In this document: positions 1 to 40,352 of the stretch, in pieces
Layout of the letters: every line of letters begins with the position of its first letter
Position numbering within the stretch: position 1 is the stretch's first letter
Virus record (IMG/VR): IMGVR_UViG_3300010400_000032
Location: 1 to 40,352 of that record
Direction: 5' to 3' (one strand)
DNA from: a virus
DNA length: 40,352 bases
Program-made: the position numbers and the translations under genes
The notes under the pieces: generated by a model
What the model saw: only the letters and a program-made list of their open reading frames with translations
Told to the model about the DNA's origin: nothing
Database searches by the model: none

Positions 1-220
1 AGTTCGACCCAACGCCGTTCGATGACGCGGCAAAGGTGACCGTTTGGCGCGCATATGAGCCGCCCGTCACCTCGTTCGTGAGCGTACCGGCCTCGAGTTC
101 CGCCGACGTTGCAGTGCTCGTAAAGAGCGCGAGGTAAAGCGTCGCGGCAGGAGTGTACGACGTGTTTCGAAACACATGATCGTAAATCTTGGTTTCGAGG
201 AAATTACTGGCCTGAGACAT
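1..220 (-). CDS. Phage virion protein, N-terminal part (continues at the right end of the window)
   Basis: The reading frame starts at ATG 220 on the minus strand and runs off the left edge. It encodes about 73 residues beginning MSQASNFLETKIYDH. GGAG lies 7 nt before the start, just after a terminator hairpin. The C-terminal part is at 40163-40352. With the 8-base end overlap collapsed the joined gene is 402 nt, giving 133 residues and a stop. The sequence resembles small beta-rich phage tail or neck proteins with N-terminal Asn/Tyr-rich and C-terminal Ig-like strands. The role is inferred from its place in the late operon. Confidence 0.75.
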   Translation of the reverse strand, partial: MSQASNFLETKIYDHVFRNTSYTPAATLYLALFTSTATSAELEAGTLTNEVTGGSYARQTVTFAASSNGVGSN

Positions 221-236
221 GTGCGGACTCCAAAAA

Positions 237-260
237 TGAAAAAACCCGCATCAGCGGGCC
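237..260 (-). terminator. Intrinsic terminator ahead of the 133-residue virion gene
   Basis: On the minus strand, stem CCCGC (258-254 with 249-245) with loop TGAT is followed by six T (244-239). It lies between the end of the 285-740 gene and the start at 220. The T-run leads into CATTTTTGGAG, which carries the ribosome binding site. It belongs to a family of similar modules elsewhere in the late operon. Confidence 0.75.
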
Positions 261-284
261 TCCAGCAAACTTGTGACTAGATCC

Positions 285-740
285 CTAGATTTCTTCGAAC
301 GTGACGGAACCGGACCAAGTGCGCGTCCCGCCCACCGCCGTCTGCAAGTGAAGTACGAGAAACGCTGAGACCGAAACTACGAGTCGATCCTCAGGCGCCG
401 GCAAATACAGGAACTCGCCCTGCTGGCTCCACTGAAAGCAATGCAGAATCGTCGATCCAGTACCTGGCGCCGTATCGAGCACCCTGCAAGTCGTTGAGGC
501 CGCAATGGCGTTGCCCTGATCGGCAGGGCTCGCAGTAACCGCGCTGCCTCCCGATCCCACTCCGGTGCGCCGTATGAGCTGCATTCGCAGCCGCTCGTCC
601 GTCGTGTTGGACGTAGATAGGCGGATCTCGTGCAGAATAAGCTGCTTCGTTGCAGAGGTGCCAAGCCCGAAGATGTCCTGGTCAGCATCGTTCGTGACGC
701 TGATCGCATCGAGAGGCAGAATGTAAGCTCTTGTTGCCAT
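285..740 (-). CDS. Virion-associated protein of unknown function (151 aa)
   Basis: This is a late-operon gene of 151 residues starting MATRAYILPLDAISVTNDADQDI, with start ATG 740. It has no signal peptide or membrane segment and is rich in short beta-type stretches (LILHEIRL, RLVVSVSAFLVLHL). Such proteins occur among virion genes of many phages, but I do not recognise a named family with certainty. It lies 9 nt after the lectin-like gene and ahead of a terminator, so it may be a minor head or tail component. Confidence 0.75.
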   Translation of the reverse strand: MATRAYILPLDAISVTNDADQDIFGLGTSATKQLILHEIRLSTSNTTDERLRMQLIRRTGVGSGGSAVTASPADQGNAIAASTTCRVLDTAPGTGSTILHCFQWSQQGEFLYLPAPEDRLVVSVSAFLVLHLQTAVGGTRTWSGSVTFEEI

Positions 741-749
741 GTAATCGCC

Positions 750-1769
750 TTACAAAGTAATGAGGACGCGCATTGCACCCTGTGGGCCGTACTTGCGCGC
801 TTCCAGGTTCACCGCTGATGCGGTCGTGAAAGTTCCGGTAATCACGTTGCTGTCGCCGTTCGCGTTGTTCTGCACAAGCGCATAGCTATAAGCCGTGTTG
901 GCTGTGAGACCCGTCACGCCGACAGATGGGGAGCCGGATGAGACAGAAGAATTGCCAGAGGCAACCGGCGCCCCACCGGCATTGTTTTGCGCAGCCTTTA
1001 CTTGGGCAGCGCTGATGCCGGTGATGTTTCCTGCGGTGTCAACGACGCCATAAAGCGTGCCCGACGTCTGGTCTGTGGTTGCCCCAAGCGTTGCGCTGGT
1101 TGTCGTGCCGAGCGTTCCTGACGGCGTTGCCCCAGACAACGTTGCGGGAGATGAGCCGGCTGCAAGATCCAAGTTCTGAAACGTGCCGCCAACCGTCGCG
1201 CCTGATCCGATGCCGCGCGATGCAGGACTCAGCACGTATCGATAGGACTGCGCGGCCTGCGACAAGGTGAAGGTCAGCGTATCAACAAGCGTGCTGTACG
1301 CATCCGAGTACAGCCGCAGGTTCATCGTCGTTCCGGTGCGCTGGAACTCTATGTAAAAACTTGTTCCAGCGTTGACCGCAGAGCCTTGGTAGGTATCCTG
1401 CGTAGTCGGGGTTTCGTCAGTCGTGTTGGTCGTCGAATACTCGCGCAGGTAAAGCGTGGGATTCGTGGCGGTGTTCTGCCAATACGCCTGAACTGACCCT
1501 GAATGCTTTGTGCCATCGTCAGGCAGCACCAGACTGGCACGGAGAATAATCGCTGAGGAACTGTTCGAAGAAGGGCCGGTGAATTGCAACGGACCGTAGC
1601 GGAACGTGAAATTGCCGCTATAGAACCCGGCGCCTTGGTCCTTGTAGAAGTAGTTCGACGATCCAGCAGATGGACCGTCATAACCCGTGATCGTGATCGT
1701 TGATGAGGTGGCGGAAATCTTGGTACCCGGATCAACCTCGGTCCAGGTAGTGAAATTCTCGTTACTCAT
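750..1769 (-). CDS. Lectin-like / fibronectin-type virion protein
   Basis: The protein has 339 residues. Residues 1 to about 205 look like a jelly-roll, carbohydrate-binding type domain with many aromatic and Gly/Ser/Thr beta segments. A Ser/Thr/Gly linker follows, then a fibronectin type III-like domain near the C-terminus (Ala-Tyr-Ser-Tyr-Ala core). The start ATG 1769 overlaps the end of the upstream gene by 4 nt, so the two are probably co-translated. There is no signal peptide, which fits a virion component rather than a secreted protein. The likely role is receptor binding or decoration, inferred from domains and operon position. Confidence 0.7.
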   Translation of the reverse strand: MSNENFTTWTEVDPGTKISATSSTITITGYDGPSAGSSNYFYKDQGAGFYSGNFTFRYGPLQFTGPSSNSSSAIILRASLVLPDDGTKHSGSVQAYWQNTATNPTLYLREYSTTNTTDETPTTQDTYQGSAVNAGTSFYIEFQRTGTTMNLRLYSDAYSTLVDTLTFTLSQAAQSYRYVLSPASRGIGSGATVGGTFQNLDLAAGSSPATLSGATPSGTLGTTTSATLGATTDQTSGTLYGVVDTAGNITGISAAQVKAAQNNAGGAPVASGNSSVSSGSPSVGVTGLTANTAYSYALVQNNANGDSNVITGTFTTASAVNLEARKYGPQGAMRVLITL

Positions 1770-3442
1770 GCGAAGTCACACCCGATACGAGTTGGAGGGG
1801 TGGCACTTCCCCATGCGCCCATGTCGCAGATGCTGCCGCCTGTCGTGCCGTCACTGCGGGCTGCGTTCTTGCAAGCCGAGCCGCTGCTCAATTGGAACTC
1901 CGCTGGTGTCGTGGGATTGGAGACCGTAAATCCAGGAGCTGAGGCAATAGAGTGCGTCTCAAACCCTTCTCCTTGGACCTGAGGCAGCGTGAATTTGGTC
2001 ACGCTCGCATAGCTCGATAGATTGGAAAGGCCGATCCGAGCGGTGCTTGAAGCTGCGGCCGACCAACAGTTGTAGTCGTTCGTGTGACCGCTCATGGACT
2101 CGCGGGTGCGGTGTAGTTCGCCATCGAAGCTCACCGTCACACCGGCAGCAATTGCGAAGATGTTGCCGAAGACATCCACTGTCCCAGATGTGCGCGGCAT
2201 AAATATTCCGTGCGTACCTGATGGGGCATAGACGGAGTTGAACCGGAAGCGCATCGGTCGAGAACCAGGAGTACCGAAGTCCTTCAGGTCCCAGTCATCA
2301 GTTCCAACGAGAATGTTGTTGTAAATCTCGTTGGCTTCAGTCGGCGTGAAGCCCGTGCCGTTCCACTCATGCAGCGGAGTTGCACCGCCAGACTTCCCGC
2401 GCACGTCGATGTAGTTATACCGAGCGGTGTGCGCACCCTGCGCTGTCTGCTTGTGGTAGATGCCGTGCTCGCAAAGCTTGATGGTGTTGTATTCGCAAAC
2501 AATGTGGTTCGAGTTGAACGAGAGAACCCCATAGCCCTCGTTTTCCGATGCGTTACCGCCGAAGATGTCGTGCAGGTAGCAGTTGATTACCGATGCACCA
2601 TTCACACCTTGGAAGCGAATTGCGCCGCAGTTGTTACCCTCGCTCGTGGACTGGTTCGCGATGTTCTTGACTTCGCAGTTCTGGAACACGATGCCGGGAA
2701 TGTTCGCGGAGCCGCCGAACCATCCGCACAGGCCGAGTGCGTAGAAGTGATCAATCACCAATCCATCAACGGTGAAGTACCCGCCCTGTGCGTTACCTGC
2801 TCCAGAGGCTCCTTGACCGATTGCAGCGGCTGTGGTGGTCGGAAGCGACGCACCACCGTATAGGGTCGCTTGCCTGGCATTGACCGCCTTGACGACGGTC
2901 TGATTCGTAACCGTGCCTGTCGCTACTTGCAGAATCGGGCGGTCGTAGTCGGAGCCTGCTACCAAACTCGACAGATCGTAGGTGCCATCCAGGAGACCAA
3001 CCGTCTTGCCGGCGTAGGTTGCACGCTTGGTATTGATCGCCGTAATAGCCCACGGGCTGCCCTGAGTACCAGGATTGCTGTCAGACCCTGTGGTGCTGAT
3101 GTAGAAATCAATTCCAGCGGCTGCGCTGGTTGTGCCGTTTACGATTGCCGAGTACGTACCGACATTCCCAGACAGGTCTGTAGCTTTGGCGCGGAAGTAG
3201 TACGTCGTCGAGGCAGTGAGCCCGCTATCCGAGTACGGGAACGTTGCTGCGGCTGAAATGACTGTGAAAGGCCCGGCAGCAGCGGTTGCACGCTCGAGCG
3301 CGTACGACGCGATGCCAGTTCCAAAGCTCCCCACATCCGTCGCCGCAGTCGTCAGCGGGACCGACATGGTTGTCGAGCCCGTAGCGGTTGGAGTGCCCAG
3401 CACAGGCGCGTTCGGTGGACGAATGTCCGCCTTCGCGGTCAT
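1766..3442 (-). CDS. Fn3 plus right-handed beta-helix protein (tailspike or adhesin-like)
   Basis: The gene encodes about 558 residues from ATG 3442; GTG 3448 is an alternative start. Residues about 10-105 form an Fn3-like domain (Ser-Tyr-Ala-Leu-Glu-Arg and Thr-Tyr-Tyr-Phe-Arg-Ala motifs). A pectate-lyase-like parallel beta-helix follows, opening with FYISTTGSDSNPGTQGSPW and continuing with repeated hydrophobic/Asn rungs. This pattern is typical of phage depolymerases and surface adhesins. It is the first gene after the predicted late promoter and terminator, where lambdoid phages usually carry lysis genes. No catalytic residues can be assigned. Confidence 0.75.
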   Translation of the reverse strand: MTAKADIRPPNAPVLGTPTATGSTTMSVPLTTAATDVGSFGTGIASYALERATAAAGPFTVISAAATFPYSDSGLTASTTYYFRAKATDLSGNVGTYSAIVNGTTSAAAGIDFYISTTGSDSNPGTQGSPWAITAINTKRATYAGKTVGLLDGTYDLSSLVAGSDYDRPILQVATGTVTNQTVVKAVNARQATLYGGASLPTTTAAAIGQGASGAGNAQGGYFTVDGLVIDHFYALGLCGWFGGSANIPGIVFQNCEVKNIANQSTSEGNNCGAIRFQGVNGASVINCYLHDIFGGNASENEGYGVLSFNSNHIVCEYNTIKLCEHGIYHKQTAQGAHTARYNYIDVRGKSGGATPLHEWNGTGFTPTEANEIYNNILVGTDDWDLKDFGTPGSRPMRFRFNSVYAPSGTHGIFMPRTSGTVDVFGNIFAIAAGVTVSFDGELHRTRESMSGHTNDYNCWSAAASSTARIGLSNLSSYASVTKFTLPQVQGEGFETHSIASAPGFTVSNPTTPAEFQLSSGSACKNAARSDGTTGGSICDMGAWGSATPPTRIGCDFA

Positions 3443-3477
3443 CAGCACTGTGACACCACGTCGGGGGACTCCGGAAA

Positions 3478-3503
3478 TGAAAAACCCGCCGAGGTGGCGG
3501 GTT
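3478..3503 (-). terminator. Intrinsic terminator at the head of the late operon (tR'-like)
   Basis: On the minus strand, AACCCGCC pairs with GGCGGGTT around a 5-nt loop, followed by TTTTT and C. It lies about 30 nt downstream of the predicted late transcription start and ahead of all late genes. This is the position of lambda tR', so the Q-like protein encoded just upstream is expected to allow read-through. The tail is followed by CATTTCCGGAG, as in the other late modules. Confidence 0.8.
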
Positions 3504-3513
3504 CTGGAATGTT

Positions 3514-3533
3514 TGTGAGCGGACTATCTCACA
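3514..3533 (-). promoter_or_regulatory. Dyad at the late transcription start (possible Q-utilisation or pause element)
   Basis: The 6-bp inverted repeat TGTGAG/CTCACA has an 8-nt spacer and lies at or just after the predicted late start site, between the late promoter and the terminator. By analogy with lambdoid qut/pause regions it may help load the Q-like factor. The dyad is visible; the role is inferred. Confidence 0.4.
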
Positions 3534-3541
3534 ATGCACGA

Positions 3542-3571
3542 AACATACGTCCAACCGGGACAATGAGTCAA
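3542..3571 (-). promoter_or_regulatory. Predicted late promoter (pR'-like)
   Basis: Minus-strand TTGACT (3571-3566), an 18-nt spacer and TATGTT (3547-3542) give a sigma70-type promoter. The -35 overlaps the stop codon of the Q-like gene. Predicted start is near 3535, followed by a dyad and a terminator. Promoter, short leader and terminator directly behind Q form the standard lambdoid late-control layout. Confidence 0.6.
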
Positions 3572-4020
3572 TACTTTCGCGCTCGAGACCATTCGTAAAT
3601 CCTTGAACGCGCACGCTGCAACCGCTTGCGGAAGGTTTCTTCGGGCACCTTGACAGCCATGCACTTCTCCGCGCGCGTCCACAATCTCCCGTCGTCGCGC
3701 ACACCAGGCACGTATTCGGCATACACCACGATGCCTTCATGCTCGGGAAGCATCATCCAAACTGCGTGAGTCGTACGGATGCGCAGGCCCTTGCAGCCTG
3801 CTGGAAAGTCGCGGCATAGGATGCGGTGCCCAACAATACCGCCCCCTGCGCCATTCAGAAACGCAGTCACATGTTCGGCAGTCGGGTAGCCCTCGTAATC
3901 CCGATGCTTCCAGATCCAATCGCCCCATTCGTGGAGAACCGCATCTATCCATGAGCGGTCACGGCCGGGAATGGGACTAGGAGTTTCAACAACTTCAACG
4001 CTTTCGAGTACGGCGTTCAT
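3568..4020 (-). CDS. Q-like late antitermination protein
   Basis: The protein has 150 residues. It has the phage antitermination Q pattern: an N-terminal LHEWGDWIW segment (about 29-37), a central region ending in a Gly/Tyr-rich stretch, and a basic C-terminal helix-turn-helix-like segment (EETFRKRLQRARSRIYEW). It is the last gene of the minus-strand early operon, and its stop overlaps the -35 of a promoter that is followed by a terminator. It is expected to bind that region and RNA polymerase to turn on late genes. It could instead be a sigma-like or RinA-like activator. Confidence 0.65.
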   Translation of the reverse strand: MNAVLESVEVVETPSPIPGRDRSWIDAVLHEWGDWIWKHRDYEGYPTAEHVTAFLNGAGGGIVGHRILCRDFPAGCKGLRIRTTHAVWMMLPEHEGIVVYAEYVPGVRDDGRLWTRAEKCMAVKVPEETFRKRLQRARSRIYEWSRARKY

Positions 4021-4054
4021 GTGCGCCTTGAGTCAAATGAAACAAAAAGCGCTT

Positions 4055-4486
4055 TCATAGCTCCCTAATCCCAAATCCGTAGCGCTGACGGAAGATTTTG
4101 CGCTTGATTCTGTAGATCGGTTCTCTGAATCCCTTTGCGTCGGCCGCAACCAGTTTCCCGTCCTCGATCCAAGTGAAGTCCGCGATGTACTTGCACGCTC
4201 GTTCCACACAGATTCCGGCCTCGTTGTACTGAGCTGGTATCAGCTCGAAGGTGCAGGCTTCCTTGTGGTCGCGGTTGTTCTTGAGGTCGTAGATTTCGCC
4301 TGCCTGCTGCCTCAATTTCAGATCCTCGAAGCACTTGGCTTCCCGTTTGCTCGCGAATCCAGCAGTTGAGACGTTGCCGTTGCGCAATCTAGGCGAGCGA
4401 ATCACGCCATTATCATTCGCGGCCCATACAGTTCCGCCACGCTCACGCCTCACAGCATCCACTTGGGCTTGGGTCCAGCGGGTCAC
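4055..4486 (-). CDS. DUF1064-type PD-(D/E)xK nuclease (resolvase-like)
   Basis: The protein has 143 residues from GTG 4486, which overlaps the preceding stop by 4 nt. Conserved features are GFASKREAKCFEDL (Glu49), YIADFTW (Asp103) and VAADAKG (Asp116, Lys118), the E-D-xxK layout of DUF1064 phage proteins. These are related to restriction-type nucleases and proposed to act as Holliday junction or branched-DNA endonucleases. It lies next to Q, where lambdoid phages place Rus- or NinG-like recombination nucleases. The substrate is inferred. Confidence 0.75.
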   Translation of the reverse strand: MTRWTQAQVDAVRRERGGTVWAANDNGVIRSPRLRNGNVSTAGFASKREAKCFEDLKLRQQAGEIYDLKNNRDHKEACTFELIPAQYNEAGICVERACKYIADFTWIEDGKLVAADAKGFREPIYRIKRKIFRQRYGFGIREL

Positions 4487-4581
4487 TCATCCCCCTCCGC
4501 CGCATCGCTTGCGTCTAGAGCTGCTGTAGCTAGAACAGCAATGGCGCCCACGATGAAACCGATGATGAAGCCGGCGATCAT
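4483..4581 (-). CDS. Very small single-span membrane protein (DUF3789-like)
   Basis: The gene encodes 32 residues from ATG 4581, starting MIAGFIIGFIVGAIAVLATA, then an acidic tail ending EGDE. The hydrophobic segment covers residues 2-21. Its stop overlaps the GTG of the DUF1064 gene by 4 nt, and its start lies 3 nt after the HTH gene, so the spacing supports a real gene. Small Gly-rich membrane proteins of this kind (for example DUF3789) occur in early phage operons without known function. Confidence 0.6.
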   Translation of the reverse strand: MIAGFIIGFIVGAIAVLATAALDASDAAEGDE

Positions 4582-4584
4582 GGC

Positions 4585-4788
4585 TCACCTCTTGCGCTGA
4601 ATTTTGTACTCGGCTACCCGCTTGTTAGGCCCGACCTTCACAAGCTTCGTAACCACGGGAAAGCCGTCACGCTTGATCTGGCCTATGCGTTGGCTCAAGG
4701 AAAGGCAGCCGAACTTGCGCAACGCAATCAGCGGCGTGATGGAGTGGCCGGCGGCAAGATGGCGTTGGATGGAAAGTCGTTGACTCAT
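4585..4788 (-). CDS. Small helix-turn-helix protein (HTH_39-like)
   Basis: The protein has 67 residues. The pattern is a His/Ser-rich start, ITPLIALRKFGCLSLSQRIG (about 17-36), then GFPVVTKLV and a basic AEYKIQRKR end. It matches phage HTH proteins with a winged-helix-like fold that are often found near replication genes. It overlaps the upstream zinc-protein gene by 4 nt (ATGA). It likely binds DNA in replication or control; no target can be read. Confidence 0.7.
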   Translation of the reverse strand: MSQRLSIQRHLAAGHSITPLIALRKFGCLSLSQRIGQIKRDGFPVVTKLVKVGPNKRVAEYKIQRKR

Positions 4789-4940
4789 TGCAAAATCTCC
4801 TTCGCAACAATTGCAGCCACGTAGCGGCCTAACTTTCTCTGTGCTATCAACTTCGCACGCTCGCGACAGTATCTGCAGGTGATGTGGTTAGCCTTGGTCA
4901 TGAACCAGTGACCGCAGGGGCAGCACTTCATGCGGGTCAT
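4785..4940 (-). CDS. Small zinc-ribbon-like protein
   Basis: The gene encodes 51 residues from ATG 4940 (ATG 4931 is an in-frame alternative). A Cys-Cys-Pro-Cys-Gly-His motif near the start and Cys-Arg-Tyr-Cys about 20 residues later form a likely zinc knuckle, followed by a basic helix. It overlaps both neighbours by 4 nt, which supports it as a translated gene. It is too short for a family call. Confidence 0.6.
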   Translation of the reverse strand: MTRMKCCPCGHWFMTKANHITCRYCRERAKLIAQRKLGRYVAAIVAKEILQ

Positions 4941-5326
4941 GCGCGTCTCCGCGGCTGATTCCACTCCGCTCTCTCGACGAGCGTGCGGTATCCAATGAGA
5001 TCGTCTATCCCTTCGACGTAGGGCCGAAACCCGATACGTGCAGCGCGCTCCCTCAAAGCCGCAAGCTCCCGGGCTTGGGCTCGAGCGATCTCGGCTGATT
5101 TTTCTTCAGCTCTCACGGCTGACGGAGCTTTCTTCCCCGGTGGGAATACCCCCTGCCAACCGTTTGCAATGCTCGTCAGAACTGCGTCCATCTGCCCTTC
5201 TCCGAAACTCGCCAACCTTTTTTTGGCTGCCTCATGCGAAACTTCTTTCAAGGGCTTGCGGATCTTCTTTCGAAACGCGAGCCAGGTTTCCCATGCAGCC
5301 TTGTTCAGTCCTAAAACCTCGTTCAT
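4937..5326 (-). CDS. Replication-organiser-type protein (lambda O-like C-terminal region)
   Basis: The protein has 129 residues from ATG 5326, chosen because AGAGG lies 7 nt upstream; a TTG at 5356 is possible. The segment AWETWLAFRKKIRKPLKEVS, then LASFGEGQMDAVLTSIANGWQ and GVFPP matches the C-terminal module of phage replication initiation proteins, where SIANGW-GLF recurs. A helical Ala/Arg/Glu-rich tail follows. It is much shorter than full O proteins (about 300 aa), so the origin-binding part is absent or sits in the preceding small basic gene. The role in replication initiation is inferred. Confidence 0.55.
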   Translation of the reverse strand: MNEVLGLNKAAWETWLAFRKKIRKPLKEVSHEAAKKRLASFGEGQMDAVLTSIANGWQGVFPPGKKAPSAVRAEEKSAEIARAQARELAALRERAARIGFRPYVEGIDDLIGYRTLVERAEWNQPRRRA

Positions 5327-5352
5327 TTCGCTTACCTCTTGGGCTTTGTCTT

Positions 5353-5589
5353 TCAAACACCCACGCTTCCCCTTTCCGTTCGCCTGCCACCCTTCCGGAT
5401 AGCGTCGGTTCCTCGGCCCACAGATCGGCTATAGCTGCGCTGCCTTTTATCGGTGGCCAGCCGGCCTGCCTTGGAGACATCCCTCCAACGGGTGGCAGTC
5501 CTATGCGCAGTTACCGAGTTCCGCTGTGGCGGTTTACTCGCGGTCGGAACTCTTTCGAGAAAGTGCCCGGCCTTTTGGGCTGTTTGCAT
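5353..5589 (-). CDS. Small basic protein of unknown function
   Basis: The gene encodes 78 residues from ATG 5589, with GAGGAG 4 nt upstream; GTG 5601 is in frame. The product is strongly basic (Arg/Lys-rich) with no clear motif beyond a segment SVTAHRTATRWRDVSKAGRL. That segment could be a helix-turn-helix. The stop overlaps a TTG of the next gene by 4 nt. It may be a nucleic-acid-binding replication accessory. Composition makes it less certain than its neighbours. Confidence 0.45.
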   Translation of the reverse strand: MQTAQKAGHFLERVPTASKPPQRNSVTAHRTATRWRDVSKAGRLATDKRQRSYSRSVGRGTDAIRKGGRRTERGSVGV

Positions 5590-5671
5590 GTCGCTCCTCA
5601 CATTGGTAAGCTTTTCTTTGACAAGGGGCGCTTACCGCTCTTATCCCCACTCCCGGCAGGAGTTTGAAACG

Positions 5672-5702
5672 ACGCCTCAGGACACAACTCCTGGGGCGTT
5701 TT
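5672..5702. terminator. Strong hairpin at the end of the HNH gene
   Basis: An 11-bp stem (5672-5682 with 5689-5699, one G-T pair) with a 6-nt loop is followed on the plus strand by TTTTGCTTTC. It contains the stop codon of the HNH gene on the minus strand, where the tail is weaker (GTCGTTTC). It could end minus-strand readout partly, or shield against plus-strand transcription. Confidence 0.5.
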
Positions 5703-6255
5703 GCTTTCTGGATACCTTCGAAAAAAGACGGCTCGCCATCTCGCCTACGTCTGTAGTAGACTGCCCATCCAAGTCGGGCACACTCTGTGAGCCTCTGTCC
5801 GCTGGGGACGCTTGTTCATTGGCCATGAATAGGCGTCCTTTCAATTCTTGATAGGCGCTAGCGGCCTCTTCCCTGGTGGCTCGTATGCCGCGGAACCGCT
5901 GTCCCATGATGCGCAACTCGTAACGCCACTTCTTTTTTCGCCTGACCCAGCTAACGCCAATTGCTGCACTATTCAGTTGGTTTTGCGAGGCAGAAACATC
6001 ACGCAGATTGCAGAACCGGTTGTCGGATCTGACTCTGTTGATGTGATCGATTTGATTGCTTGGCCAGACTCCATTCATGTAGAGCCACGCGCACCGATGC
6101 GCGGCGAGCATCAATCCGCGAGCAAAATTGATGCGGATGTAGCCGTTAGGCTTGAGGCTCCCGGCCTGCTGCCCACGGCGCTTGCCAGTCAGCCAAGTGA
6201 ATAGCCCGCTGTCAGGGTCGTAATGAACACGTTGCTTGAGTTCAGCTTGGTTCAC
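5677..6255 (-). CDS. HNH endonuclease with AP2-like DNA-binding domain
   Basis: The protein has 192 residues from GTG 6255 (start MNQAELKQRV); an in-frame TTG at 6270 would add five glycine-rich residues. The HNH core has AAHRCAW (His53), Asp70-His71-Ile72-Asn73, Asn79 and Asn83. Residues about 99-145 (GVSWVRRKKKWRYELRIMGQ) form an AP2-type strand-rich DNA-binding domain. This architecture is typical of free-standing homing endonucleases in phages. It is preceded and followed by hairpins, as for a mobile insertion in the early operon. Homing is inferred. Confidence 0.85.
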   Translation of the reverse strand: MNQAELKQRVHYDPDSGLFTWLTGKRRGQQAGSLKPNGYIRINFARGLMLAAHRCAWLYMNGVWPSNQIDHINRVRSDNRFCNLRDVSASQNQLNSAAIGVSWVRRKKKWRYELRIMGQRFRGIRATREEAASAYQELKGRLFMANEQASPADRGSQSVPDLDGQSTTDVGEMASRLFSKVSRKQNAPGVVS

Positions 6256-6272
6256 TTCCCCACCCCCCAACA

Positions 6273-6288
6273 GGGGCCCGTAGGCCCC
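6273..6288 (-). repeat. Stable hairpin with UACG tetraloop upstream of the HNH gene
   Basis: Minus-strand GGGGCC-TACG-GGCCCC forms a perfect 6-bp stem with a loop of the UNCG class closed by C-G, an exceptionally stable RNA hairpin. It lies between the zinc-protein gene and the HNH start codon. It could slow translation or protect mRNA ends; no T-run follows, so it is not an intrinsic terminator. Confidence 0.5.
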
Positions 6289-6391
6289 AAATGCTGGTCT
6301 GTCAGCGAAAACTCACGGGTAGAAACTGTTTGGGTCTGATAGGCGACGGACAGACAGGCGCGCAAAATTGCGGACGATGGGGGGAGATGCG

Positions 6392-6604
6392 TCATGCGAT
6401 TTCGGTGGCCAAATCGGCCGCTTTCTGGACCGAACCACCCTCACCCCTTGCGCTGGTAGCTCCGGACTTCGATCTCGGCCGATACGGCCACAAACTGCAT
6501 GCGGAAATCGTGCAAGCCGCGACTTGCTGACGCCAGTTACCGGGTGCGCAATCGTCGTAGATGCAGTCTTTGCACTTGGCATTGATCGCGGCGCGCATGC
6601 TCAT
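6392..6604 (-). CDS. Phage cysteine-rich (zinc-finger-like) protein
   Basis: The protein has 70 residues. The N-terminal half has the phage pattern Lys-Cys-Lys-Asp-Cys-Ile-Tyr-Asp, then GNWRQQVAACTISACSLWPYRP. Four to five Cys are spaced for one zinc site. This small family is common in early regions of proteobacterial phages with no assigned role. Its start overlaps the upstream stop by 4 nt. The C-terminal 25 residues look disordered. Confidence 0.8.
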   Translation of the reverse strand: MSMRAAINAKCKDCIYDDCAPGNWRQQVAACTISACSLWPYRPRSKSGATSARGEGGSVQKAADLATEIA

Positions 6605-6840
6605 TTCCGTCTCGCTCCATCGTCTTCCACATCGAATCCGTCTAAGTCCATCTGCAATCCGTTGGCCCTCAAACGGCGTCCGTAGATCATGTGCTCACGA
6701 TGTTTGAGACGCGCCCACTCCGCGAGCACTTCACGTGCAACAGTTTGTTTGTCCTTGCCAAAGGCAACTGCCGAGGCATCCAAGGCAGCGTCTATCTGCT
6801 CAGTGATGCCGCAGCGGAAATCCTTCAGCGGGAGCGCCAT
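6601..6840 (-). CDS. Ribbon-helix-helix-like early regulator
   Basis: The protein has 79 residues. LKDFRCGITEQIDAALDASA followed by GKDKQTVAREVLAEWA matches the strand-helix-helix layout of Arc/MetJ-type proteins found in phage early operons. A basic helix (HMIYGRRLRANG) and an acidic tail complete it. It is second in the operon after the Cro-like gene, in the place of lambda cII, but does not resemble CII. DNA binding is inferred from the fold pattern. Confidence 0.65.
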   Translation of the reverse strand: MALPLKDFRCGITEQIDAALDASAVAFGKDKQTVAREVLAEWARLKHREHMIYGRRLRANGLQMDLDGFDVEDDGARRK

Positions 6841-6843
6841 CAG

Positions 6844-6907
6844 CTAACAACTCGTGTTAAGTCGCATGAAAAGGCTGAAAACACAGCTTCCCCCGAACGG
6901 TTGTTAG
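6844..6907 (-). promoter_or_regulatory. Spaced inverted repeat and weak hairpin between cro-like and RHH-like genes
   Basis: CTAACAAC (6844-6851) and GTTGTTAG (6900-6907) are perfect inverted copies about 48 nt apart. Between them, minus-strand AAGCTG-TGTTTT-CAGCCTTTT could form a small attenuator like lambda tR1. The layout is visible; any operator or antitermination role is speculative. Confidence 0.3.
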
Positions 6908-7141
6908 TTAGGCTGCGTGAACGTCTTTGCGATTTGGATCTTGAAAGGCGCGGCCGTTTTCGTCGTACAGCGTCTCGTCAATGCCGATGGCACCATCGGA
7001 AATTGCCGCGAGTCTTTTGGCGGCGCCAAGTGGGACAACACGTCCCCACTGGTAAACGGCTGAAGTTGAGCGCTTTCCTGACAGGGCTCGCGCGATGGCG
7101 GGCTTCGATCCAAAAAATGCAACGGCTGTGTCAACTAGCAT
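6908..7141 (-). CDS. Cro-like / YdaS-type transcriptional regulator
   Basis: The protein has 77 residues from ATG 7141; upstream in-frame starts exist at 7159 (ATG) and 7177 (TTG). The line AVAFFGSKPAIARALSGKRS-TSAVYQWGRVVPLGAAKRLA matches Cro-like HTH proteins (FFGS-AxxArALGxSxxAVSQWG). It diverges from the CI-like gene, and a dyad operator lies 11 nt before its start. The predicted promoter places the start of transcription at or next to the ATG, so its mRNA may be leaderless. It likely represses the CI promoter and starts the lytic operon. Confidence 0.8.
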   Translation of the reverse strand: MLVDTAVAFFGSKPAIARALSGKRSTSAVYQWGRVVPLGAAKRLAAISDGAIGIDETLYDENGRAFQDPNRKDVHAA

Positions 7142-7147
7142 GGTCCG

Positions 7148-7177
7148 AGGATACAGCATGCTGGAACTGAATATCAA
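7148..7177 (-). promoter_or_regulatory. Predicted early promoter for the Cro-side operon (pR-like)
   Basis: Minus-strand TTGATA (7177-7172), an 18-nt spacer and TATCCT (7153-7148). The -10 overlaps the end of the operator by two bases, the same geometry as the opposite early promoter at 7660-7688. Predicted transcription start is about 7141, the first base of the Cro-like ATG. Confidence 0.55.
7152..7165. promoter_or_regulatory. Candidate operator in the cro/cI intergenic region
   Basis: TACAGCATGCTGGA is an imperfect dyad and matches 12 of 14 bases of the copy at 7671-7684. It covers the spacer and first -10 bases of the Cro-side promoter, so a bound CI- or Cro-like protein would block it. 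Confidence 0.55.
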
Positions 7178-7214
7178 GGATGCTTTAGGGCCTTTTCCTT
7201 ATGCTTCAAGCGCT

Positions 7215-7484
7215 ATGGAGACCATGGGCCAGCGAATCAAACGTTTACGCGAGGCCAGGAATTGGACTCAGGGATTCCTTGCCGACCAAGTCGGCGTCAC
7301 CGTCTCAGCGGTTTCACAATGGGAACTCGACCAGACCGAAAACGTTAAGCTGGTGCCCTTCCTGAGGCTCGCCAAGGTACTGGAGACCGACCCCCACTAC
7401 CTGGTGTTCGGCCAGAGCCGGGGCGCTGCGGAGCTTTCCAAGCCGGTTCAGGTGATATCGGCAAAGAAGCGGCTGAAGGACTGA
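7215..7484 (+). CDS. CI-like repressor, short form (XRE helix-turn-helix)
   Basis: The gene encodes 89 residues from ATG 7215 (ATG 7224 also possible; ATG 7158 has GAGG at good spacing but would put the operator inside the gene start). The HTH is at about residues 18-37, TQGFLADQVGVTVSAVSQWE, followed by helices typical of XRE domains. It lacks the S24 peptidase/dimerisation domain of lambda CI, so RecA-triggered self-cleavage is not expected. It is divergent from the Cro-like gene with an operator between them and is the best candidate for the lysogeny repressor. Confidence 0.75.
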   Translation: METMGQRIKRLREARNWTQGFLADQVGVTVSAVSQWELDQTENVKLVPFLRLAKVLETDPHYLVFGQSRGAAELSKPVQVISAKKRLKD

Positions 7485-7498
7485 AATCCACAAACAGG

Positions 7499-7530
7499 AC
7501 GTTCTCAATGAGAAACGTTCTTATTGTTCT
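7499..7530 (+). terminator. Possible terminator after the CI-like gene
   Basis: ACGTT-CTC and GAG-AACGT form an 8-bp stem with one bulged A and a 3-nt loop, followed by TCTTATTGTTCT. It lies 14 nt after the repressor stop and before the plus-strand early promoter. The T-run is interrupted, so efficiency is uncertain. Confidence 0.4.
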
Positions 7531-7659
7531 CCGTCGTCGGACCATACCTACATCCTCTGTAGCCTGACGACCCCCGTCCGTAACAATCCGTTAATCCCCA
7601 TTTAAGGGCAATAGTACAGAGCCCTAAGCGGCTCATTTTGTCCCCTCATTCCAGCTTGC

Positions 7660-7688
7660 TTGAATTCTCGTACAGTATGCTGTAATCT
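7660..7688 (+). promoter_or_regulatory. Predicted early promoter of the plus-strand operon (pL-like)
   Basis: TTGAAT (7660-7665), a 17-nt spacer and TAATCT (7683-7688) precede the first gene of the long plus-strand chain. The last two operator bases form the first two of the -10, as at the Cro-side promoter. The start site would be near 7695, with GGAG at 7706-7709 and ATG at 7718. The hexamers alone are weak; the shared geometry is the main support. Confidence 0.5.
7671..7684. promoter_or_regulatory. Candidate operator at the plus-strand early promoter
   Basis: TACAG-TATG-CTGTA has perfect 5-bp arms and matches the copy at 7152-7165 at 12 of 14 positions. It overlaps the spacer and -10 of the predicted promoter. 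Two near-identical dyads exactly at the two early promoters point to one repressor controlling both. Confidence 0.6.
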
Positions 7689-7717
7689 TCGCTCCACCAG
7701 CCACCGGAGCGAAGCGA

Positions 7718-7918
7718 ATGAACAGCCAGACAGAATCCTTCGACGTGACACTCAACGACGGTCGCGTCATGCGGATCACGATTGATCGGCGCGAGCTGGC
7801 TTCCACGATGGCTTTCCGTCTGAACAAGACGCGCGTCAGCTATACGGGCAAGCGGACACAGCCGCAGAAAGTCGTGGCGCTCGAAGGCGGCGTGAAAGCT
7901 GAGTGGGTGACCAAGTGA
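7718..7918 (+). CDS. First gene of the plus-strand early operon, unknown function
   Basis: The protein has 66 residues with GGAG 8 nt before ATG 7718. It is a small, basic, soluble protein with beta-like alternation (FDVTLNDGRVMRITI). No lambda N-type arginine-rich motif is seen at the start, although the place is that of N. It ends in a GTGA overlap with the next gene. Confidence 0.65.
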   Translation: MNSQTESFDVTLNDGRVMRITIDRRELASTMAFRLNKTRVSYTGKRTQPQKVVALEGGVKAEWVTK

Positions 7919-8220
7919 ACACCTACCGCTGTCCAGCCTGTTCCGCGCTGGTCGATCCCATTCGCGAGGGTGACGACCTCGTTTCGTACTGCTGCTCCGA
8001 AATCGTCGAACGCGTCTACATGTGCGCGAAGTGTTCCGAGCGTGAAGCTCATCTCGGCTGTGACGACTGCTTTCCTTGCGTGCTCGATTCCATCATCGCC
8101 GACCCGCGCTATCTGGAGATGTGCGCGCCCGCGTTGCAGCTTGAGATTGCAAAGGCGCTGGCGGAGCGGGCACAGCCCACCTATAGCGAGGGGTGCCTGA
8201 CACGGAGGCAAGCTTCGTGA
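7915..8220 (+). CDS. Cysteine-rich zinc-binding-like protein
   Basis: The gene encodes 101 residues from GTG 7915, which overlaps the preceding stop; ATG 7903 is also in frame. CPAC near the start, YCC, MCAKC and CDDCFPC give at least four Cys pairs, consistent with two zinc sites, followed by a helical C-terminus. No family is recognised. Confidence 0.65.
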   Translation: MNTYRCPACSALVDPIREGDDLVSYCCSEIVERVYMCAKCSEREAHLGCDDCFPCVLDSIIADPRYLEMCAPALQLEIAKALAERAQPTYSEGCLTRRQAS

Positions 8221-8360
8221 GCGCTAACTACCAGACACGTGCCTTGATGCTGTTCCTGCGGCTGAACCAACAGGTCATGCTCTACACGCCGCTCTCGCAT
8301 CACGGCCAGCGTGCGCGCCGAATCATGCAGCGGCTTGCTGTGCGGATGGCGGCGAAATGA
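8217..8360 (+). CDS. Small basic protein (47 aa) in the overlap chain
   Basis: GTG 8217 overlaps the upstream stop by 4 nt and its own TGA overlaps the next ATG by 4 nt, so it exactly bridges two genes. The product is a short Arg/Leu/Met-rich helix-forming peptide. Existence is supported by this double coupling; function is unknown. Confidence 0.55.
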   Translation: MSANYQTRALMLFLRLNQQVMLYTPLSHHGQRARRIMQRLAVRMAAK

Positions 8361-8944
8361 TCGCAGCCCTCTACGTGCAGACCGGCGGCTGCTACTTCGG
8401 ATTGTCCGATGTGGACCCGTGGGATGCGACGCGTGATGCGCGAAAGTATGCCGGGCCGTGGCCTGTCGTCGCGCACCCGCCTTGCCAACTGTGGGTGAAT
8501 CTCGCCGCGGTCAACTTCAAGCGCTACGGCGGTGAACACAATCGCCCCGGCAATGACGGCGGCTGTTTCGCATCGGCCCTAGCTTCTGTGCGCGCCTATG
8601 GTGGCGCTCTTGAGCATCCCGCTGGTTCCAATGCGTGGCGTGCGTTTGGGCTCCTACGTCCCACTGGAATCGGCTGGCGCAGCGCTGGACACGACGAGTG
8701 GACGTGCGAGGTCTGGCAGTCAGCCTACGGTCACAAAGCCAGGAAGCGAACGTGGTTGTTCTTCAAAGGCGAGAAGCCGGCTGAACTCAATTGGGCGCGC
8801 GTCGCCGGCACACATCAAATCGGCTGGTTCGACCGCATCAAACCCACGCTTGGAAAGGCTGAGGCGATGGCTACTCCACGCGCGTTTCGCGACATGTTGC
8901 TAGACCTTGCCAGTTCATCCATTCAACGCCAGGAGGCCGCATGA
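8357..8944 (+). CDS. Cytosine-methyltransferase-like phage protein
   Basis: The protein has 195 residues. It has a shortened set of C5-methyltransferase-like motifs: LYVQTGGCYFGL (5-16) in the place of the Phe-x-Gly-x-Gly loop, HPPCQLW (40-46) like the catalytic Pro-Cys motif IV, and GALEHPAGS (83-91). QSAYGHKARKRTWLFF (121-136) resembles motif VIII (Gln-x-x-x-Tyr-Gly...Arg-x-Arg). The classical SAM-loop residues are altered and there is no long target-recognition domain. It may be a divergent or inactive methyltransferase, or a protein that interferes with host methylation or restriction. Assignment rests on motif order only. Confidence 0.5.
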   Translation: MIAALYVQTGGCYFGLSDVDPWDATRDARKYAGPWPVVAHPPCQLWVNLAAVNFKRYGGEHNRPGNDGGCFASALASVRAYGGALEHPAGSNAWRAFGLLRPTGIGWRSAGHDEWTCEVWQSAYGHKARKRTWLFFKGEKPAELNWARVAGTHQIGWFDRIKPTLGKAEAMATPRAFRDMLLDLASSSIQRQEAA

Positions 8945-8997
8945 ACATTCCACCCGCGCCCCCTGTTCGTGAACCCAACACAACGAGAGAAGCATGA
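8941..8997 (+). CDS. Minimal 18-codon ORF coupling two genes
   Basis: ATG 8941 overlaps the stop of the methyltransferase-like gene and its TGA overlaps the ATG of the following gene, both by 4 nt. The peptide is Pro-rich then charged (start MNIPPAPPVREP). AACGAGAG near its end can serve as ribosome binding site for the next gene. It may be a true micropeptide or just a translation relay. Confidence 0.4.
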   Translation: MNIPPAPPVREPNTTREA

Positions 8998-9755
8998 GCA
9001 AACAAATCGAAGTTACTGAAGCGCACGCCAGAAAGTTCGTGGACCTTTTGGGCCATGGGCTCGTGAACGGCCTCGGCAGTCCAGAGCCCGGCAAGATGTG
9101 CGTGGAAGCTGCGTGGTGTGTCGCGCTTGGCCTTCCGCACGGAGACGACCCCGGCTGCGTCATGGAGCCGCTGCGGCGTCTCAAGATCCGGCTGAATGAT
9201 TCCACATGGTCGAGCCCTCAAGCGCGTGCAAAGGGCCTGCTGCGTCTTGGCTTGATCCAGATCGGTAGTTTGGACATGGACAAACGCGAGTTCAAGGATC
9301 GCGTTTGCACCCTACGCATTCAAATGCTGGTTCCGATTCGTATGCGCGCTGCTGCTCACTGGCAGAAGAAGCAGGAGCACAAGGACAAGCTTGAGGAAGC
9401 CGCAAAACTCTGCGAGAGCGCGCCGAGCATCGAGAACGCGTGGAAGGCAGGAAGTTTGGCGAGAGAGGTACGAGCCGCCGCCGACGCCGCCGACGCCGCC
9501 TACGCCGCCGCCTACGCCTACGCCGCCGCCGACGCCGCCTACGCCGCCGCCTACGCCTACGCCGCCGCCGACGCCGCCGACGCCGCCGCCTACGCCGCCG
9601 ACGCCGCCGCCGACGCCGCCGCCGACGCCGCCGACGCCGCCGCCGCCGACGCCAAAGACAAGATCCTCGCAGACTTTGCCGAAGGCGTGGTGCAGATCCT
9701 TATCGACATGAAAGCCCCGGGAGCGAAGTGGCTCTATCTGGCGGACGCATCATGA
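8994..9755 (+). CDS. Phage protein with Ala/Asp/Tyr tandem-repeat region
   Basis: The protein has 253 residues. Residues 1-140 form a globular part (helical, with LGHGLVNGLGSPEPGKMCVE near the start). Residues about 157-220 are a repeat built almost only from Ala with Asp or Tyr every third or fourth position. Residues 221-253 form an amphipathic end. Ala-rich (D/Y)AA repeats recur in phage proteins of GC-rich hosts, probably as an extended helix or solenoid. All repeat codons are GCC, GAC or TAC, so slippage should change length in whole codons. No function is known. Confidence 0.8.
   Translation: MSKQIEVTEAHARKFVDLLGHGLVNGLGSPEPGKMCVEAAWCVALGLPHGDDPGCVMEPLRRLKIRLNDSTWSSPQARAKGLLRLGLIQIGSLDMDKREFKDRVCTLRIQMLVPIRMRAAAHWQKKQEHKDKLEEAAKLCESAPSIENAWKAGSLAREVRAAADAADAAYAAAYAYAAADAAYAAAYAYAAADAADAAAYAADAAADAAADAADAAAADAKDKILADFAEGVVQILIDMKAPGAKWLYLADAS
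9474..9653 (+). repeat. GCC/GAC/TAC trinucleotide-rich tandem repeat
   Basis: About 180 bases are composed almost solely of GCC, GAC and TAC triplets. A 39-nt unit encoding AAYAAAYAYAAAD occurs twice in tandem, followed by shorter GACGCCGCC units. It lies inside the preceding gene, and all three forward frames are open across it. Confidence 0.9.
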
Positions 9756-10006
9756 CCCCCGACACCGCGCAGAAGCCGAAGTGGAAAGCCGAACCAAAGG
9801 CCGGAACAGTTTGGCACCGCCGGGCTTACTACACATTTTTCAGGCACGGTGCCGAGACGCGCCATGTCATCGACCGCACGCTCGGCTGCGATGTGATTTA
9901 CGTCAGCGGTCGCTGGAGCAGGTTCGCGCACAAATCGCAATGCACGCTGGCCGAGTGGAAGGAATGGGCTGCTGCTGGCTACGGCGCTAAGAAGGTCTCC
10001 CCATGA
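9752..10006 (+). CDS. Small basic protein of unknown function (84 aa)
   Basis: Start ATG 9752 overlaps the upstream stop by 4 nt; the longer in-frame extension is a shadow of the repeat and is not used. The product is rich in Trp, Tyr and Arg with beta-type stretches (CDVIYVSGRWSRF) and a C-terminal LAEWKEWAAAGY. It resembles small phage proteins of unknown role. Confidence 0.65.
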   Translation: MTPDTAQKPKWKAEPKAGTVWHRRAYYTFFRHGAETRHVIDRTLGCDVIYVSGRWSRFAHKSQCTLAEWKEWAAAGYGAKKVSP

Positions 10007-10314
10007 ACGACACAAAGCAGGGGGCGCCACTCGTGCGCGTGATCTATGACCGCGGGATATTCAATTTGCCGCGACTCGCGATTGCGCAGCACAGCAACAT
10101 GAACGGCTGGCTCACCGTAGAACATCCCGACGGCGGATGGGTGTCGCTTGCTGATCTGAAGCCGCACTTTCCATCGCAGCAATCCCACGAGCAGCTAGTC
10201 GTGGCGTTGGCCACTGCCCGCAAGGTGCTCGTAGTTTCCTGCGGAGAAAAAGCGCCTTACGTTCGGATTGCATTGGACGACATCGACGCCGCTCTCAAAC
10301 AGGCGGGCGTATGA
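10003..10314 (+). CDS. Unknown phage protein (103 aa)
   Basis: ATG 10003 overlaps the previous stop and its own stop overlaps the next ATG. The N-terminal half alternates beta-like segments (WLTVEHPDGGWVSLADL), resembling a small SH3-like barrel. The C-terminal half is helical (QLVVALATARKVL). There are no catalytic motifs and no family is recognised. Confidence 0.65.
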   Translation: MNDTKQGAPLVRVIYDRGIFNLPRLAIAQHSNMNGWLTVEHPDGGWVSLADLKPHFPSQQSHEQLVVALATARKVLVVSCGEKAPYVRIALDDIDAALKQAGV

Positions 10315-10490
10315 GCCGCGCGGACTTCGATCTCGCTGACGATACGTTCACGCGAACGACGCGCGTGCACGACTGGCGCAACCACGTGCCCGGCGAAGTG
10401 ATGGACACATGGCGAATGCTGACTGAGCGCGAGCGGCGCCTGGTTGCTGAGGTAGCCGAGATGGCTGCCGATGCGGAGGAGTGGCCATGA
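10311..10490 (+). CDS. Small acidic protein (59 aa) in the overlap chain
   Basis: ATG 10311 and the TGA at 10488-10490 each overlap a neighbour by 4 nt. The product is charged, with a likely amphipathic C-terminal helix (LTERERRLVAEVAEMAADAE). Function unknown. Confidence 0.6.
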   Translation: MSRADFDLADDTFTRTTRVHDWRNHVPGEVMDTWRMLTERERRLVAEVAEMAADAEEWP

Positions 10491-10768
10491 ACGGCCCGGA
10501 CGACATCTACACCTTTGCCTATCTAGAAGGCGCGTTCATATGCGTCATCGTCGGCAGCACTTTGCTCGCCCTGGTGCTGGCGATTGCCTTGCTTGTCCGC
10601 GATGCGCTTCGCTGGCGCCAGTTTGAGCGCGCATGCGGCGGGGAGAAGGCTGCTCTTGAAATGCTCGCAGCCGCTGAGGAAATCGACCGCGCTGCATCCG
10701 ATGTATTCAACCGGCACGCATTCAAGGCCGCCAACAGACTTGGGCTTTTACCGAGGGATTTGAGATGA
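10487..10768 (+). CDS. Single-span membrane protein
   Basis: The gene encodes 93 residues from ATG 10487 (overlapping start). Residues about 12-38 (AFICVIVGSTLLALVLAIAL core) form one membrane helix. A cytoplasmic-type region of Arg, Glu and Ala-rich helices follows. It sits among early genes, not in the lysis block, so a holin role is unlikely. It may interact with the host envelope; function unknown. Confidence 0.7.
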   Translation: MNGPDDIYTFAYLEGAFICVIVGSTLLALVLAIALLVRDALRWRQFERACGGEKAALEMLAAAEEIDRAASDVFNRHAFKAANRLGLLPRDLR

Positions 10769-11151
10769 ACAAACTTACCAAACTTGGTGCGCGCCGCTTG
10801 CTGAAGCTGGCAAAGATTCTGGACAAGGCCGACGCGTTGCACGAGAAACATCGCGAGCCAACGTACGAGCAAGACAAATACATCAGTCATTGCGGCACGC
10901 CCGGCTGCGCTCTCGGACACTGGGCGTTTAACAACAAGAAGCGTTGGTACTACAGCCGCATCTACAAGATGGTAGGTCTTCGCCGTGGTGGCTCCAAAGG
11001 ATACGGCTACTTCGACGCAATCAAAGAATTCTCAATCACCTCTGAGGAACGGGACAAACTTTTCTCAGGTTTTGGATGCAATCGCGCTACCACTGCCAAA
11101 CAAGCCGCGCGTTACATCCGCAAGTTCGTTCAGCGCAAGGGTGTCGCATGA
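10765..11151 (+). CDS. Phage protein with C-G-T-x-G-C-A motif (unknown)
   Basis: The protein has 128 residues. A helical basic start is followed by HCGTPGCALGHWAF (about 42-55), a Tyr/Gly-rich middle, FSGFGCNRATTAKQAARYIRKF and a basic end. The combination recurs in small phage proteins of unknown function; the Cys pairs could bind metal. It overlaps both neighbours by 4 nt. Confidence 0.65.
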   Translation: MNKLTKLGARRLLKLAKILDKADALHEKHREPTYEQDKYISHCGTPGCALGHWAFNNKKRWYYSRIYKMVGLRRGGSKGYGYFDAIKEFSITSEERDKLFSGFGCNRATTAKQAARYIRKFVQRKGVA

Positions 11152-11447
11152 ACCTCGACAACGGCCAGCACCTGCCCTTTCACATCGCGATGGAAACTGA
11201 AGGCTCACGTTCACCACCCGTAGCTGACGACGCCATCACCCGATTCCGCGACACACGTGATGCAGCTTTGTGGCAGCAACTGAAACGTCTCCCACACAGC
11301 AATTACGCAGCCTGGCGGGAGAAATCCCCTGCACAACGACGGCTGATGCTGGACTTTGCCGTGGCGACGATCAAGGAGCTGGAGCAGGCCGCTTCGTTTA
11401 TGTCACGCAATATCGTCGTCGGCGAAATGCGGGCAGAGAAGGTCTAA
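11148..11447 (+). CDS. Unknown early protein ahead of the recombination ATPase
   Basis: The protein has 99 residues from ATG 11148 (overlapping). The sequence is mainly helical and soluble, with a central LPHSNYAAWREKSPAQRRLM and a C-terminal helix. It ends 24 nt before the ATPase start, the only clear intergenic gap in this stretch. No family recognised. Confidence 0.6.
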   Translation: MNLDNGQHLPFHIAMETEGSRSPPVADDAITRFRDTRDAALWQQLKRLPHSNYAAWREKSPAQRRLMLDFAVATIKELEQAASFMSRNIVVGEMRAEKV

Positions 11448-11471
11448 CAAGTTTCAACACGGAGATATCAA

Positions 11472-12575
11472 ATGACACTGTTCAAGAAAGCCGAGAACAC
11501 CTCAGCTTACCTAAAAGCGGGGTTCTTAGGTTTTGCTGGCAGCGGCAAAACATACACCGCGACTCAGGTCGCAATTGGGCTCGCAAAACTCATGGAGGAG
11601 CGCGGCTTGAAGGAGGCCGGAAAGCCCATCTTCTTCCTCGACACGGAAACCGGCTCTGACTATGTGACGCCGAAGATCCGCGAAGCTGGGCTCGAGATTT
11701 TCACCGCCAAGACGCGGGCGTATCTCGATCTGCTGACGGCTATCGATGAGTGCGAGAAGGACGGCTCAGTCCTCATCATCGATTCGATCACGCATTTCTG
11801 GCGGGAGTTCGTCGAGTCGTACCAGCGCCGCAAGGAAGTGAACTACTTGGATTTCCAAGACTGGAACTTCCTGAAAGGTTCTCAGGGATGGGGCAAGTTC
11901 TCCGACCGCTACGTCAACTCCTCCGTGCATATCATCATGTGCGGTCGCGCTGGCTACGAGTACGACGTAGAGACCAATGCCAAGGGAAAGAAAGAGCAGG
12001 TCAAGTCAGGTATCAAGATGAAAGCGGAGACCGAGACTGGCTTTGAACCGTCTCTCCTCGTGCTCATGGAGCGCGAGACAAACCTCAAGACGAACAAGGT
12101 GAATCGCACGGCATATGTTCTCAAAGAGCGGTTCGGCGTGATCGATGGCAAGGAATTCCCTGATCCAACCTTCGCTAGCTTCCGTCCCCACATCGATCTA
12201 CTCAATCTCGGTGGGGCGCAGTTGGGCGTGGACAACACCCGCAACTCCGATTCCATGTTCGCTCATGACGGCGACGACTCCAAATGGAAATACGAGCAGC
12301 GTCAGAAGGAAATCGCGCTGGAAGAGATCAAGGAGGAAATCAATAAGCACATCGGGTACGGACAGGACCAGGAGACCAAGAAGTCCAAGGCCGAGTTGTT
12401 AGAGAAAATCGCCGAAACCCGCGCATGGGCGAAGGTCGAAGGAATGCGCTGGCCGCAAGTGAAGATGGTCCGAGACTCGCTGTGGGTAATCACGCGCGGT
12501 CATCCGTATGGCGGTGCACCGATGGCAGTAGAAGCCGCGAACGAGCCTCCGCACACGCCTGAGGCTGCGGCATGA
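11472..12575 (+). CDS. Sak4-like phage recombination ATPase (AAA_24, RecA-like fold)
   Basis: The protein has 367 residues. Walker A is GFAGSGKT at 20-27, an acidic segment FFLDTETGSDY is at about 54-64, and Walker B is VLIIDSITHFW at 100-110. Gln/Asp-rich and SVHIIMCGRAGYEY segments follow as in Sak4/AAA_24 proteins, which bind single-stranded DNA and support annealing or strand exchange with an SSB. The C-terminal third is charged and helical. It lies in the plus-strand operon where lambda has red genes and is the only recombination mediator seen. ATP binding is well supported; the exact role is inferred. Confidence 0.85.
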   Translation: MTLFKKAENTSAYLKAGFLGFAGSGKTYTATQVAIGLAKLMEERGLKEAGKPIFFLDTETGSDYVTPKIREAGLEIFTAKTRAYLDLLTAIDECEKDGSVLIIDSITHFWREFVESYQRRKEVNYLDFQDWNFLKGSQGWGKFSDRYVNSSVHIIMCGRAGYEYDVETNAKGKKEQVKSGIKMKAETETGFEPSLLVLMERETNLKTNKVNRTAYVLKERFGVIDGKEFPDPTFASFRPHIDLLNLGGAQLGVDNTRNSDSMFAHDGDDSKWKYEQRQKEIALEEIKEEINKHIGYGQDQETKKSKAELLEKIAETRAWAKVEGMRWPQVKMVRDSLWVITRGHPYGGAPMAVEAANEPPHTPEAAA

Positions 12576-12739
12576 GAGGTTCTAAATCTCCCCTCTCTCC
12601 CGTCCAGCAAGTCGAAGTGTGGGCGTGGTACTGCGCCAAGAAAGAGTTGGGCAGCATCAAGCGAAAGGCGCGCGAACTTGGAATGACCGAGATGGCCTTG
12701 AATAGCTTTTTGCGTCGCAGGCGCGCGAGAGTGTCATGA
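12572..12739 (+). CDS. Small basic HTH-like protein (55 aa)
   Basis: ATG 12572 overlaps the ATPase stop and its stop overlaps the next ATG. SIKRKARELGMTEMALNSFLRR looks like a compact helix-turn-helix, followed by Arg-rich residues. It may bind DNA or help the recombination proteins. Too short for a firm family. Confidence 0.55.
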   Translation: MRGSKSPLSPVQQVEVWAWYCAKKELGSIKRKARELGMTEMALNSFLRRRRARVS

Positions 12740-13131
12740 GCGCATGGTTCCACAAGAAGGGCATGGCCTTGCATCCATCGGACGAAGCTGCCTTAAAGGG
12801 CGTCATGCGAATGGGTGATGGTGAGTGCGTCTTGGTCACTGTGATCCGTCCGAGATGCGCTAATGAGCTTCGCAGGTACTACGCAATCTGCACTGCAATC
12901 GGCGAGAACCAAGATCCGCCGAGGGACAAAGATTCGATTGACTGTGAGTTACGTATTCGCTCCGGGCACTTCGATGTAATGCCAATCGAAGGATTCGAGA
13001 TCCGCACCCCAAAGCGACTCGCATTCGACAAGATGAGCCAGGAGCAATGGGAAGCCTACTGGACGCGAGTAGAAGCCGCGATCTGCGAGCACTTCGGGCC
13101 TGAGTATCTGGCGCACGAGAGGGCCGCGTGA
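12736..13131 (+). CDS. DUF1367-family phage protein
   Basis: The protein has 131 residues. The pattern GECVLVTVIRPRCANELRRYY, then GHFDVMPIEGFEIRTPKRLA and FDKMSQEQWEAYWTRVEAAI matches DUF1367, a family in nin-like and recombination regions of lambdoid phages. Function is unknown but recurrent location suggests DNA metabolism. It is followed directly by the YbcO-type nuclease, a common pairing. Confidence 0.75.
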   Translation: MSAWFHKKGMALHPSDEAALKGVMRMGDGECVLVTVIRPRCANELRRYYAICTAIGENQDPPRDKDSIDCELRIRSGHFDVMPIEGFEIRTPKRLAFDKMSQEQWEAYWTRVEAAICEHFGPEYLAHERAA

Positions 13132-13430
13132 ATTTGCGCAAGCTCGCCCGCGGCCGCGAATGCCAGATACGCGTGCCCGGCATCTGCTCCGGCAATCCCG
13201 AGACGGTTGTCCTGTGTCACGTCCGCATGATCGGAATCAGCGGATATGGACTCAAGGCAAACGACATTCATGCGTCATGGGGCTGCCAACGTTGTCACGA
13301 TTACGTTGACGGGCGTACGCAAGGCACACATACGTACGATGAACGCCGCGCCTTACTACTCGAAGGGATGCTCAGAACTCAGGCCATTCTGCTGCGCGAG
13401 GGGAAGATCAGCTATGGGGCGACGGCGTGA
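13128..13430 (+). CDS. DUF1364 / YbcO-type HNH-like nuclease
   Basis: The protein has 100 residues from GTG 13128. Conserved positions are LARGRECQIRVPGIC (Cys12, Cys20), VVLCHVRM (His31), GLKANDIHASWGC and CQRCHD (Cys53, Cys56, His57). This is the phage family of E. coli YbcO, whose fold is HNH-like with a zinc site. It is probably a structure-specific nuclease in recombination or replication. Start and end overlap the neighbours by 4 nt. Confidence 0.85.
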   Translation: MNLRKLARGRECQIRVPGICSGNPETVVLCHVRMIGISGYGLKANDIHASWGCQRCHDYVDGRTQGTHTYDERRALLLEGMLRTQAILLREGKISYGATA

Positions 13431-13651
13431 ACCTTCCAGAAATCGCCTCCGATCTTGCCGACGAGTTGCGCCGGCATCCATGCCGTAACTGGCACAGCGA
13501 CAAGGATATCGACAAGTGTGCGAGATGCGGTCCGTTGCGAAAGCTAGATTTGTTCCTGGCGCAGAAGGCCATCGTGCAGAGGGAACGCGAACATTTTAAC
13601 TGCGATAGCTGCACATGTAGCCCGCCATTGAAGGGAGAGAGGGATGAGTGA
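13427..13651 (+). CDS. Small cysteine-rich protein (74 aa)
   Basis: GTG 13427 overlaps the previous stop; the end overlaps the next start by 8 nt. CARCGP and CDSCTCSP form two Cys clusters likely binding zinc, with an amphipathic helix between. No family recognised. Confidence 0.6.
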   Translation: MNLPEIASDLADELRRHPCRNWHSDKDIDKCARCGPLRKLDLFLAQKAIVQREREHFNCDSCTCSPPLKGERDE

Positions 13652-14339
13652 GCGACCGATTCTCTTTTCGGCTCCCATGGTCCGCGCCGTTCTGGAAGGA
13701 CGAAAGACGCAGACACGGCGGCTATTCAAGGTGCGCGGGCCGATGGGGAATCTTTGTCAGATCGATTCGCCGGATGAAGAAATTATCCGCATGGATGACG
13801 GCAGCTTTCACTATCTGTCCACGTCGGAGATGTCGGGCCCTTACCCATGCCCCTACGGCGCTCCTGGCGAACGGCTGTGGGTGCGCGAGACGTTTGCCAT
13901 AGGCGGCGCAAAGGGCGATCCGCCGGCCTATCGCGCTGACATGAGCGCTGACGATCTTGCCGAGGAACGAGAAGTTCGCCGACTGGCGCCGGGGCTTTCG
14001 AAGGAATATCGCAACGCACGCTGGCGCCCATCTATCCATATGCCTCGTTGGGCATCGCGCATCACGCTGGAAGTGACTGGTGTGCGCGTCGAGCGGCTGC
14101 ATGAGATCAGTTACGAGGACGCGTGCGCTGAAGGCTGCGCGATTCCGTCGCTCGAAGTTCCGGCTATCGAGACTGCGACGCTGCCAGCAGCAAGCGCCGA
14201 ATCATGGGATGAGACCTCCCGACGCCTGCGCTGGCCGCAGCGCTGTTACGAACAACTGTGGGACTCAATAAACGGCGCCGAATCGTGGGCAGCGAACCCG
14301 TGGGTATGGGTGATCGAATTCAAGAGGGTGACCCAATGA
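13644..14339 (+). CDS. ASCH-like phage protein (nucleic-acid-binding fold)
   Basis: The protein has 231 residues. The start RPILFSAPMVRAVLEGRKTQ-TRR, the middle GERLWVRETFA, then IHMPRWASRITLEVTGVRVERL and the end LWDSINGAESWAANPWVWVIEF are hallmarks of a widespread phage/prophage family with an ASCH/PUA-like fold. Such folds bind RNA or modified bases; the phage members are uncharacterised. It lies just before two genes of unknown role and an XRE regulator. The family call is strong, the function open. Confidence 0.85.
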   Translation: MSERPILFSAPMVRAVLEGRKTQTRRLFKVRGPMGNLCQIDSPDEEIIRMDDGSFHYLSTSEMSGPYPCPYGAPGERLWVRETFAIGGAKGDPPAYRADMSADDLAEEREVRRLAPGLSKEYRNARWRPSIHMPRWASRITLEVTGVRVERLHEISYEDACAEGCAIPSLEVPAIETATLPAASAESWDETSRRLRWPQRCYEQLWDSINGAESWAANPWVWVIEFKRVTQ

Positions 14340-14773
14340 CCGCCGTTACGCGCGTCGATACAGGCCCAGAGAAATGCGCGGCATTCCTGCTGTCTCAGTG
14401 CAATGCAGAGAAACCACCGCATGGCGCACGCCCAGGCAACGCGGTTGTAGAAATCAGCGTTGACCAAGCGCGCGAGATTGCCGGCTATCTCTCCGCCCAG
14501 CCGCAGGAGGTGGGGGCGCTGCGCGAACAGATACTCAACCTACAAGCCGACAATGCTGGACTAGTGCAGGACATCGCCGCCCTCCACTCCCGCCAGGGTG
14601 ATAGAGATGCGGAGCGGTACACGCAGAATCAACTGCGAATGCTCATAGACGATGTATGGCAAGCAGCTACCGATAGCCAAGAGGTTCCTAGCATCGGATG
14701 GGCTGACGAATTGATTGCGAAGTGGCGCGGCAATTACGCCGCCATCGCCGCGCAGGGGAAGGAAGGCACATGA
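14336..14773 (+). CDS. Coiled-coil-containing early protein (unknown)
   Basis: The protein has 145 residues from ATG 14336 (overlap). ALREQILNLQADNAGLVQDI (about 62-81) is a short heptad coiled coil. The rest is soluble and helical with a C-terminal WADELIAKWRGNYAAIAAQ. No enzymatic motif. Confidence 0.65.
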   Translation: MTAVTRVDTGPEKCAAFLLSQCNAEKPPHGARPGNAVVEISVDQAREIAGYLSAQPQEVGALREQILNLQADNAGLVQDIAALHSRQGDRDAERYTQNQLRMLIDDVWQAATDSQEVPSIGWADELIAKWRGNYAAIAAQGKEGT

Positions 14774-14997
14774 GCACCACCACCGAAGGCGACTGCTACG
14801 AATCGCTATCCCGCACGATGGTCCTGCTGCGAGAAATCAAAGGCATTTCCATGCGCGAGCATGCGCGGCAGCTAGGCATGAGCCCTGCGACTCTGAGTCG
14901 CGTCGAAGCCGGCAAGGGCTGCGACCTCAAAACGCTTTGTGCGATCCACAACGCGACAGGAGTCAAGCTGCACACGTTATTGGGAGAGAAGCCGTGA
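14770..14997 (+). CDS. XRE-family transcriptional regulator
   Basis: The protein has 75 residues from ATG 14770. The HTH is SMREHARQLGMSPATLSRVE (about 30-49), flanked by helices as in single-domain XRE proteins. It lies mid-operon with 4-nt overlaps on both sides and has no own promoter that I can see. It may act as a secondary regulator of the early or late switch. Confidence 0.8.
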   Translation: MSTTTEGDCYESLSRTMVLLREIKGISMREHARQLGMSPATLSRVEAGKGCDLKTLCAIHNATGVKLHTLLGEKP

Positions 14998-15710
14998 GCA
15001 TGCCGCACGAATGCGTTTGCCGGATCTGCGGCCATTCGCTGTCGCCAATGTGGGTCACAGACTCCACCCCACCCGCTGCGCCGAGCATCGACGAGCAGAT
15101 CGAATCAGCACTGGCAGAAGCAAGCACAATATGCCCGAACTGCGGCGATAGGTTCGACAAGCTAGGGCGCGTGCACCTGATAAACCAAACTCCGCGCATC
15201 TGCTATGACGACAATTCAGACGCACTTCGCGCTGCGCCGAGCGCGGAGGCGCTCCAGACGCAGGGAAAGTGCGAGGAATGCGGCGCTGACCCTGGCAAAC
15301 ATCGCGTTGGATGCACGATTGGCTGGCCTACCGCCGCAACTCCACAACACGCGCGCCATGAAGGACGCTGGTATTACTGCTGGCTGATCGAGCGGCGCGA
15401 CGGGCCACAGCCTACGTGGCTCGGCGAATGGTCATGGGAGGCAGACGCAAACAAAGCGATTTGGTACGCGCGTGAATCGGACGCCGAAGCGGCCCGCAAT
15501 CATCAGCTCAAAGGCGTCCGCAATATCGTTGTTTGCGAGCACGGCTTCATGCTGGAACGAGCAGCAGCACCGGACGACTCCCTTCGCGCTGCGATGAGGG
15601 CCGGTGCCGGCGCACTTCTGTCATTTCCATCATTGTTCCCCACAGACGAGGTGAAAGCACGTGAAGCCCACGCCGCCCTGCTTGAGCGCGCGGCCGAGGG
15701 AGGGAAATGA
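14994..15710 (+). CDS. Zinc-finger-containing protein of unknown function (238 aa)
   Basis: The start is GTG 14994 (overlap) or ATG 15000. Three Cys pairs in CVCRICG, CPNCGDRF and KCEECGADPG suggest two to three zinc ribbons in residues 1-105. A Trp-rich domain (WYYCWLIERR, WLGEWSWE) follows, then a helical C-terminus. The mosaic look suggests a phage-specific fusion of small domains. No known activity. Confidence 0.65.
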   Translation: MSMPHECVCRICGHSLSPMWVTDSTPPAAPSIDEQIESALAEASTICPNCGDRFDKLGRVHLINQTPRICYDDNSDALRAAPSAEALQTQGKCEECGADPGKHRVGCTIGWPTAATPQHARHEGRWYYCWLIERRDGPQPTWLGEWSWEADANKAIWYARESDAEAARNHQLKGVRNIVVCEHGFMLERAAAPDDSLRAAMRAGAGALLSFPSLFPTDEVKAREAHAALLERAAEGGK

Positions 15711-15913
15711 GCGACGCCACAGAATTGGCGGAAGCGCGCCGCGTTCTCGCTTTCGTGTTCCATCGCTCGAAGTTCGGGCTATTCAGCTTCAGACGGTCAC
15801 AGCGCGATCAAGCGTTGTCCGATGTGAACTACTGGACCGAGAAATATGGCGTGTATTGGCAGCCGCCGTTGCCTCCGGATCGCAATCGAATCTGGTGCGG
15901 GGAGCGCCCTTGA
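15707..15913 (+). CDS. Small basic protein (68 aa)
   Basis: ATG 15707 overlaps the previous stop and its TGA overlaps the TTG start of the following gene. It is a Phe/Arg-rich N-terminal helix with a Pro/Trp-rich end (YGVYWQPPLPPDR). Function unknown; coupling suggests it is translated with the TGT-like gene. Confidence 0.55.
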   Translation: MSDATELAEARRVLAFVFHRSKFGLFSFRRSQRDQALSDVNYWTEKYGVYWQPPLPPDRNRIWCGERP

Positions 15914-16656
15914 TCCACTACCACGGTACACCAATGACGCCAGCCGCTGACATGGTGACCGCATTCACCGGCCGTCACGCAATGGTCTCATTCGAGGACT
16001 CGCGACAAATCGACGTGGCGGCGGAAATCTGTAAATCAGTCGTCCTCGACAATGGAGCCTTTAGTGCGTGGAAAGCTGGCAAGAAGCATGACTTCGCAGG
16101 CTTTCAGGATTGGGCGCGCTTCTGGCTGCGCCATCCTTGCGTGGAGTGGGCAATTATTCCTGACGTGATTGACGGCACGGAGCGCGATAACGATCTACTG
16201 CTCGCGGATTGGGAATTGCCGCAGACGGTTTCGGTGCCCGTCTATCACCTGCATGAAAGCCTCGACCGGCTAGAGCGCCTGATCGGCGTTGGTTATGTGC
16301 GAGTCGCGCTGGGCAGCTCAGGAAAGTATGCGGACCCAGGCTCGAAGCGCTGGTGGCAGCGCATGGCGGAGGTGATGGCCGTCGCTTGCGATGACGACGG
16401 ATACCCAGTCTGCAAGCTACATGGCCTGCGAATGCTGGATTCAACGCTGCTGGCCCATCTACCTCTCACTTCAGCCGACTCCTGCAACGTCGCCAGAAAT
16501 GTGGGAATTGATCTTGCGTGGAATGGGCCATACGCACCAACGAACCGCGCAAGACGCGCACAAATCCTGATGGATCGAATCGAAGCACACGCATCCGCTG
16601 CCCGTTGGTGCGGCAAGTCGTCAGGCGTACAGCAGAACATGGAGTTACTAGGATGA
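15910..16656 (+). CDS. TGT-like / DpdA-like protein (putative guanine-deazaguanine exchange enzyme)
   Basis: The gene encodes 248 residues from TTG 15910 (GTGA/TTGA-style overlap); ATG 15934 would give 240. The motif order is VVLDNGAFSAW (44-54), AIIPDVIDG (81-89), VPVYHLHES (109-117), YVRVALGSSG (129-138), KLHGLRML (169-176) and LTSADS (186-191). This is the Asp-x-Gly-Ala-Phe, Pro-Asp-Val, Gly-x-Gly/Ser, His-Gly-Leu and Ser-x-Asp-Ser ladder of TGT-fold proteins related to phage DpdA. DpdA swaps guanine in DNA for a 7-deazaguanine. No preQ0-synthesis genes (folE, queD, queE, queC) are in the window, so a substrate would come from the host. It could alternatively act on RNA. Confidence 0.55.
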   Translation: MIHYHGTPMTPAADMVTAFTGRHAMVSFEDSRQIDVAAEICKSVVLDNGAFSAWKAGKKHDFAGFQDWARFWLRHPCVEWAIIPDVIDGTERDNDLLLADWELPQTVSVPVYHLHESLDRLERLIGVGYVRVALGSSGKYADPGSKRWWQRMAEVMAVACDDDGYPVCKLHGLRMLDSTLLAHLPLTSADSCNVARNVGIDLAWNGPYAPTNRARRAQILMDRIEAHASAARWCGKSSGVQQNMELLG

Positions 16657-16889
16657 CCCACGAGCGCATCACGGAGGACGGCTGGATTCCGGTAACGGAA
16701 AAGCTGCCAAGCAGGACCGATATCGGGCGCGGCTTCATATGCACGCTACAGCCACATGAGGGCAAGCCGTACGTTGCTGAGATGTGCTGGCTAGGTGGCC
16801 GCCGACCAGCGAGTCAGTGGCAAGGCGATTGGTCTGGACGCATTACAGCCTGGCGCCATTTTCCAGAGCCGTACAAGGGGAAGGCGTGA
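16653..16889 (+). CDS. DUF551-family phage protein
   Basis: The gene encodes 78 residues from ATG 16653 (overlap). GWIPVTEKLPSRTD at the start, a central variable strand region and ITAWRHFPEPYKG at the end match DUF551, a small single-domain family frequent in phage early regions. Function unknown. Confidence 0.75.
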   Translation: MTHERITEDGWIPVTEKLPSRTDIGRGFICTLQPHEGKPYVAEMCWLGGRRPASQWQGDWSGRITAWRHFPEPYKGKA

Positions 16890-17194
16890 TCGTCACCTTC
16901 GAGCAGCTACGCCAAATCAGCCGCCGCAAGTCGCGGCTGGGTGTGCGTAAGTGGCTCATGGAGAACAAGATCACGCACGGTTTGGGGAGCGACGGCGCAC
17001 CCTGGACTACTACTGAGGCGATCAACAAGGCACTCTTGGGCCCAGAACTACAACCGGATTTCTCCGCATGCCGCTCCCGCCAGGCGTCACACCCAAGCAC
17101 GGCCGGTACTACATCGTCCGGCGCAACAAGTGGCATCCGCTCACGCGCATCGACGAGGGCGAGGTTGCGCTCCTTGAGGCTTACTACGAGTTAA
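16886..17194 (+). CDS. DUF4224-like protein preceding the integrase (excisionase position)
   Basis: The gene encodes 102 residues from GTG 16886 (overlap). Residues 4-50 (FEQLRQISRRKSRLGVRKWL, then TTTEAINKALLG) resemble DUF4224, a short HTH-like domain often directly upstream of phage integrases. The frame runs 127 nt into the integrase gene; the Ser/Arg-rich tail looks like out-of-frame sequence. It may serve as an excisionase or recombination directionality factor; this is inferred from position. Confidence 0.55.
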   Translation: MIVTFEQLRQISRRKSRLGVRKWLMENKITHGLGSDGAPWTTTEAINKALLGPELQPDFSACRSRQASHPSTAGTTSSGATSGIRSRASTRARLRSLRLTTS

Positions 17195-17976
17195 CGCATG
17201 CCGACCCGCACAACATGGCGGGAGTGCTGATCGCGTTTATCAAAGCCGGCATGACGAAACTCAGACCACCAACGCAGCGAGACTACCGGCGAATTGTCGT
17301 GACCCGCCTGATTCCCTTCTGCGGCCACATGCCGCGCAACGCATTGAAGCCGACGCACGTCGCGCAGTATCTCGACCAGCGCGAAACCGAGGGCGCGGCG
17401 GTCGCTGGCAACCGTGAGCGCGCGTGCCTTTCAAGCGCCTGCAATTATGGGATGCGCAAGGGCTGGCTCGAGATGAACCCATGCCACGGCGTCAGGCGCA
17501 ACACCGAGCGGCCGAGCAAGGTCTACGTCGCCCACGAGGCCCTGTCCGCGGCTATCGACCGCGCGCCGGAATGCCTGCAGGATCTCCTGGCCGTCGCCTA
17601 CCTCACCGGCATCCGCCAAACCGACCTGCGGCAGATGACCCCGTCAGCTGTGCATGGCGATCGGCTCAGGTTCATCGAAAGCAAGACCGGCAAACCTGCC
17701 GACTACGAGATTACCCGCACGTTGCGGTTCTTCGTGGATCGTGCGTTAAACCGCGCCAGGGGCTTCAGGAGCGGCGCGCTGTTCACCTCTCCCAGAGGGC
17801 TCCCCTGGTCAGAGTGGGGCCTGCAAAGTGCAATGCGACGGCTGAACCCCGGCTTTCAGTTCAGGCAGCTGAGGCCGAAGGCGCAGACCGACGCCCCGGA
17901 CAGGAATGTGATCGGCCACATGGGACAGATGCGGGTGGCGTACACCCGGGCGGACCGGCGCCGGCCGGTGAAGTGA
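17068..17976 (+). CDS. int: Tyrosine-family site-specific integrase
   Basis: The protein has 302 residues. The N-terminal segment MPLPPGVTPKHGRYYIVRRN is typical of phage integrases, and a SAM-like core-binding domain follows (about 50-145). Catalytic positions are Arg183 (TGIRQTDLRQM), Lys206 (SKTGK), Arg269 (RQLRPKAQTD), His284 (IGHMGQ) and Tyr292 (AYTRADRR). The first residue of the HxxR box is Arg266 instead of His. The C-terminus is short, ending 10 residues after Tyr292. It integrates the phage by recombination at attP, 45 bp downstream of its stop, into a tRNA-Lys(CTT) gene. Confidence 0.9.
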   Translation: MPLPPGVTPKHGRYYIVRRNKWHPLTRIDEGEVALLEAYYELTHADPHNMAGVLIAFIKAGMTKLRPPTQRDYRRIVVTRLIPFCGHMPRNALKPTHVAQYLDQRETEGAAVAGNRERACLSSACNYGMRKGWLEMNPCHGVRRNTERPSKVYVAHEALSAAIDRAPECLQDLLAVAYLTGIRQTDLRQMTPSAVHGDRLRFIESKTGKPADYEITRTLRFFVDRALNRARGFRSGALFTSPRGLPWSEWGLQSAMRRLNPGFQFRQLRPKAQTDAPDRNVIGHMGQMRVAYTRADRRRPVK

Positions 17977-17978
17977 GC

Positions 17979-17998
17979 GTCTAAGGCCACCCTTAGAC
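17979..17998 (+). terminator. Perfect 8-bp hairpin just after the integrase
   Basis: GTCTAAGG and CCTTAGAC pair perfectly around CCAC, 2 nt after the integrase stop. There is no clear T-run, so it may be a weak terminator, an mRNA-end stabiliser, or part of the integrase arm-site array, because TTAGAC recurs nearby. Confidence 0.45.
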
Positions 17999-18008
17999 AC
18001 TTAGACAC
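17993..18008 (+). repeat. Tandem TTAGACAC repeats (candidate integrase arm-type sites, left arm)
   Basis: TTAGACAC occurs twice in tandem at 17993-18000 and 18001-18008. The 11-mer GACACTTAGAC (17996-18006) is found inverted at 18120-18130 on the other side of the core. Short repeats flanking a tRNA-type core are typical arm sites of tyrosine integrases. Confidence 0.55.
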
Positions 18009-18021
18009 TTCGTCGCGTAAG

Positions 18022-18066
18022 TGGTGGGCCGTGTAGGGGTCGAACCTACGACCTACTGATTAAGAG
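18022..18066 (-). other. attP: attP core: 3' part of tRNA-Lys(CTT)
   Basis: Read on the minus strand the segment begins at the anticodon loop (CTCTTAA, anticodon CTT). It continues through the 3' anticodon arm and a complete T-arm (GTAGG-TTCGACC-CCTAC), then the 3' acceptor strand ACGGCCC and ACCA. The 5' half of a tRNA is absent: the sequence before the loop (AACTCC) does not pair with TCAGT. It is therefore an attachment core that restores tRNA-Lys on integration, not a functional tRNA. It lies next to int. Confidence 0.85.
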
Positions 18067-18091
18067 GGAGTTGGCCTGTGATCTATGTCGC

Positions 18092-18107
18092 TGTTTCACG
18101 TGGAACA
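18092..18107. promoter_or_regulatory. parS: Perfect match to bacterial chromosomal parS (ParB-binding site)
   Basis: TGTTTCACGTGGAACA fits the bacterial parS consensus TGTTnCACGTGnAACA at all 14 fixed positions. It lies 25 bp from the attP core and inside the pair of arm-type repeats. ParB binds this palindrome and spreads from it; the host ParABS system uses it to segregate origins. No ParA- or ParB-like protein is encoded in the window, so any ParB would be the host's. A chance match is very unlikely (about 40,000 positions against 4 to the 14th). Confidence 0.8.
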
Positions 18108-18119
18108 TTTTCGATGATC

Positions 18120-18130
18120 GTCTAAGTGTC
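18120..18130 (+). repeat. Inverted arm-type repeat (right arm)
   Basis: GTCTAAGTGTC is the exact inverse complement of GACACTTAGAC at 17996-18006. The two copies bracket the tRNA-Lys core and the parS-like site. Confidence 0.55.
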
Positions 18131-18210
18131 CACCTGAGCCATGCTTATATATATGCGAGACGGAGCGAATGGCGAGACGGTCAATTGAGGACAACAAAGG
18201 GAGAACAACA

Positions 18211-18987
18211 ATGCAATGGCTCAACAGATTCCTGAAGCTTCACCCGAGACTTTTCGACCTGGCCCTACGGCTGAAATCCAGCCACGGTTACACGGACGAG
18301 ATATTCAAGGAGTTTTCACGGAAGCTGAATGGGGATGTCCGCTTCATTCAGATCGGTGCAGCGGATGGGCTCCGGTGGGACCCGATGCGACGGTACGTGG
18401 TCATGCACGGCTGGAAAGGCGTGTTTGTAGAACCAGTGCCATCGACGTTTGACTTGCTCAAGAAGAACTATGCGCACCACAAAGGACTCACCTTCGTGAA
18501 CGCCGCAATCGTCGGTGAGAATACCGAACTTCAATTCTGGACGTTCTCACCGCCGTTCTTGGCCTCAATCCCAATTGAGGCGCGCACCTTCTACTTGAGA
18601 AAAAGCTCATTCGAAAAGCGGTTGGCAATTGCTGCCGCGACCGAATATACGGACGTTGAGCGCGAGTTCCTGGCCAAGAATGGCTTCCCGCCTCGCGATG
18701 TCAGCGAACACGTTGTCAGCATTCTCGTGCAGAGCATGACGCTCAATACACTGGTTGAGCGGTACAATATCGACCGCGTGGACTTCCTGATGATCGACAC
18801 AGAAGGACATGAGGCCGAAATCATTCCGGCTATCGACTTCAAACGTGTTCGTCCGAGGGCAATCCTTTACGAGAACATGAACATGAAGCCGGATGACAGG
18901 GAGAAAGTTGCCGCATATCTGATGTGGAACGGCTACACGGTAAGGGATCTGGCGCACTCAGATTCGTTTGCGACGAGGAATGATTAG
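18211..18987 (+). CDS. FkbM-family SAM-dependent methyltransferase (moron)
   Basis: The gene encodes 258 residues from ATG 18211, with GGGAG 7 nt upstream; an in-frame ATG at 18169 is possible. FkbM motifs are FIQIGAADG (45-53), VFVEPVPSTFDLL (71-83), LTFVNAAI (93-100) and VDFLMIDTEGHEAEII (about 190-205). These enzymes usually O-methylate sugars or small molecules. It lies between attP and the lysis genes, opposite to the late operon, with an AT-rich TATATATA box about 60 nt upstream that may be its own promoter. It is a likely lysogenic-conversion gene altering surface glycan, inferred from family and position. Confidence 0.85.
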   Translation: MQWLNRFLKLHPRLFDLALRLKSSHGYTDEIFKEFSRKLNGDVRFIQIGAADGLRWDPMRRYVVMHGWKGVFVEPVPSTFDLLKKNYAHHKGLTFVNAAIVGENTELQFWTFSPPFLASIPIEARTFYLRKSSFEKRLAIAAATEYTDVEREFLAKNGFPPRDVSEHVVSILVQSMTLNTLVERYNIDRVDFLMIDTEGHEAEIIPAIDFKRVRPRAILYENMNMKPDDREKVAAYLMWNGYTVRDLAHSDSFATRND

Positions 18988-19298
18988 GGCTGTACGGCCC
19001 TGATGTTCTCGAGCTGGTTCCGACAAATGGCGAGCGCGATCTCAACAGCTTCCAGTCGATCTAACACCGCCTCGACCGTAATATCTCCAGCAGGGTACTG
19101 CTGGTGAGGATCGCAGTCCTTAGTTAGTTCCTGTGGCAGTGGCTTCAGAGTCGGTACAGGTATTTCTACCGTTCTCGTCTCGACAACCGACCGTGAGCTT
19201 GCGCAACCCGAGATCGACGCCAGGACAAGCAGCGCTGATATTGGTACGAAGGACTTGAGTGCATTCGGGAGTTGTATCGCGGAGTAAGCGGTTTTCAC
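18984..19298 (-). CDS. Rz1: Outer-membrane spanin lipoprotein (Rz1-like)
   Basis: The protein has 104 residues. A signal peptide of about 31 residues ends in the lipobox SISGC with Cys32 as lipidation site, followed by a Pro-containing periplasmic part (EIPVPTLKPLPQELT). The start lies inside the Rz-like gene in another frame and the gene extends 136 nt past it, the overlapping o-spanin layout. It would join the inner-membrane spanin to fuse inner and outer membranes at lysis. It meets the FkbM gene tail to tail with a 4-nt overlap. Confidence 0.85.
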   Translation of the reverse strand: MKTAYSAIQLPNALKSFVPISALLVLASISGCASSRSVVETRTVEIPVPTLKPLPQELTKDCDPHQQYPAGDITVEAVLDRLEAVEIALAICRNQLENIRAVQP

Positions 19299-19581
19299 GG
19301 CGTAGTCTCTCCAGGTCCTGTGCGGATTGCTTGGCGTTAGCGGTGGCCTCTTTGATCGTATCGGCTGCCCTGGTTGCGAGCTTCTTCCATTCGTCCAGCG
19401 CTTTCCTCTGCGCCTGAATAGTCACCACATTGGAATTGTTGGCATCCATTACTTGTGCGAGCTGCGCCTGAACTTCGTTTCGCTTCTTGACGGCGGCTTC
19501 CGCGCGTTTGTGCTCGCAACCAGCAAAGCCAAGGATGGCAAGGAAGGCTGCGGCAACCCCGCCAATGAGATAGAGGTTCAT
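19120..19581 (-). CDS. Rz: Inner-membrane spanin (Rz-like)
   Basis: The gene encodes 153 residues from ATG 19581; GTG starts upstream (19617) are possible. Residues 3-20 are an N-terminal membrane anchor (LYLIGGVAAAFLAILGFA). A long charged coiled coil (AEAAVKKRNEVQAQLAQVM to about 95) and a C-terminal region with several Cys follow. This is the standard i-spanin form. The Rz1-like gene begins inside it. It acts in the last step of Gram-negative host lysis. Confidence 0.85.
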   Translation of the reverse strand: MNLYLIGGVAAAFLAILGFAGCEHKRAEAAVKKRNEVQAQLAQVMDANNSNVVTIQAQRKALDEWKKLATRAADTIKEATANAKQSAQDLERLRRENRLLRDTTPECTQVLRTNISAACPGVDLGLRKLTVGCRDENGRNTCTDSEATATGTN

Positions 19582-19693
19582 TTTGGCGCCCACGGCTTCA
19601 AAACCACATCCCCCCACGAGCAGCGCACGACCATGATGGCGTGATTACGTGCCCGTGCCTTAGCTGACTTCAGGAAGTGTCGGGGACGCCTCA

Positions 19694-20284
19694 TTAGCCA
19701 CACTGTGCAACGAGTGCAGTTGAGCGAGGGTTGCGGGTCAGGGTCACACGTGAAGGTCTTTCGAGTGCGTAGAAGCCGTTCCCGGTGGAGCGGGTCTCAT
19801 CACATGCAGCTCCTAACTTTGCCGTCCCGACAGCACGTCCACGATCAAACGCGAATGTCGTTTCATTTGGACGCACGTCGTAAGCCGTGGGTGCCGTCAC
19901 AGTCAGGTTGGTCGGCGGATTCGGGGGACCAGCGGGGCGGACGTTCGTCTTGCACGCAACATTTGAGGGGAGCGAGTCTCCCGCTGCGGAAAGTGCAATG
20001 ACCCGGTAGCAGTTCTGGCCAGCAACAGCGCCGTTGTGGATGTAGGTGAGCGCAGTGACATTCGTCGCAACCGTCGTGAAAGTACCGGTAGTCGTTGCAG
20101 AACGTTCAACGCGGTATCCCAGAACTGGACAGGATGTAATTGGCTCCCCGGTGGAGCAGGTTGTGGGGCCCAACCAGGCAAGGACATTCGTGTCCCATGG
20201 CTGGGTCTGCGCGCGGGCAATGCCCACAACGCAACTGACGAACAGAACGAGCGCGAGTGCGCCGATGAAGCGGTGGTCTTTCAC
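19694..20284 (-). CDS. Secreted fibronectin-III-like protein in the lysis block
   Basis: The gene encodes 196 residues from GTG 20284, overlapping the holin stop by 4 nt; longer in-frame starts run through the holin gene and are not used. A signal peptide (FIGALALVLFVSCVVGIARA) with likely cleavage after Ala-Arg-Ala opens it. An Fn3-like fold follows (LGYRVERSATTTGTF, NCYRVIALSAAGDS), then a Pro-rich linker and a basic tail. Four Cys suggest periplasmic disulphides. Its translational link to the holin suggests a role in lysis or superinfection; no known relative is named. Confidence 0.65.
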   Translation of the reverse strand: MKDHRFIGALALVLFVSCVVGIARAQTQPWDTNVLAWLGPTTCSTGEPITSCPVLGYRVERSATTTGTFTTVATNVTALTYIHNGAVAGQNCYRVIALSAAGDSLPSNVACKTNVRPAGPPNPPTNLTVTAPTAYDVRPNETTFAFDRGRAVGTAKLGAACDETRSTGNGFYALERPSRVTLTRNPRSTALVAQCG

Positions 20285-20511
20285 TGTGGTGTCTCCTGTG
20301 GATCTGAACTTGCGCGCTGGCGATTGAACCAATAGCCGAGAATCATCAGGACTCCGGCTGTGAGTACGGAAATGAGCGCCTTTACGGTGTCCGCCCATGC
20401 CTCGGGCGTATCGACCTTTCCGTGGAGGAAGGTGGATAGAACGAAGAAGTACCCGACGAGGTAGACGAGCGTTAACGCCGCCTGCATGTAGCCTGTTTCG
20501 CGGTGGGTCAT
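20281..20511 (-). CDS. Holin (two membrane helices, class II-like)
   Basis: The protein has 76 residues. Two hydrophobic spans, AALTLVYLVGYFFVLSTFL (about 11-29) and VKALISVLTAGVLMILGYWF (about 43-62), are joined by a short charged loop, with a polar basic-acidic tail. Size and topology fit class II holins. Start and stop overlap the DUF5675 gene and the secreted protein gene by 4 nt, forming a tight lysis cassette with the spanins downstream. Confidence 0.75.
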   Translation of the reverse strand: MTHRETGYMQAALTLVYLVGYFFVLSTFLHGKVDTPEAWADTVKALISVLTAGVLMILGYWFNRQRASSDPQETPQ

Positions 20512-20981
20512 GTCGCTTCCTCAATGGTGAGCGTGTGATCGTCGGTCCACGGAACAAGCGCTTGAAGCTTGTCCATGGCCTTGCGTGAATTGGTGAACAT
20601 GTACTGTCCGTCAGGGGCTTTCGTGACGCTCAAACCCGGGGCAATACATCCCTCTAACTGGTGCACGAATCCAGCAGGATGAAGGAGACAGGTCGCCCGA
20701 TCCTCATCCGGATCGTGGTCGTCGCCTTCGTAGTGGATAACATCCAGATCGAAGTTCACGAGCGCCCACGTTTTCGGATGCTTCACCGAGTCGTGCCGTA
20801 CAAGTTGGTAAGTCCCGCACGGCACACAAGACTGGCCCTTCAATCCACCCTTGCAAGTGGTCGAAGGTATCCACGGCCGTTCAAGCGTGCAGAGCGTGAG
20901 CGAGACTTCAGGGATCAATAGAAGCCCCAATGTGCAGTCGTGCGAGGGCTGTTGCTTCTCACGGCGAATGGTGAGCTTCAC
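20508..20981 (-). CDS. DUF5675 protein, best endolysin candidate
   Basis: The protein has 157 residues. The DUF5675 pattern is present: LCTLERPWIPS (30-40), CVPCGTYQLVRH (52-63), VIHYEGD (81-87) and a GC-containing QLEGCIAPGL (108-117). There is no signal peptide. This family is commonly found next to holins. The His83, His101/His107 and Gly-Cys-Ile (111-113) arrangement loosely recalls L,D-transpeptidase folds, but no activity is established. No lysozyme, amidase or transglycosylase is seen elsewhere, so this is the likeliest peptidoglycan enzyme. Confidence 0.65.
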   Translation of the reverse strand: MKLTIRREKQQPSHDCTLGLLLIPEVSLTLCTLERPWIPSTTCKGGLKGQSCVPCGTYQLVRHDSVKHPKTWALVNFDLDVIHYEGDDHDPDEDRATCLLHPAGFVHQLEGCIAPGLSVTKAPDGQYMFTNSRKAMDKLQALVPWTDDHTLTIEEAT

Positions 20982-21217
20982 CGCTGCACACCCTGTCGTC
21001 TCAGCAGCAACTCAAGTTCCATCTCATGTCGCGTCAACATGCCGGCGTGCTCATGCCGCGACTCACGTAGGGATTTCACTTCCTCCGCAAGCGCTGCCAC
21101 TTTCACTTCCGCAATGGCAATTGCAACAGCAGTACCCTTCTGCGCGCCGTAATAGGCAGCGATCCATGGGCCGATGAGGGCAACAATGGCGAGCGTGATT
21201 TCGAGCCAGAGCGGCAT
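20978..21217 (-). CDS. Small membrane protein with coiled coil (holin/antiholin-like)
   Basis: The protein has 79 residues. One N-terminal span (LEITLAIVALIGPWIAAYYG) is followed by an Ala/Glu/Arg-rich coiled-coil helix with LRESRHEHAGMLTRHEMELE. Start and stop overlap neighbours. It could be an antiholin or accessory to the two-span holin. Confidence 0.65.
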   Translation of the reverse strand: MPLWLEITLAIVALIGPWIAAYYGAQKGTAVAIAIAEVKVAALAEEVKSLRESRHEHAGMLTRHEMELELLLRRQGVQR

Positions 21218-21396
21218 CAGAATTTCAGCGCCAACCCGAGGGCTAACAGCAGCGCACCAACGATCCAGTAAGCCTTGACCCGCTTACCTCCGGTGATGGT
21301 GTACTCGTCGGTCTGCGTTCCACCAAACACGACGGTGTAGGTGAGCCAGTTCCACAGCGTTCCGTTTCGGATGATGATCTCGTCATTACCGGGCAT
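21217..21396 (-). CDS. Small single-span membrane protein (59 aa)
   Basis: Start ATG 21396, which overlaps the preceding gene by 11 nt. A hydrophilic N-terminal part with an aromatic cluster (NGTLWNWLTYTVVFGG) and a C-terminal span (AYWIVGALLLALGLALKF). Such proteins occur in phage lysis or virion-exit blocks without known role. Confidence 0.6.
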   Translation of the reverse strand: MPGNDEIIIRNGTLWNWLTYTVVFGGTQTDEYTITGGKRVKAYWIVGALLLALGLALKF

Positions 21397-21715
21397 GTTT
21401 ACTCTCCTGCTTCGCTCTGAATTCCATGTACTCGTTGATTGCCACTCGAGATTCGGTCTCTGTCCGTCGTTGCTGTGCGAGTAGTTGATCGAAATTGTTC
21501 TGCCACGCCTGCTGCTGGATGTGCAGCAACTCGCGGTTCGCGCGGCTGTCACTGTGAGAATCAATGGCGAAACCCAAGGCGACGATTGCGACCGCGAGCA
21601 GCGCGATATTCGTCACCACGTTTCCATCGATGCGGGCGGATGACTTAGATCCTGTAGCCTTGTCCCCTACCTCGAGGACATCATCGATCTGGCTGTCACT
21701 GTTGATCAGGCGCAT
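21386..21715 (-). CDS. Membrane protein with periplasmic-type coiled coil (109 aa)
   Basis: A central span (VVTNIALLAVAIVALGFAID, about 33-52) is flanked by a polar N-terminal domain and a Gln/Arg/Glu-rich coiled coil. It overlaps both neighbours by 11-20 nt. Part of a run of four small membrane proteins upstream of the endolysin candidate. Confidence 0.6.
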   Translation of the reverse strand: MRLINSDSQIDDVLEVGDKATGSKSSARIDGNVVTNIALLAVAIVALGFAIDSHSDSRANRELLHIQQQAWQNNFDQLLAQQRRTETESRVAINEYMEFRAKQESKHAR

Positions 21716-21989
21716 CTGGCCCTCCGCGAGTGATCTTTCCCTCGAGCGTGTCCTGCCGTTTGTCGAGACGTGAAACCTCGCGGTCTATCTGCCGCTGCTG
21801 GAATTCCTGTGCGGCCTGAAGGACGGCGATGGACTTGCCGAAGTTCCACCAAGCACCAACGAGTCCGAGGATGGCGGCGACAAGAAGCGTGTCCTGTACA
21901 CCCTTAGGAAGATAGCCGTTGCCGCTACGTTCGTAGTGATTGCCGCGCTTACTGCTAACTTCCTCTGCTTTGGCGTCTATTTCGCTCAT
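21696..21989 (-). CDS. Membrane protein with coiled coil (97 aa)
   Basis: A polar N-terminal 30 residues, then a span (VQDTLLVAAILGLVGAWWNF) and a helical Gln/Arg/Asp-rich tail (FQQRQIDREVSRLDKRQDTL). Topology resembles the previous two genes, so they may form a hetero-oligomer or be duplicated and diverged. The end overlaps the next gene by 20 nt. Confidence 0.6.
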   Translation of the reverse strand: MSEIDAKAEEVSSKRGNHYERSGNGYLPKGVQDTLLVAAILGLVGAWWNFGKSIAVLQAAQEFQQRQIDREVSRLDKRQDTLEGKITRGGPDAPDQQ

Positions 21990-22027
21990 GTTGGCGTAAA
22001 CCTGCTAGGATTTCTGCGGGAGGCAGC

Positions 22028-22267
22028 ATGTACAAAGCATTCGACCGGCTCGCTCATTGGCGCCCGGCCTGGCTCATTCACTTCCTTGAATGGCGCTGGT
22101 GCGTGTTCCTGGCGCGATGCAAACGCGGCACCTGCACACTCAAGTCCGTGCGCTTCGACTGCACCATGAACCCCATCGAGCGGGCGTGTTGGCGCTGCGG
22201 AAAGGCCGAGCGTTGGGACAAGTTCGCGCAGGCGTGGCTTCAAACTCGCGGCCAAATTCATCTGTAA
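22028..22267 (+). CDS. Plus-strand moron candidate between lysis block and tailspike
   Basis: The protein has 79 residues. A strong GGGAGG lies 4 nt before ATG 22028, and the gene opposes its late neighbours. The product has WRPAWLIHFLEWRWCVFLARC, RGTC and CWRCGKAERW, a Cys/Trp-rich, basic composition suggesting a zinc site and membrane association. Placement outside the late operon's direction indicates separate expression, possibly in the lysogen. The minus-strand frame here (21986-22273) has a GTGA overlap but lacks protein-like composition. Confidence 0.55.
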   Translation: MYKAFDRLAHWRPAWLIHFLEWRWCVFLARCKRGTCTLKSVRFDCTMNPIERACWRCGKAERWDKFAQAWLQTRGQIHL

Positions 22268-22269
22268 CG

Positions 22270-24339
22270 TCACGGGCGGCGCTCCGCACTAACTCTCAAA
22301 GTGTGAGCTGCGAGATCAATGGCACCGACGCCGACCTCGTTCATATAGCGCACGCGGATCGTGCCGGCAGGCTCAACCTCTGGAATGATGATGATTCCCT
22401 GCAAGTCGATATCCGCCGAGCAGAAGGCGTAGTCGCCCTTTTTCGCTCCTGTACAGGTGACGCTGATTCCCTGACCTGATCCATCGGCAAGACTCGCAGG
22501 GTCAGCGGCGGCGTTGACGCCGACCATGTACCCCTCATTACTCCAGAGCCCACCGTTCCAGGTGACGTTCGAGAAGAAGGTGAACGTGCCGTGACCCGAA
22601 CGAACACGAATGTCCGTGTCATGCATTCGGCAAGTCGTATCGAAGGTGGTAGCAGCACCGCAGGTGATCGCATTCACCGCAGTTCCGGCGCTGTTGTTCT
22701 GGATGATGCAATCGACGTTTCTGATCTTCAGGCGTGACACCGCCGTCGTATCGCTCTGCACGTTTATGAACGCAACAAGCGGCGAACACTTGATGTTCTC
22801 AATCACGATCTCATTGGCTGGATCGTTGTTGATAAGCGTTCCGCCGCCAGACAGATCGAAGAAATAGCCGTCCTTTTCATCTGGGGCGCCCACCAGCGCG
22901 TTGTAGTCGTTCGGCTGGCGGAACTCGCTGATATTACGCAGCGTAAGACCTGCACCACGATTGAGCGTGCAGAAGGTGGTGCACGAAGAATAAAGGATGT
23001 TCTCAACCACGGTGTTAGGACCGCGCAGTTGCACGCCGATTGGCGTATTCATGATCGTGAGATTCCTAAAGAAGGAATCAACCGCGCCCTGGTGGCCGCC
23101 AACTCCTGAACCTTCGGCAGGATTGCCGACGATCATGCCGCCATCTACACCGCAGAATCTCGATGGGATACCACCTGAGGTGTCGAAGGCACGACGGTTG
23201 TTGCGAGCCTTGAGATTCGAAGCCCAAACCGCCGTACAGCTATTGACCTGAATGGCGTAACCCAAACCAGTGACATAGCTATCGTCGATCTCGCAATCAC
23301 GCAAAATCAGGTGGAAGGAATCGACGGGACCAATACCGGTTGAAGTTGCGTACCGCACTCGAGCACGCACACGTCCGGTACAGGAGTCCAATCCCAAACC
23401 AATGGCCGCCGTCGCTGATCCGAAGTCGATGTCTAGACCGTCAATATCAACTTCTTTGAGCGACGCTACGGTTATCGTTACCGTCTCTGCCGAAACGTCG
23501 TAATCGTTAAGCGTAGGGATTGCGAGCGTTACGGTGGTGCCAGAGATGTCGGCAATCCGGTTCACCTCTCCACGATTGACGGTTGCCTCGTAGAGCCAAG
23601 TGGCGGTCGAGACGAGTTTGATGCGCTGGCCAATGGCGAAACCCGTGGCGCTCGTGACGGTGATTGTCTTTTTGCCAACTCGCACATCTGCCGCAAGTGT
23701 CGTCGTGGCGACTGTGGTCACGGTGGCGCGTTGCAGGCAGGTGAAGGCCCCATTCGGCGCGAGCTTCAGATTGCGGATGATGAGCTTGCCGGCTTCCGGG
23801 AATGTCAGCCCGGAGGAGATAGAGTAGGAATCAGCAGGTTCGCCATAAATCGGCAGTCCCGTGTTGAATGCGTTCTGAATTGCGGTCTTGTTCGCTGCCG
23901 CAGTTCCTGTGACTGAGGCGCCATATCGACGCACGTCGCCGTAGTAGAAATTAAGATTGGTCGCGTTGCCATTCTCAGCGGCAATCGCCGGATATTCGAT
24001 TGCAGTGAAATTGACGAGGCCCGGGGTACCGGCGGCAAGGTCGGTACGAAGAGACGACCCTTCCGGCGCAATGTCGTCCTTCGTATAGATCGTGAGCCCG
24101 TCAACATCCTGAATAACGAGTTTGATCAGCGGGTAAACAGTCGGATCGACATGAAAAGCGGGGAAAAACCCGTCCGATTGCGATTCGACGGGGTTCGCCT
24201 GTTCCACGTCATACGCATCTGTGGTATGCAGGACGACAAATTCATCGGTGCCAGCAGTGTAGACGTAGATTTTGGCAGCCACGCGGGGCACGCCGTTCTG
24301 GTCCACGACCATTTGACGCGGAAGGTAGACAATGGCCAT
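22270..24339 (-). CDS. Tailspike with P22-type head-binding domain and beta-helix
   Basis: The protein has 689 residues. Residues 1 to about 110 resemble the phage P22 tailspike head-binding domain (VYLPRQMVVDQNGVPRVAAK, then YPLIKLVIQDVDGLTIYTKD). A short linker and GDVRRYGASVTGTAAANKTA (about 133-152) open a right-handed beta-helix of pectate-lyase-3 type. The rest has beta-rung repeats and a C-terminal trimerisation-like part. It would bind and perhaps cleave host surface polysaccharide. It is preceded by a terminator module and follows the ejection protein genes, as P22 gene 9 does. Confidence 0.85.
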   Translation of the reverse strand: MAIVYLPRQMVVDQNGVPRVAAKIYVYTAGTDEFVVLHTTDAYDVEQANPVESQSDGFFPAFHVDPTVYPLIKLVIQDVDGLTIYTKDDIAPEGSSLRTDLAAGTPGLVNFTAIEYPAIAAENGNATNLNFYYGDVRRYGASVTGTAAANKTAIQNAFNTGLPIYGEPADSYSISSGLTFPEAGKLIIRNLKLAPNGAFTCLQRATVTTVATTTLAADVRVGKKTITVTSATGFAIGQRIKLVSTATWLYEATVNRGEVNRIADISGTTVTLAIPTLNDYDVSAETVTITVASLKEVDIDGLDIDFGSATAAIGLGLDSCTGRVRARVRYATSTGIGPVDSFHLILRDCEIDDSYVTGLGYAIQVNSCTAVWASNLKARNNRRAFDTSGGIPSRFCGVDGGMIVGNPAEGSGVGGHQGAVDSFFRNLTIMNTPIGVQLRGPNTVVENILYSSCTTFCTLNRGAGLTLRNISEFRQPNDYNALVGAPDEKDGYFFDLSGGGTLINNDPANEIVIENIKCSPLVAFINVQSDTTAVSRLKIRNVDCIIQNNSAGTAVNAITCGAATTFDTTCRMHDTDIRVRSGHGTFTFFSNVTWNGGLWSNEGYMVGVNAAADPASLADGSGQGISVTCTGAKKGDYAFCSADIDLQGIIIIPEVEPAGTIRVRYMNEVGVGAIDLAAHTLRVSAERRP

Positions 24340-24356
24340 CGATCTCTCCGGGAAAA

Positions 24357-24382
24357 TGAAAAGGCCGCCCTGGTGGCGGCCT
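24357..24382 (-). terminator. Intrinsic terminator ahead of the tailspike gene
   Basis: Minus-strand AGGCCGCC and GGCGGCCT form an 8-bp stem with a 5-nt loop, followed by TTTTC. The leader CATTTTCCCGGAG and start ATG 24339 follow. One of the repeated terminator-RBS modules. Confidence 0.75.
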
Positions 24383-24475
24383 GCGTATCAACCAAAGAAC
24401 CCGAGCGAATCGAGCACGGGCGAGGATTTCAAATTCAGTTTCGGAATCCTGTTTGCTTTAGGATTCCCGCTACTG

Positions 24476-26563
24476 TTAGTTCTGCTGGTTCTTGCCTTGC
24501 TGCTTAAGAACTTCGGCTAGTTCCTTCAAGTCAGGATCTCCGGAATTCGCCGCCTGATTGATGAGCGCCGGCAAAGCGCTTTGCGGTGCCTTGGTCGTCT
24601 TGGCTAACCACTTCACCGCATTTGGATTGGTCATCACCCGAGCTGCGAGATTCGCCCCACCAATGCCCGCTGTTATTGCCGCTGCTGTTTTAGGATTTCC
24701 CGTAGCAAGCGCCGTCATAATTCCGACAGCCGCGCTCGTTTGCGCGACAGCTTGAGATGTGCCGGATGGATTACGAAATACCGCAGAACCTTCACGCAGA
24801 TTCGATGAGACCTTTGCAATCTGATCCATGTCCTGACGGAATGCCTTTCCATAGCGATCAAACAATGCGGCTTTTGCCTGCGGAGACATGGAATTCCAGT
24901 TGGTGAGAAATGTCTCAGTAGAGAACTTCTCCCCGAGATCATCCTGACGACCAGCGGTAGCTCGACCTAATCGGCGCAGGACACCTGCTGACAGCATCCT
25001 CTGCGCATCATCAGGCAGGCTCTGCATGACAGCACGGAGGGTAGTAGCGCCTTCCTTCGCGCCAGACGTGGCTGCTCTAAATACAGCCTCAGGGCCGCCG
25101 TTCTTGTCGATAACCGAGGAAATGACATCCAGGCGCTTCATGCCGGCGGCGTGATACTGATTCGCGCGAGTCAAAGCAGATTCTGCTTGAGGGCCTACGG
25201 CTTTCGCGTTCTCGTTCAAATCATCTGACAACGCCGAATACAACTTTTTCCACTGCGAACGCGGGACGTCTCCATTGAAAGGAGCGTCAGCAAGCTGTTC
25301 ACCCACGATAGAACGAATCTTTTTCACAGCCTCGTATGGTATGGCGTTGTTTCCGGTCTTGAGATCCGCATTCAATGCGGTCTTTATTTCGCTGATTTTC
25401 GAATTGATGAAGAACTTCGATGTCTTTTCGGCCCCAGGAATTGGGGTGGTGAGTTCATCCAGTGCCGCAACCGTTTTGGGAAGGACAAACGGCGCATCTT
25501 TCTTAACAAACCTGTCTAACTGATCGTAGTTGGCAGATGACTTGGCCTTGAATTGCTCAATGAAACCGCCTTCACCAGTAATGCCTTTGGTGATGGCACG
25601 GCCTGCCTGTTCGCCACTTGAGCGAGGAGCGAGCTTTGTAGCGAGTTCTTCGATCTTTGAACCAAGCTGCTGACCTTGCGTCTCGCCCTTCGCCGCCATC
25701 CTTCCGGCGCCTCCCGGAGTTCTCGTGAGAAGAGACTCGCTTGCTCGCGCAATACGCGATTCTGTAGCCTGCCCGATGGATGGAGTAGTTCCGGCATCCT
25801 CGAATGCCTTGATGTTCTCTTGAACTTTCTGGCGGCCTTCCTCTCCACCCCTTGCAAGCTGTCGCGTTCCTTGTGCGGCAGTAACACGCAAAACTCCGGG
25901 AGCTACGCCCCCCGCAAATCCTGCGGCCTGCACGAGTTCATTCGGAGCCCCATGCTCGGCAGCGAACTGTGCAGATTCCGCGCCAGTGATTCCTGATATC
26001 GCAGTAGGAGTAACCGGAGCACCAGTTGCAGGCGCGAGCAGAGCACTGGAAGTACCTTGTCCACCCGCAAACAGATATCTCGAGACGGCATCATCGGGAC
26101 GCGGATTTGCTGCTGGTTGCCCTGGAAGCTTGTTGAACTGATTTGCGAGGTAGTCACCGCTTCCGAAATCCTGTCCGCGATCTCCAACCTGCAATGCCGA
26201 TGGAATCTGAGGATAGGAGGCAGTGGGAATCAAATTCCCATTCTCATCTACGTCGAATGTTTTTCCGCTTCCATAGGGTCCTGGTTTTCCACCGGCAGGC
26301 ATTTCAGGACCACTCGCGACGAGATTGTGACCGGTGCCAAGAAGCGCTTTTCCGAGATCACGGATGTTCGCAACTGCGTCCACTGGAATACCAAGGATGT
26401 GCGCTACACCAGAATTGAAACCTGCTGCATACGCTCCAGCTCGCTCGGTGCCTGTAGCGCCCGGCTTCTCCTGCTTTTGCTGGACAGGGCTTGAGAATGA
26501 GGCGTAGGGATCATTCCCGGACTGCTCAACAGGAGAGGAAAAGGCTGCGTACGGATCGGCCAT
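24476..26563 (-). CDS. DNA ejection (pilot) protein, third of three (gp16 position)
   Basis: The protein has 695 residues. It is predominantly helical and Ala/Gly/Gln-rich, beginning with a repeated motif DPYAAFSSP and DPYASFSSP, and has low-complexity N-terminal 200 residues. The middle is rich in charged helices (FVKKDAPFVLPKTVAALDEL). The C-terminus has hydrophobic segments (AVGIMTALATGNPKTAAAIT) suited to membrane interaction. It lies just before the tailspike, as P22 gp16 does. It would be injected with DNA to help pass the envelope. Assignment is by position and composition. Confidence 0.65.
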   Translation of the reverse strand: MADPYAAFSSPVEQSGNDPYASFSSPVQQKQEKPGATGTERAGAYAAGFNSGVAHILGIPVDAVANIRDLGKALLGTGHNLVASGPEMPAGGKPGPYGSGKTFDVDENGNLIPTASYPQIPSALQVGDRGQDFGSGDYLANQFNKLPGQPAANPRPDDAVSRYLFAGGQGTSSALLAPATGAPVTPTAISGITGAESAQFAAEHGAPNELVQAAGFAGGVAPGVLRVTAAQGTRQLARGGEEGRQKVQENIKAFEDAGTTPSIGQATESRIARASESLLTRTPGGAGRMAAKGETQGQQLGSKIEELATKLAPRSSGEQAGRAITKGITGEGGFIEQFKAKSSANYDQLDRFVKKDAPFVLPKTVAALDELTTPIPGAEKTSKFFINSKISEIKTALNADLKTGNNAIPYEAVKKIRSIVGEQLADAPFNGDVPRSQWKKLYSALSDDLNENAKAVGPQAESALTRANQYHAAGMKRLDVISSVIDKNGGPEAVFRAATSGAKEGATTLRAVMQSLPDDAQRMLSAGVLRRLGRATAGRQDDLGEKFSTETFLTNWNSMSPQAKAALFDRYGKAFRQDMDQIAKVSSNLREGSAVFRNPSGTSQAVAQTSAAVGIMTALATGNPKTAAAITAGIGGANLAARVMTNPNAVKWLAKTTKAPQSALPALINQAANSGDPDLKELAEVLKQQGKNQQN

Positions 26564-27810
26564 CAGTGTTTGACCCTACGCTTACCGTCTAATCCAACGA
26601 ATTCAGTTCCTGACGGAAGCGTTGCCGCCTCCTCGGGAGAAAGCGGTTTATTGATATCAGCAGCATTGTTCGTTGCGCCACTCGGATATCCGAAAGCACC
26701 GGCCCTCATCGCATCACGTGTGGCCTTTCCTGCCGCCTCGCCTTCTCTTGTGATCATGTCGAGGGCTGCGTTATAGGCTTCTGGACTATCCGCATTTTCC
26801 AAAATGCGATGATTTTCAGCGCGTTTGTCCTTGTCAGTACCACCTCGTGCGGCAAGTACGTCGTACGCATTGAGTACAGTCTGAGTAGCGACAAACAAAC
26901 GCTTGAGATTCGGGTCGGAAATTGAAGCCTGTCCTGCCTGCTTTAGACGATTGAACGGAACGAACGAACCTCTATCTACATTAGCACTTGCATCTTTTGC
27001 GATGGGAATGAAGCCGCGCAATTCATTGTTAGCGACTTCAACCCGTCCACCCATTGACGCCGCAGTTTGGGTAGCCTTTCCAACGGACTTGAAATCAATT
27101 GAATTACTGGCCGCGAGATGCGCAATGTCATCCGGAGATAACCCGTCGTATTTCTTAAGCAACCCCTGGTACATTGCCAATTGCTGCTCTTTAGCTCTAA
27201 ATCCTGCCGGCGGCGAATACCCAGCAGCAACGAAAGCTGCTTGTAACGCCTGCACTTGCGGATCATCAAAACCAGATGTAGCAGGAACCTTTGCGGGCGC
27301 GCGAGGCGCCGAATAACGCACAAGATCAGCAGCATTTCCTGAGTTCTGAAACTTGGCAAATGATTCGGGCGTGTAATCGCCTGGCTGGAATACCCCAATG
27401 CGTTTTCCATCCCCAGAGGTAGGCTGCTCGCCGAGCTGCGCGAGCGCATGGGCCTTAAGGCCGCTGGCATCCGCCTTGACCTGATCATCTGAGAGCGCTG
27501 CCCAACTACCAGCACCATGCTTCACTTCGTAGTTGCGCGCGAATTCACTGAACTGGCTTTCAACAAGTGCTTTGGGATTCGGCGCAGCCTCAATGCTCGA
27601 TGCTGCTGAGGCAAGACGCTGCCAGTCAAGTTTCTGGCCTGCGGCTTGGCTTGCAGCAGCATTCGCTGTCCGATTCGCCTGCATCTGCTGGACCTGCTCG
27701 CCCATGTACATGTTGCGAATGCGGTCGTTTTCGGCTTCGCGGCGCATTCCCTTAATGGCCTCTGCGGTCTGGATGATCCGCCCGAGGTCGAGATTCTGAA
27801 AGTCAGCCAT
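26563..27810 (-). CDS. DNA ejection protein, second of three (gp20 position)
   Basis: The protein has 415 residues. The N-terminal helical part (LDLGRIIQTAEAIKGMRREA, then MYMGEQVQQMQANR) is typical of phage internal ejection proteins. The central region is Gln/Ala/Lys-rich, with charged helices and a basic end. Shares a 1-nt overlap with the next gene. The role in DNA delivery is inferred from synteny with P22 gp20. Confidence 0.65.
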   Translation of the reverse strand: MADFQNLDLGRIIQTAEAIKGMRREAENDRIRNMYMGEQVQQMQANRTANAAASQAAGQKLDWQRLASAASSIEAAPNPKALVESQFSEFARNYEVKHGAGSWAALSDDQVKADASGLKAHALAQLGEQPTSGDGKRIGVFQPGDYTPESFAKFQNSGNAADLVRYSAPRAPAKVPATSGFDDPQVQALQAAFVAAGYSPPAGFRAKEQQLAMYQGLLKKYDGLSPDDIAHLAASNSIDFKSVGKATQTAASMGGRVEVANNELRGFIPIAKDASANVDRGSFVPFNRLKQAGQASISDPNLKRLFVATQTVLNAYDVLAARGGTDKDKRAENHRILENADSPEAYNAALDMITREGEAAGKATRDAMRAGAFGYPSGATNNAADINKPLSPEEAATLPSGTEFVGLDGKRRVKH

Positions 27811-27812
27811 CG

Positions 27813-29372
27813 TCAGCCCTCGAGGTAGCGGCGCAGCACGTAATTACCGATGCCGGACTGAACTGCATTATTCACGTTTGCAGCGGTATTGCCGTAGATG
27901 GATGCTCGAGAGTTGCCAGCATTGATCGCGGCGTTTCCAATATTGCTCGCTGAATTAGCACCAGCGGCTGCGGAGGCGCCTATGCCGGTATTTCCGAGCC
28001 CTGCCTGAGTCATCAGCCGATCCACAAAGGCCGAGTATTCTCGCGAGGCGTTGCCTTGGGCATATCGGATGCCCTCCTTCACTGCACCACCTGAAAGCAA
28101 GCCACTCTTCGCAATCGCCGATCTGTCGATTGCTTTCTGACCTTCACCGAGATTGAAGTTGTAGTCAGGAGATGTATAGAAGCGCGCCATGTTCGGCGTG
28201 CCGGATTCGTTGAAGCCCTGAAGGTCAGCAAGCGTTCCAACAGCAGCGTTGCCCAGCGCTCGAATGGGCGCCGTGTCACCTCGTACCAGGTCGAACTGAC
28301 GACGAGACTCCCAATTCGCTTCGCGCTCACCTTGATTGACAGCGTTCCCAGCCTGATTGCCGGCGTAGATGGACGCCCCGGCGTTGATCAATGGGCCGAG
28401 CCAGTCCAGATAACTCGCGCCTGCTGCCGTACCCATACCTGCTCCTGTTCCTGCACCACCAGCGAATCCGCCGGCAACGCTCGTTCCAATACCTGCGCCG
28501 ATCCCGGCTCCTACGCCTGTTCCGGCAGCATCACCCACGGCTGATCCGATGCCTTGCGCGACACCTTCGCCGAATGAGGTGCCGAGATTTCCAGCCGGCG
28601 CAGTCGTGGACACGCCAGCAGGAGCGCTGAAAAGCTGCCCCAACCGCCCAACACCATAGTTGCCGGCGTAGGCCGAACCGATTGCAGAACCGACTGCATG
28701 CAACTCGGGTTGATAGCCGAGAGAATTTCCGCCGTGGCTTGCGACGTACTTCGCCTGCGACTCATCGGTCGGCCCGCCGTACTGGTCTGCGATAGGCTTG
28801 TCATGCCTTCCAGTGACCGCGTTACTCAGCTTGGTGCCGAGTGGCGTACCGCCGAAAATGCTGCCCTTGCCCTGTAACGCCTGTCCTGCTCCATGGAGGA
28901 CGTCATGGACGTGCTGACGTGTTCTATCAGCCGTTGCGCCTAACTTGTCAACGAAGGACTGATTGGCGGTCGCTTTCTTGTACGCCGTGTTATAGGCGTC
29001 CTGCTCGTCTGTGGGATCGTAGGTCTTGAGGGACCCATCAGCTCCGGTGTACTGGTAGACAGGCTGTCCACCTTTTACCTTGACCTTCTTCGCATCGAAA
29101 ACAGTTCCGTCTGCAAAGTGAATCTTGCCGTTCTTGAAGAGGAAGCCATAGCGAAGGGCGGGCTTCAGCATTCCTCCTGCATAGGCATCGCCCTTCATTC
29201 CGGCGGCGCGAAGCCATTCAGGAAGATCGGCGTTCGTCGTCTTGTTTCCCGTTCCAGCAGCACCCGCAAAGTAATCGAGCGGATTCGCCTGCGTGCCATA
29301 GGCGGGCGCGACTGACGTTGGAGGTGCTGAACCATACAACCTCACGAGAATATCGGCCGCTGATTCCGGCAT
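27813..29372 (-). CDS. DNA ejection/transfer protein, first of three (gp7 position)
   Basis: The protein has 519 residues. It has a polar N-terminal half, then a Gly/Ala-rich middle (GVGAGIGAGIGTSVAGGFAG). The conserved C-terminus carries NFNLGEGQKAIDRSAIAKSG followed by LLSGGAVKEGIRYAQGNASR and an Asn/Ala-rich helix. That C-terminal motif is a signature of phage DNA-transfer proteins from the P22 gp7 position. The Gly-rich segment could insert into membranes. Two nucleotides separate it from the next gene. Confidence 0.75.
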   Translation of the reverse strand: MPESAADILVRLYGSAPPTSVAPAYGTQANPLDYFAGAAGTGNKTTNADLPEWLRAAGMKGDAYAGGMLKPALRYGFLFKNGKIHFADGTVFDAKKVKVKGGQPVYQYTGADGSLKTYDPTDEQDAYNTAYKKATANQSFVDKLGATADRTRQHVHDVLHGAGQALQGKGSIFGGTPLGTKLSNAVTGRHDKPIADQYGGPTDESQAKYVASHGGNSLGYQPELHAVGSAIGSAYAGNYGVGRLGQLFSAPAGVSTTAPAGNLGTSFGEGVAQGIGSAVGDAAGTGVGAGIGAGIGTSVAGGFAGGAGTGAGMGTAAGASYLDWLGPLINAGASIYAGNQAGNAVNQGEREANWESRRQFDLVRGDTAPIRALGNAAVGTLADLQGFNESGTPNMARFYTSPDYNFNLGEGQKAIDRSAIAKSGLLSGGAVKEGIRYAQGNASREYSAFVDRLMTQAGLGNTGIGASAAAGANSASNIGNAAINAGNSRASIYGNTAANVNNAVQSGIGNYVLRRYLEG

Positions 29373-29609
29373 CTAAAGCCCCAGATCCTTGAGCGCCATG
29401 AAGTTCGCGTGATACTCGGTCACATCTGCGATGAGTTTCACACGTGCGGATTCCATAAGCTCAGGACGCGTTACGAGCGCTGCAACCGCAATGCTGACGC
29501 GCTTGGCGACTGCTGGCACATCGTCAACATAACCCTCAAGCACCACCCACTTCTGCCGCTCATGTTCTGTCGCAGGCTCGATCCGCCGCGTTTTCACTTC
29601 AGGGGGCAT
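29373..29609 (-). CDS. Small helical protein in the gp14 position
   Basis: The gene encodes 78 residues from ATG 29609; upstream in-frame starts would overlap the previous gene more. The product is charged and helical with a central VSIAVAALVTRPELMESARV. It overlaps the preceding gene by 11 nt. P22 places gp14, an assembly factor for the tail/ejection apparatus, here; sequence similarity is not evident. Confidence 0.55.
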   Translation of the reverse strand: MPPEVKTRRIEPATEHERQKWVVLEGYVDDVPAVAKRVSIAVAALVTRPELMESARVKLIADVTEYHANFMALKDLGL

Positions 29610-30426
29610 AGTAGGGATTATCCACCCAACCACCGCCACCACCCGCACCGCCTGAAAGAGCCGTGCTCACGCGCGAGGCAAGGCCGCCCGTCGTGTAGGC
29701 AGCATAGAGCGTGCCGTCTATCGCAATTGAAAAGTGCGTTGGATCGATGACCGTGATCACGTAGTCGTTCCCATTGAGGTTTGTTCCGAAATCCCCAGGC
29801 AACGCAGTGAGTGTCACCGTGTCGCCGCTCGTCCAACCAGGTGTGGTGCCTGTCTGGAAAACAATCGGATTCGCACTCGTCGCGCCCGTAATCGCTGCTG
29901 TGTTTGCAGAAATTGCGGTCTCAATAGCGCCAACGAAATAGCGGCCATTCTCGGCCGTCACGTTCTGCCGGACAGTGGTCGCAAAGTAACTCACGACTCC
30001 GCCTTCATAGTCAGGATCATCCGCATACACGAAATAGTTAGTGCTAGGATTAAGTCCTACGATGGTCCCAGAGTTGTAGGAAACGAGCCCAAATCCGTAT
30101 TGCAGTGTGTGCGAGGCAATGGAAATCGTCGCCGTGGACGCATCCGCACTCGCCTGAAGCGGGTTGATGTCCTGAAGTGAAAGAACATTGCCTGCTGAAA
30201 CCTGCGGCAAAAATCGTTGATCCTCTGCCCTGCCATCATCTGTCAGCATCTGCACCAAAGAGTCAAAGTCTGTGCCGGTGCGTGTCGCAATCGTAGCTAG
30301 TGCGTCTATTACCGCTCGTTGGCCATCGTGACGAATTTGCTCGTTCAACCGCCTGAGGAATTGCTCCCAATCACGCGGATTATCAAGCGCCGAGCGTGGC
30401 GGGCGCAGGATGCCGTCAAGCGGCAT
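29599..30426 (-). CDS. Tail-needle-position virion protein with FCCH-like beta domain
   Basis: The protein has 275 residues. A helical N-terminal 60 residues (DWEQFLRRLNEQIRHDGQRA) is followed by a beta-sandwich region. NYFVYADDPDYEGGVVSYF and NGRYFVGAIETAI are in the middle. A domain with TSGDTVTLTALPGDF and GNDYVITVIDPTHFSIAI (an FCCH-like phage domain) comes next, then a Gly-rich linker. It lies after gp10, where P22 has the tail needle gp26, but it lacks a long triple coiled coil. It may plug or decorate the tail. Confidence 0.65.
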   Translation of the reverse strand: MPLDGILRPPRSALDNPRDWEQFLRRLNEQIRHDGQRAVIDALATIATRTGTDFDSLVQMLTDDGRAEDQRFLPQVSAGNVLSLQDINPLQASADASTATISIASHTLQYGFGLVSYNSGTIVGLNPSTNYFVYADDPDYEGGVVSYFATTVRQNVTAENGRYFVGAIETAISANTAAITGATSANPIVFQTGTTPGWTSGDTVTLTALPGDFGTNLNGNDYVITVIDPTHFSIAIDGTLYAAYTTGGLASRVSTALSGGAGGGGGWVDNPYYAP

Positions 30427-31810
30427 CGAGACGTGCCTCAGTCACACGCGACTTGGTAGTGGCAAGCACCAGGGTTCTACGCACCGGATCAGAGATTGCG
30501 TAACGGTAGATGCGGCTTCGAGCCGAACCATTCCGCCACCAGACAGAGCGTGACTTGTAGTCGCCCATCCGTCCCAAGGAACGCCATCTCTCACTAGACC
30601 AGGTGCGTCCGTCAGTGTCCGAGAATTGCAGCATGGCCTGAGGATCTGAGCCCTGCCCATTCGCAATACCGACACCGTTTTCGAACACGAGTTCGATGCG
30701 TGAATGTTTAGTCCGTAGATTGTCGCGCCCGACAGGAGGTGAGGTGCATTCAAGGCGCAGCGTGTTGCCGAATTCCGTGAAGGTATCGCCAGAGAGAGTC
30801 CCAAGCGCGCCGGTCTCAGCATCCGCAACGATCCATTGTTCATAGGCACGGACAACACCTGCCCAGCGCCATGAACTGAAACCGTGTGATCCGCGCTCAT
30901 GCCACAGTCCATTCGCAATGTCGTAGACGTAGGCGAAGTCTGCACACTTGAGGCCGTAGAAGTCGTGTCCCGGCTCCTTCCATGTGAGGCCGATGAAGTC
31001 TCTGTCTACAGCTCGTGCAATGGCCTGCTCGACTACAGGAGTTGAGATCGCCTGAGGAGCATAGCCGTTGAGCCTGTAAACCTTTCCATCGCTTCCGGGA
31101 AAGAACACGCTGTTGTCCGCTTTCGCAGGTCCGCGAGGACACACACACCCAATCTCACCCTGTGCACTCGGAATGTCGGTGAGCGGGAAATCGGTAGAGC
31201 CTGAATCGTAGACGGCCTGATAGGACTCCGTGCCGAAGAGGATTCCTTCTCCATGATCGACAATGATCGATGTCAGGTCGTCCGGATATCGCTCTGCGGA
31301 TGCGAAGTCGAGTGCATCAATCGATGAAGGGTTGCGGTTTGCAGTGATGAAATACTGCCCAGAATTGGGCGGAATGATGATGTAGTAGCCGTCCAGGTAC
31401 GCAAGTGAAACCGCACCAGGCCAGTCGGGATCTGTGATCTGTGCAACAGCCGAGCCATTCCAGAACCATCCGCGCTCCGTCGCTGGCTCAACCACCATGA
31501 CATTCGTTTCATCGCCTTCGATGAGAACGTAGCCACTGCCTTCAATCGTGCCGAGCGTCGTTACCACACCCGACGCGCCAACCCGATACAGGCTCGTTCC
31601 AGCGCACCAGTACAGCACGCTGCGCACGACCTTGAAGCCGCGATGAGTGCCGCGCGTCGCTACCCAATTTGCAACCCCGTATGAGGCGACCACAGCGGCA
31701 AAAGTCTTTGCCTGCGGAGGCGCGGGCTCGAGATAGCAATTCACCATCCGCTGAGCAGAGATCGGCAAACTCACATGCCGATACGACTGCGTGCCGAATG
31801 GAATGCGCAT
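30416..31810 (-). CDS. gp10-like packaged-DNA stabilisation / tail hub protein
   Basis: The protein has 464 residues. The start IPFGTQSYRHVSLPISAQRM-VNCYLEP, LYWCAGTSLYRVGASG, the six- to seven-bladed propeller-like repeats and the DGRTWSSERWRSLG motif match phage P22 gp10. gp10 sits under the portal, closes the head after packaging and anchors the tailspike. It overlaps the gp4-like gene by 1 nt. Function from family and synteny. Confidence 0.85.
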   Translation of the reverse strand: MRIPFGTQSYRHVSLPISAQRMVNCYLEPAPPQAKTFAAVVASYGVANWVATRGTHRGFKVVRSVLYWCAGTSLYRVGASGVVTTLGTIEGSGYVLIEGDETNVMVVEPATERGWFWNGSAVAQITDPDWPGAVSLAYLDGYYIIIPPNSGQYFITANRNPSSIDALDFASAERYPDDLTSIIVDHGEGILFGTESYQAVYDSGSTDFPLTDIPSAQGEIGCVCPRGPAKADNSVFFPGSDGKVYRLNGYAPQAISTPVVEQAIARAVDRDFIGLTWKEPGHDFYGLKCADFAYVYDIANGLWHERGSHGFSSWRWAGVVRAYEQWIVADAETGALGTLSGDTFTEFGNTLRLECTSPPVGRDNLRTKHSRIELVFENGVGIANGQGSDPQAMLQFSDTDGRTWSSERWRSLGRMGDYKSRSVWWRNGSARSRIYRYAISDPVRRTLVLATTKSRVTEARLDAA

Positions 31811-32169
31811 TAGTAGGACTCAGTCGGCGCCGGATCTGAAACGTAAGAGCGGGAGTGCAGTTGCCTCAAATCCCGCTCAGCGAGAGAAACTTGCGGAAGC
31901 CCTATGGCACCCGCTGCTGCAAAACGGTTCGAGTCGTCGCCGAATTCATCTGCTGCCAAATAGGCCAGTGCAAAAACGAGCGCGATGACGGCCTCTGCTG
32001 GCACGTCCTCAGTAACTGTCCAGGAAACAAGCCCCCGGACCTTCAATTGATTCCACAGCAGCACGTATTGAGACGCGATAACCGACGTATCTTCTGGAGC
32101 AGCAGATTCTCCCGCAGCAACGATCTCGAGCTTTTCGAGAGCTTTGCGATACAGATCGGTGAGGGTCAC
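31810..32169 (-). CDS. gp4-like head-completion / tail adaptor protein
   Basis: The protein has 119 residues from GTG 32169, with GGAG 5 nt upstream. It starts LTDLYRKALEKLEIVAAGE and has a helical bundle pattern with SLAERDLRQLHSRSY near the end, as in P22 gp4 and related adaptors that bind the portal ring. Shorter than P22 gp4 (166 aa) and without its extra domain. Preceded by a terminator module. Confidence 0.75.
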   Translation of the reverse strand: MTLTDLYRKALEKLEIVAAGESAAPEDTSVIASQYVLLWNQLKVRGLVSWTVTEDVPAEAVIALVFALAYLAADEFGDDSNRFAAAGAIGLPQVSLAERDLRQLHSRSYVSDPAPTESY

Positions 32170-32185
32170 GCGTACTCCATGAAAG

Positions 32186-32212
32186 AAAAGGGGCCGGTGT
32201 TACCCGGCCCCC
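32186..32212 (-). terminator. Intrinsic terminator between the 142-aa and gp4-like genes
   Basis: Minus-strand GGGGCCGG and CCGGCCCC form an 8-bp stem with a 6-nt loop, followed by TTTTCTTTC. Its trailer CTTTCATGGAG carries the binding site of the GTG start at 32169. Same format as the other late modules. Confidence 0.75.
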
Positions 32213-32216
32213 GCAC

Positions 32217-32645
32217 TTAGATGTGCTGACAGAACAACACGAGAGTCACGCTGCCGGCCGCTGCGGTAGCCGCTGCGGTCGTCGATACGATTGTCACGAG
32301 CTGTTTGTCCGTGCCGGGCGTTGTCTGCACGGCGGTCGTGGTCGGGGCATTCAATGAAGAAGTACCCGACTGACCGCCAGTCAAACCCGTCACCACGTCC
32401 ACGGCGTTCACCGTGACCTTGTGCACCAAGGCCGCGGAGACGTTCGTGTCCATGTCGGTCGGGAAGTATCCAACCCCGACGACACGCGTGTTTGCCGGGA
32501 TGTAGCCCATCTCCATGACGTCGTTCAGCTCGTTCTGCGTCGTGCTGAATGACTTCGTGAAGACTGCGAGGAAAGCCCCCGCACCGACGTTGTCGTAGAA
32601 AGTCCGAGCCTCTGCGGCCGGGAGTGAAGTTGTTTCGCCTGCCAT
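32217..32645 (-). CDS. Capsid-associated / decoration protein candidate
   Basis: The protein has 142 residues. It lies directly after the coat gene, 12 nt away, and before the gp4-like gene. It is soluble and beta-rich, with a central VVGVGYFPTDMDTNVSAALV and a Ser/Thr/Ala-rich C-terminal half ending VTLVLFCQHI. Proteins in this place are often head decoration or stabilising proteins. The family is not recognised with certainty. Confidence 0.6.
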   Translation of the reverse strand: MAGETTSLPAAEARTFYDNVGAGAFLAVFTKSFSTTQNELNDVMEMGYIPANTRVVGVGYFPTDMDTNVSAALVHKVTVNAVDVVTGLTGGQSGTSSLNAPTTTAVQTTPGTDKQLVTIVSTTAAATAAAGSVTLVLFCQHI

Positions 32646-32657
32646 GTTCGTTCTCCT

Positions 32658-33791
32658 TTACGGCACGTAAGCGAAGAAGCCGGTGGCGATACCGTTCTGC
32701 TTCGGGGTGGTGGTATCGGCTGCACCGGAGCCGAAGTAGGTTTTGGCGATGCCGTCCCACATCTCCACACCCACGCCCACGGCCGCGCCGTAGTCGTCGG
32801 TGTCCTGGATGATGCGTTGACGTTTCGCGATGGCGTACGAGAGCGCCTGCGCACCGCAGAGGTACGCAACACCCACGTTCGCCGACGAGGCGCCGACAGT
32901 TCCCAGGTTCTGGATCTCAGGGATCTCGCGAATGACGATGCCGTCATACATGAGGTCGCCGGAGGTGAATATCGGATTGTCCTTGCGGGACTCACCGCCC
33001 TGAATCAGAGCCTGGTTGAGGGTACCCAGATCGCTCTGCAACGCGCGGAAAAGCGCCGTGCCGCAGAAACAGACGTAATACTCCTCTTCGTCGTTCACCT
33101 TGATCGGCTTGACCTTCGGCGTTGCAGCCTTCGCCATGTCCTTCAGCTTCTTCAGGTTTGCACCCGTGAAGAGGTCGTTGGTCGTGTCGAGCTGCGTCAG
33201 GTCCGTCGCGAGCACGGTGTAACCCGCCGCTGCATTGGACGCTGCGAAGCAGATGCGGTCGGCGTTGTTGATCAACCAGGTGTTGCGATTGCCGGCCGAA
33301 GCGGACGCGTACGGGGTATGCGTTGAACCGTCGGTCGAAATCGAACCCATGGCGATGATGATCCGGTCGCGGATGTTCTCCTTTGACCAGTCCATCAACG
33401 TCGCGCGCTTGGAGTCGGCGATGTCCACCGCACTCACCTGCTCGTCGAACACGTCATGCAACACGGCCCAGCGGGTACGTGCGACGCTGACGCGGAAGTT
33501 GCGCTGTACCTGCGCCTCTTCGTTGCCCTTCAGGCGGTTGTATCCGGTGATACCGGACATCTGGTTCGCAACCGCACCCGTCAAGGTGTTCTGGTTGCCA
33601 GCCAAACGGTTGACGAGGGTGAAGTTGACCTGTTCGCCAACCTTTTTGGTCAGGTCCTCGTTGATCTGAATGGGAGACAGTTCGTCCGTCCCCATGTACT
33701 TGGAAAAGCGATTTGCGCGAACGTATTCGCGAAAATACTTGCTCTCCCACTGAATTTGCCGACTGTTTGTCGGCACTACAGTCTGTGCCAC
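32658..33791 (-). CDS. Major capsid protein (N4-gp56 / DUF4043 type, HK97 fold)
   Basis: The gene encodes 377 residues from GTG 33791, with GGAG 7 nt upstream. DLTKKVGEQVNFTLVNRLAG, then YNRLKGNEEAQVQRNFRVSV and the long spine region identify the N4 gp56-like coat family. It would form the icosahedral shell on the scaffold encoded upstream. It is preceded by a terminator, which may set its mRNA level apart from scaffold. Coat family differs from that of P22 although the surrounding order is P22-like. Confidence 0.85.
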   Translation of the reverse strand: MAQTVVPTNSRQIQWESKYFREYVRANRFSKYMGTDELSPIQINEDLTKKVGEQVNFTLVNRLAGNQNTLTGAVANQMSGITGYNRLKGNEEAQVQRNFRVSVARTRWAVLHDVFDEQVSAVDIADSKRATLMDWSKENIRDRIIIAMGSISTDGSTHTPYASASAGNRNTWLINNADRICFAASNAAAGYTVLATDLTQLDTTNDLFTGANLKKLKDMAKAATPKVKPIKVNDEEEYYVCFCGTALFRALQSDLGTLNQALIQGGESRKDNPIFTSGDLMYDGIVIREIPEIQNLGTVGASSANVGVAYLCGAQALSYAIAKRQRIIQDTDDYGAAVGVGVEMWDGIAKTYFGSGAADTTTPKQNGIATGFFAYVP

Positions 33792-33830
33792 TTGAAAACT
33801 CCTGTGTGCCGCCAGCTTTCTTCAGGCAAT

Positions 33831-33854
33831 AAAAAACCCGCACTCTGGCGGGTT
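33831..33854 (-). terminator. Intrinsic terminator between scaffold and coat genes
   Basis: Minus-strand AACCCGC and GCGGGTT form a 7-bp stem with a 6-nt loop, followed by six T. It sits 23 nt after the scaffold stop and about 40 nt before the coat start. Confidence 0.8.
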
Positions 33855-33876
33855 CCTAACTACCTTGGAAAAGCTT

Positions 33877-34704
33877 TTAGCGTGATTGGTTACCGAATCG
33901 GGCGATGGTCTTGATATCCTCAGGGTCTGCGCTACCGGCTTGCGGAGCGGCCCCAGAAGGACGACTGTTGAGGGAGCGCGGGATGTGTTCCAGGTCTGTC
34001 ATCTTCTGCGTGAGATCGGCAATTTGAGCTTCGAGAGACTTGATGCGCGTGTCACGTTCGGTGATCTGCGCACGCGAATCGGCGGTAATCTTCTCGCGGT
34101 ACTTCATAAAGTCCCCGCCGACATCGGCGAGTTCCTTGATCTGAAGGCCCACGGTGTAGATGTAATCGCCTGGATCGGCTGATGCACGAAGGCCCGCAAT
34201 GAGCCGGTCATCGTGCTCGGCAGCCTCGGCAAATGCGGTTTCCGCATCACCGAATGCTTCCTTGTAGGTCAGCCGGGCGATCTTCACGGACTGCTGATAA
34301 AGCTGTTCGCGAAGGCCGCGCGTGCCATCGTCTACCCGCGTGCTGATTGCCTTGTCTTCGTCGTCGAAGACGGAGGGTTTCGGCTGCGCGGGCTGCTTTC
34401 CCTCGAGTTCTCGCAGGCGGGCCTCTGCGGCCTGGCGCTTGCGTCGCTCGTCGAGAAGTGCAGCCACCTCACCACGGGGCCGGGCCGGTTCTTTTGCGTC
34501 AGCCTTTGGCTCTTCACCTTCAGGTTCGACCTTCGCAAACTTCCCGTCCGCACCGCGTGCTGGTGCTTTCTCATCTGCCTTGGTCTCGCTTCCTGCTGCC
34601 GGCGGCGCAGTTTCGGTCTTTTCGACCACGCCCGTTTCGGAAGGAACTTCGGCCTGCTCTTTGTTGCTCAAAATGTCAGAAACGCTTTCCATTGGAACAC
34701 TCAC
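33877..34704 (-). CDS. Scaffolding protein
   Basis: The gene encodes 275 residues from GTG 34704, chosen because GAGGAG lies 6 nt upstream; TTG 34722 and ATG 34692 are alternatives. The product is acidic and Ala/Glu/Lys/Pro-rich at the start, with PARGADGKFAKVEPEGEE. A long coiled coil follows (ITERDTRIKSLEAQIADLTQ, residues about 215-240), then a basic C-terminal end. This is the usual scaffold layout between portal and coat. It helps assemble the procapsid and then leaves. Confidence 0.75.
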   Translation of the reverse strand: MSVPMESVSDILSNKEQAEVPSETGVVEKTETAPPAAGSETKADEKAPARGADGKFAKVEPEGEEPKADAKEPARPRGEVAALLDERRKRQAAEARLRELEGKQPAQPKPSVFDDEDKAISTRVDDGTRGLREQLYQQSVKIARLTYKEAFGDAETAFAEAAEHDDRLIAGLRASADPGDYIYTVGLQIKELADVGGDFMKYREKITADSRAQITERDTRIKSLEAQIADLTQKMTDLEHIPRSLNSRPSGAAPQAGSADPEDIKTIARFGNQSR

Positions 34705-34768
34705 GTCACTCTCCTCACTCAAACGCCCGACTCAGCGGCGGCCTGTAACGCCCGAAACCCGGCGGCGG

Positions 34769-36763
34769 TCAATTCACGGAAACTTGTGTCTTTGAGCCAG
34801 GCTTCGCGGCAGGTTCGCCATGCTGCTGCAGCTCAGTGAAGGTCGCAACCTTCGCACTCGCATCGATGTGACTCTCAACGGCGGCAGCCTTGTCCTTCTC
34901 AGCACCCGCCTCGGCCTTGTCAGCCTCAGCTTCGGTCTTTCTGAGGGTCGCCTTCGTGATGAGCGCCTGAAGCTGCTGCATCATCTGTTGGAACTGTGCC
35001 TGCTGCTGTGCGGCTGGATCGTCACCACCTTTCATGCGCTCGAGCACGCGCTTTTTCGTCGTTGCGCGTAGCTGGCTCATCTCAACGATGACATCGAAGG
35101 GGACGTCCGGACGTTTGTCAGCGATGCGCGCGAGGATTTCGAATTCCTCCTGCTGCACCGTCACCACGTCCTGACCGCGATCGATAATGATGTCGATATC
35201 CATCTGCGCAACATCGTTCGTGCGCATGGGATTTCCGGTCTTGTCGTCGTAATACTGCGACTGAGACTCACTGCGACGCGCAATCTCCTCGACAATTCCA
35301 CGCTTCGCCTCTGGGGGAAGCTGCTGAAACTCCGGGTTTTGAGCTGCTTGTCGTGCAAGCATGTCACCCATGAGAACCGGCTGATTGAGCCCAACCCACT
35401 TGATCTTCTGCTCATCGTCCGTCACGCGCACCCACATAGGAGCAGTCCAATACTGACGAATGCGGCACCAGACTTGTCGATACATCCGCAACTCCCATGC
35501 GTCGAGCGCATCGAAGAGCGGGGAAATCGGCAGTTGTCCGGCCTGCTGGTCTCGAGCCTTGGCGATTCCTGAGATATCGCCCGACGTGCCCATGATCGCG
35601 GCATTTGGGCCGGTCTGAGAGAGTGCAATGTCGGTCTGCTGCAAGAGACGCCACTGCCCTTCTGCCTCGGCAAGATTGTCTTCAATGACCAGGTCTTCCG
35701 GCGAGCCGTTGATCTCGATCACGCCATCGGCTTTGTGGATCTCGTCGCGAATCTTCTTGATGCCGCCGTCTTCATCCGTCACCGCACCTTTGCGCATCTT
35801 GATTCGCTTGGCACTCAGGAGATGCAGCATCTTCGAACGGCGCTTGTTGTGCTCGTCCTGTAAGTCAAGATCGCGCTTCACCTTGCCGTAAGGATTTCCG
35901 TCGCTGTCTCGATACAGCGCCTGAATCTCCATGCAGCAATACGGCTGACCGTATTCGTCCTTGTATTCGCAGGGCTTGGGCTTCTCTAACCACCCGCCCC
36001 GACACCAAACAGCCTCATACCAGCGGCCTTTTTTCAAGAAGTAGTGATAAAACACCTGCACGCGCTTTCGCTTGCCTGAGGTGAGCGTATAGCGCGGCTT
36101 GTCATCGAGTGAGGCATCGGGGCCTGACTGAGACGTACTACCAGTGCTCGAATCGAGTGCGTCCTTACCCTCCGGCCAGTCCTCTTCTGCGACCGTCTGA
36201 TCCATCCAGGTGAAATAACCGCAATAGGTCTTGTCGGAAAAATCGTCCTTGAGTGAGTGAATGTCGTAGTAAACACGATCCCTGCGGATGTGCTCCATCA
36301 ACACTCGAGGAGGCTGACCGCGTCGCTTCTCGACAATCACCTGGCCTGCGCAGATCCCCTCAACTTGGAGGTTGTCAGCGGCGGGTTTACGAACTGAAGT
36401 CTTGTAGGTGCACTGATCTGCAACGAAGCGAAGGCCATCCGTCGCCGCTTCAGCACTCTGCTCGTCTTCCGGAGAAGGATTGCGCGGATACGCCTTGGGG
36501 TCGGTGCGCATCTGCTTTTCGATGCCAAGCACCGTGTCGCACTTGTCGCCAATCTTGTTATCGGTGATGCAGGGCTGCTTGCGCTTGGCAAGGACTCTGC
36601 GTTCATCCGCCGTCCATTGATCGCCGTCACGATACTGCCGGCACTTCTCCTGCAAACGACGGGTGTCAATGGTGGAGTCCGCGAATTCTTCGAACTGCTG
36701 CACCACTTTCTGGTGCTCGTCGTCCTCGAATACCGGGGCATTTCCTGTCACGCCACCTTCCAA
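34769..36763 (-). CDS. Portal protein (P22-type)
   Basis: The gene encodes 664 residues from TTG 36763, with a strong GAGGAGG 4 nt upstream; GTG 36751 is possible. The start has a helical RRLQEKCRQYRDGDQW and CITDNKIGDKCDTVLGIEKQ, and the middle has YFTWMDQTVAEEDWPEG and LQDEHNKRRSKMLHLLSAKR, as in P22-type portal proteins. The C-terminus is a Gln/Lys/Ala helical barrel-like segment (AAQQQAQFQQMMQQLQALIT). It forms the 12-fold DNA channel bound by terminase and gp4/gp10. The end overlaps no late gene but is close to scaffold. Confidence 0.9.
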   Translation of the reverse strand: MEGGVTGNAPVFEDDEHQKVVQQFEEFADSTIDTRRLQEKCRQYRDGDQWTADERRVLAKRKQPCITDNKIGDKCDTVLGIEKQMRTDPKAYPRNPSPEDEQSAEAATDGLRFVADQCTYKTSVRKPAADNLQVEGICAGQVIVEKRRGQPPRVLMEHIRRDRVYYDIHSLKDDFSDKTYCGYFTWMDQTVAEEDWPEGKDALDSSTGSTSQSGPDASLDDKPRYTLTSGKRKRVQVFYHYFLKKGRWYEAVWCRGGWLEKPKPCEYKDEYGQPYCCMEIQALYRDSDGNPYGKVKRDLDLQDEHNKRRSKMLHLLSAKRIKMRKGAVTDEDGGIKKIRDEIHKADGVIEINGSPEDLVIEDNLAEAEGQWRLLQQTDIALSQTGPNAAIMGTSGDISGIAKARDQQAGQLPISPLFDALDAWELRMYRQVWCRIRQYWTAPMWVRVTDDEQKIKWVGLNQPVLMGDMLARQAAQNPEFQQLPPEAKRGIVEEIARRSESQSQYYDDKTGNPMRTNDVAQMDIDIIIDRGQDVVTVQQEEFEILARIADKRPDVPFDVIVEMSQLRATTKKRVLERMKGGDDPAAQQQAQFQQMMQQLQALITKATLRKTEAEADKAEAGAEKDKAAAVESHIDASAKVATFTELQQHGEPAAKPGSKTQVSVN

Positions 36764-38226
36764 GATTCCTCCTCGCTTCCGATATCGTAGTCACCGCGCC
36801 GCTTTTCTGGCTTCGGTGGTGCCTTGCTGATCGCGGGATGCGCATCGTTGATCACTCGACCCATGACGGCACCAGCGTCAACCTCGTCATCGTTTTTGCC
36901 ACCAGGAAAGGCGATGTATTGCTCGATCAACTCGTCACCCTCTTGCCCGACCGGAATCCACACCCGTCCTTGCGCGCACATCGCCTGAAAGGCTTGCGCC
37001 TTGATTTCCTTGTTCGCACCGTTCGGACTTACCGGCTCAATGCGGCAGTAAGCCCCTTCGCGTCGCATCTCTTTCGTGACAAAGCCTGCTACGGCCTTCC
37101 AGTTGTTGTCGTCCTCTGGAAACCAGCACAGCGGCTGGTGACGCTGGATGAGTCCCTGCTGCTGCTTTTCCCGGACGCCTAACACTCGCTCGGAAACAAC
37201 ATCCATAGTTGTTTGCTTACGAAAGCCGTCGAGCATGTAGATGTCGTCTCCTGAGAGACCCCACACCCGCACGCAGTTGAAGTCATTGCCCTCACCACCT
37301 GCGGGTGCGTGGTCGCTCGTCAGATACTTGTGCATGACGCGCGGCAAATCTTCGGCGCGATATCTGCGGAACCACTCGCGCTTGAAAAACGTGCCCTCAG
37401 CCGGGGTGGGATTCTGCATGTAGAGCGCCGACCACTTACGCGGTCCTGACACGGCCTTGATTCTCTCAAGTGCTGCGCGGTCATAGCGTTCAGCCCACGG
37501 CGGGTCTTCGAGATCAGCGGGAATCTCGATGACTTCCCACTTATCAGGTCCACCATCCTTCATCTGCTGGATCAACCGACCCGCAAAATCGTCCTCATGC
37601 ATGCGATGGTTAATTACGATGATCTTTCCACCGGGACGAATGCGGTTATAGAACGTGCCCGTGTACCAGTCCCACACCCGATCTCGCGCACCTTCGTTCT
37701 GCGCGTCCTCCCAGCTCGAGAAAGGATCGTCTATGAGCCCCAGCTCACCACCGCGGCCCATAATCGTTCCGCCGATGCCAACGGCGTAATACCCACCGCC
37801 GTCCTGCGTGTTCCACCGGCCCTTGGCCTGGCTGTCCTCCGCGAGACGAGTTCCGGGGAAAAGATTCCGGTACTCAGACGAATCGATGCAATTTCGTGTT
37901 TCTCGCCCGAAGTCCGCCGCAAGAGCCTCAGTAGCCGAAACAGAAATCACATCCGTATTCGGAACATGCCCCAGCACGTAAGCAGGAAGTCTGCGCGATG
38001 AAATGTCGCTCTTGCCGTGCTGTGGAGGACAGCAGATGAGGCACCGATCTACATCGCCACGTACGACCCTATCGAGACGTTCGCAGATTTCCTTGTGCAT
38101 CCGCCCCGCTTTCCAGCCGGGCTTGGTGTACTCAATGAAGGCCTGAAGGGTCTTCCTCGCTGACCGCCTCATCAGCAGCTCTATCGCCGCCTCCGCCTTC
38201 GTTACGAATGATGTTGAGGAGTTCAT
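36748..38226 (-). CDS. Terminase large subunit (TerL)
   Basis: The protein has 492 residues. The ATPase has CPPQHGKSDIS (66-76, Walker A-like) and LGLIDDPF (162-169, Walker B). HRMHEDDF (about 206-213) lies in the coupling region. The nuclease domain (about 300-470) has SDHAPAGGEGNDFNCVRVWG and a C-terminal Asp-Glu-Val-Asp stretch. It packages DNA into the procapsid through the portal. The first 19 residues overlap the TerS-like gene by 95 nt; ATG 38172 is a downstream alternative. The last 16 nt overlap the portal start. Confidence 0.95.
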   Translation of the reverse strand: MNSSTSFVTKAEAAIELLMRRSARKTLQAFIEYTKPGWKAGRMHKEICERLDRVVRGDVDRCLICCPPQHGKSDISSRRLPAYVLGHVPNTDVISVSATEALAADFGRETRNCIDSSEYRNLFPGTRLAEDSQAKGRWNTQDGGGYYAVGIGGTIMGRGGELGLIDDPFSSWEDAQNEGARDRVWDWYTGTFYNRIRPGGKIIVINHRMHEDDFAGRLIQQMKDGGPDKWEVIEIPADLEDPPWAERYDRAALERIKAVSGPRKWSALYMQNPTPAEGTFFKREWFRRYRAEDLPRVMHKYLTSDHAPAGGEGNDFNCVRVWGLSGDDIYMLDGFRKQTTMDVVSERVLGVREKQQQGLIQRHQPLCWFPEDDNNWKAVAGFVTKEMRREGAYCRIEPVSPNGANKEIKAQAFQAMCAQGRVWIPVGQEGDELIEQYIAFPGGKNDDEVDAGAVMGRVINDAHPAISKAPPKPEKRRGDYDIGSEEESWKVA

Positions 38227-38530
38227 CGTCAGTCAGTTCCTCGGCCAAGCGCTGCGTGAAATCGACATCCACATGCTCGCGCGGCTTGCCGTCGAGACGG
38301 TTTGCAATCTCCTGGCGGGCTGCATGACGCACCTCGAACACATCAGAAAGCGCATCCTCAACCACGCGGCGGGCGATCTTTGCAAGTGCTTCGCCTTTCT
38401 TGATCTTGTCGTCTTCGTAGAAGTGAAGCTCGGCCCGCAAATGTCGTTCCCAATCCTTCGACTTGCGCCCGTTCTTGTTTCCCAAGGGAGCACCGCGCCC
38501 CTTGACGAATGTCGTCTCATTCCTGGCCAT
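38132..38530 (-). CDS. Terminase small subunit-like protein (TerS)
   Basis: The gene encodes 132 residues from ATG 38530 (TGATG overlap with the dioxygenase gene). VKGRGAPLGNKNGRKSKDW at the start resembles the DNA-binding N-terminus of DUF5681/TerS proteins, and GEALAKIARRVVEDALSDVF is an oligomerising helix. NRLDGKPRE and a Glu/Asp-rich end complete it. It directly precedes TerL. It would recognise the packaging start. Divergent sequence, so assignment leans on position. Confidence 0.7.
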   Translation of the reverse strand: MARNETTFVKGRGAPLGNKNGRKSKDWERHLRAELHFYEDDKIKKGEALAKIARRVVEDALSDVFEVRHAARQEIANRLDGKPREHVDVDFTQRLAEELTDDELLNIIRNEGGGGDRAADEAVSEEDPSGLH

Positions 38531-38952
38531 CACCACCACTCCACAAGCAAATGAATTCTGTCTGTCTTCCCACGGTTGAACGCCCAATGAAGCGGGGAAC
38601 GTTCAACGAGATACCGCCTGCCTTTGACAAGATGCATACGCCTTTCTCGGCCTCGATTGTCTATCCACCAGTTCTCACAACCCTCATTCGTGGACAGCAC
38701 GAGGTGATGAGTACAACCTGGAATGAAGTCATCGTGATGGCGAGGAATGTCTCCTCCCGCAGGAATGCGAATGAAAAACGCTCTTGAGCATGGTTCCCAG
38801 AAACTCACATCCGCCGTGTCGTAGGCCCTGCTTGGAATCTCGCGCCATGGTGCTGCGTCAGCCAGGGCCTGAAGCCGCTGCATGTCCGAATCACTCAAGA
38901 CACCGAGATCCGTTGCGAATCTGTCAACCGCACGCGCTCCGGCGGTCATCAT
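38530..38952 (-). CDS. Aspartyl/asparaginyl beta-hydroxylase-like 2-oxoglutarate dioxygenase
   Basis: The gene encodes 140 residues from ATG 38952 (ATGA overlap). A helical start is followed by a double-stranded beta-helix core: FFIRIPAGGDIPRHHDDF (59-76) with likely Fe ligands His72/His73 and Asp74/Asp75, THHLVLSTNE (81-90), HLVKGRRYLVERS (107-119), LHWAFNRG (121-128, distal His122) and DRIHLLVEW (131-139, Arg132 for 2-oxoglutarate). The ladder matches Asp/Asn beta-hydroxylases. It lies between virion genes and terminase. It may hydroxylate a virion or host protein; the target is unknown. Confidence 0.65.
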   Translation of the reverse strand: MMTAGARAVDRFATDLGVLSDSDMQRLQALADAAPWREIPSRAYDTADVSFWEPCSRAFFIRIPAGGDIPRHHDDFIPGCTHHLVLSTNEGCENWWIDNRGRERRMHLVKGRRYLVERSPLHWAFNRGKTDRIHLLVEWW

Positions 38953-39251
38953 TGGCTGCGGCCGACCACGCGGATTGTTTTGTCTCGTGAGCGGCCGCCA
39001 GCGGTCGTGTAGCGACAAGTTATGCGATAGGTGCGGCCGCACTCTGCGCCGCTCACGAAGATGGTTGCCGTGGTGTCAGTGTTGCTTGAGGAGACTTGCG
39101 TCAATCCATCCGGCAACAAAAAGGTCACGGTAGCGATGGTGTCGTCGTCCAAATCACCAGCGAAGACGAACTCAAAGTCCTCGATGGCGTCAGGGTCAAT
39201 CTCGAAATCCGGCTGGCAACTGCCGTTCACAAAGCCATAGTCGGTCGTCAT
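38949..39251 (-). CDS. Small Ig-like virion protein (100 aa)
   Basis: The product is acidic in its N-terminal third, with an Ig/Fn3-like strand pattern (DTIATVTFLLPDGLTQVS, ATIFVSGAECGRTYRITCRY). One Cys pair could stabilise it. It overlaps both neighbours by 4 nt. Probably a small tail or head appendage domain; no family is certain. Confidence 0.65.
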   Translation of the reverse strand: MTTDYGFVNGSCQPDFEIDPDAIEDFEFVFAGDLDDDTIATVTFLLPDGLTQVSSSNTDTTATIFVSGAECGRTYRITCRYTTAGGRSRDKTIRVVGRSQ

Positions 39252-40159
39252 ATAACGCGCCTGCGGGGCTTGTGAGCCAAGCGATGTCCAATGGGCGTAC
39301 GACGATCAGGACCTCGAATGGTGACGCTCACGAAGCTGCCTGTAAGCCCGCCGATGATGACTGGGGAGACTTGCTGAGTTTCGTAAGTTGCAGCAGACGT
39401 GTGTCGGATCACAACCTCGTCGCCCGCGTTGATCACTCCTGCGATTGATGTGAAGGCACTACCGTTGATCGAATACGTACCATTGGTGATCGAAATGATC
39501 GCCGGCTGCGTATTGCCGGTGATGGTGACCGGGTCGGACTCCGTAAGCGTTGACAGTTCAACGCTGAATTTGGCGGCGAAGAAGAACAGATCCGGAACAT
39601 TGGCGGCGGCTGTGATTGAACCGACAGCAGTTCCGGCCAAAATGAGGCTTCCGGCCGCACTCGTGGTGATCGTGCCGCCGGTAATGTTCGGCGCGCCCAA
39701 CGTACCGGCGAAGATGACCGATCCGAGCGCGGTAGAACCATTCGCACCAGCAACCGAACCCGCAAACACAATGGCGCCGGCCGCGTCCATCGTGAAGATT
39801 GATCCGACCGTGGCTGAACCGCCAAAGACAATCGATCCCGACCCAATCGCATCGCACCTGGCTGAACCAGCAAGGGCAATACCGCCTGAGGCTGAGCCCA
39901 AATTGCGCTGCAATCCAGTTGCAGCACCTGCAAGGACAACATTCCCGCTGCCTGAGACCTCAATCGAAATTGTCGATACCGGCCCGCCGGAGAAGACAAT
40001 CCCGCCGCTGGCATCGCCCGTAACTGAAGGCGTTGAACCTGCGGCAGTGCCGGCAAAAACAATCGCCGCAGCAGTAACTGTAGCCGTGACAATCGAAAGC
40101 CCGCCGAAGCGGAAAACCTCCGGCTCACGGAATACGATGCGGCGGCGAAAAACGCTCAT
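39248..40159 (-). CDS. Repeat-rich beta-structured virion protein
   Basis: The protein has 303 residues. Residues about 20-190 contain eight spaced copies of a short beta motif, Gly-x-Ile-Val-Phe-Ala-Gly-Thr/Ser-Ala (AAIVFAGTA, GGIVFSGGP, GNVVLAGAA, GSIVFGGSA and others), about every 18-25 residues. Residues about 205-280 form a phage Ig-like domain (PAIISITNGTYSINGSAFTS, then INAGDEVVIRHTSAATYETQ). A basic tail follows. The repeats could make a beta-solenoid shaft. Located among virion genes upstream of terminase. Confidence 0.7.
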   Translation of the reverse strand: MSVFRRRIVFREPEVFRFGGLSIVTATVTAAAIVFAGTAAGSTPSVTGDASGGIVFSGGPVSTISIEVSGSGNVVLAGAATGLQRNLGSASGGIALAGSARCDAIGSGSIVFGGSATVGSIFTMDAAGAIVFAGSVAGANGSTALGSVIFAGTLGAPNITGGTITTSAAGSLILAGTAVGSITAAANVPDLFFFAAKFSVELSTLTESDPVTITGNTQPAIISITNGTYSINGSAFTSIAGVINAGDEVVIRHTSAATYETQQVSPVIIGGLTGSFVSVTIRGPDRRTPIGHRLAHKPRRRVI

Positions 40160-40162
40160 CGA

Positions 40163-40352
40163 TTACGCCACGCTTGGCGCGACGCTTCCGGCGTTGAACT
40201 GGAAGGTGTTGGACGTGTTGATGGTCACATCGGAGGTGAGCTGCGCGTACCACAGAACGTTTCCGGCGCTCGATGCGTCCATGACTGCCACGAACCGAAT
40301 TGTTCCCCATCCTGCGGATGCTGTTGGGAAGGTGATCGTGCCTGAGTTCGAC
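40163..40352 (-). CDS. Phage virion protein, C-terminal part (continues at the left end)
   Basis: The minus-strand frame runs from the right edge to a TAA at 40163-40165. It reads SNSGTITFPTASAGWGTIRF and then a beta-rich end (WYAQLTSDVTINTSNTFQF), typical of small phage tail proteins. It continues the gene starting at 220: the shared 8 bases at the window ends allow an exact in-frame join of 402 nt. It ends 3 nt before the ATG of the repeat-rich virion gene. Confidence 0.75.
   Translation of the reverse strand, partial: SNSGTITFPTASAGWGTIRFVAVMDASSAGNVLWYAQLTSDVTINTSNTFQFNAGSVAPSVA

Follow-up and report, generated by a model that had tools for sequence, protein, structure and literature searches.

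A parS site of the type found on bacterial chromosomes lies inside the attachment site (attP) of the phage analyzed here, between the tRNA-Lys core and the outer arm-type site, and its position and spacing are kept in two diverged relatives. Comparison of these sequences suggests that the integration system probably recruits host ParB to this parS as an accessory factor. The borrowing of ParB by other genetic elements is already known from phi29 and SGI1; what is new here is a parS built into attP. The stretch of DNA analyzed, hereafter the window, comprises 40,352 bp of a viral record, and its relevant features are the following.

16886..17194, plus strand: xis, excisionase, with a probable GTG start, overlapping the start of int (phrog_1266, E 3e-6)
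17068..17976, plus strand: int, tyrosine integrase of the lambda/P2-Int type, 302 aa (Phage_int_M; phrog_1 integrase)
17976..18006, no strand assigned: int-side arm-type repeats AGCGTCTAAGG, CCTTAGACACT and GACACTTAGAC, from a repeat search
18022..18066, minus strand: attP core, the 3' half of tRNA-Lys(CUU) from the CCA end to the anticodon loop, placed by sequence, by the complete tRNA-Lys(ctt) of the relative L003 and by the end of L003 homology at 18066 (crossover side)
18092..18107, no strand assigned: parS TGTTTCACGTGGAACA, exact at 14 of 14 positions, with position and spacing kept in the relatives L002 (TGTTCCACGTGGAACA) and L152 (TGTTTCACGTGGAACA)
18120..18130, no strand assigned: parS-side arm-type site GTCTAAGTGTC, 12 nt from parS, the perfect inverse of 17996-18006, with the 12-nt spacing kept in both relatives

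The site at 18092-18107 agrees at all 14 fixed positions with the 16-bp palindrome TGTTnCACGTGnAACA, reportedly the consensus given by Livny et al. 2007 for chromosomal parS of the ParABS system, and is the sole exact match within the window; the sites of the relatives are exact as well. For a palindromic pattern, simple arithmetic (40,352/4^14) puts the expectation of an exact 14-position match at ~1.5e-4 per window. An initial annotation of this DNA had called a perfect parS and a chance expectation on the order of 1 in 10,000 for 40 kb, and both statements hold. The site is far from a chance occurrence, given that two relatives carry it in the same register.

Within attP, the core ends with GATTAAGAG (18058-18066), exactly 25 nt from parS, and a further 12 nt separate parS from the GTCTAAG arm repeat, such that the order reads core, parS, right arm site. 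Arm-type repeats lie on both sides of the core (17976-18006 and 18120-18130), the arrangement of a bivalent attP, and an 11-bp perfect inverted repeat formed by GACACTTAGAC (17996-18006) and GTCTAAGTGTC (18120-18130) encloses both the core and parS. ARAGORN detects no complete tRNA in the window; a complete tRNA-Lys(ctt) stands at the integrated end of L003. The earlier description of parS as lying 25 bp from a tRNA-Lys core and inside arm-type repeats is thus borne out by coordinates and repeats. In lambda attP, the IHF site H' lies between the core and the P' arm. The window resembles lambda attP in its lambda/P2-type integrase, its core with flanking arms and its putative host-protein site between core and arm. 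It differs in placing parS there, and in the window, L002 and L152 alike the interval from the core to the parS-side arm contains no IHF-like match.

The integrase is identified as a tyrosine recombinase by Phage_int_M, phrog_1 and profile matches to the P2-type Int 5c6k (E 9.6e-7) and to lambda Int 1z1b (E 7.5e-4). A low-confidence AlphaFold model (pLDDT 58) places three strands and a helix in residues 7-45, a predicted beta-beta-beta-alpha fold that would resemble the arm-binding domain of lambda Int. Near this module lies a gene resembling queuine tRNA-ribosyltransferase (15661-16656; phrog_887, E 2e-59).

Scans of IMG/VR returned no close relatives of the integrase other than L002, L003 and L152, with 82%, 81% and 59% identity, and all three encode xis (75%, 78% and 46% identity); a sequence search of genome contigs returned no relative. 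The contig of L003, an integrated prophage, stops before the far end, with no second copy of the core and with the parS side beyond its limits. Both relatives with a visible attP, two of two, carry an exact orphan parS, TGTTCCACGTGGAACA in L002 and TGTTTCACGTGGAACA in L152. This outcome speaks for the initial annotation, which had named absence or mutation in close relatives as evidence against its proposal. The register GATTAAGAG - 25 nt - parS - 12 nt - GTCT is identical in the window, L002 and L152, three members of shared ancestry, and the tRNA T-arm offset is 58 in each. In the known phages F10, Alize and KS5, which encode more distant homologues of the integrase (26-33% identity), no parS lies near int, the best candidates having 4-5 mismatches. 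Four loci that fit the tRNA-Lys/parS pattern, L281-L284, were rejected because they show neither a visible tRNA half nor an integrase match, and four genomic tRNA-Lys/parS matches considered as prophages look like host loci, lying beside mnmG, rsmG and similar genes in translated frames.

The 25-nt spacer has diverged far more than the site itself. Compared with the window, L002 matches at 14 of 25 spacer positions, 15 of 16 parS positions and 7 of 7 arm positions, and its single parS change, T to C, falls on a degenerate position. L152 matches at only 8 of 25 spacer positions and at 5 of 7 in the arm (GTCTCAC versus GTCTAAG), yet all 16 parS positions are unaltered.

When whole records are aligned by BLASTN, the window is similar to L002 only at 16887-18126 (74.5%) and to L152 only at 16922-18111 (65.5%), where homology stops 4 nt beyond parS; at the level of open reading frames, tblastn matches are confined to the xis and int frames. 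At the BLASTN sensitivity used, the three phages are otherwise unrelated by sequence. Since they share only xis, int, the core and parS, this unit is a cassette that has moved between phages with parS as its right edge, and the factor that recognizes parS must be either host-encoded or one of Int and Xis. An FkbM-type methyltransferase gene (PF05050; 18169-18987), probably a moron, separates attP from an Rz-like spanin gene.

The phage appears to carry no partition system of its own. Searches for ParB_N (PF02195), HTH_ParB (PF17762) and ParA-type AAA_31 (PF13614), with positive controls in reference genomes, found none of these families in the window record, in agreement with the initial annotation; parA and parB are thus not paired with this parS on the same replicon. 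The same families are absent from the sequence present in the L002, L003, L152 and L203 records; any of these records, like that of the window, may be a fragment. The window site therefore matches chromosomal parS exactly, at 14 of 14 positions of TGTTnCACGTGnAACA, and differs in setting: chromosomal sites form an origin-proximal cluster, and this one stands on a phage that lacks parAB.

A second attP with the same order is found in L203 (record G004), where a partial tRNA-Arg(CCG) core is followed by parS and then by repeats of the GATCCAAC form, which lie on both sides of the core. Its tyrosine integrase, ~300 bp away, has no tblastn match to the window integrase even at E 10. L203 shares the core-parS-arm order with the window but not the spacing, and its int is on the opposite side. 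On these sequences, L203 is an independent case with an unrelated integrase. A composite scan for a T-loop together with parS returned mostly chance neighbors, and of the matches listed all but L152 and L203 failed the T-arm test. Searching in full for tRNA cores of the TTCGAACC type at 30-60 nt from parS added no other genuine attP, indicating that the arrangement is rare.

Outside attP, parS is widespread among phages. IMG/VR yields at least 120 listed matches to parS and likewise at least 120 to parS with a nearby T-loop-like hexamer, which implies, as a rough estimate from the chance frequency of the hexamer, thousands of parS sites; across all of IMG/VR, a reversed control palindrome is confined to 34 stretches. 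In 50,697 deposited phage records, with matches counted at 16 nt or more, ATGTTTCACGTGAAACAT is present in 315, ATGTTTCACGTGGAACAT in 164 and ATGTTCCACGTGGAACAT in 108, and a control palindrome in none. Among the matches listed, position 5 is Y and position 12 is R in 140 of 147 phage parS-like sites, compared with ~25% expected by chance; this is the ParB signature, and it lends indirect support to binding by ParB. A ParB_N protein is encoded in only 3 of the 44 records searched, 43 of which carry parS. Leaving aside the attP cases above, recognized integrases lie kilobases from parS in the parS-selected sample, so parS can evidently serve phages outside attP. Sequence counts, then, show a strong over-representation of orphan chromosomal-type parS among phages, mostly in the absence of a ParB encoded by the phage and usually outside attP, and how often phages use host ParB becomes a direct experimental question.

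Deposited phages with parS include those of Listeria, Microbacterium, Arthrobacter, Gordonia, Bacillus (the phi29 family), Pseudomonas, Stenotrophomonas and Mycobacterium. None of the three match lists has Escherichia among its ten most frequent names, and no enterobacterial phage appears in 60 rows sampled evenly from the first (ATGTTTCACGTGAAACAT) list. Klebsiella is an exception, with 10 records in one list, those listed being mostly jumbo phages of ~350 kb. Chromosomal-type parS thus appears to be scarce in enterobacterial phages, consistent with the absence, to our knowledge, of chromosomal ParABS from their hosts.

We favor a scheme in which a mobile cassette of xis, int and a tRNA-Lys attP took in a host-type parS, placed between core and outer arm-type site. 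ParB of the host, acting as a CTP clamp, would be recruited to this parS on the phage circle, whether injected or excised. There it might tether, position or stabilize the attP circle on the host nucleoid through ParA; alternatively, it might shape or gate the core-arm loop at the place where lambda attP has its IHF site. After integration, parS would lie at the prophage end distal to int. Both the binding of ParB to the attP parS and the step of the life cycle that it serves are what we infer, and the presence of a ParB in the host is assumed. The conserved register and the mobile cassette strengthen the earlier proposal that an orphan host-type parS is tied to integration through host ParB; its further suggestion, control of FkbM, did not survive, as described below.

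A simpler function would be partition alone, with parS merely partitioning or tethering the free circle, either ahead of integration or following excision, by means of the host ParABS system, and with its location in attP irrelevant to recombination. The many positions at which orphan parS occurs in phage genomes would suit this account, and there are precedents in other elements. The parS sites of SGI1 are bound by the ParB of an IncC plasmid, whose ParAB stabilizes the excised island (PMC10954446). SGI1 is, like the window phage, an integrative element without ParA or ParB that carries parS for a partition system encoded elsewhere; it differs in that ParAB comes from a helper plasmid and that parS is not described, in the passages available, as part of attP, whereas the window site is of host-chromosome type and lies between core and arm. 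The DNA of phi29 needs Spo0J for spore entry and entrapment (Meijer et al. 2005, cited by PMC9437464). The 18-mer ATGTTTCACGTGGAACAT is present in genomes of the phi29 family; in phi29 itself it stands at position 10444. In phi29, too, a phage genome relies on a host ParB homologue, namely Spo0J, but phi29 is virulent and does not integrate, and its site, located in the connector gene, serves spore entrapment. By itself, partition of the circle leaves unexplained the fixed 25/12 spacing, the retention of parS with xis, int and attP while other genes differ, and the core-parS-arm order of L203. Fixed spacing and co-inheritance with the recombination module favor a link to recombination, and we regard a role in partition alone as somewhat doubtful.

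Alternatively, the palindrome could be a binding site for Int, Xis or some other cassette function that resembles parS through convergence. Apart from Int and Xis, no protein was found in common among the three phages, and the palindrome sits where recombination proteins bind. However, all 14 ParB-specific positions match in the window, L002 and L152; the arm-type sequence has drifted in L152 and parS has not; and parS also accompanies the unrelated integrase of L203 and occurs in hundreds of other phage records. Convergence is accordingly an improbable source of the match.

Still less probable, and indeed very unlikely, is that parS loads ParB, with SMC, on the prophage so that ParB spreading silences or insulates genes at the prophage end such as FkbM. 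ParB spreading can affect transcription nearby, and in the window parS precedes FkbM by ~60 nt. Beyond parS, however, the genes are entirely different in the relatives, and the fetched L002 and L152 loci, both of which keep parS, contain no FkbM counterpart. FkbM thus lies outside the cassette, and the earlier idea that parS controls it is dropped as unsupported. Chance, or recent capture of host DNA along with the tRNA fragment, can be set aside as negligible even though host chromosomes carry a few parS sites, given the expectation of ~1.5e-4 per window, the in-register recurrence in two diverged relatives and the position of parS on the phage side of the crossover, where the intact host tRNA of L003, the only host-derived part, continues differently; host capture had been named initially as a possible refutation.

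Returning to host ParB as an accessory factor of integration, a more specific and tentative version holds that the integrase complex may be built around ParB-loaded parS in place of IHF, with host ParB serving as an integration host factor. If so, recombination would be coupled to the CTP-dependent segregation machinery of the host, and each lysogen would gain an extra centromere site at a tRNA-Lys gene. More generally, a parS that is fixed in attP and passed on together with the integrase would tie the integration of phages to the segregation of chromosomes, and integration would put a loading site for ParB and SMC at a new chromosomal position. A literature search of open-access papers found none on parS inside attP. 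A 2025 survey of ParB folds covers ParB-like phage proteins and, in the portion available, leaves orphan phage parS unmentioned (PMC12704722).

Several other placements of parS in phage records were observed. In the phiPsa374-like phages of Pseudomonas syringae, such as phiPsa374 (L303:388-405), parS falls within the annotated direct terminal repeat, and in the Ruegeria phages DSS3P8 and vB_RpoS-V10 it lies at position 840, near the genome end. Related phage contigs (L197:310-325, L233, L221 and L292:212-227) have at least one conserved parS just 3' of a CGCATATAATC-like motif. L004 carries two parS (6245-6260 and 7225-7240), each just past the 3' end of a tRNA-like T-arm/acceptor, in an arrangement other than that of attP. 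Finally, two short viral contigs (L035:2657-3444 and L091:10535-11462) carry five clustered copies within ~1 kb, reminiscent of a centromere array.

Follow-up and report, generated by a model that had tools for sequence, protein, structure and literature searches.

A small PF05118-family oxygenase encoded in the virion operon of an uncultured phage and its relatives

The oxygenase gene and its operon

The window described here is the whole 40352-base stretch of an IMG/VR virus record from an uncultured phage. Its minus strand carries a 2OG/Fe(II) oxygenase gene (38530..38952), which begins with ATG, encodes 140 aa and is assigned from a PF05118 match, conserved ligands and a fold model. In minus-strand order, fibre-like genes and a repetitive protein are followed by a gp77-type adaptor, the oxygenase, a presumed small terminase (TerS), the large terminase (TerL) and the portal, and then by a presumed scaffold, the head protein, a small virion protein, a head-closure protein and, later, a DNA-ejection protein. 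The repetitive 303-aa protein (39248..40159, minus strand) is a presumed tail component, judged from its position and a homologue in the related record L003, and has no Pfam match, while the 100-aa fibre-tail adaptor (38949..39251, minus) matches PF23148 Gp77 at E=6.9e-17. On the other side of the oxygenase, also on the minus strand, lie TerL (36748..38226; phrog_38, 2.5e-96; PF03237, PF17289), the portal (34769..36763; phrog_156, 2.9e-88), the presumed scaffold (33877..34722; placed by position and homology, with a marginal PHROG match at E=0.0096), the major head protein (32658..33791; phrog_334, 1.8e-53) and a 142-aa virion protein (32217..32645; phrog_8455, E=0.0011), which contains the motif TDMDTN and is a speculative candidate substrate. 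The ORF between oxygenase and TerL (38132..38530, minus) is weakly identified as TerS: its DUF5681 match scores 19.2 bits, below the cut-off of 27.5, there is no convincing PHROG, and the name comes from its position before TerL and its 41-43% identity to the ORF preceding TerL in L016.

The match to PF05118 (Asp_Arg_Hydrox) spans residues 54-140 of the oxygenase at 41.1 bits against a cut-off of 22.6 (E=2e-10), other PF05118 members of the set scoring 30.6-45 bits and more, and membership in the 2OG/Fe(II) oxygenase class is near certain. PHROGs gave no significant match (best phrog_25472, E=0.099) and PADLOC gave no match. The upstream adaptor gene overlaps the oxygenase start as ATGA, and the oxygenase stop (38532-38530) overlaps the ATG at 38530 of the presumed TerS as TGATG. 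A first-pass annotation of this DNA had described a 2OG dioxygenase inside the late structural operon with start/stop overlaps on both sides, and both points are borne out, the first by the family score and the virion-gene neighbours and the second by these overlaps. No promoter-like site was found in a search of 36600-40352, so that the case for co-transcription is the gene overlaps themselves; the oxygenase would probably be made late in infection together with the virion proteins.

Clear homologues in 11 further records, at 43-69% identity to the window protein, and dN/dS values of 0.09-0.22 in four of six oxygenase pairs (the remaining two being saturated for dS) establish that the ORF is not a chance one, and purifying selection is seen in those four pairs. 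The ATG at 38952 is favoured as the start over a GTG at 39042, since the N-termini of the proteins of L003, L010, L019 and L024 align from that methionine.

One gene with a homologue in L003 spans both ends of the window (1-220 and 40163-40352, minus) with a frame shift at the joint, and the record is read as an almost complete circular map containing a small error or gap, not an exact one. The phage is possibly temperate, as suggested by an integrase-like gene (17068-17976, plus) whose PF22022 match is barely over the cut-off. An FkbM-family methyltransferase gene (18169-18987, plus) would encode a second accessory enzyme.

Active site and predicted fold

Residue conservation was assessed in an alignment of 22 proteins, from which L099 (identical to L098) and two cyanophage matches (E=2e-4 to 5e-4) were left out. 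His72 and Asp74 are conserved in 22/22 proteins, and His122 and Arg132 in all 21 that are readable there, one protein ending before them. By family resemblance, His72-x-Asp74 and His122 are the presumed metal ligands and Arg132 the presumed 2OG C5-carboxylate arginine; the first three would hold Fe(II) and the last would hold 2OG. The Fe ligands called plausible at first pass thus form a complete HxD...H triad that every aligned homologue keeps, and loss of these ligands among homologues, which would have spoken against the proposal, was not seen. The gene would make an active, stand-alone Fe(II)/2OG oxygenase of the PF05118 superfamily, which may insert oxygen into a C-H bond of its target. 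The small size of the protein might instead suggest a catalytically dead or purely structural beta-helix protein, beta-rich folds being used by several phage virion proteins; the metal and 2OG residues do not vary among 22 proteins drawn from several branches, which makes this very improbable.

The first-pass annotation had proposed a genuine Asp/Asn beta-hydroxylase acting on an appendage or packaging protein. The family name and the position beside adaptor and terminase are in keeping with it, as is a fold match to human AspH (6q9f; Z 12.0 and rmsd 2.9 across 133 residues at 11% identity). The two enzymes have the fold and a His...His...Arg arrangement in common, Arg132 standing ten residues after His122 as AspH Arg735 does after His725. 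According to an excerpt of PMC6817910, human AspH holds Fe via His679 and His725 only, binds 2OG through Arg735 and Ser668, and binds the substrate Asp through Arg688 and Lys666. The window enzyme, by contrast, has the presumed carboxylate ligand Asp74 in addition to the two histidines and is without the TPR domain. AspH Arg735 would correspond to Arg132, and Arg688-x-His690 probably to Thr81-x-His83, the latter equivalence coming from sequence alignment with a longer class of phage proteins rather than from superposition. Thr81 is found in 14/14 small forms (the window's group), and its position is occupied by Arg in seven and Lys in one (MW202665) of eight longer proteins. "Asp/Asn hydroxylase" is therefore an over-specific name for the window enzyme, given the complete triad and the Thr at the position aligned with Arg688; the nearest solved sequences, which are small-molecule hydroxylases, also count against that specificity. 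Together with the exchange of neighbouring terminases and adaptors while the enzyme stays (below), these differences leave the Asp/Asn proposal improbable.

The predicted model (pLDDT 93.3, pTM 0.87) has double-stranded beta-helix 2OG oxygenases as its best solved matches in Foldseek and VIA-align, consistent with a protein predicted to adopt that fold, and its best viral structure matches are phage proteins named Asp/Asn/Pro hydroxylase. L-proline cis-4-hydroxylase heads the Foldseek ranking (4p7w/4p7x, E=4.7e-7 and 5.2e-7), and the VIA-align Z scores are 12.8 for both PHD2 and the 7v4 group, 12.6 for AlkB and 12.0 for AspH; with these enzymes within about 1 Z, the model comparison is clear as to superfamily and does not settle specificity. 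A profile search against solved sequences returned 4p7w at 3.3e-4 and 7v4f at 0.0019.

These matches bear on a different interpretation, in which the enzyme acts on a free amino acid, an envelope lipid or a host protein and thereby changes the infected cell. Besides L-proline cis-4-hydroxylase and 7v4f, it draws on a weak resemblance to the LpxO lipid A hydroxylase (NCBIfam NF033391; E=3.4e-5) and on the presence among the fold matches of 4iw3, in which a Pseudomonas prolyl hydroxylase is in complex with EF-Tu, a host protein. However, the solved matches have weak sequence similarity and do not separate the candidate enzyme types, a chance ankyrin match (7.2e-4) falls between the two true ones of the profile search, and LpxO membership fails the cut-off, at 23.1 bits against 500. 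L-proline cis-4-hydroxylase resembles the window protein in the aligned HxD, H and HLVL.TN stretch, but has about 280-290 residues against 140, 19% identity and Arg-x-His where the window protein has Thr-x-His, and is not among the 50 best matches listed by VIA-align. The 7v4f-group beta-hydroxylase of a nucleoside-antibiotic pathway has a small PF05118-like fold (Z 12.8 over 121 residues), but is 16-20% identical to the window protein and belongs to secondary metabolism, not to phage.

Relatives and changes of gene position

Relatives were gathered by oxygenase-sequence scans and by a portal scan and profile search. The 11 records with clear homologues are L003, L010, L019 and L024, which have a gp77-type adaptor as in the window; L004, L008, L009 and L013, which have another adaptor type; and L016, L018 and L097. 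A more distant small form occurs in L098, L099 and L100. The longer class (about 184-208 aa) is found in L036, L022 (cut), L155, L156 and L158 and in the phage records Pseudomonas phage PfAn1, Limnohabitans phage DC33 and MW202665; its members keep HxD/H/Arg as in the window and lie in the late operon where genes are named, but occupy a different slot and are weakly similar to the window protein. Records L005, L006 and L007 matched the pattern FWEPCSR, encode an unrelated 301-aa protein and were dropped, and two short "phage" records and a Salmonella record matched by L018, all carrying a protein that one of them names a bacterial beta-hydroxylase, were excluded. The DC33 record (L090, PQ492659.1) is filed under Inoviridae although it is circular, 39 kb long and carries about 50 genes, and its taxonomy looks doubtful. 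L003 (3300049334_000004) and L132 (3300049334_000008) come from the same sample and are possibly two parts of one genome, one contig ending in the scaffold region and the other beginning before the head gene. Close oxygenase relatives were absent from phage records (E up to 0.01), from plasmids and from genome_contigs, where pattern scans for oxygenase and portal can find only sequences that contain the patterns used; these collections therefore yielded no host or cellular donor.

Of 45 portal-relative records, 12 contain PF05118, as do 4 of 49 relatives found by head protein or TDMDTN protein. Among the window and the 17 portal relatives of at least 50% identity among the matches listed, 12 of 18 have it, and the six without it are contigs of 4.4 to 11.9 kb. 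One near relative, L017, covers both the adaptor/TerS and the portal/scaffold junctions and has the oxygenase gene in neither.

In the oxygenase-sequence scan, 14/14 loci lie among fibre, adaptor, terminase, portal or scaffold genes, the neighbours being identified by homology, Pfam or eye. The slot varies: between adaptor and TerS in the window, L003, L004, L008, L009 and L013; before the adaptor in L010, L019 and L024; between portal and scaffold in L016, L018 and L097; and in the fibre cluster in L098, L099 and L100. L008 and L018, with head proteins 91% and portals 73% identical, carry the enzyme in different slots, and their oxygenases are only 44% identical. The enzyme has two unrelated types of adaptor as neighbours, and in L017 and L117 a gp77-type adaptor leads on to TerS without an intervening oxygenase gene. 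The oxygenases of the window and L003 are 69% identical and their TerL proteins 16%. The TerS-TerL pair (window 36748-38530) is swapped in L003 for an unrelated-looking pair, and the flanking genes stay homologous.

These comparisons tell against the packaging target proposed at first pass. With several slots, exchanged neighbours and the same neighbours in relatives without the enzyme, modification of TerS/TerL or of the adaptor is unlikely: TerL is rejected as substrate by its exchange beside a retained enzyme, and the adaptor is weakened as a candidate by its two types and by the adaptor-bearing phages without the gene. Mantel comparisons of oxygenase distances gave r=-0.04 with TerL (n=11), r=0.40 with the portal (p=0.002, n=12), r=0.25 with the adaptor (p=0.05, n=12), r=0.14 with the scaffold (n=6) and r=-0.14 with the head protein (n=6). 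The portal result indicates some shared descent, so that the slot changes should not be read purely as a sign of free mobility.

Relatives without a PF05118 match, L017 and L117 (41.7 kb) among them, retain head, portal and adaptor genes of these types, so the core virion can do without the oxygenase. The pattern suggests an accessory late gene that is kept, lost or regained by lineage, useful in the assembly block yet dispensable; it would have entered some lineages, shifted from one gene junction to another and dropped out of some relatives, staying intact where present. An accessory gene that moves independently of the terminases suits an action on the infected cell, whereas its confinement to the virion operon in all 14 oxygenase-sequence matches read does not, and such an action on small molecules or the host is possible but somewhat doubtful.

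A slot after the head-closure gene and a gene of ~200 aa is a variable enzyme slot among relatives (L036 10892-12465; L017 11084-11695; L018 14259-14879; L027 18545-19586; L117 9196-9657; L153 13058-13867), occupied by a PF05118 oxygenase together with a GNAT acetyltransferase, by DUF6445, by a cupin-like protein or by a SET-match protein. DUF6445, in this slot of L017 and L018, looks 2OG-oxygenase-like by eye. The cupin-like protein was rejected as a replacement enzyme, being present both with the oxygenase (L016, L004, L008) and without it (L117, L161, L164, L175); it was identified by eye, Cupin_2 being below the cut-off for L117 and L016 having no Pfam match.

Candidate substrates and significance

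The tentatively preferred reading is that of an accessory late-operon oxygenase that hydroxylates a phage protein in the assembly pool. The likeliest target would be a side chain of such a protein, most probably of the head or fibres; TerS, TerL and the neighbouring adaptor would be less likely. Against this, a gene located in the late operon could also be an accessory one directed at the host, the closest solved sequences belong to enzymes with small-molecule substrates, and the relatives without PF05118 keep the same kinds of structural genes.

A narrower proposal takes as substrate a TDMDTN loop, presumed exposed, in the protein whose gene directly follows that of the major head protein, with dedicated beta-hydroxylation by at least two PF05118 branches. 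TDMDTN is present in 13/13 readable oxygenase-bearing records (eight of the window's group, five of the longer class) and in two (L117, L153) of the eight enzyme-lacking records in which all slots are covered and a homologue of the TDMDTN protein is present, counts that are uncorrected for kinship and may reflect perhaps three independent gains. These eight were L017, L027, L051, L060, L070, L117, L152 and L153; L017, 18 bases short of the coverage limit, had its slot read by eye, and L117 was admitted with its ends read as one adaptor gene. Fully covered records with neither enzyme nor a homologue of the TDMDTN protein (L049, L050, L052, L079, L082, L135) were left out of the count, as were part-covered records. 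The latter include L118, L121, L132, L140, L142 and L159, which have TDMDTN, L014 and L023, with the variants TDMDTG and SDMDTN, and the 26 loci L160-L185, without a D[LM]D motif. The motif has been lost in L017 and occurs in no other of 10943 ORF entries; beyond the oxygenase-bearing records it is mostly degenerate or missing. Such a pattern would be expected if the enzyme were useful only where the loop exists, and kinship can give the same pattern. Two of the enzyme-lacking records carry the motif without a PF05118 gene, and in the fetched stretches of PfAn1, DC33, MW202665, L098, L099 and L100, which encode PF05118 enzymes, no ORF contains a D[LM]D[TS] motif, so this loop is a distinctly unlikely substrate.

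More generally, 2OG oxygenases turn up repeatedly in phage genomes, where they are often classed as auxiliary metabolic genes, and we know of no established targets for them. The view taken at first pass that such an enzyme has little precedent does not hold, as phages have already been reported to encode 2OG oxygenases, some of them AspH-type. According to portions of the respective papers, an aspartyl/asparaginyl beta-hydroxylase is among the proteins core to all pelagimyophages (PMC7029224), two cyanophages share two asparaginyl beta-hydroxylases amid many reported 2OG-FeII oxygenases (PMC3037559), 2OG-Fe(II) oxygenases are widespread in marine phages (PMC12774648), and aspartyl hydroxylase is listed as an auxiliary metabolic gene (PMC11288001). 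A search covering parts of the literature found no report of a hydroxylated phage virion protein, which is no proof of absence.

The branch described here stays with the virion operon in every oxygenase-sequence match read, has a distinct active-site signature, and switches slot between phages with nearly identical capsids. If its target is a virion protein, oxygen-dependent modification of phage particles would become testable; if the target lies in the host, the enzyme would be a late-acting host-modifying one.
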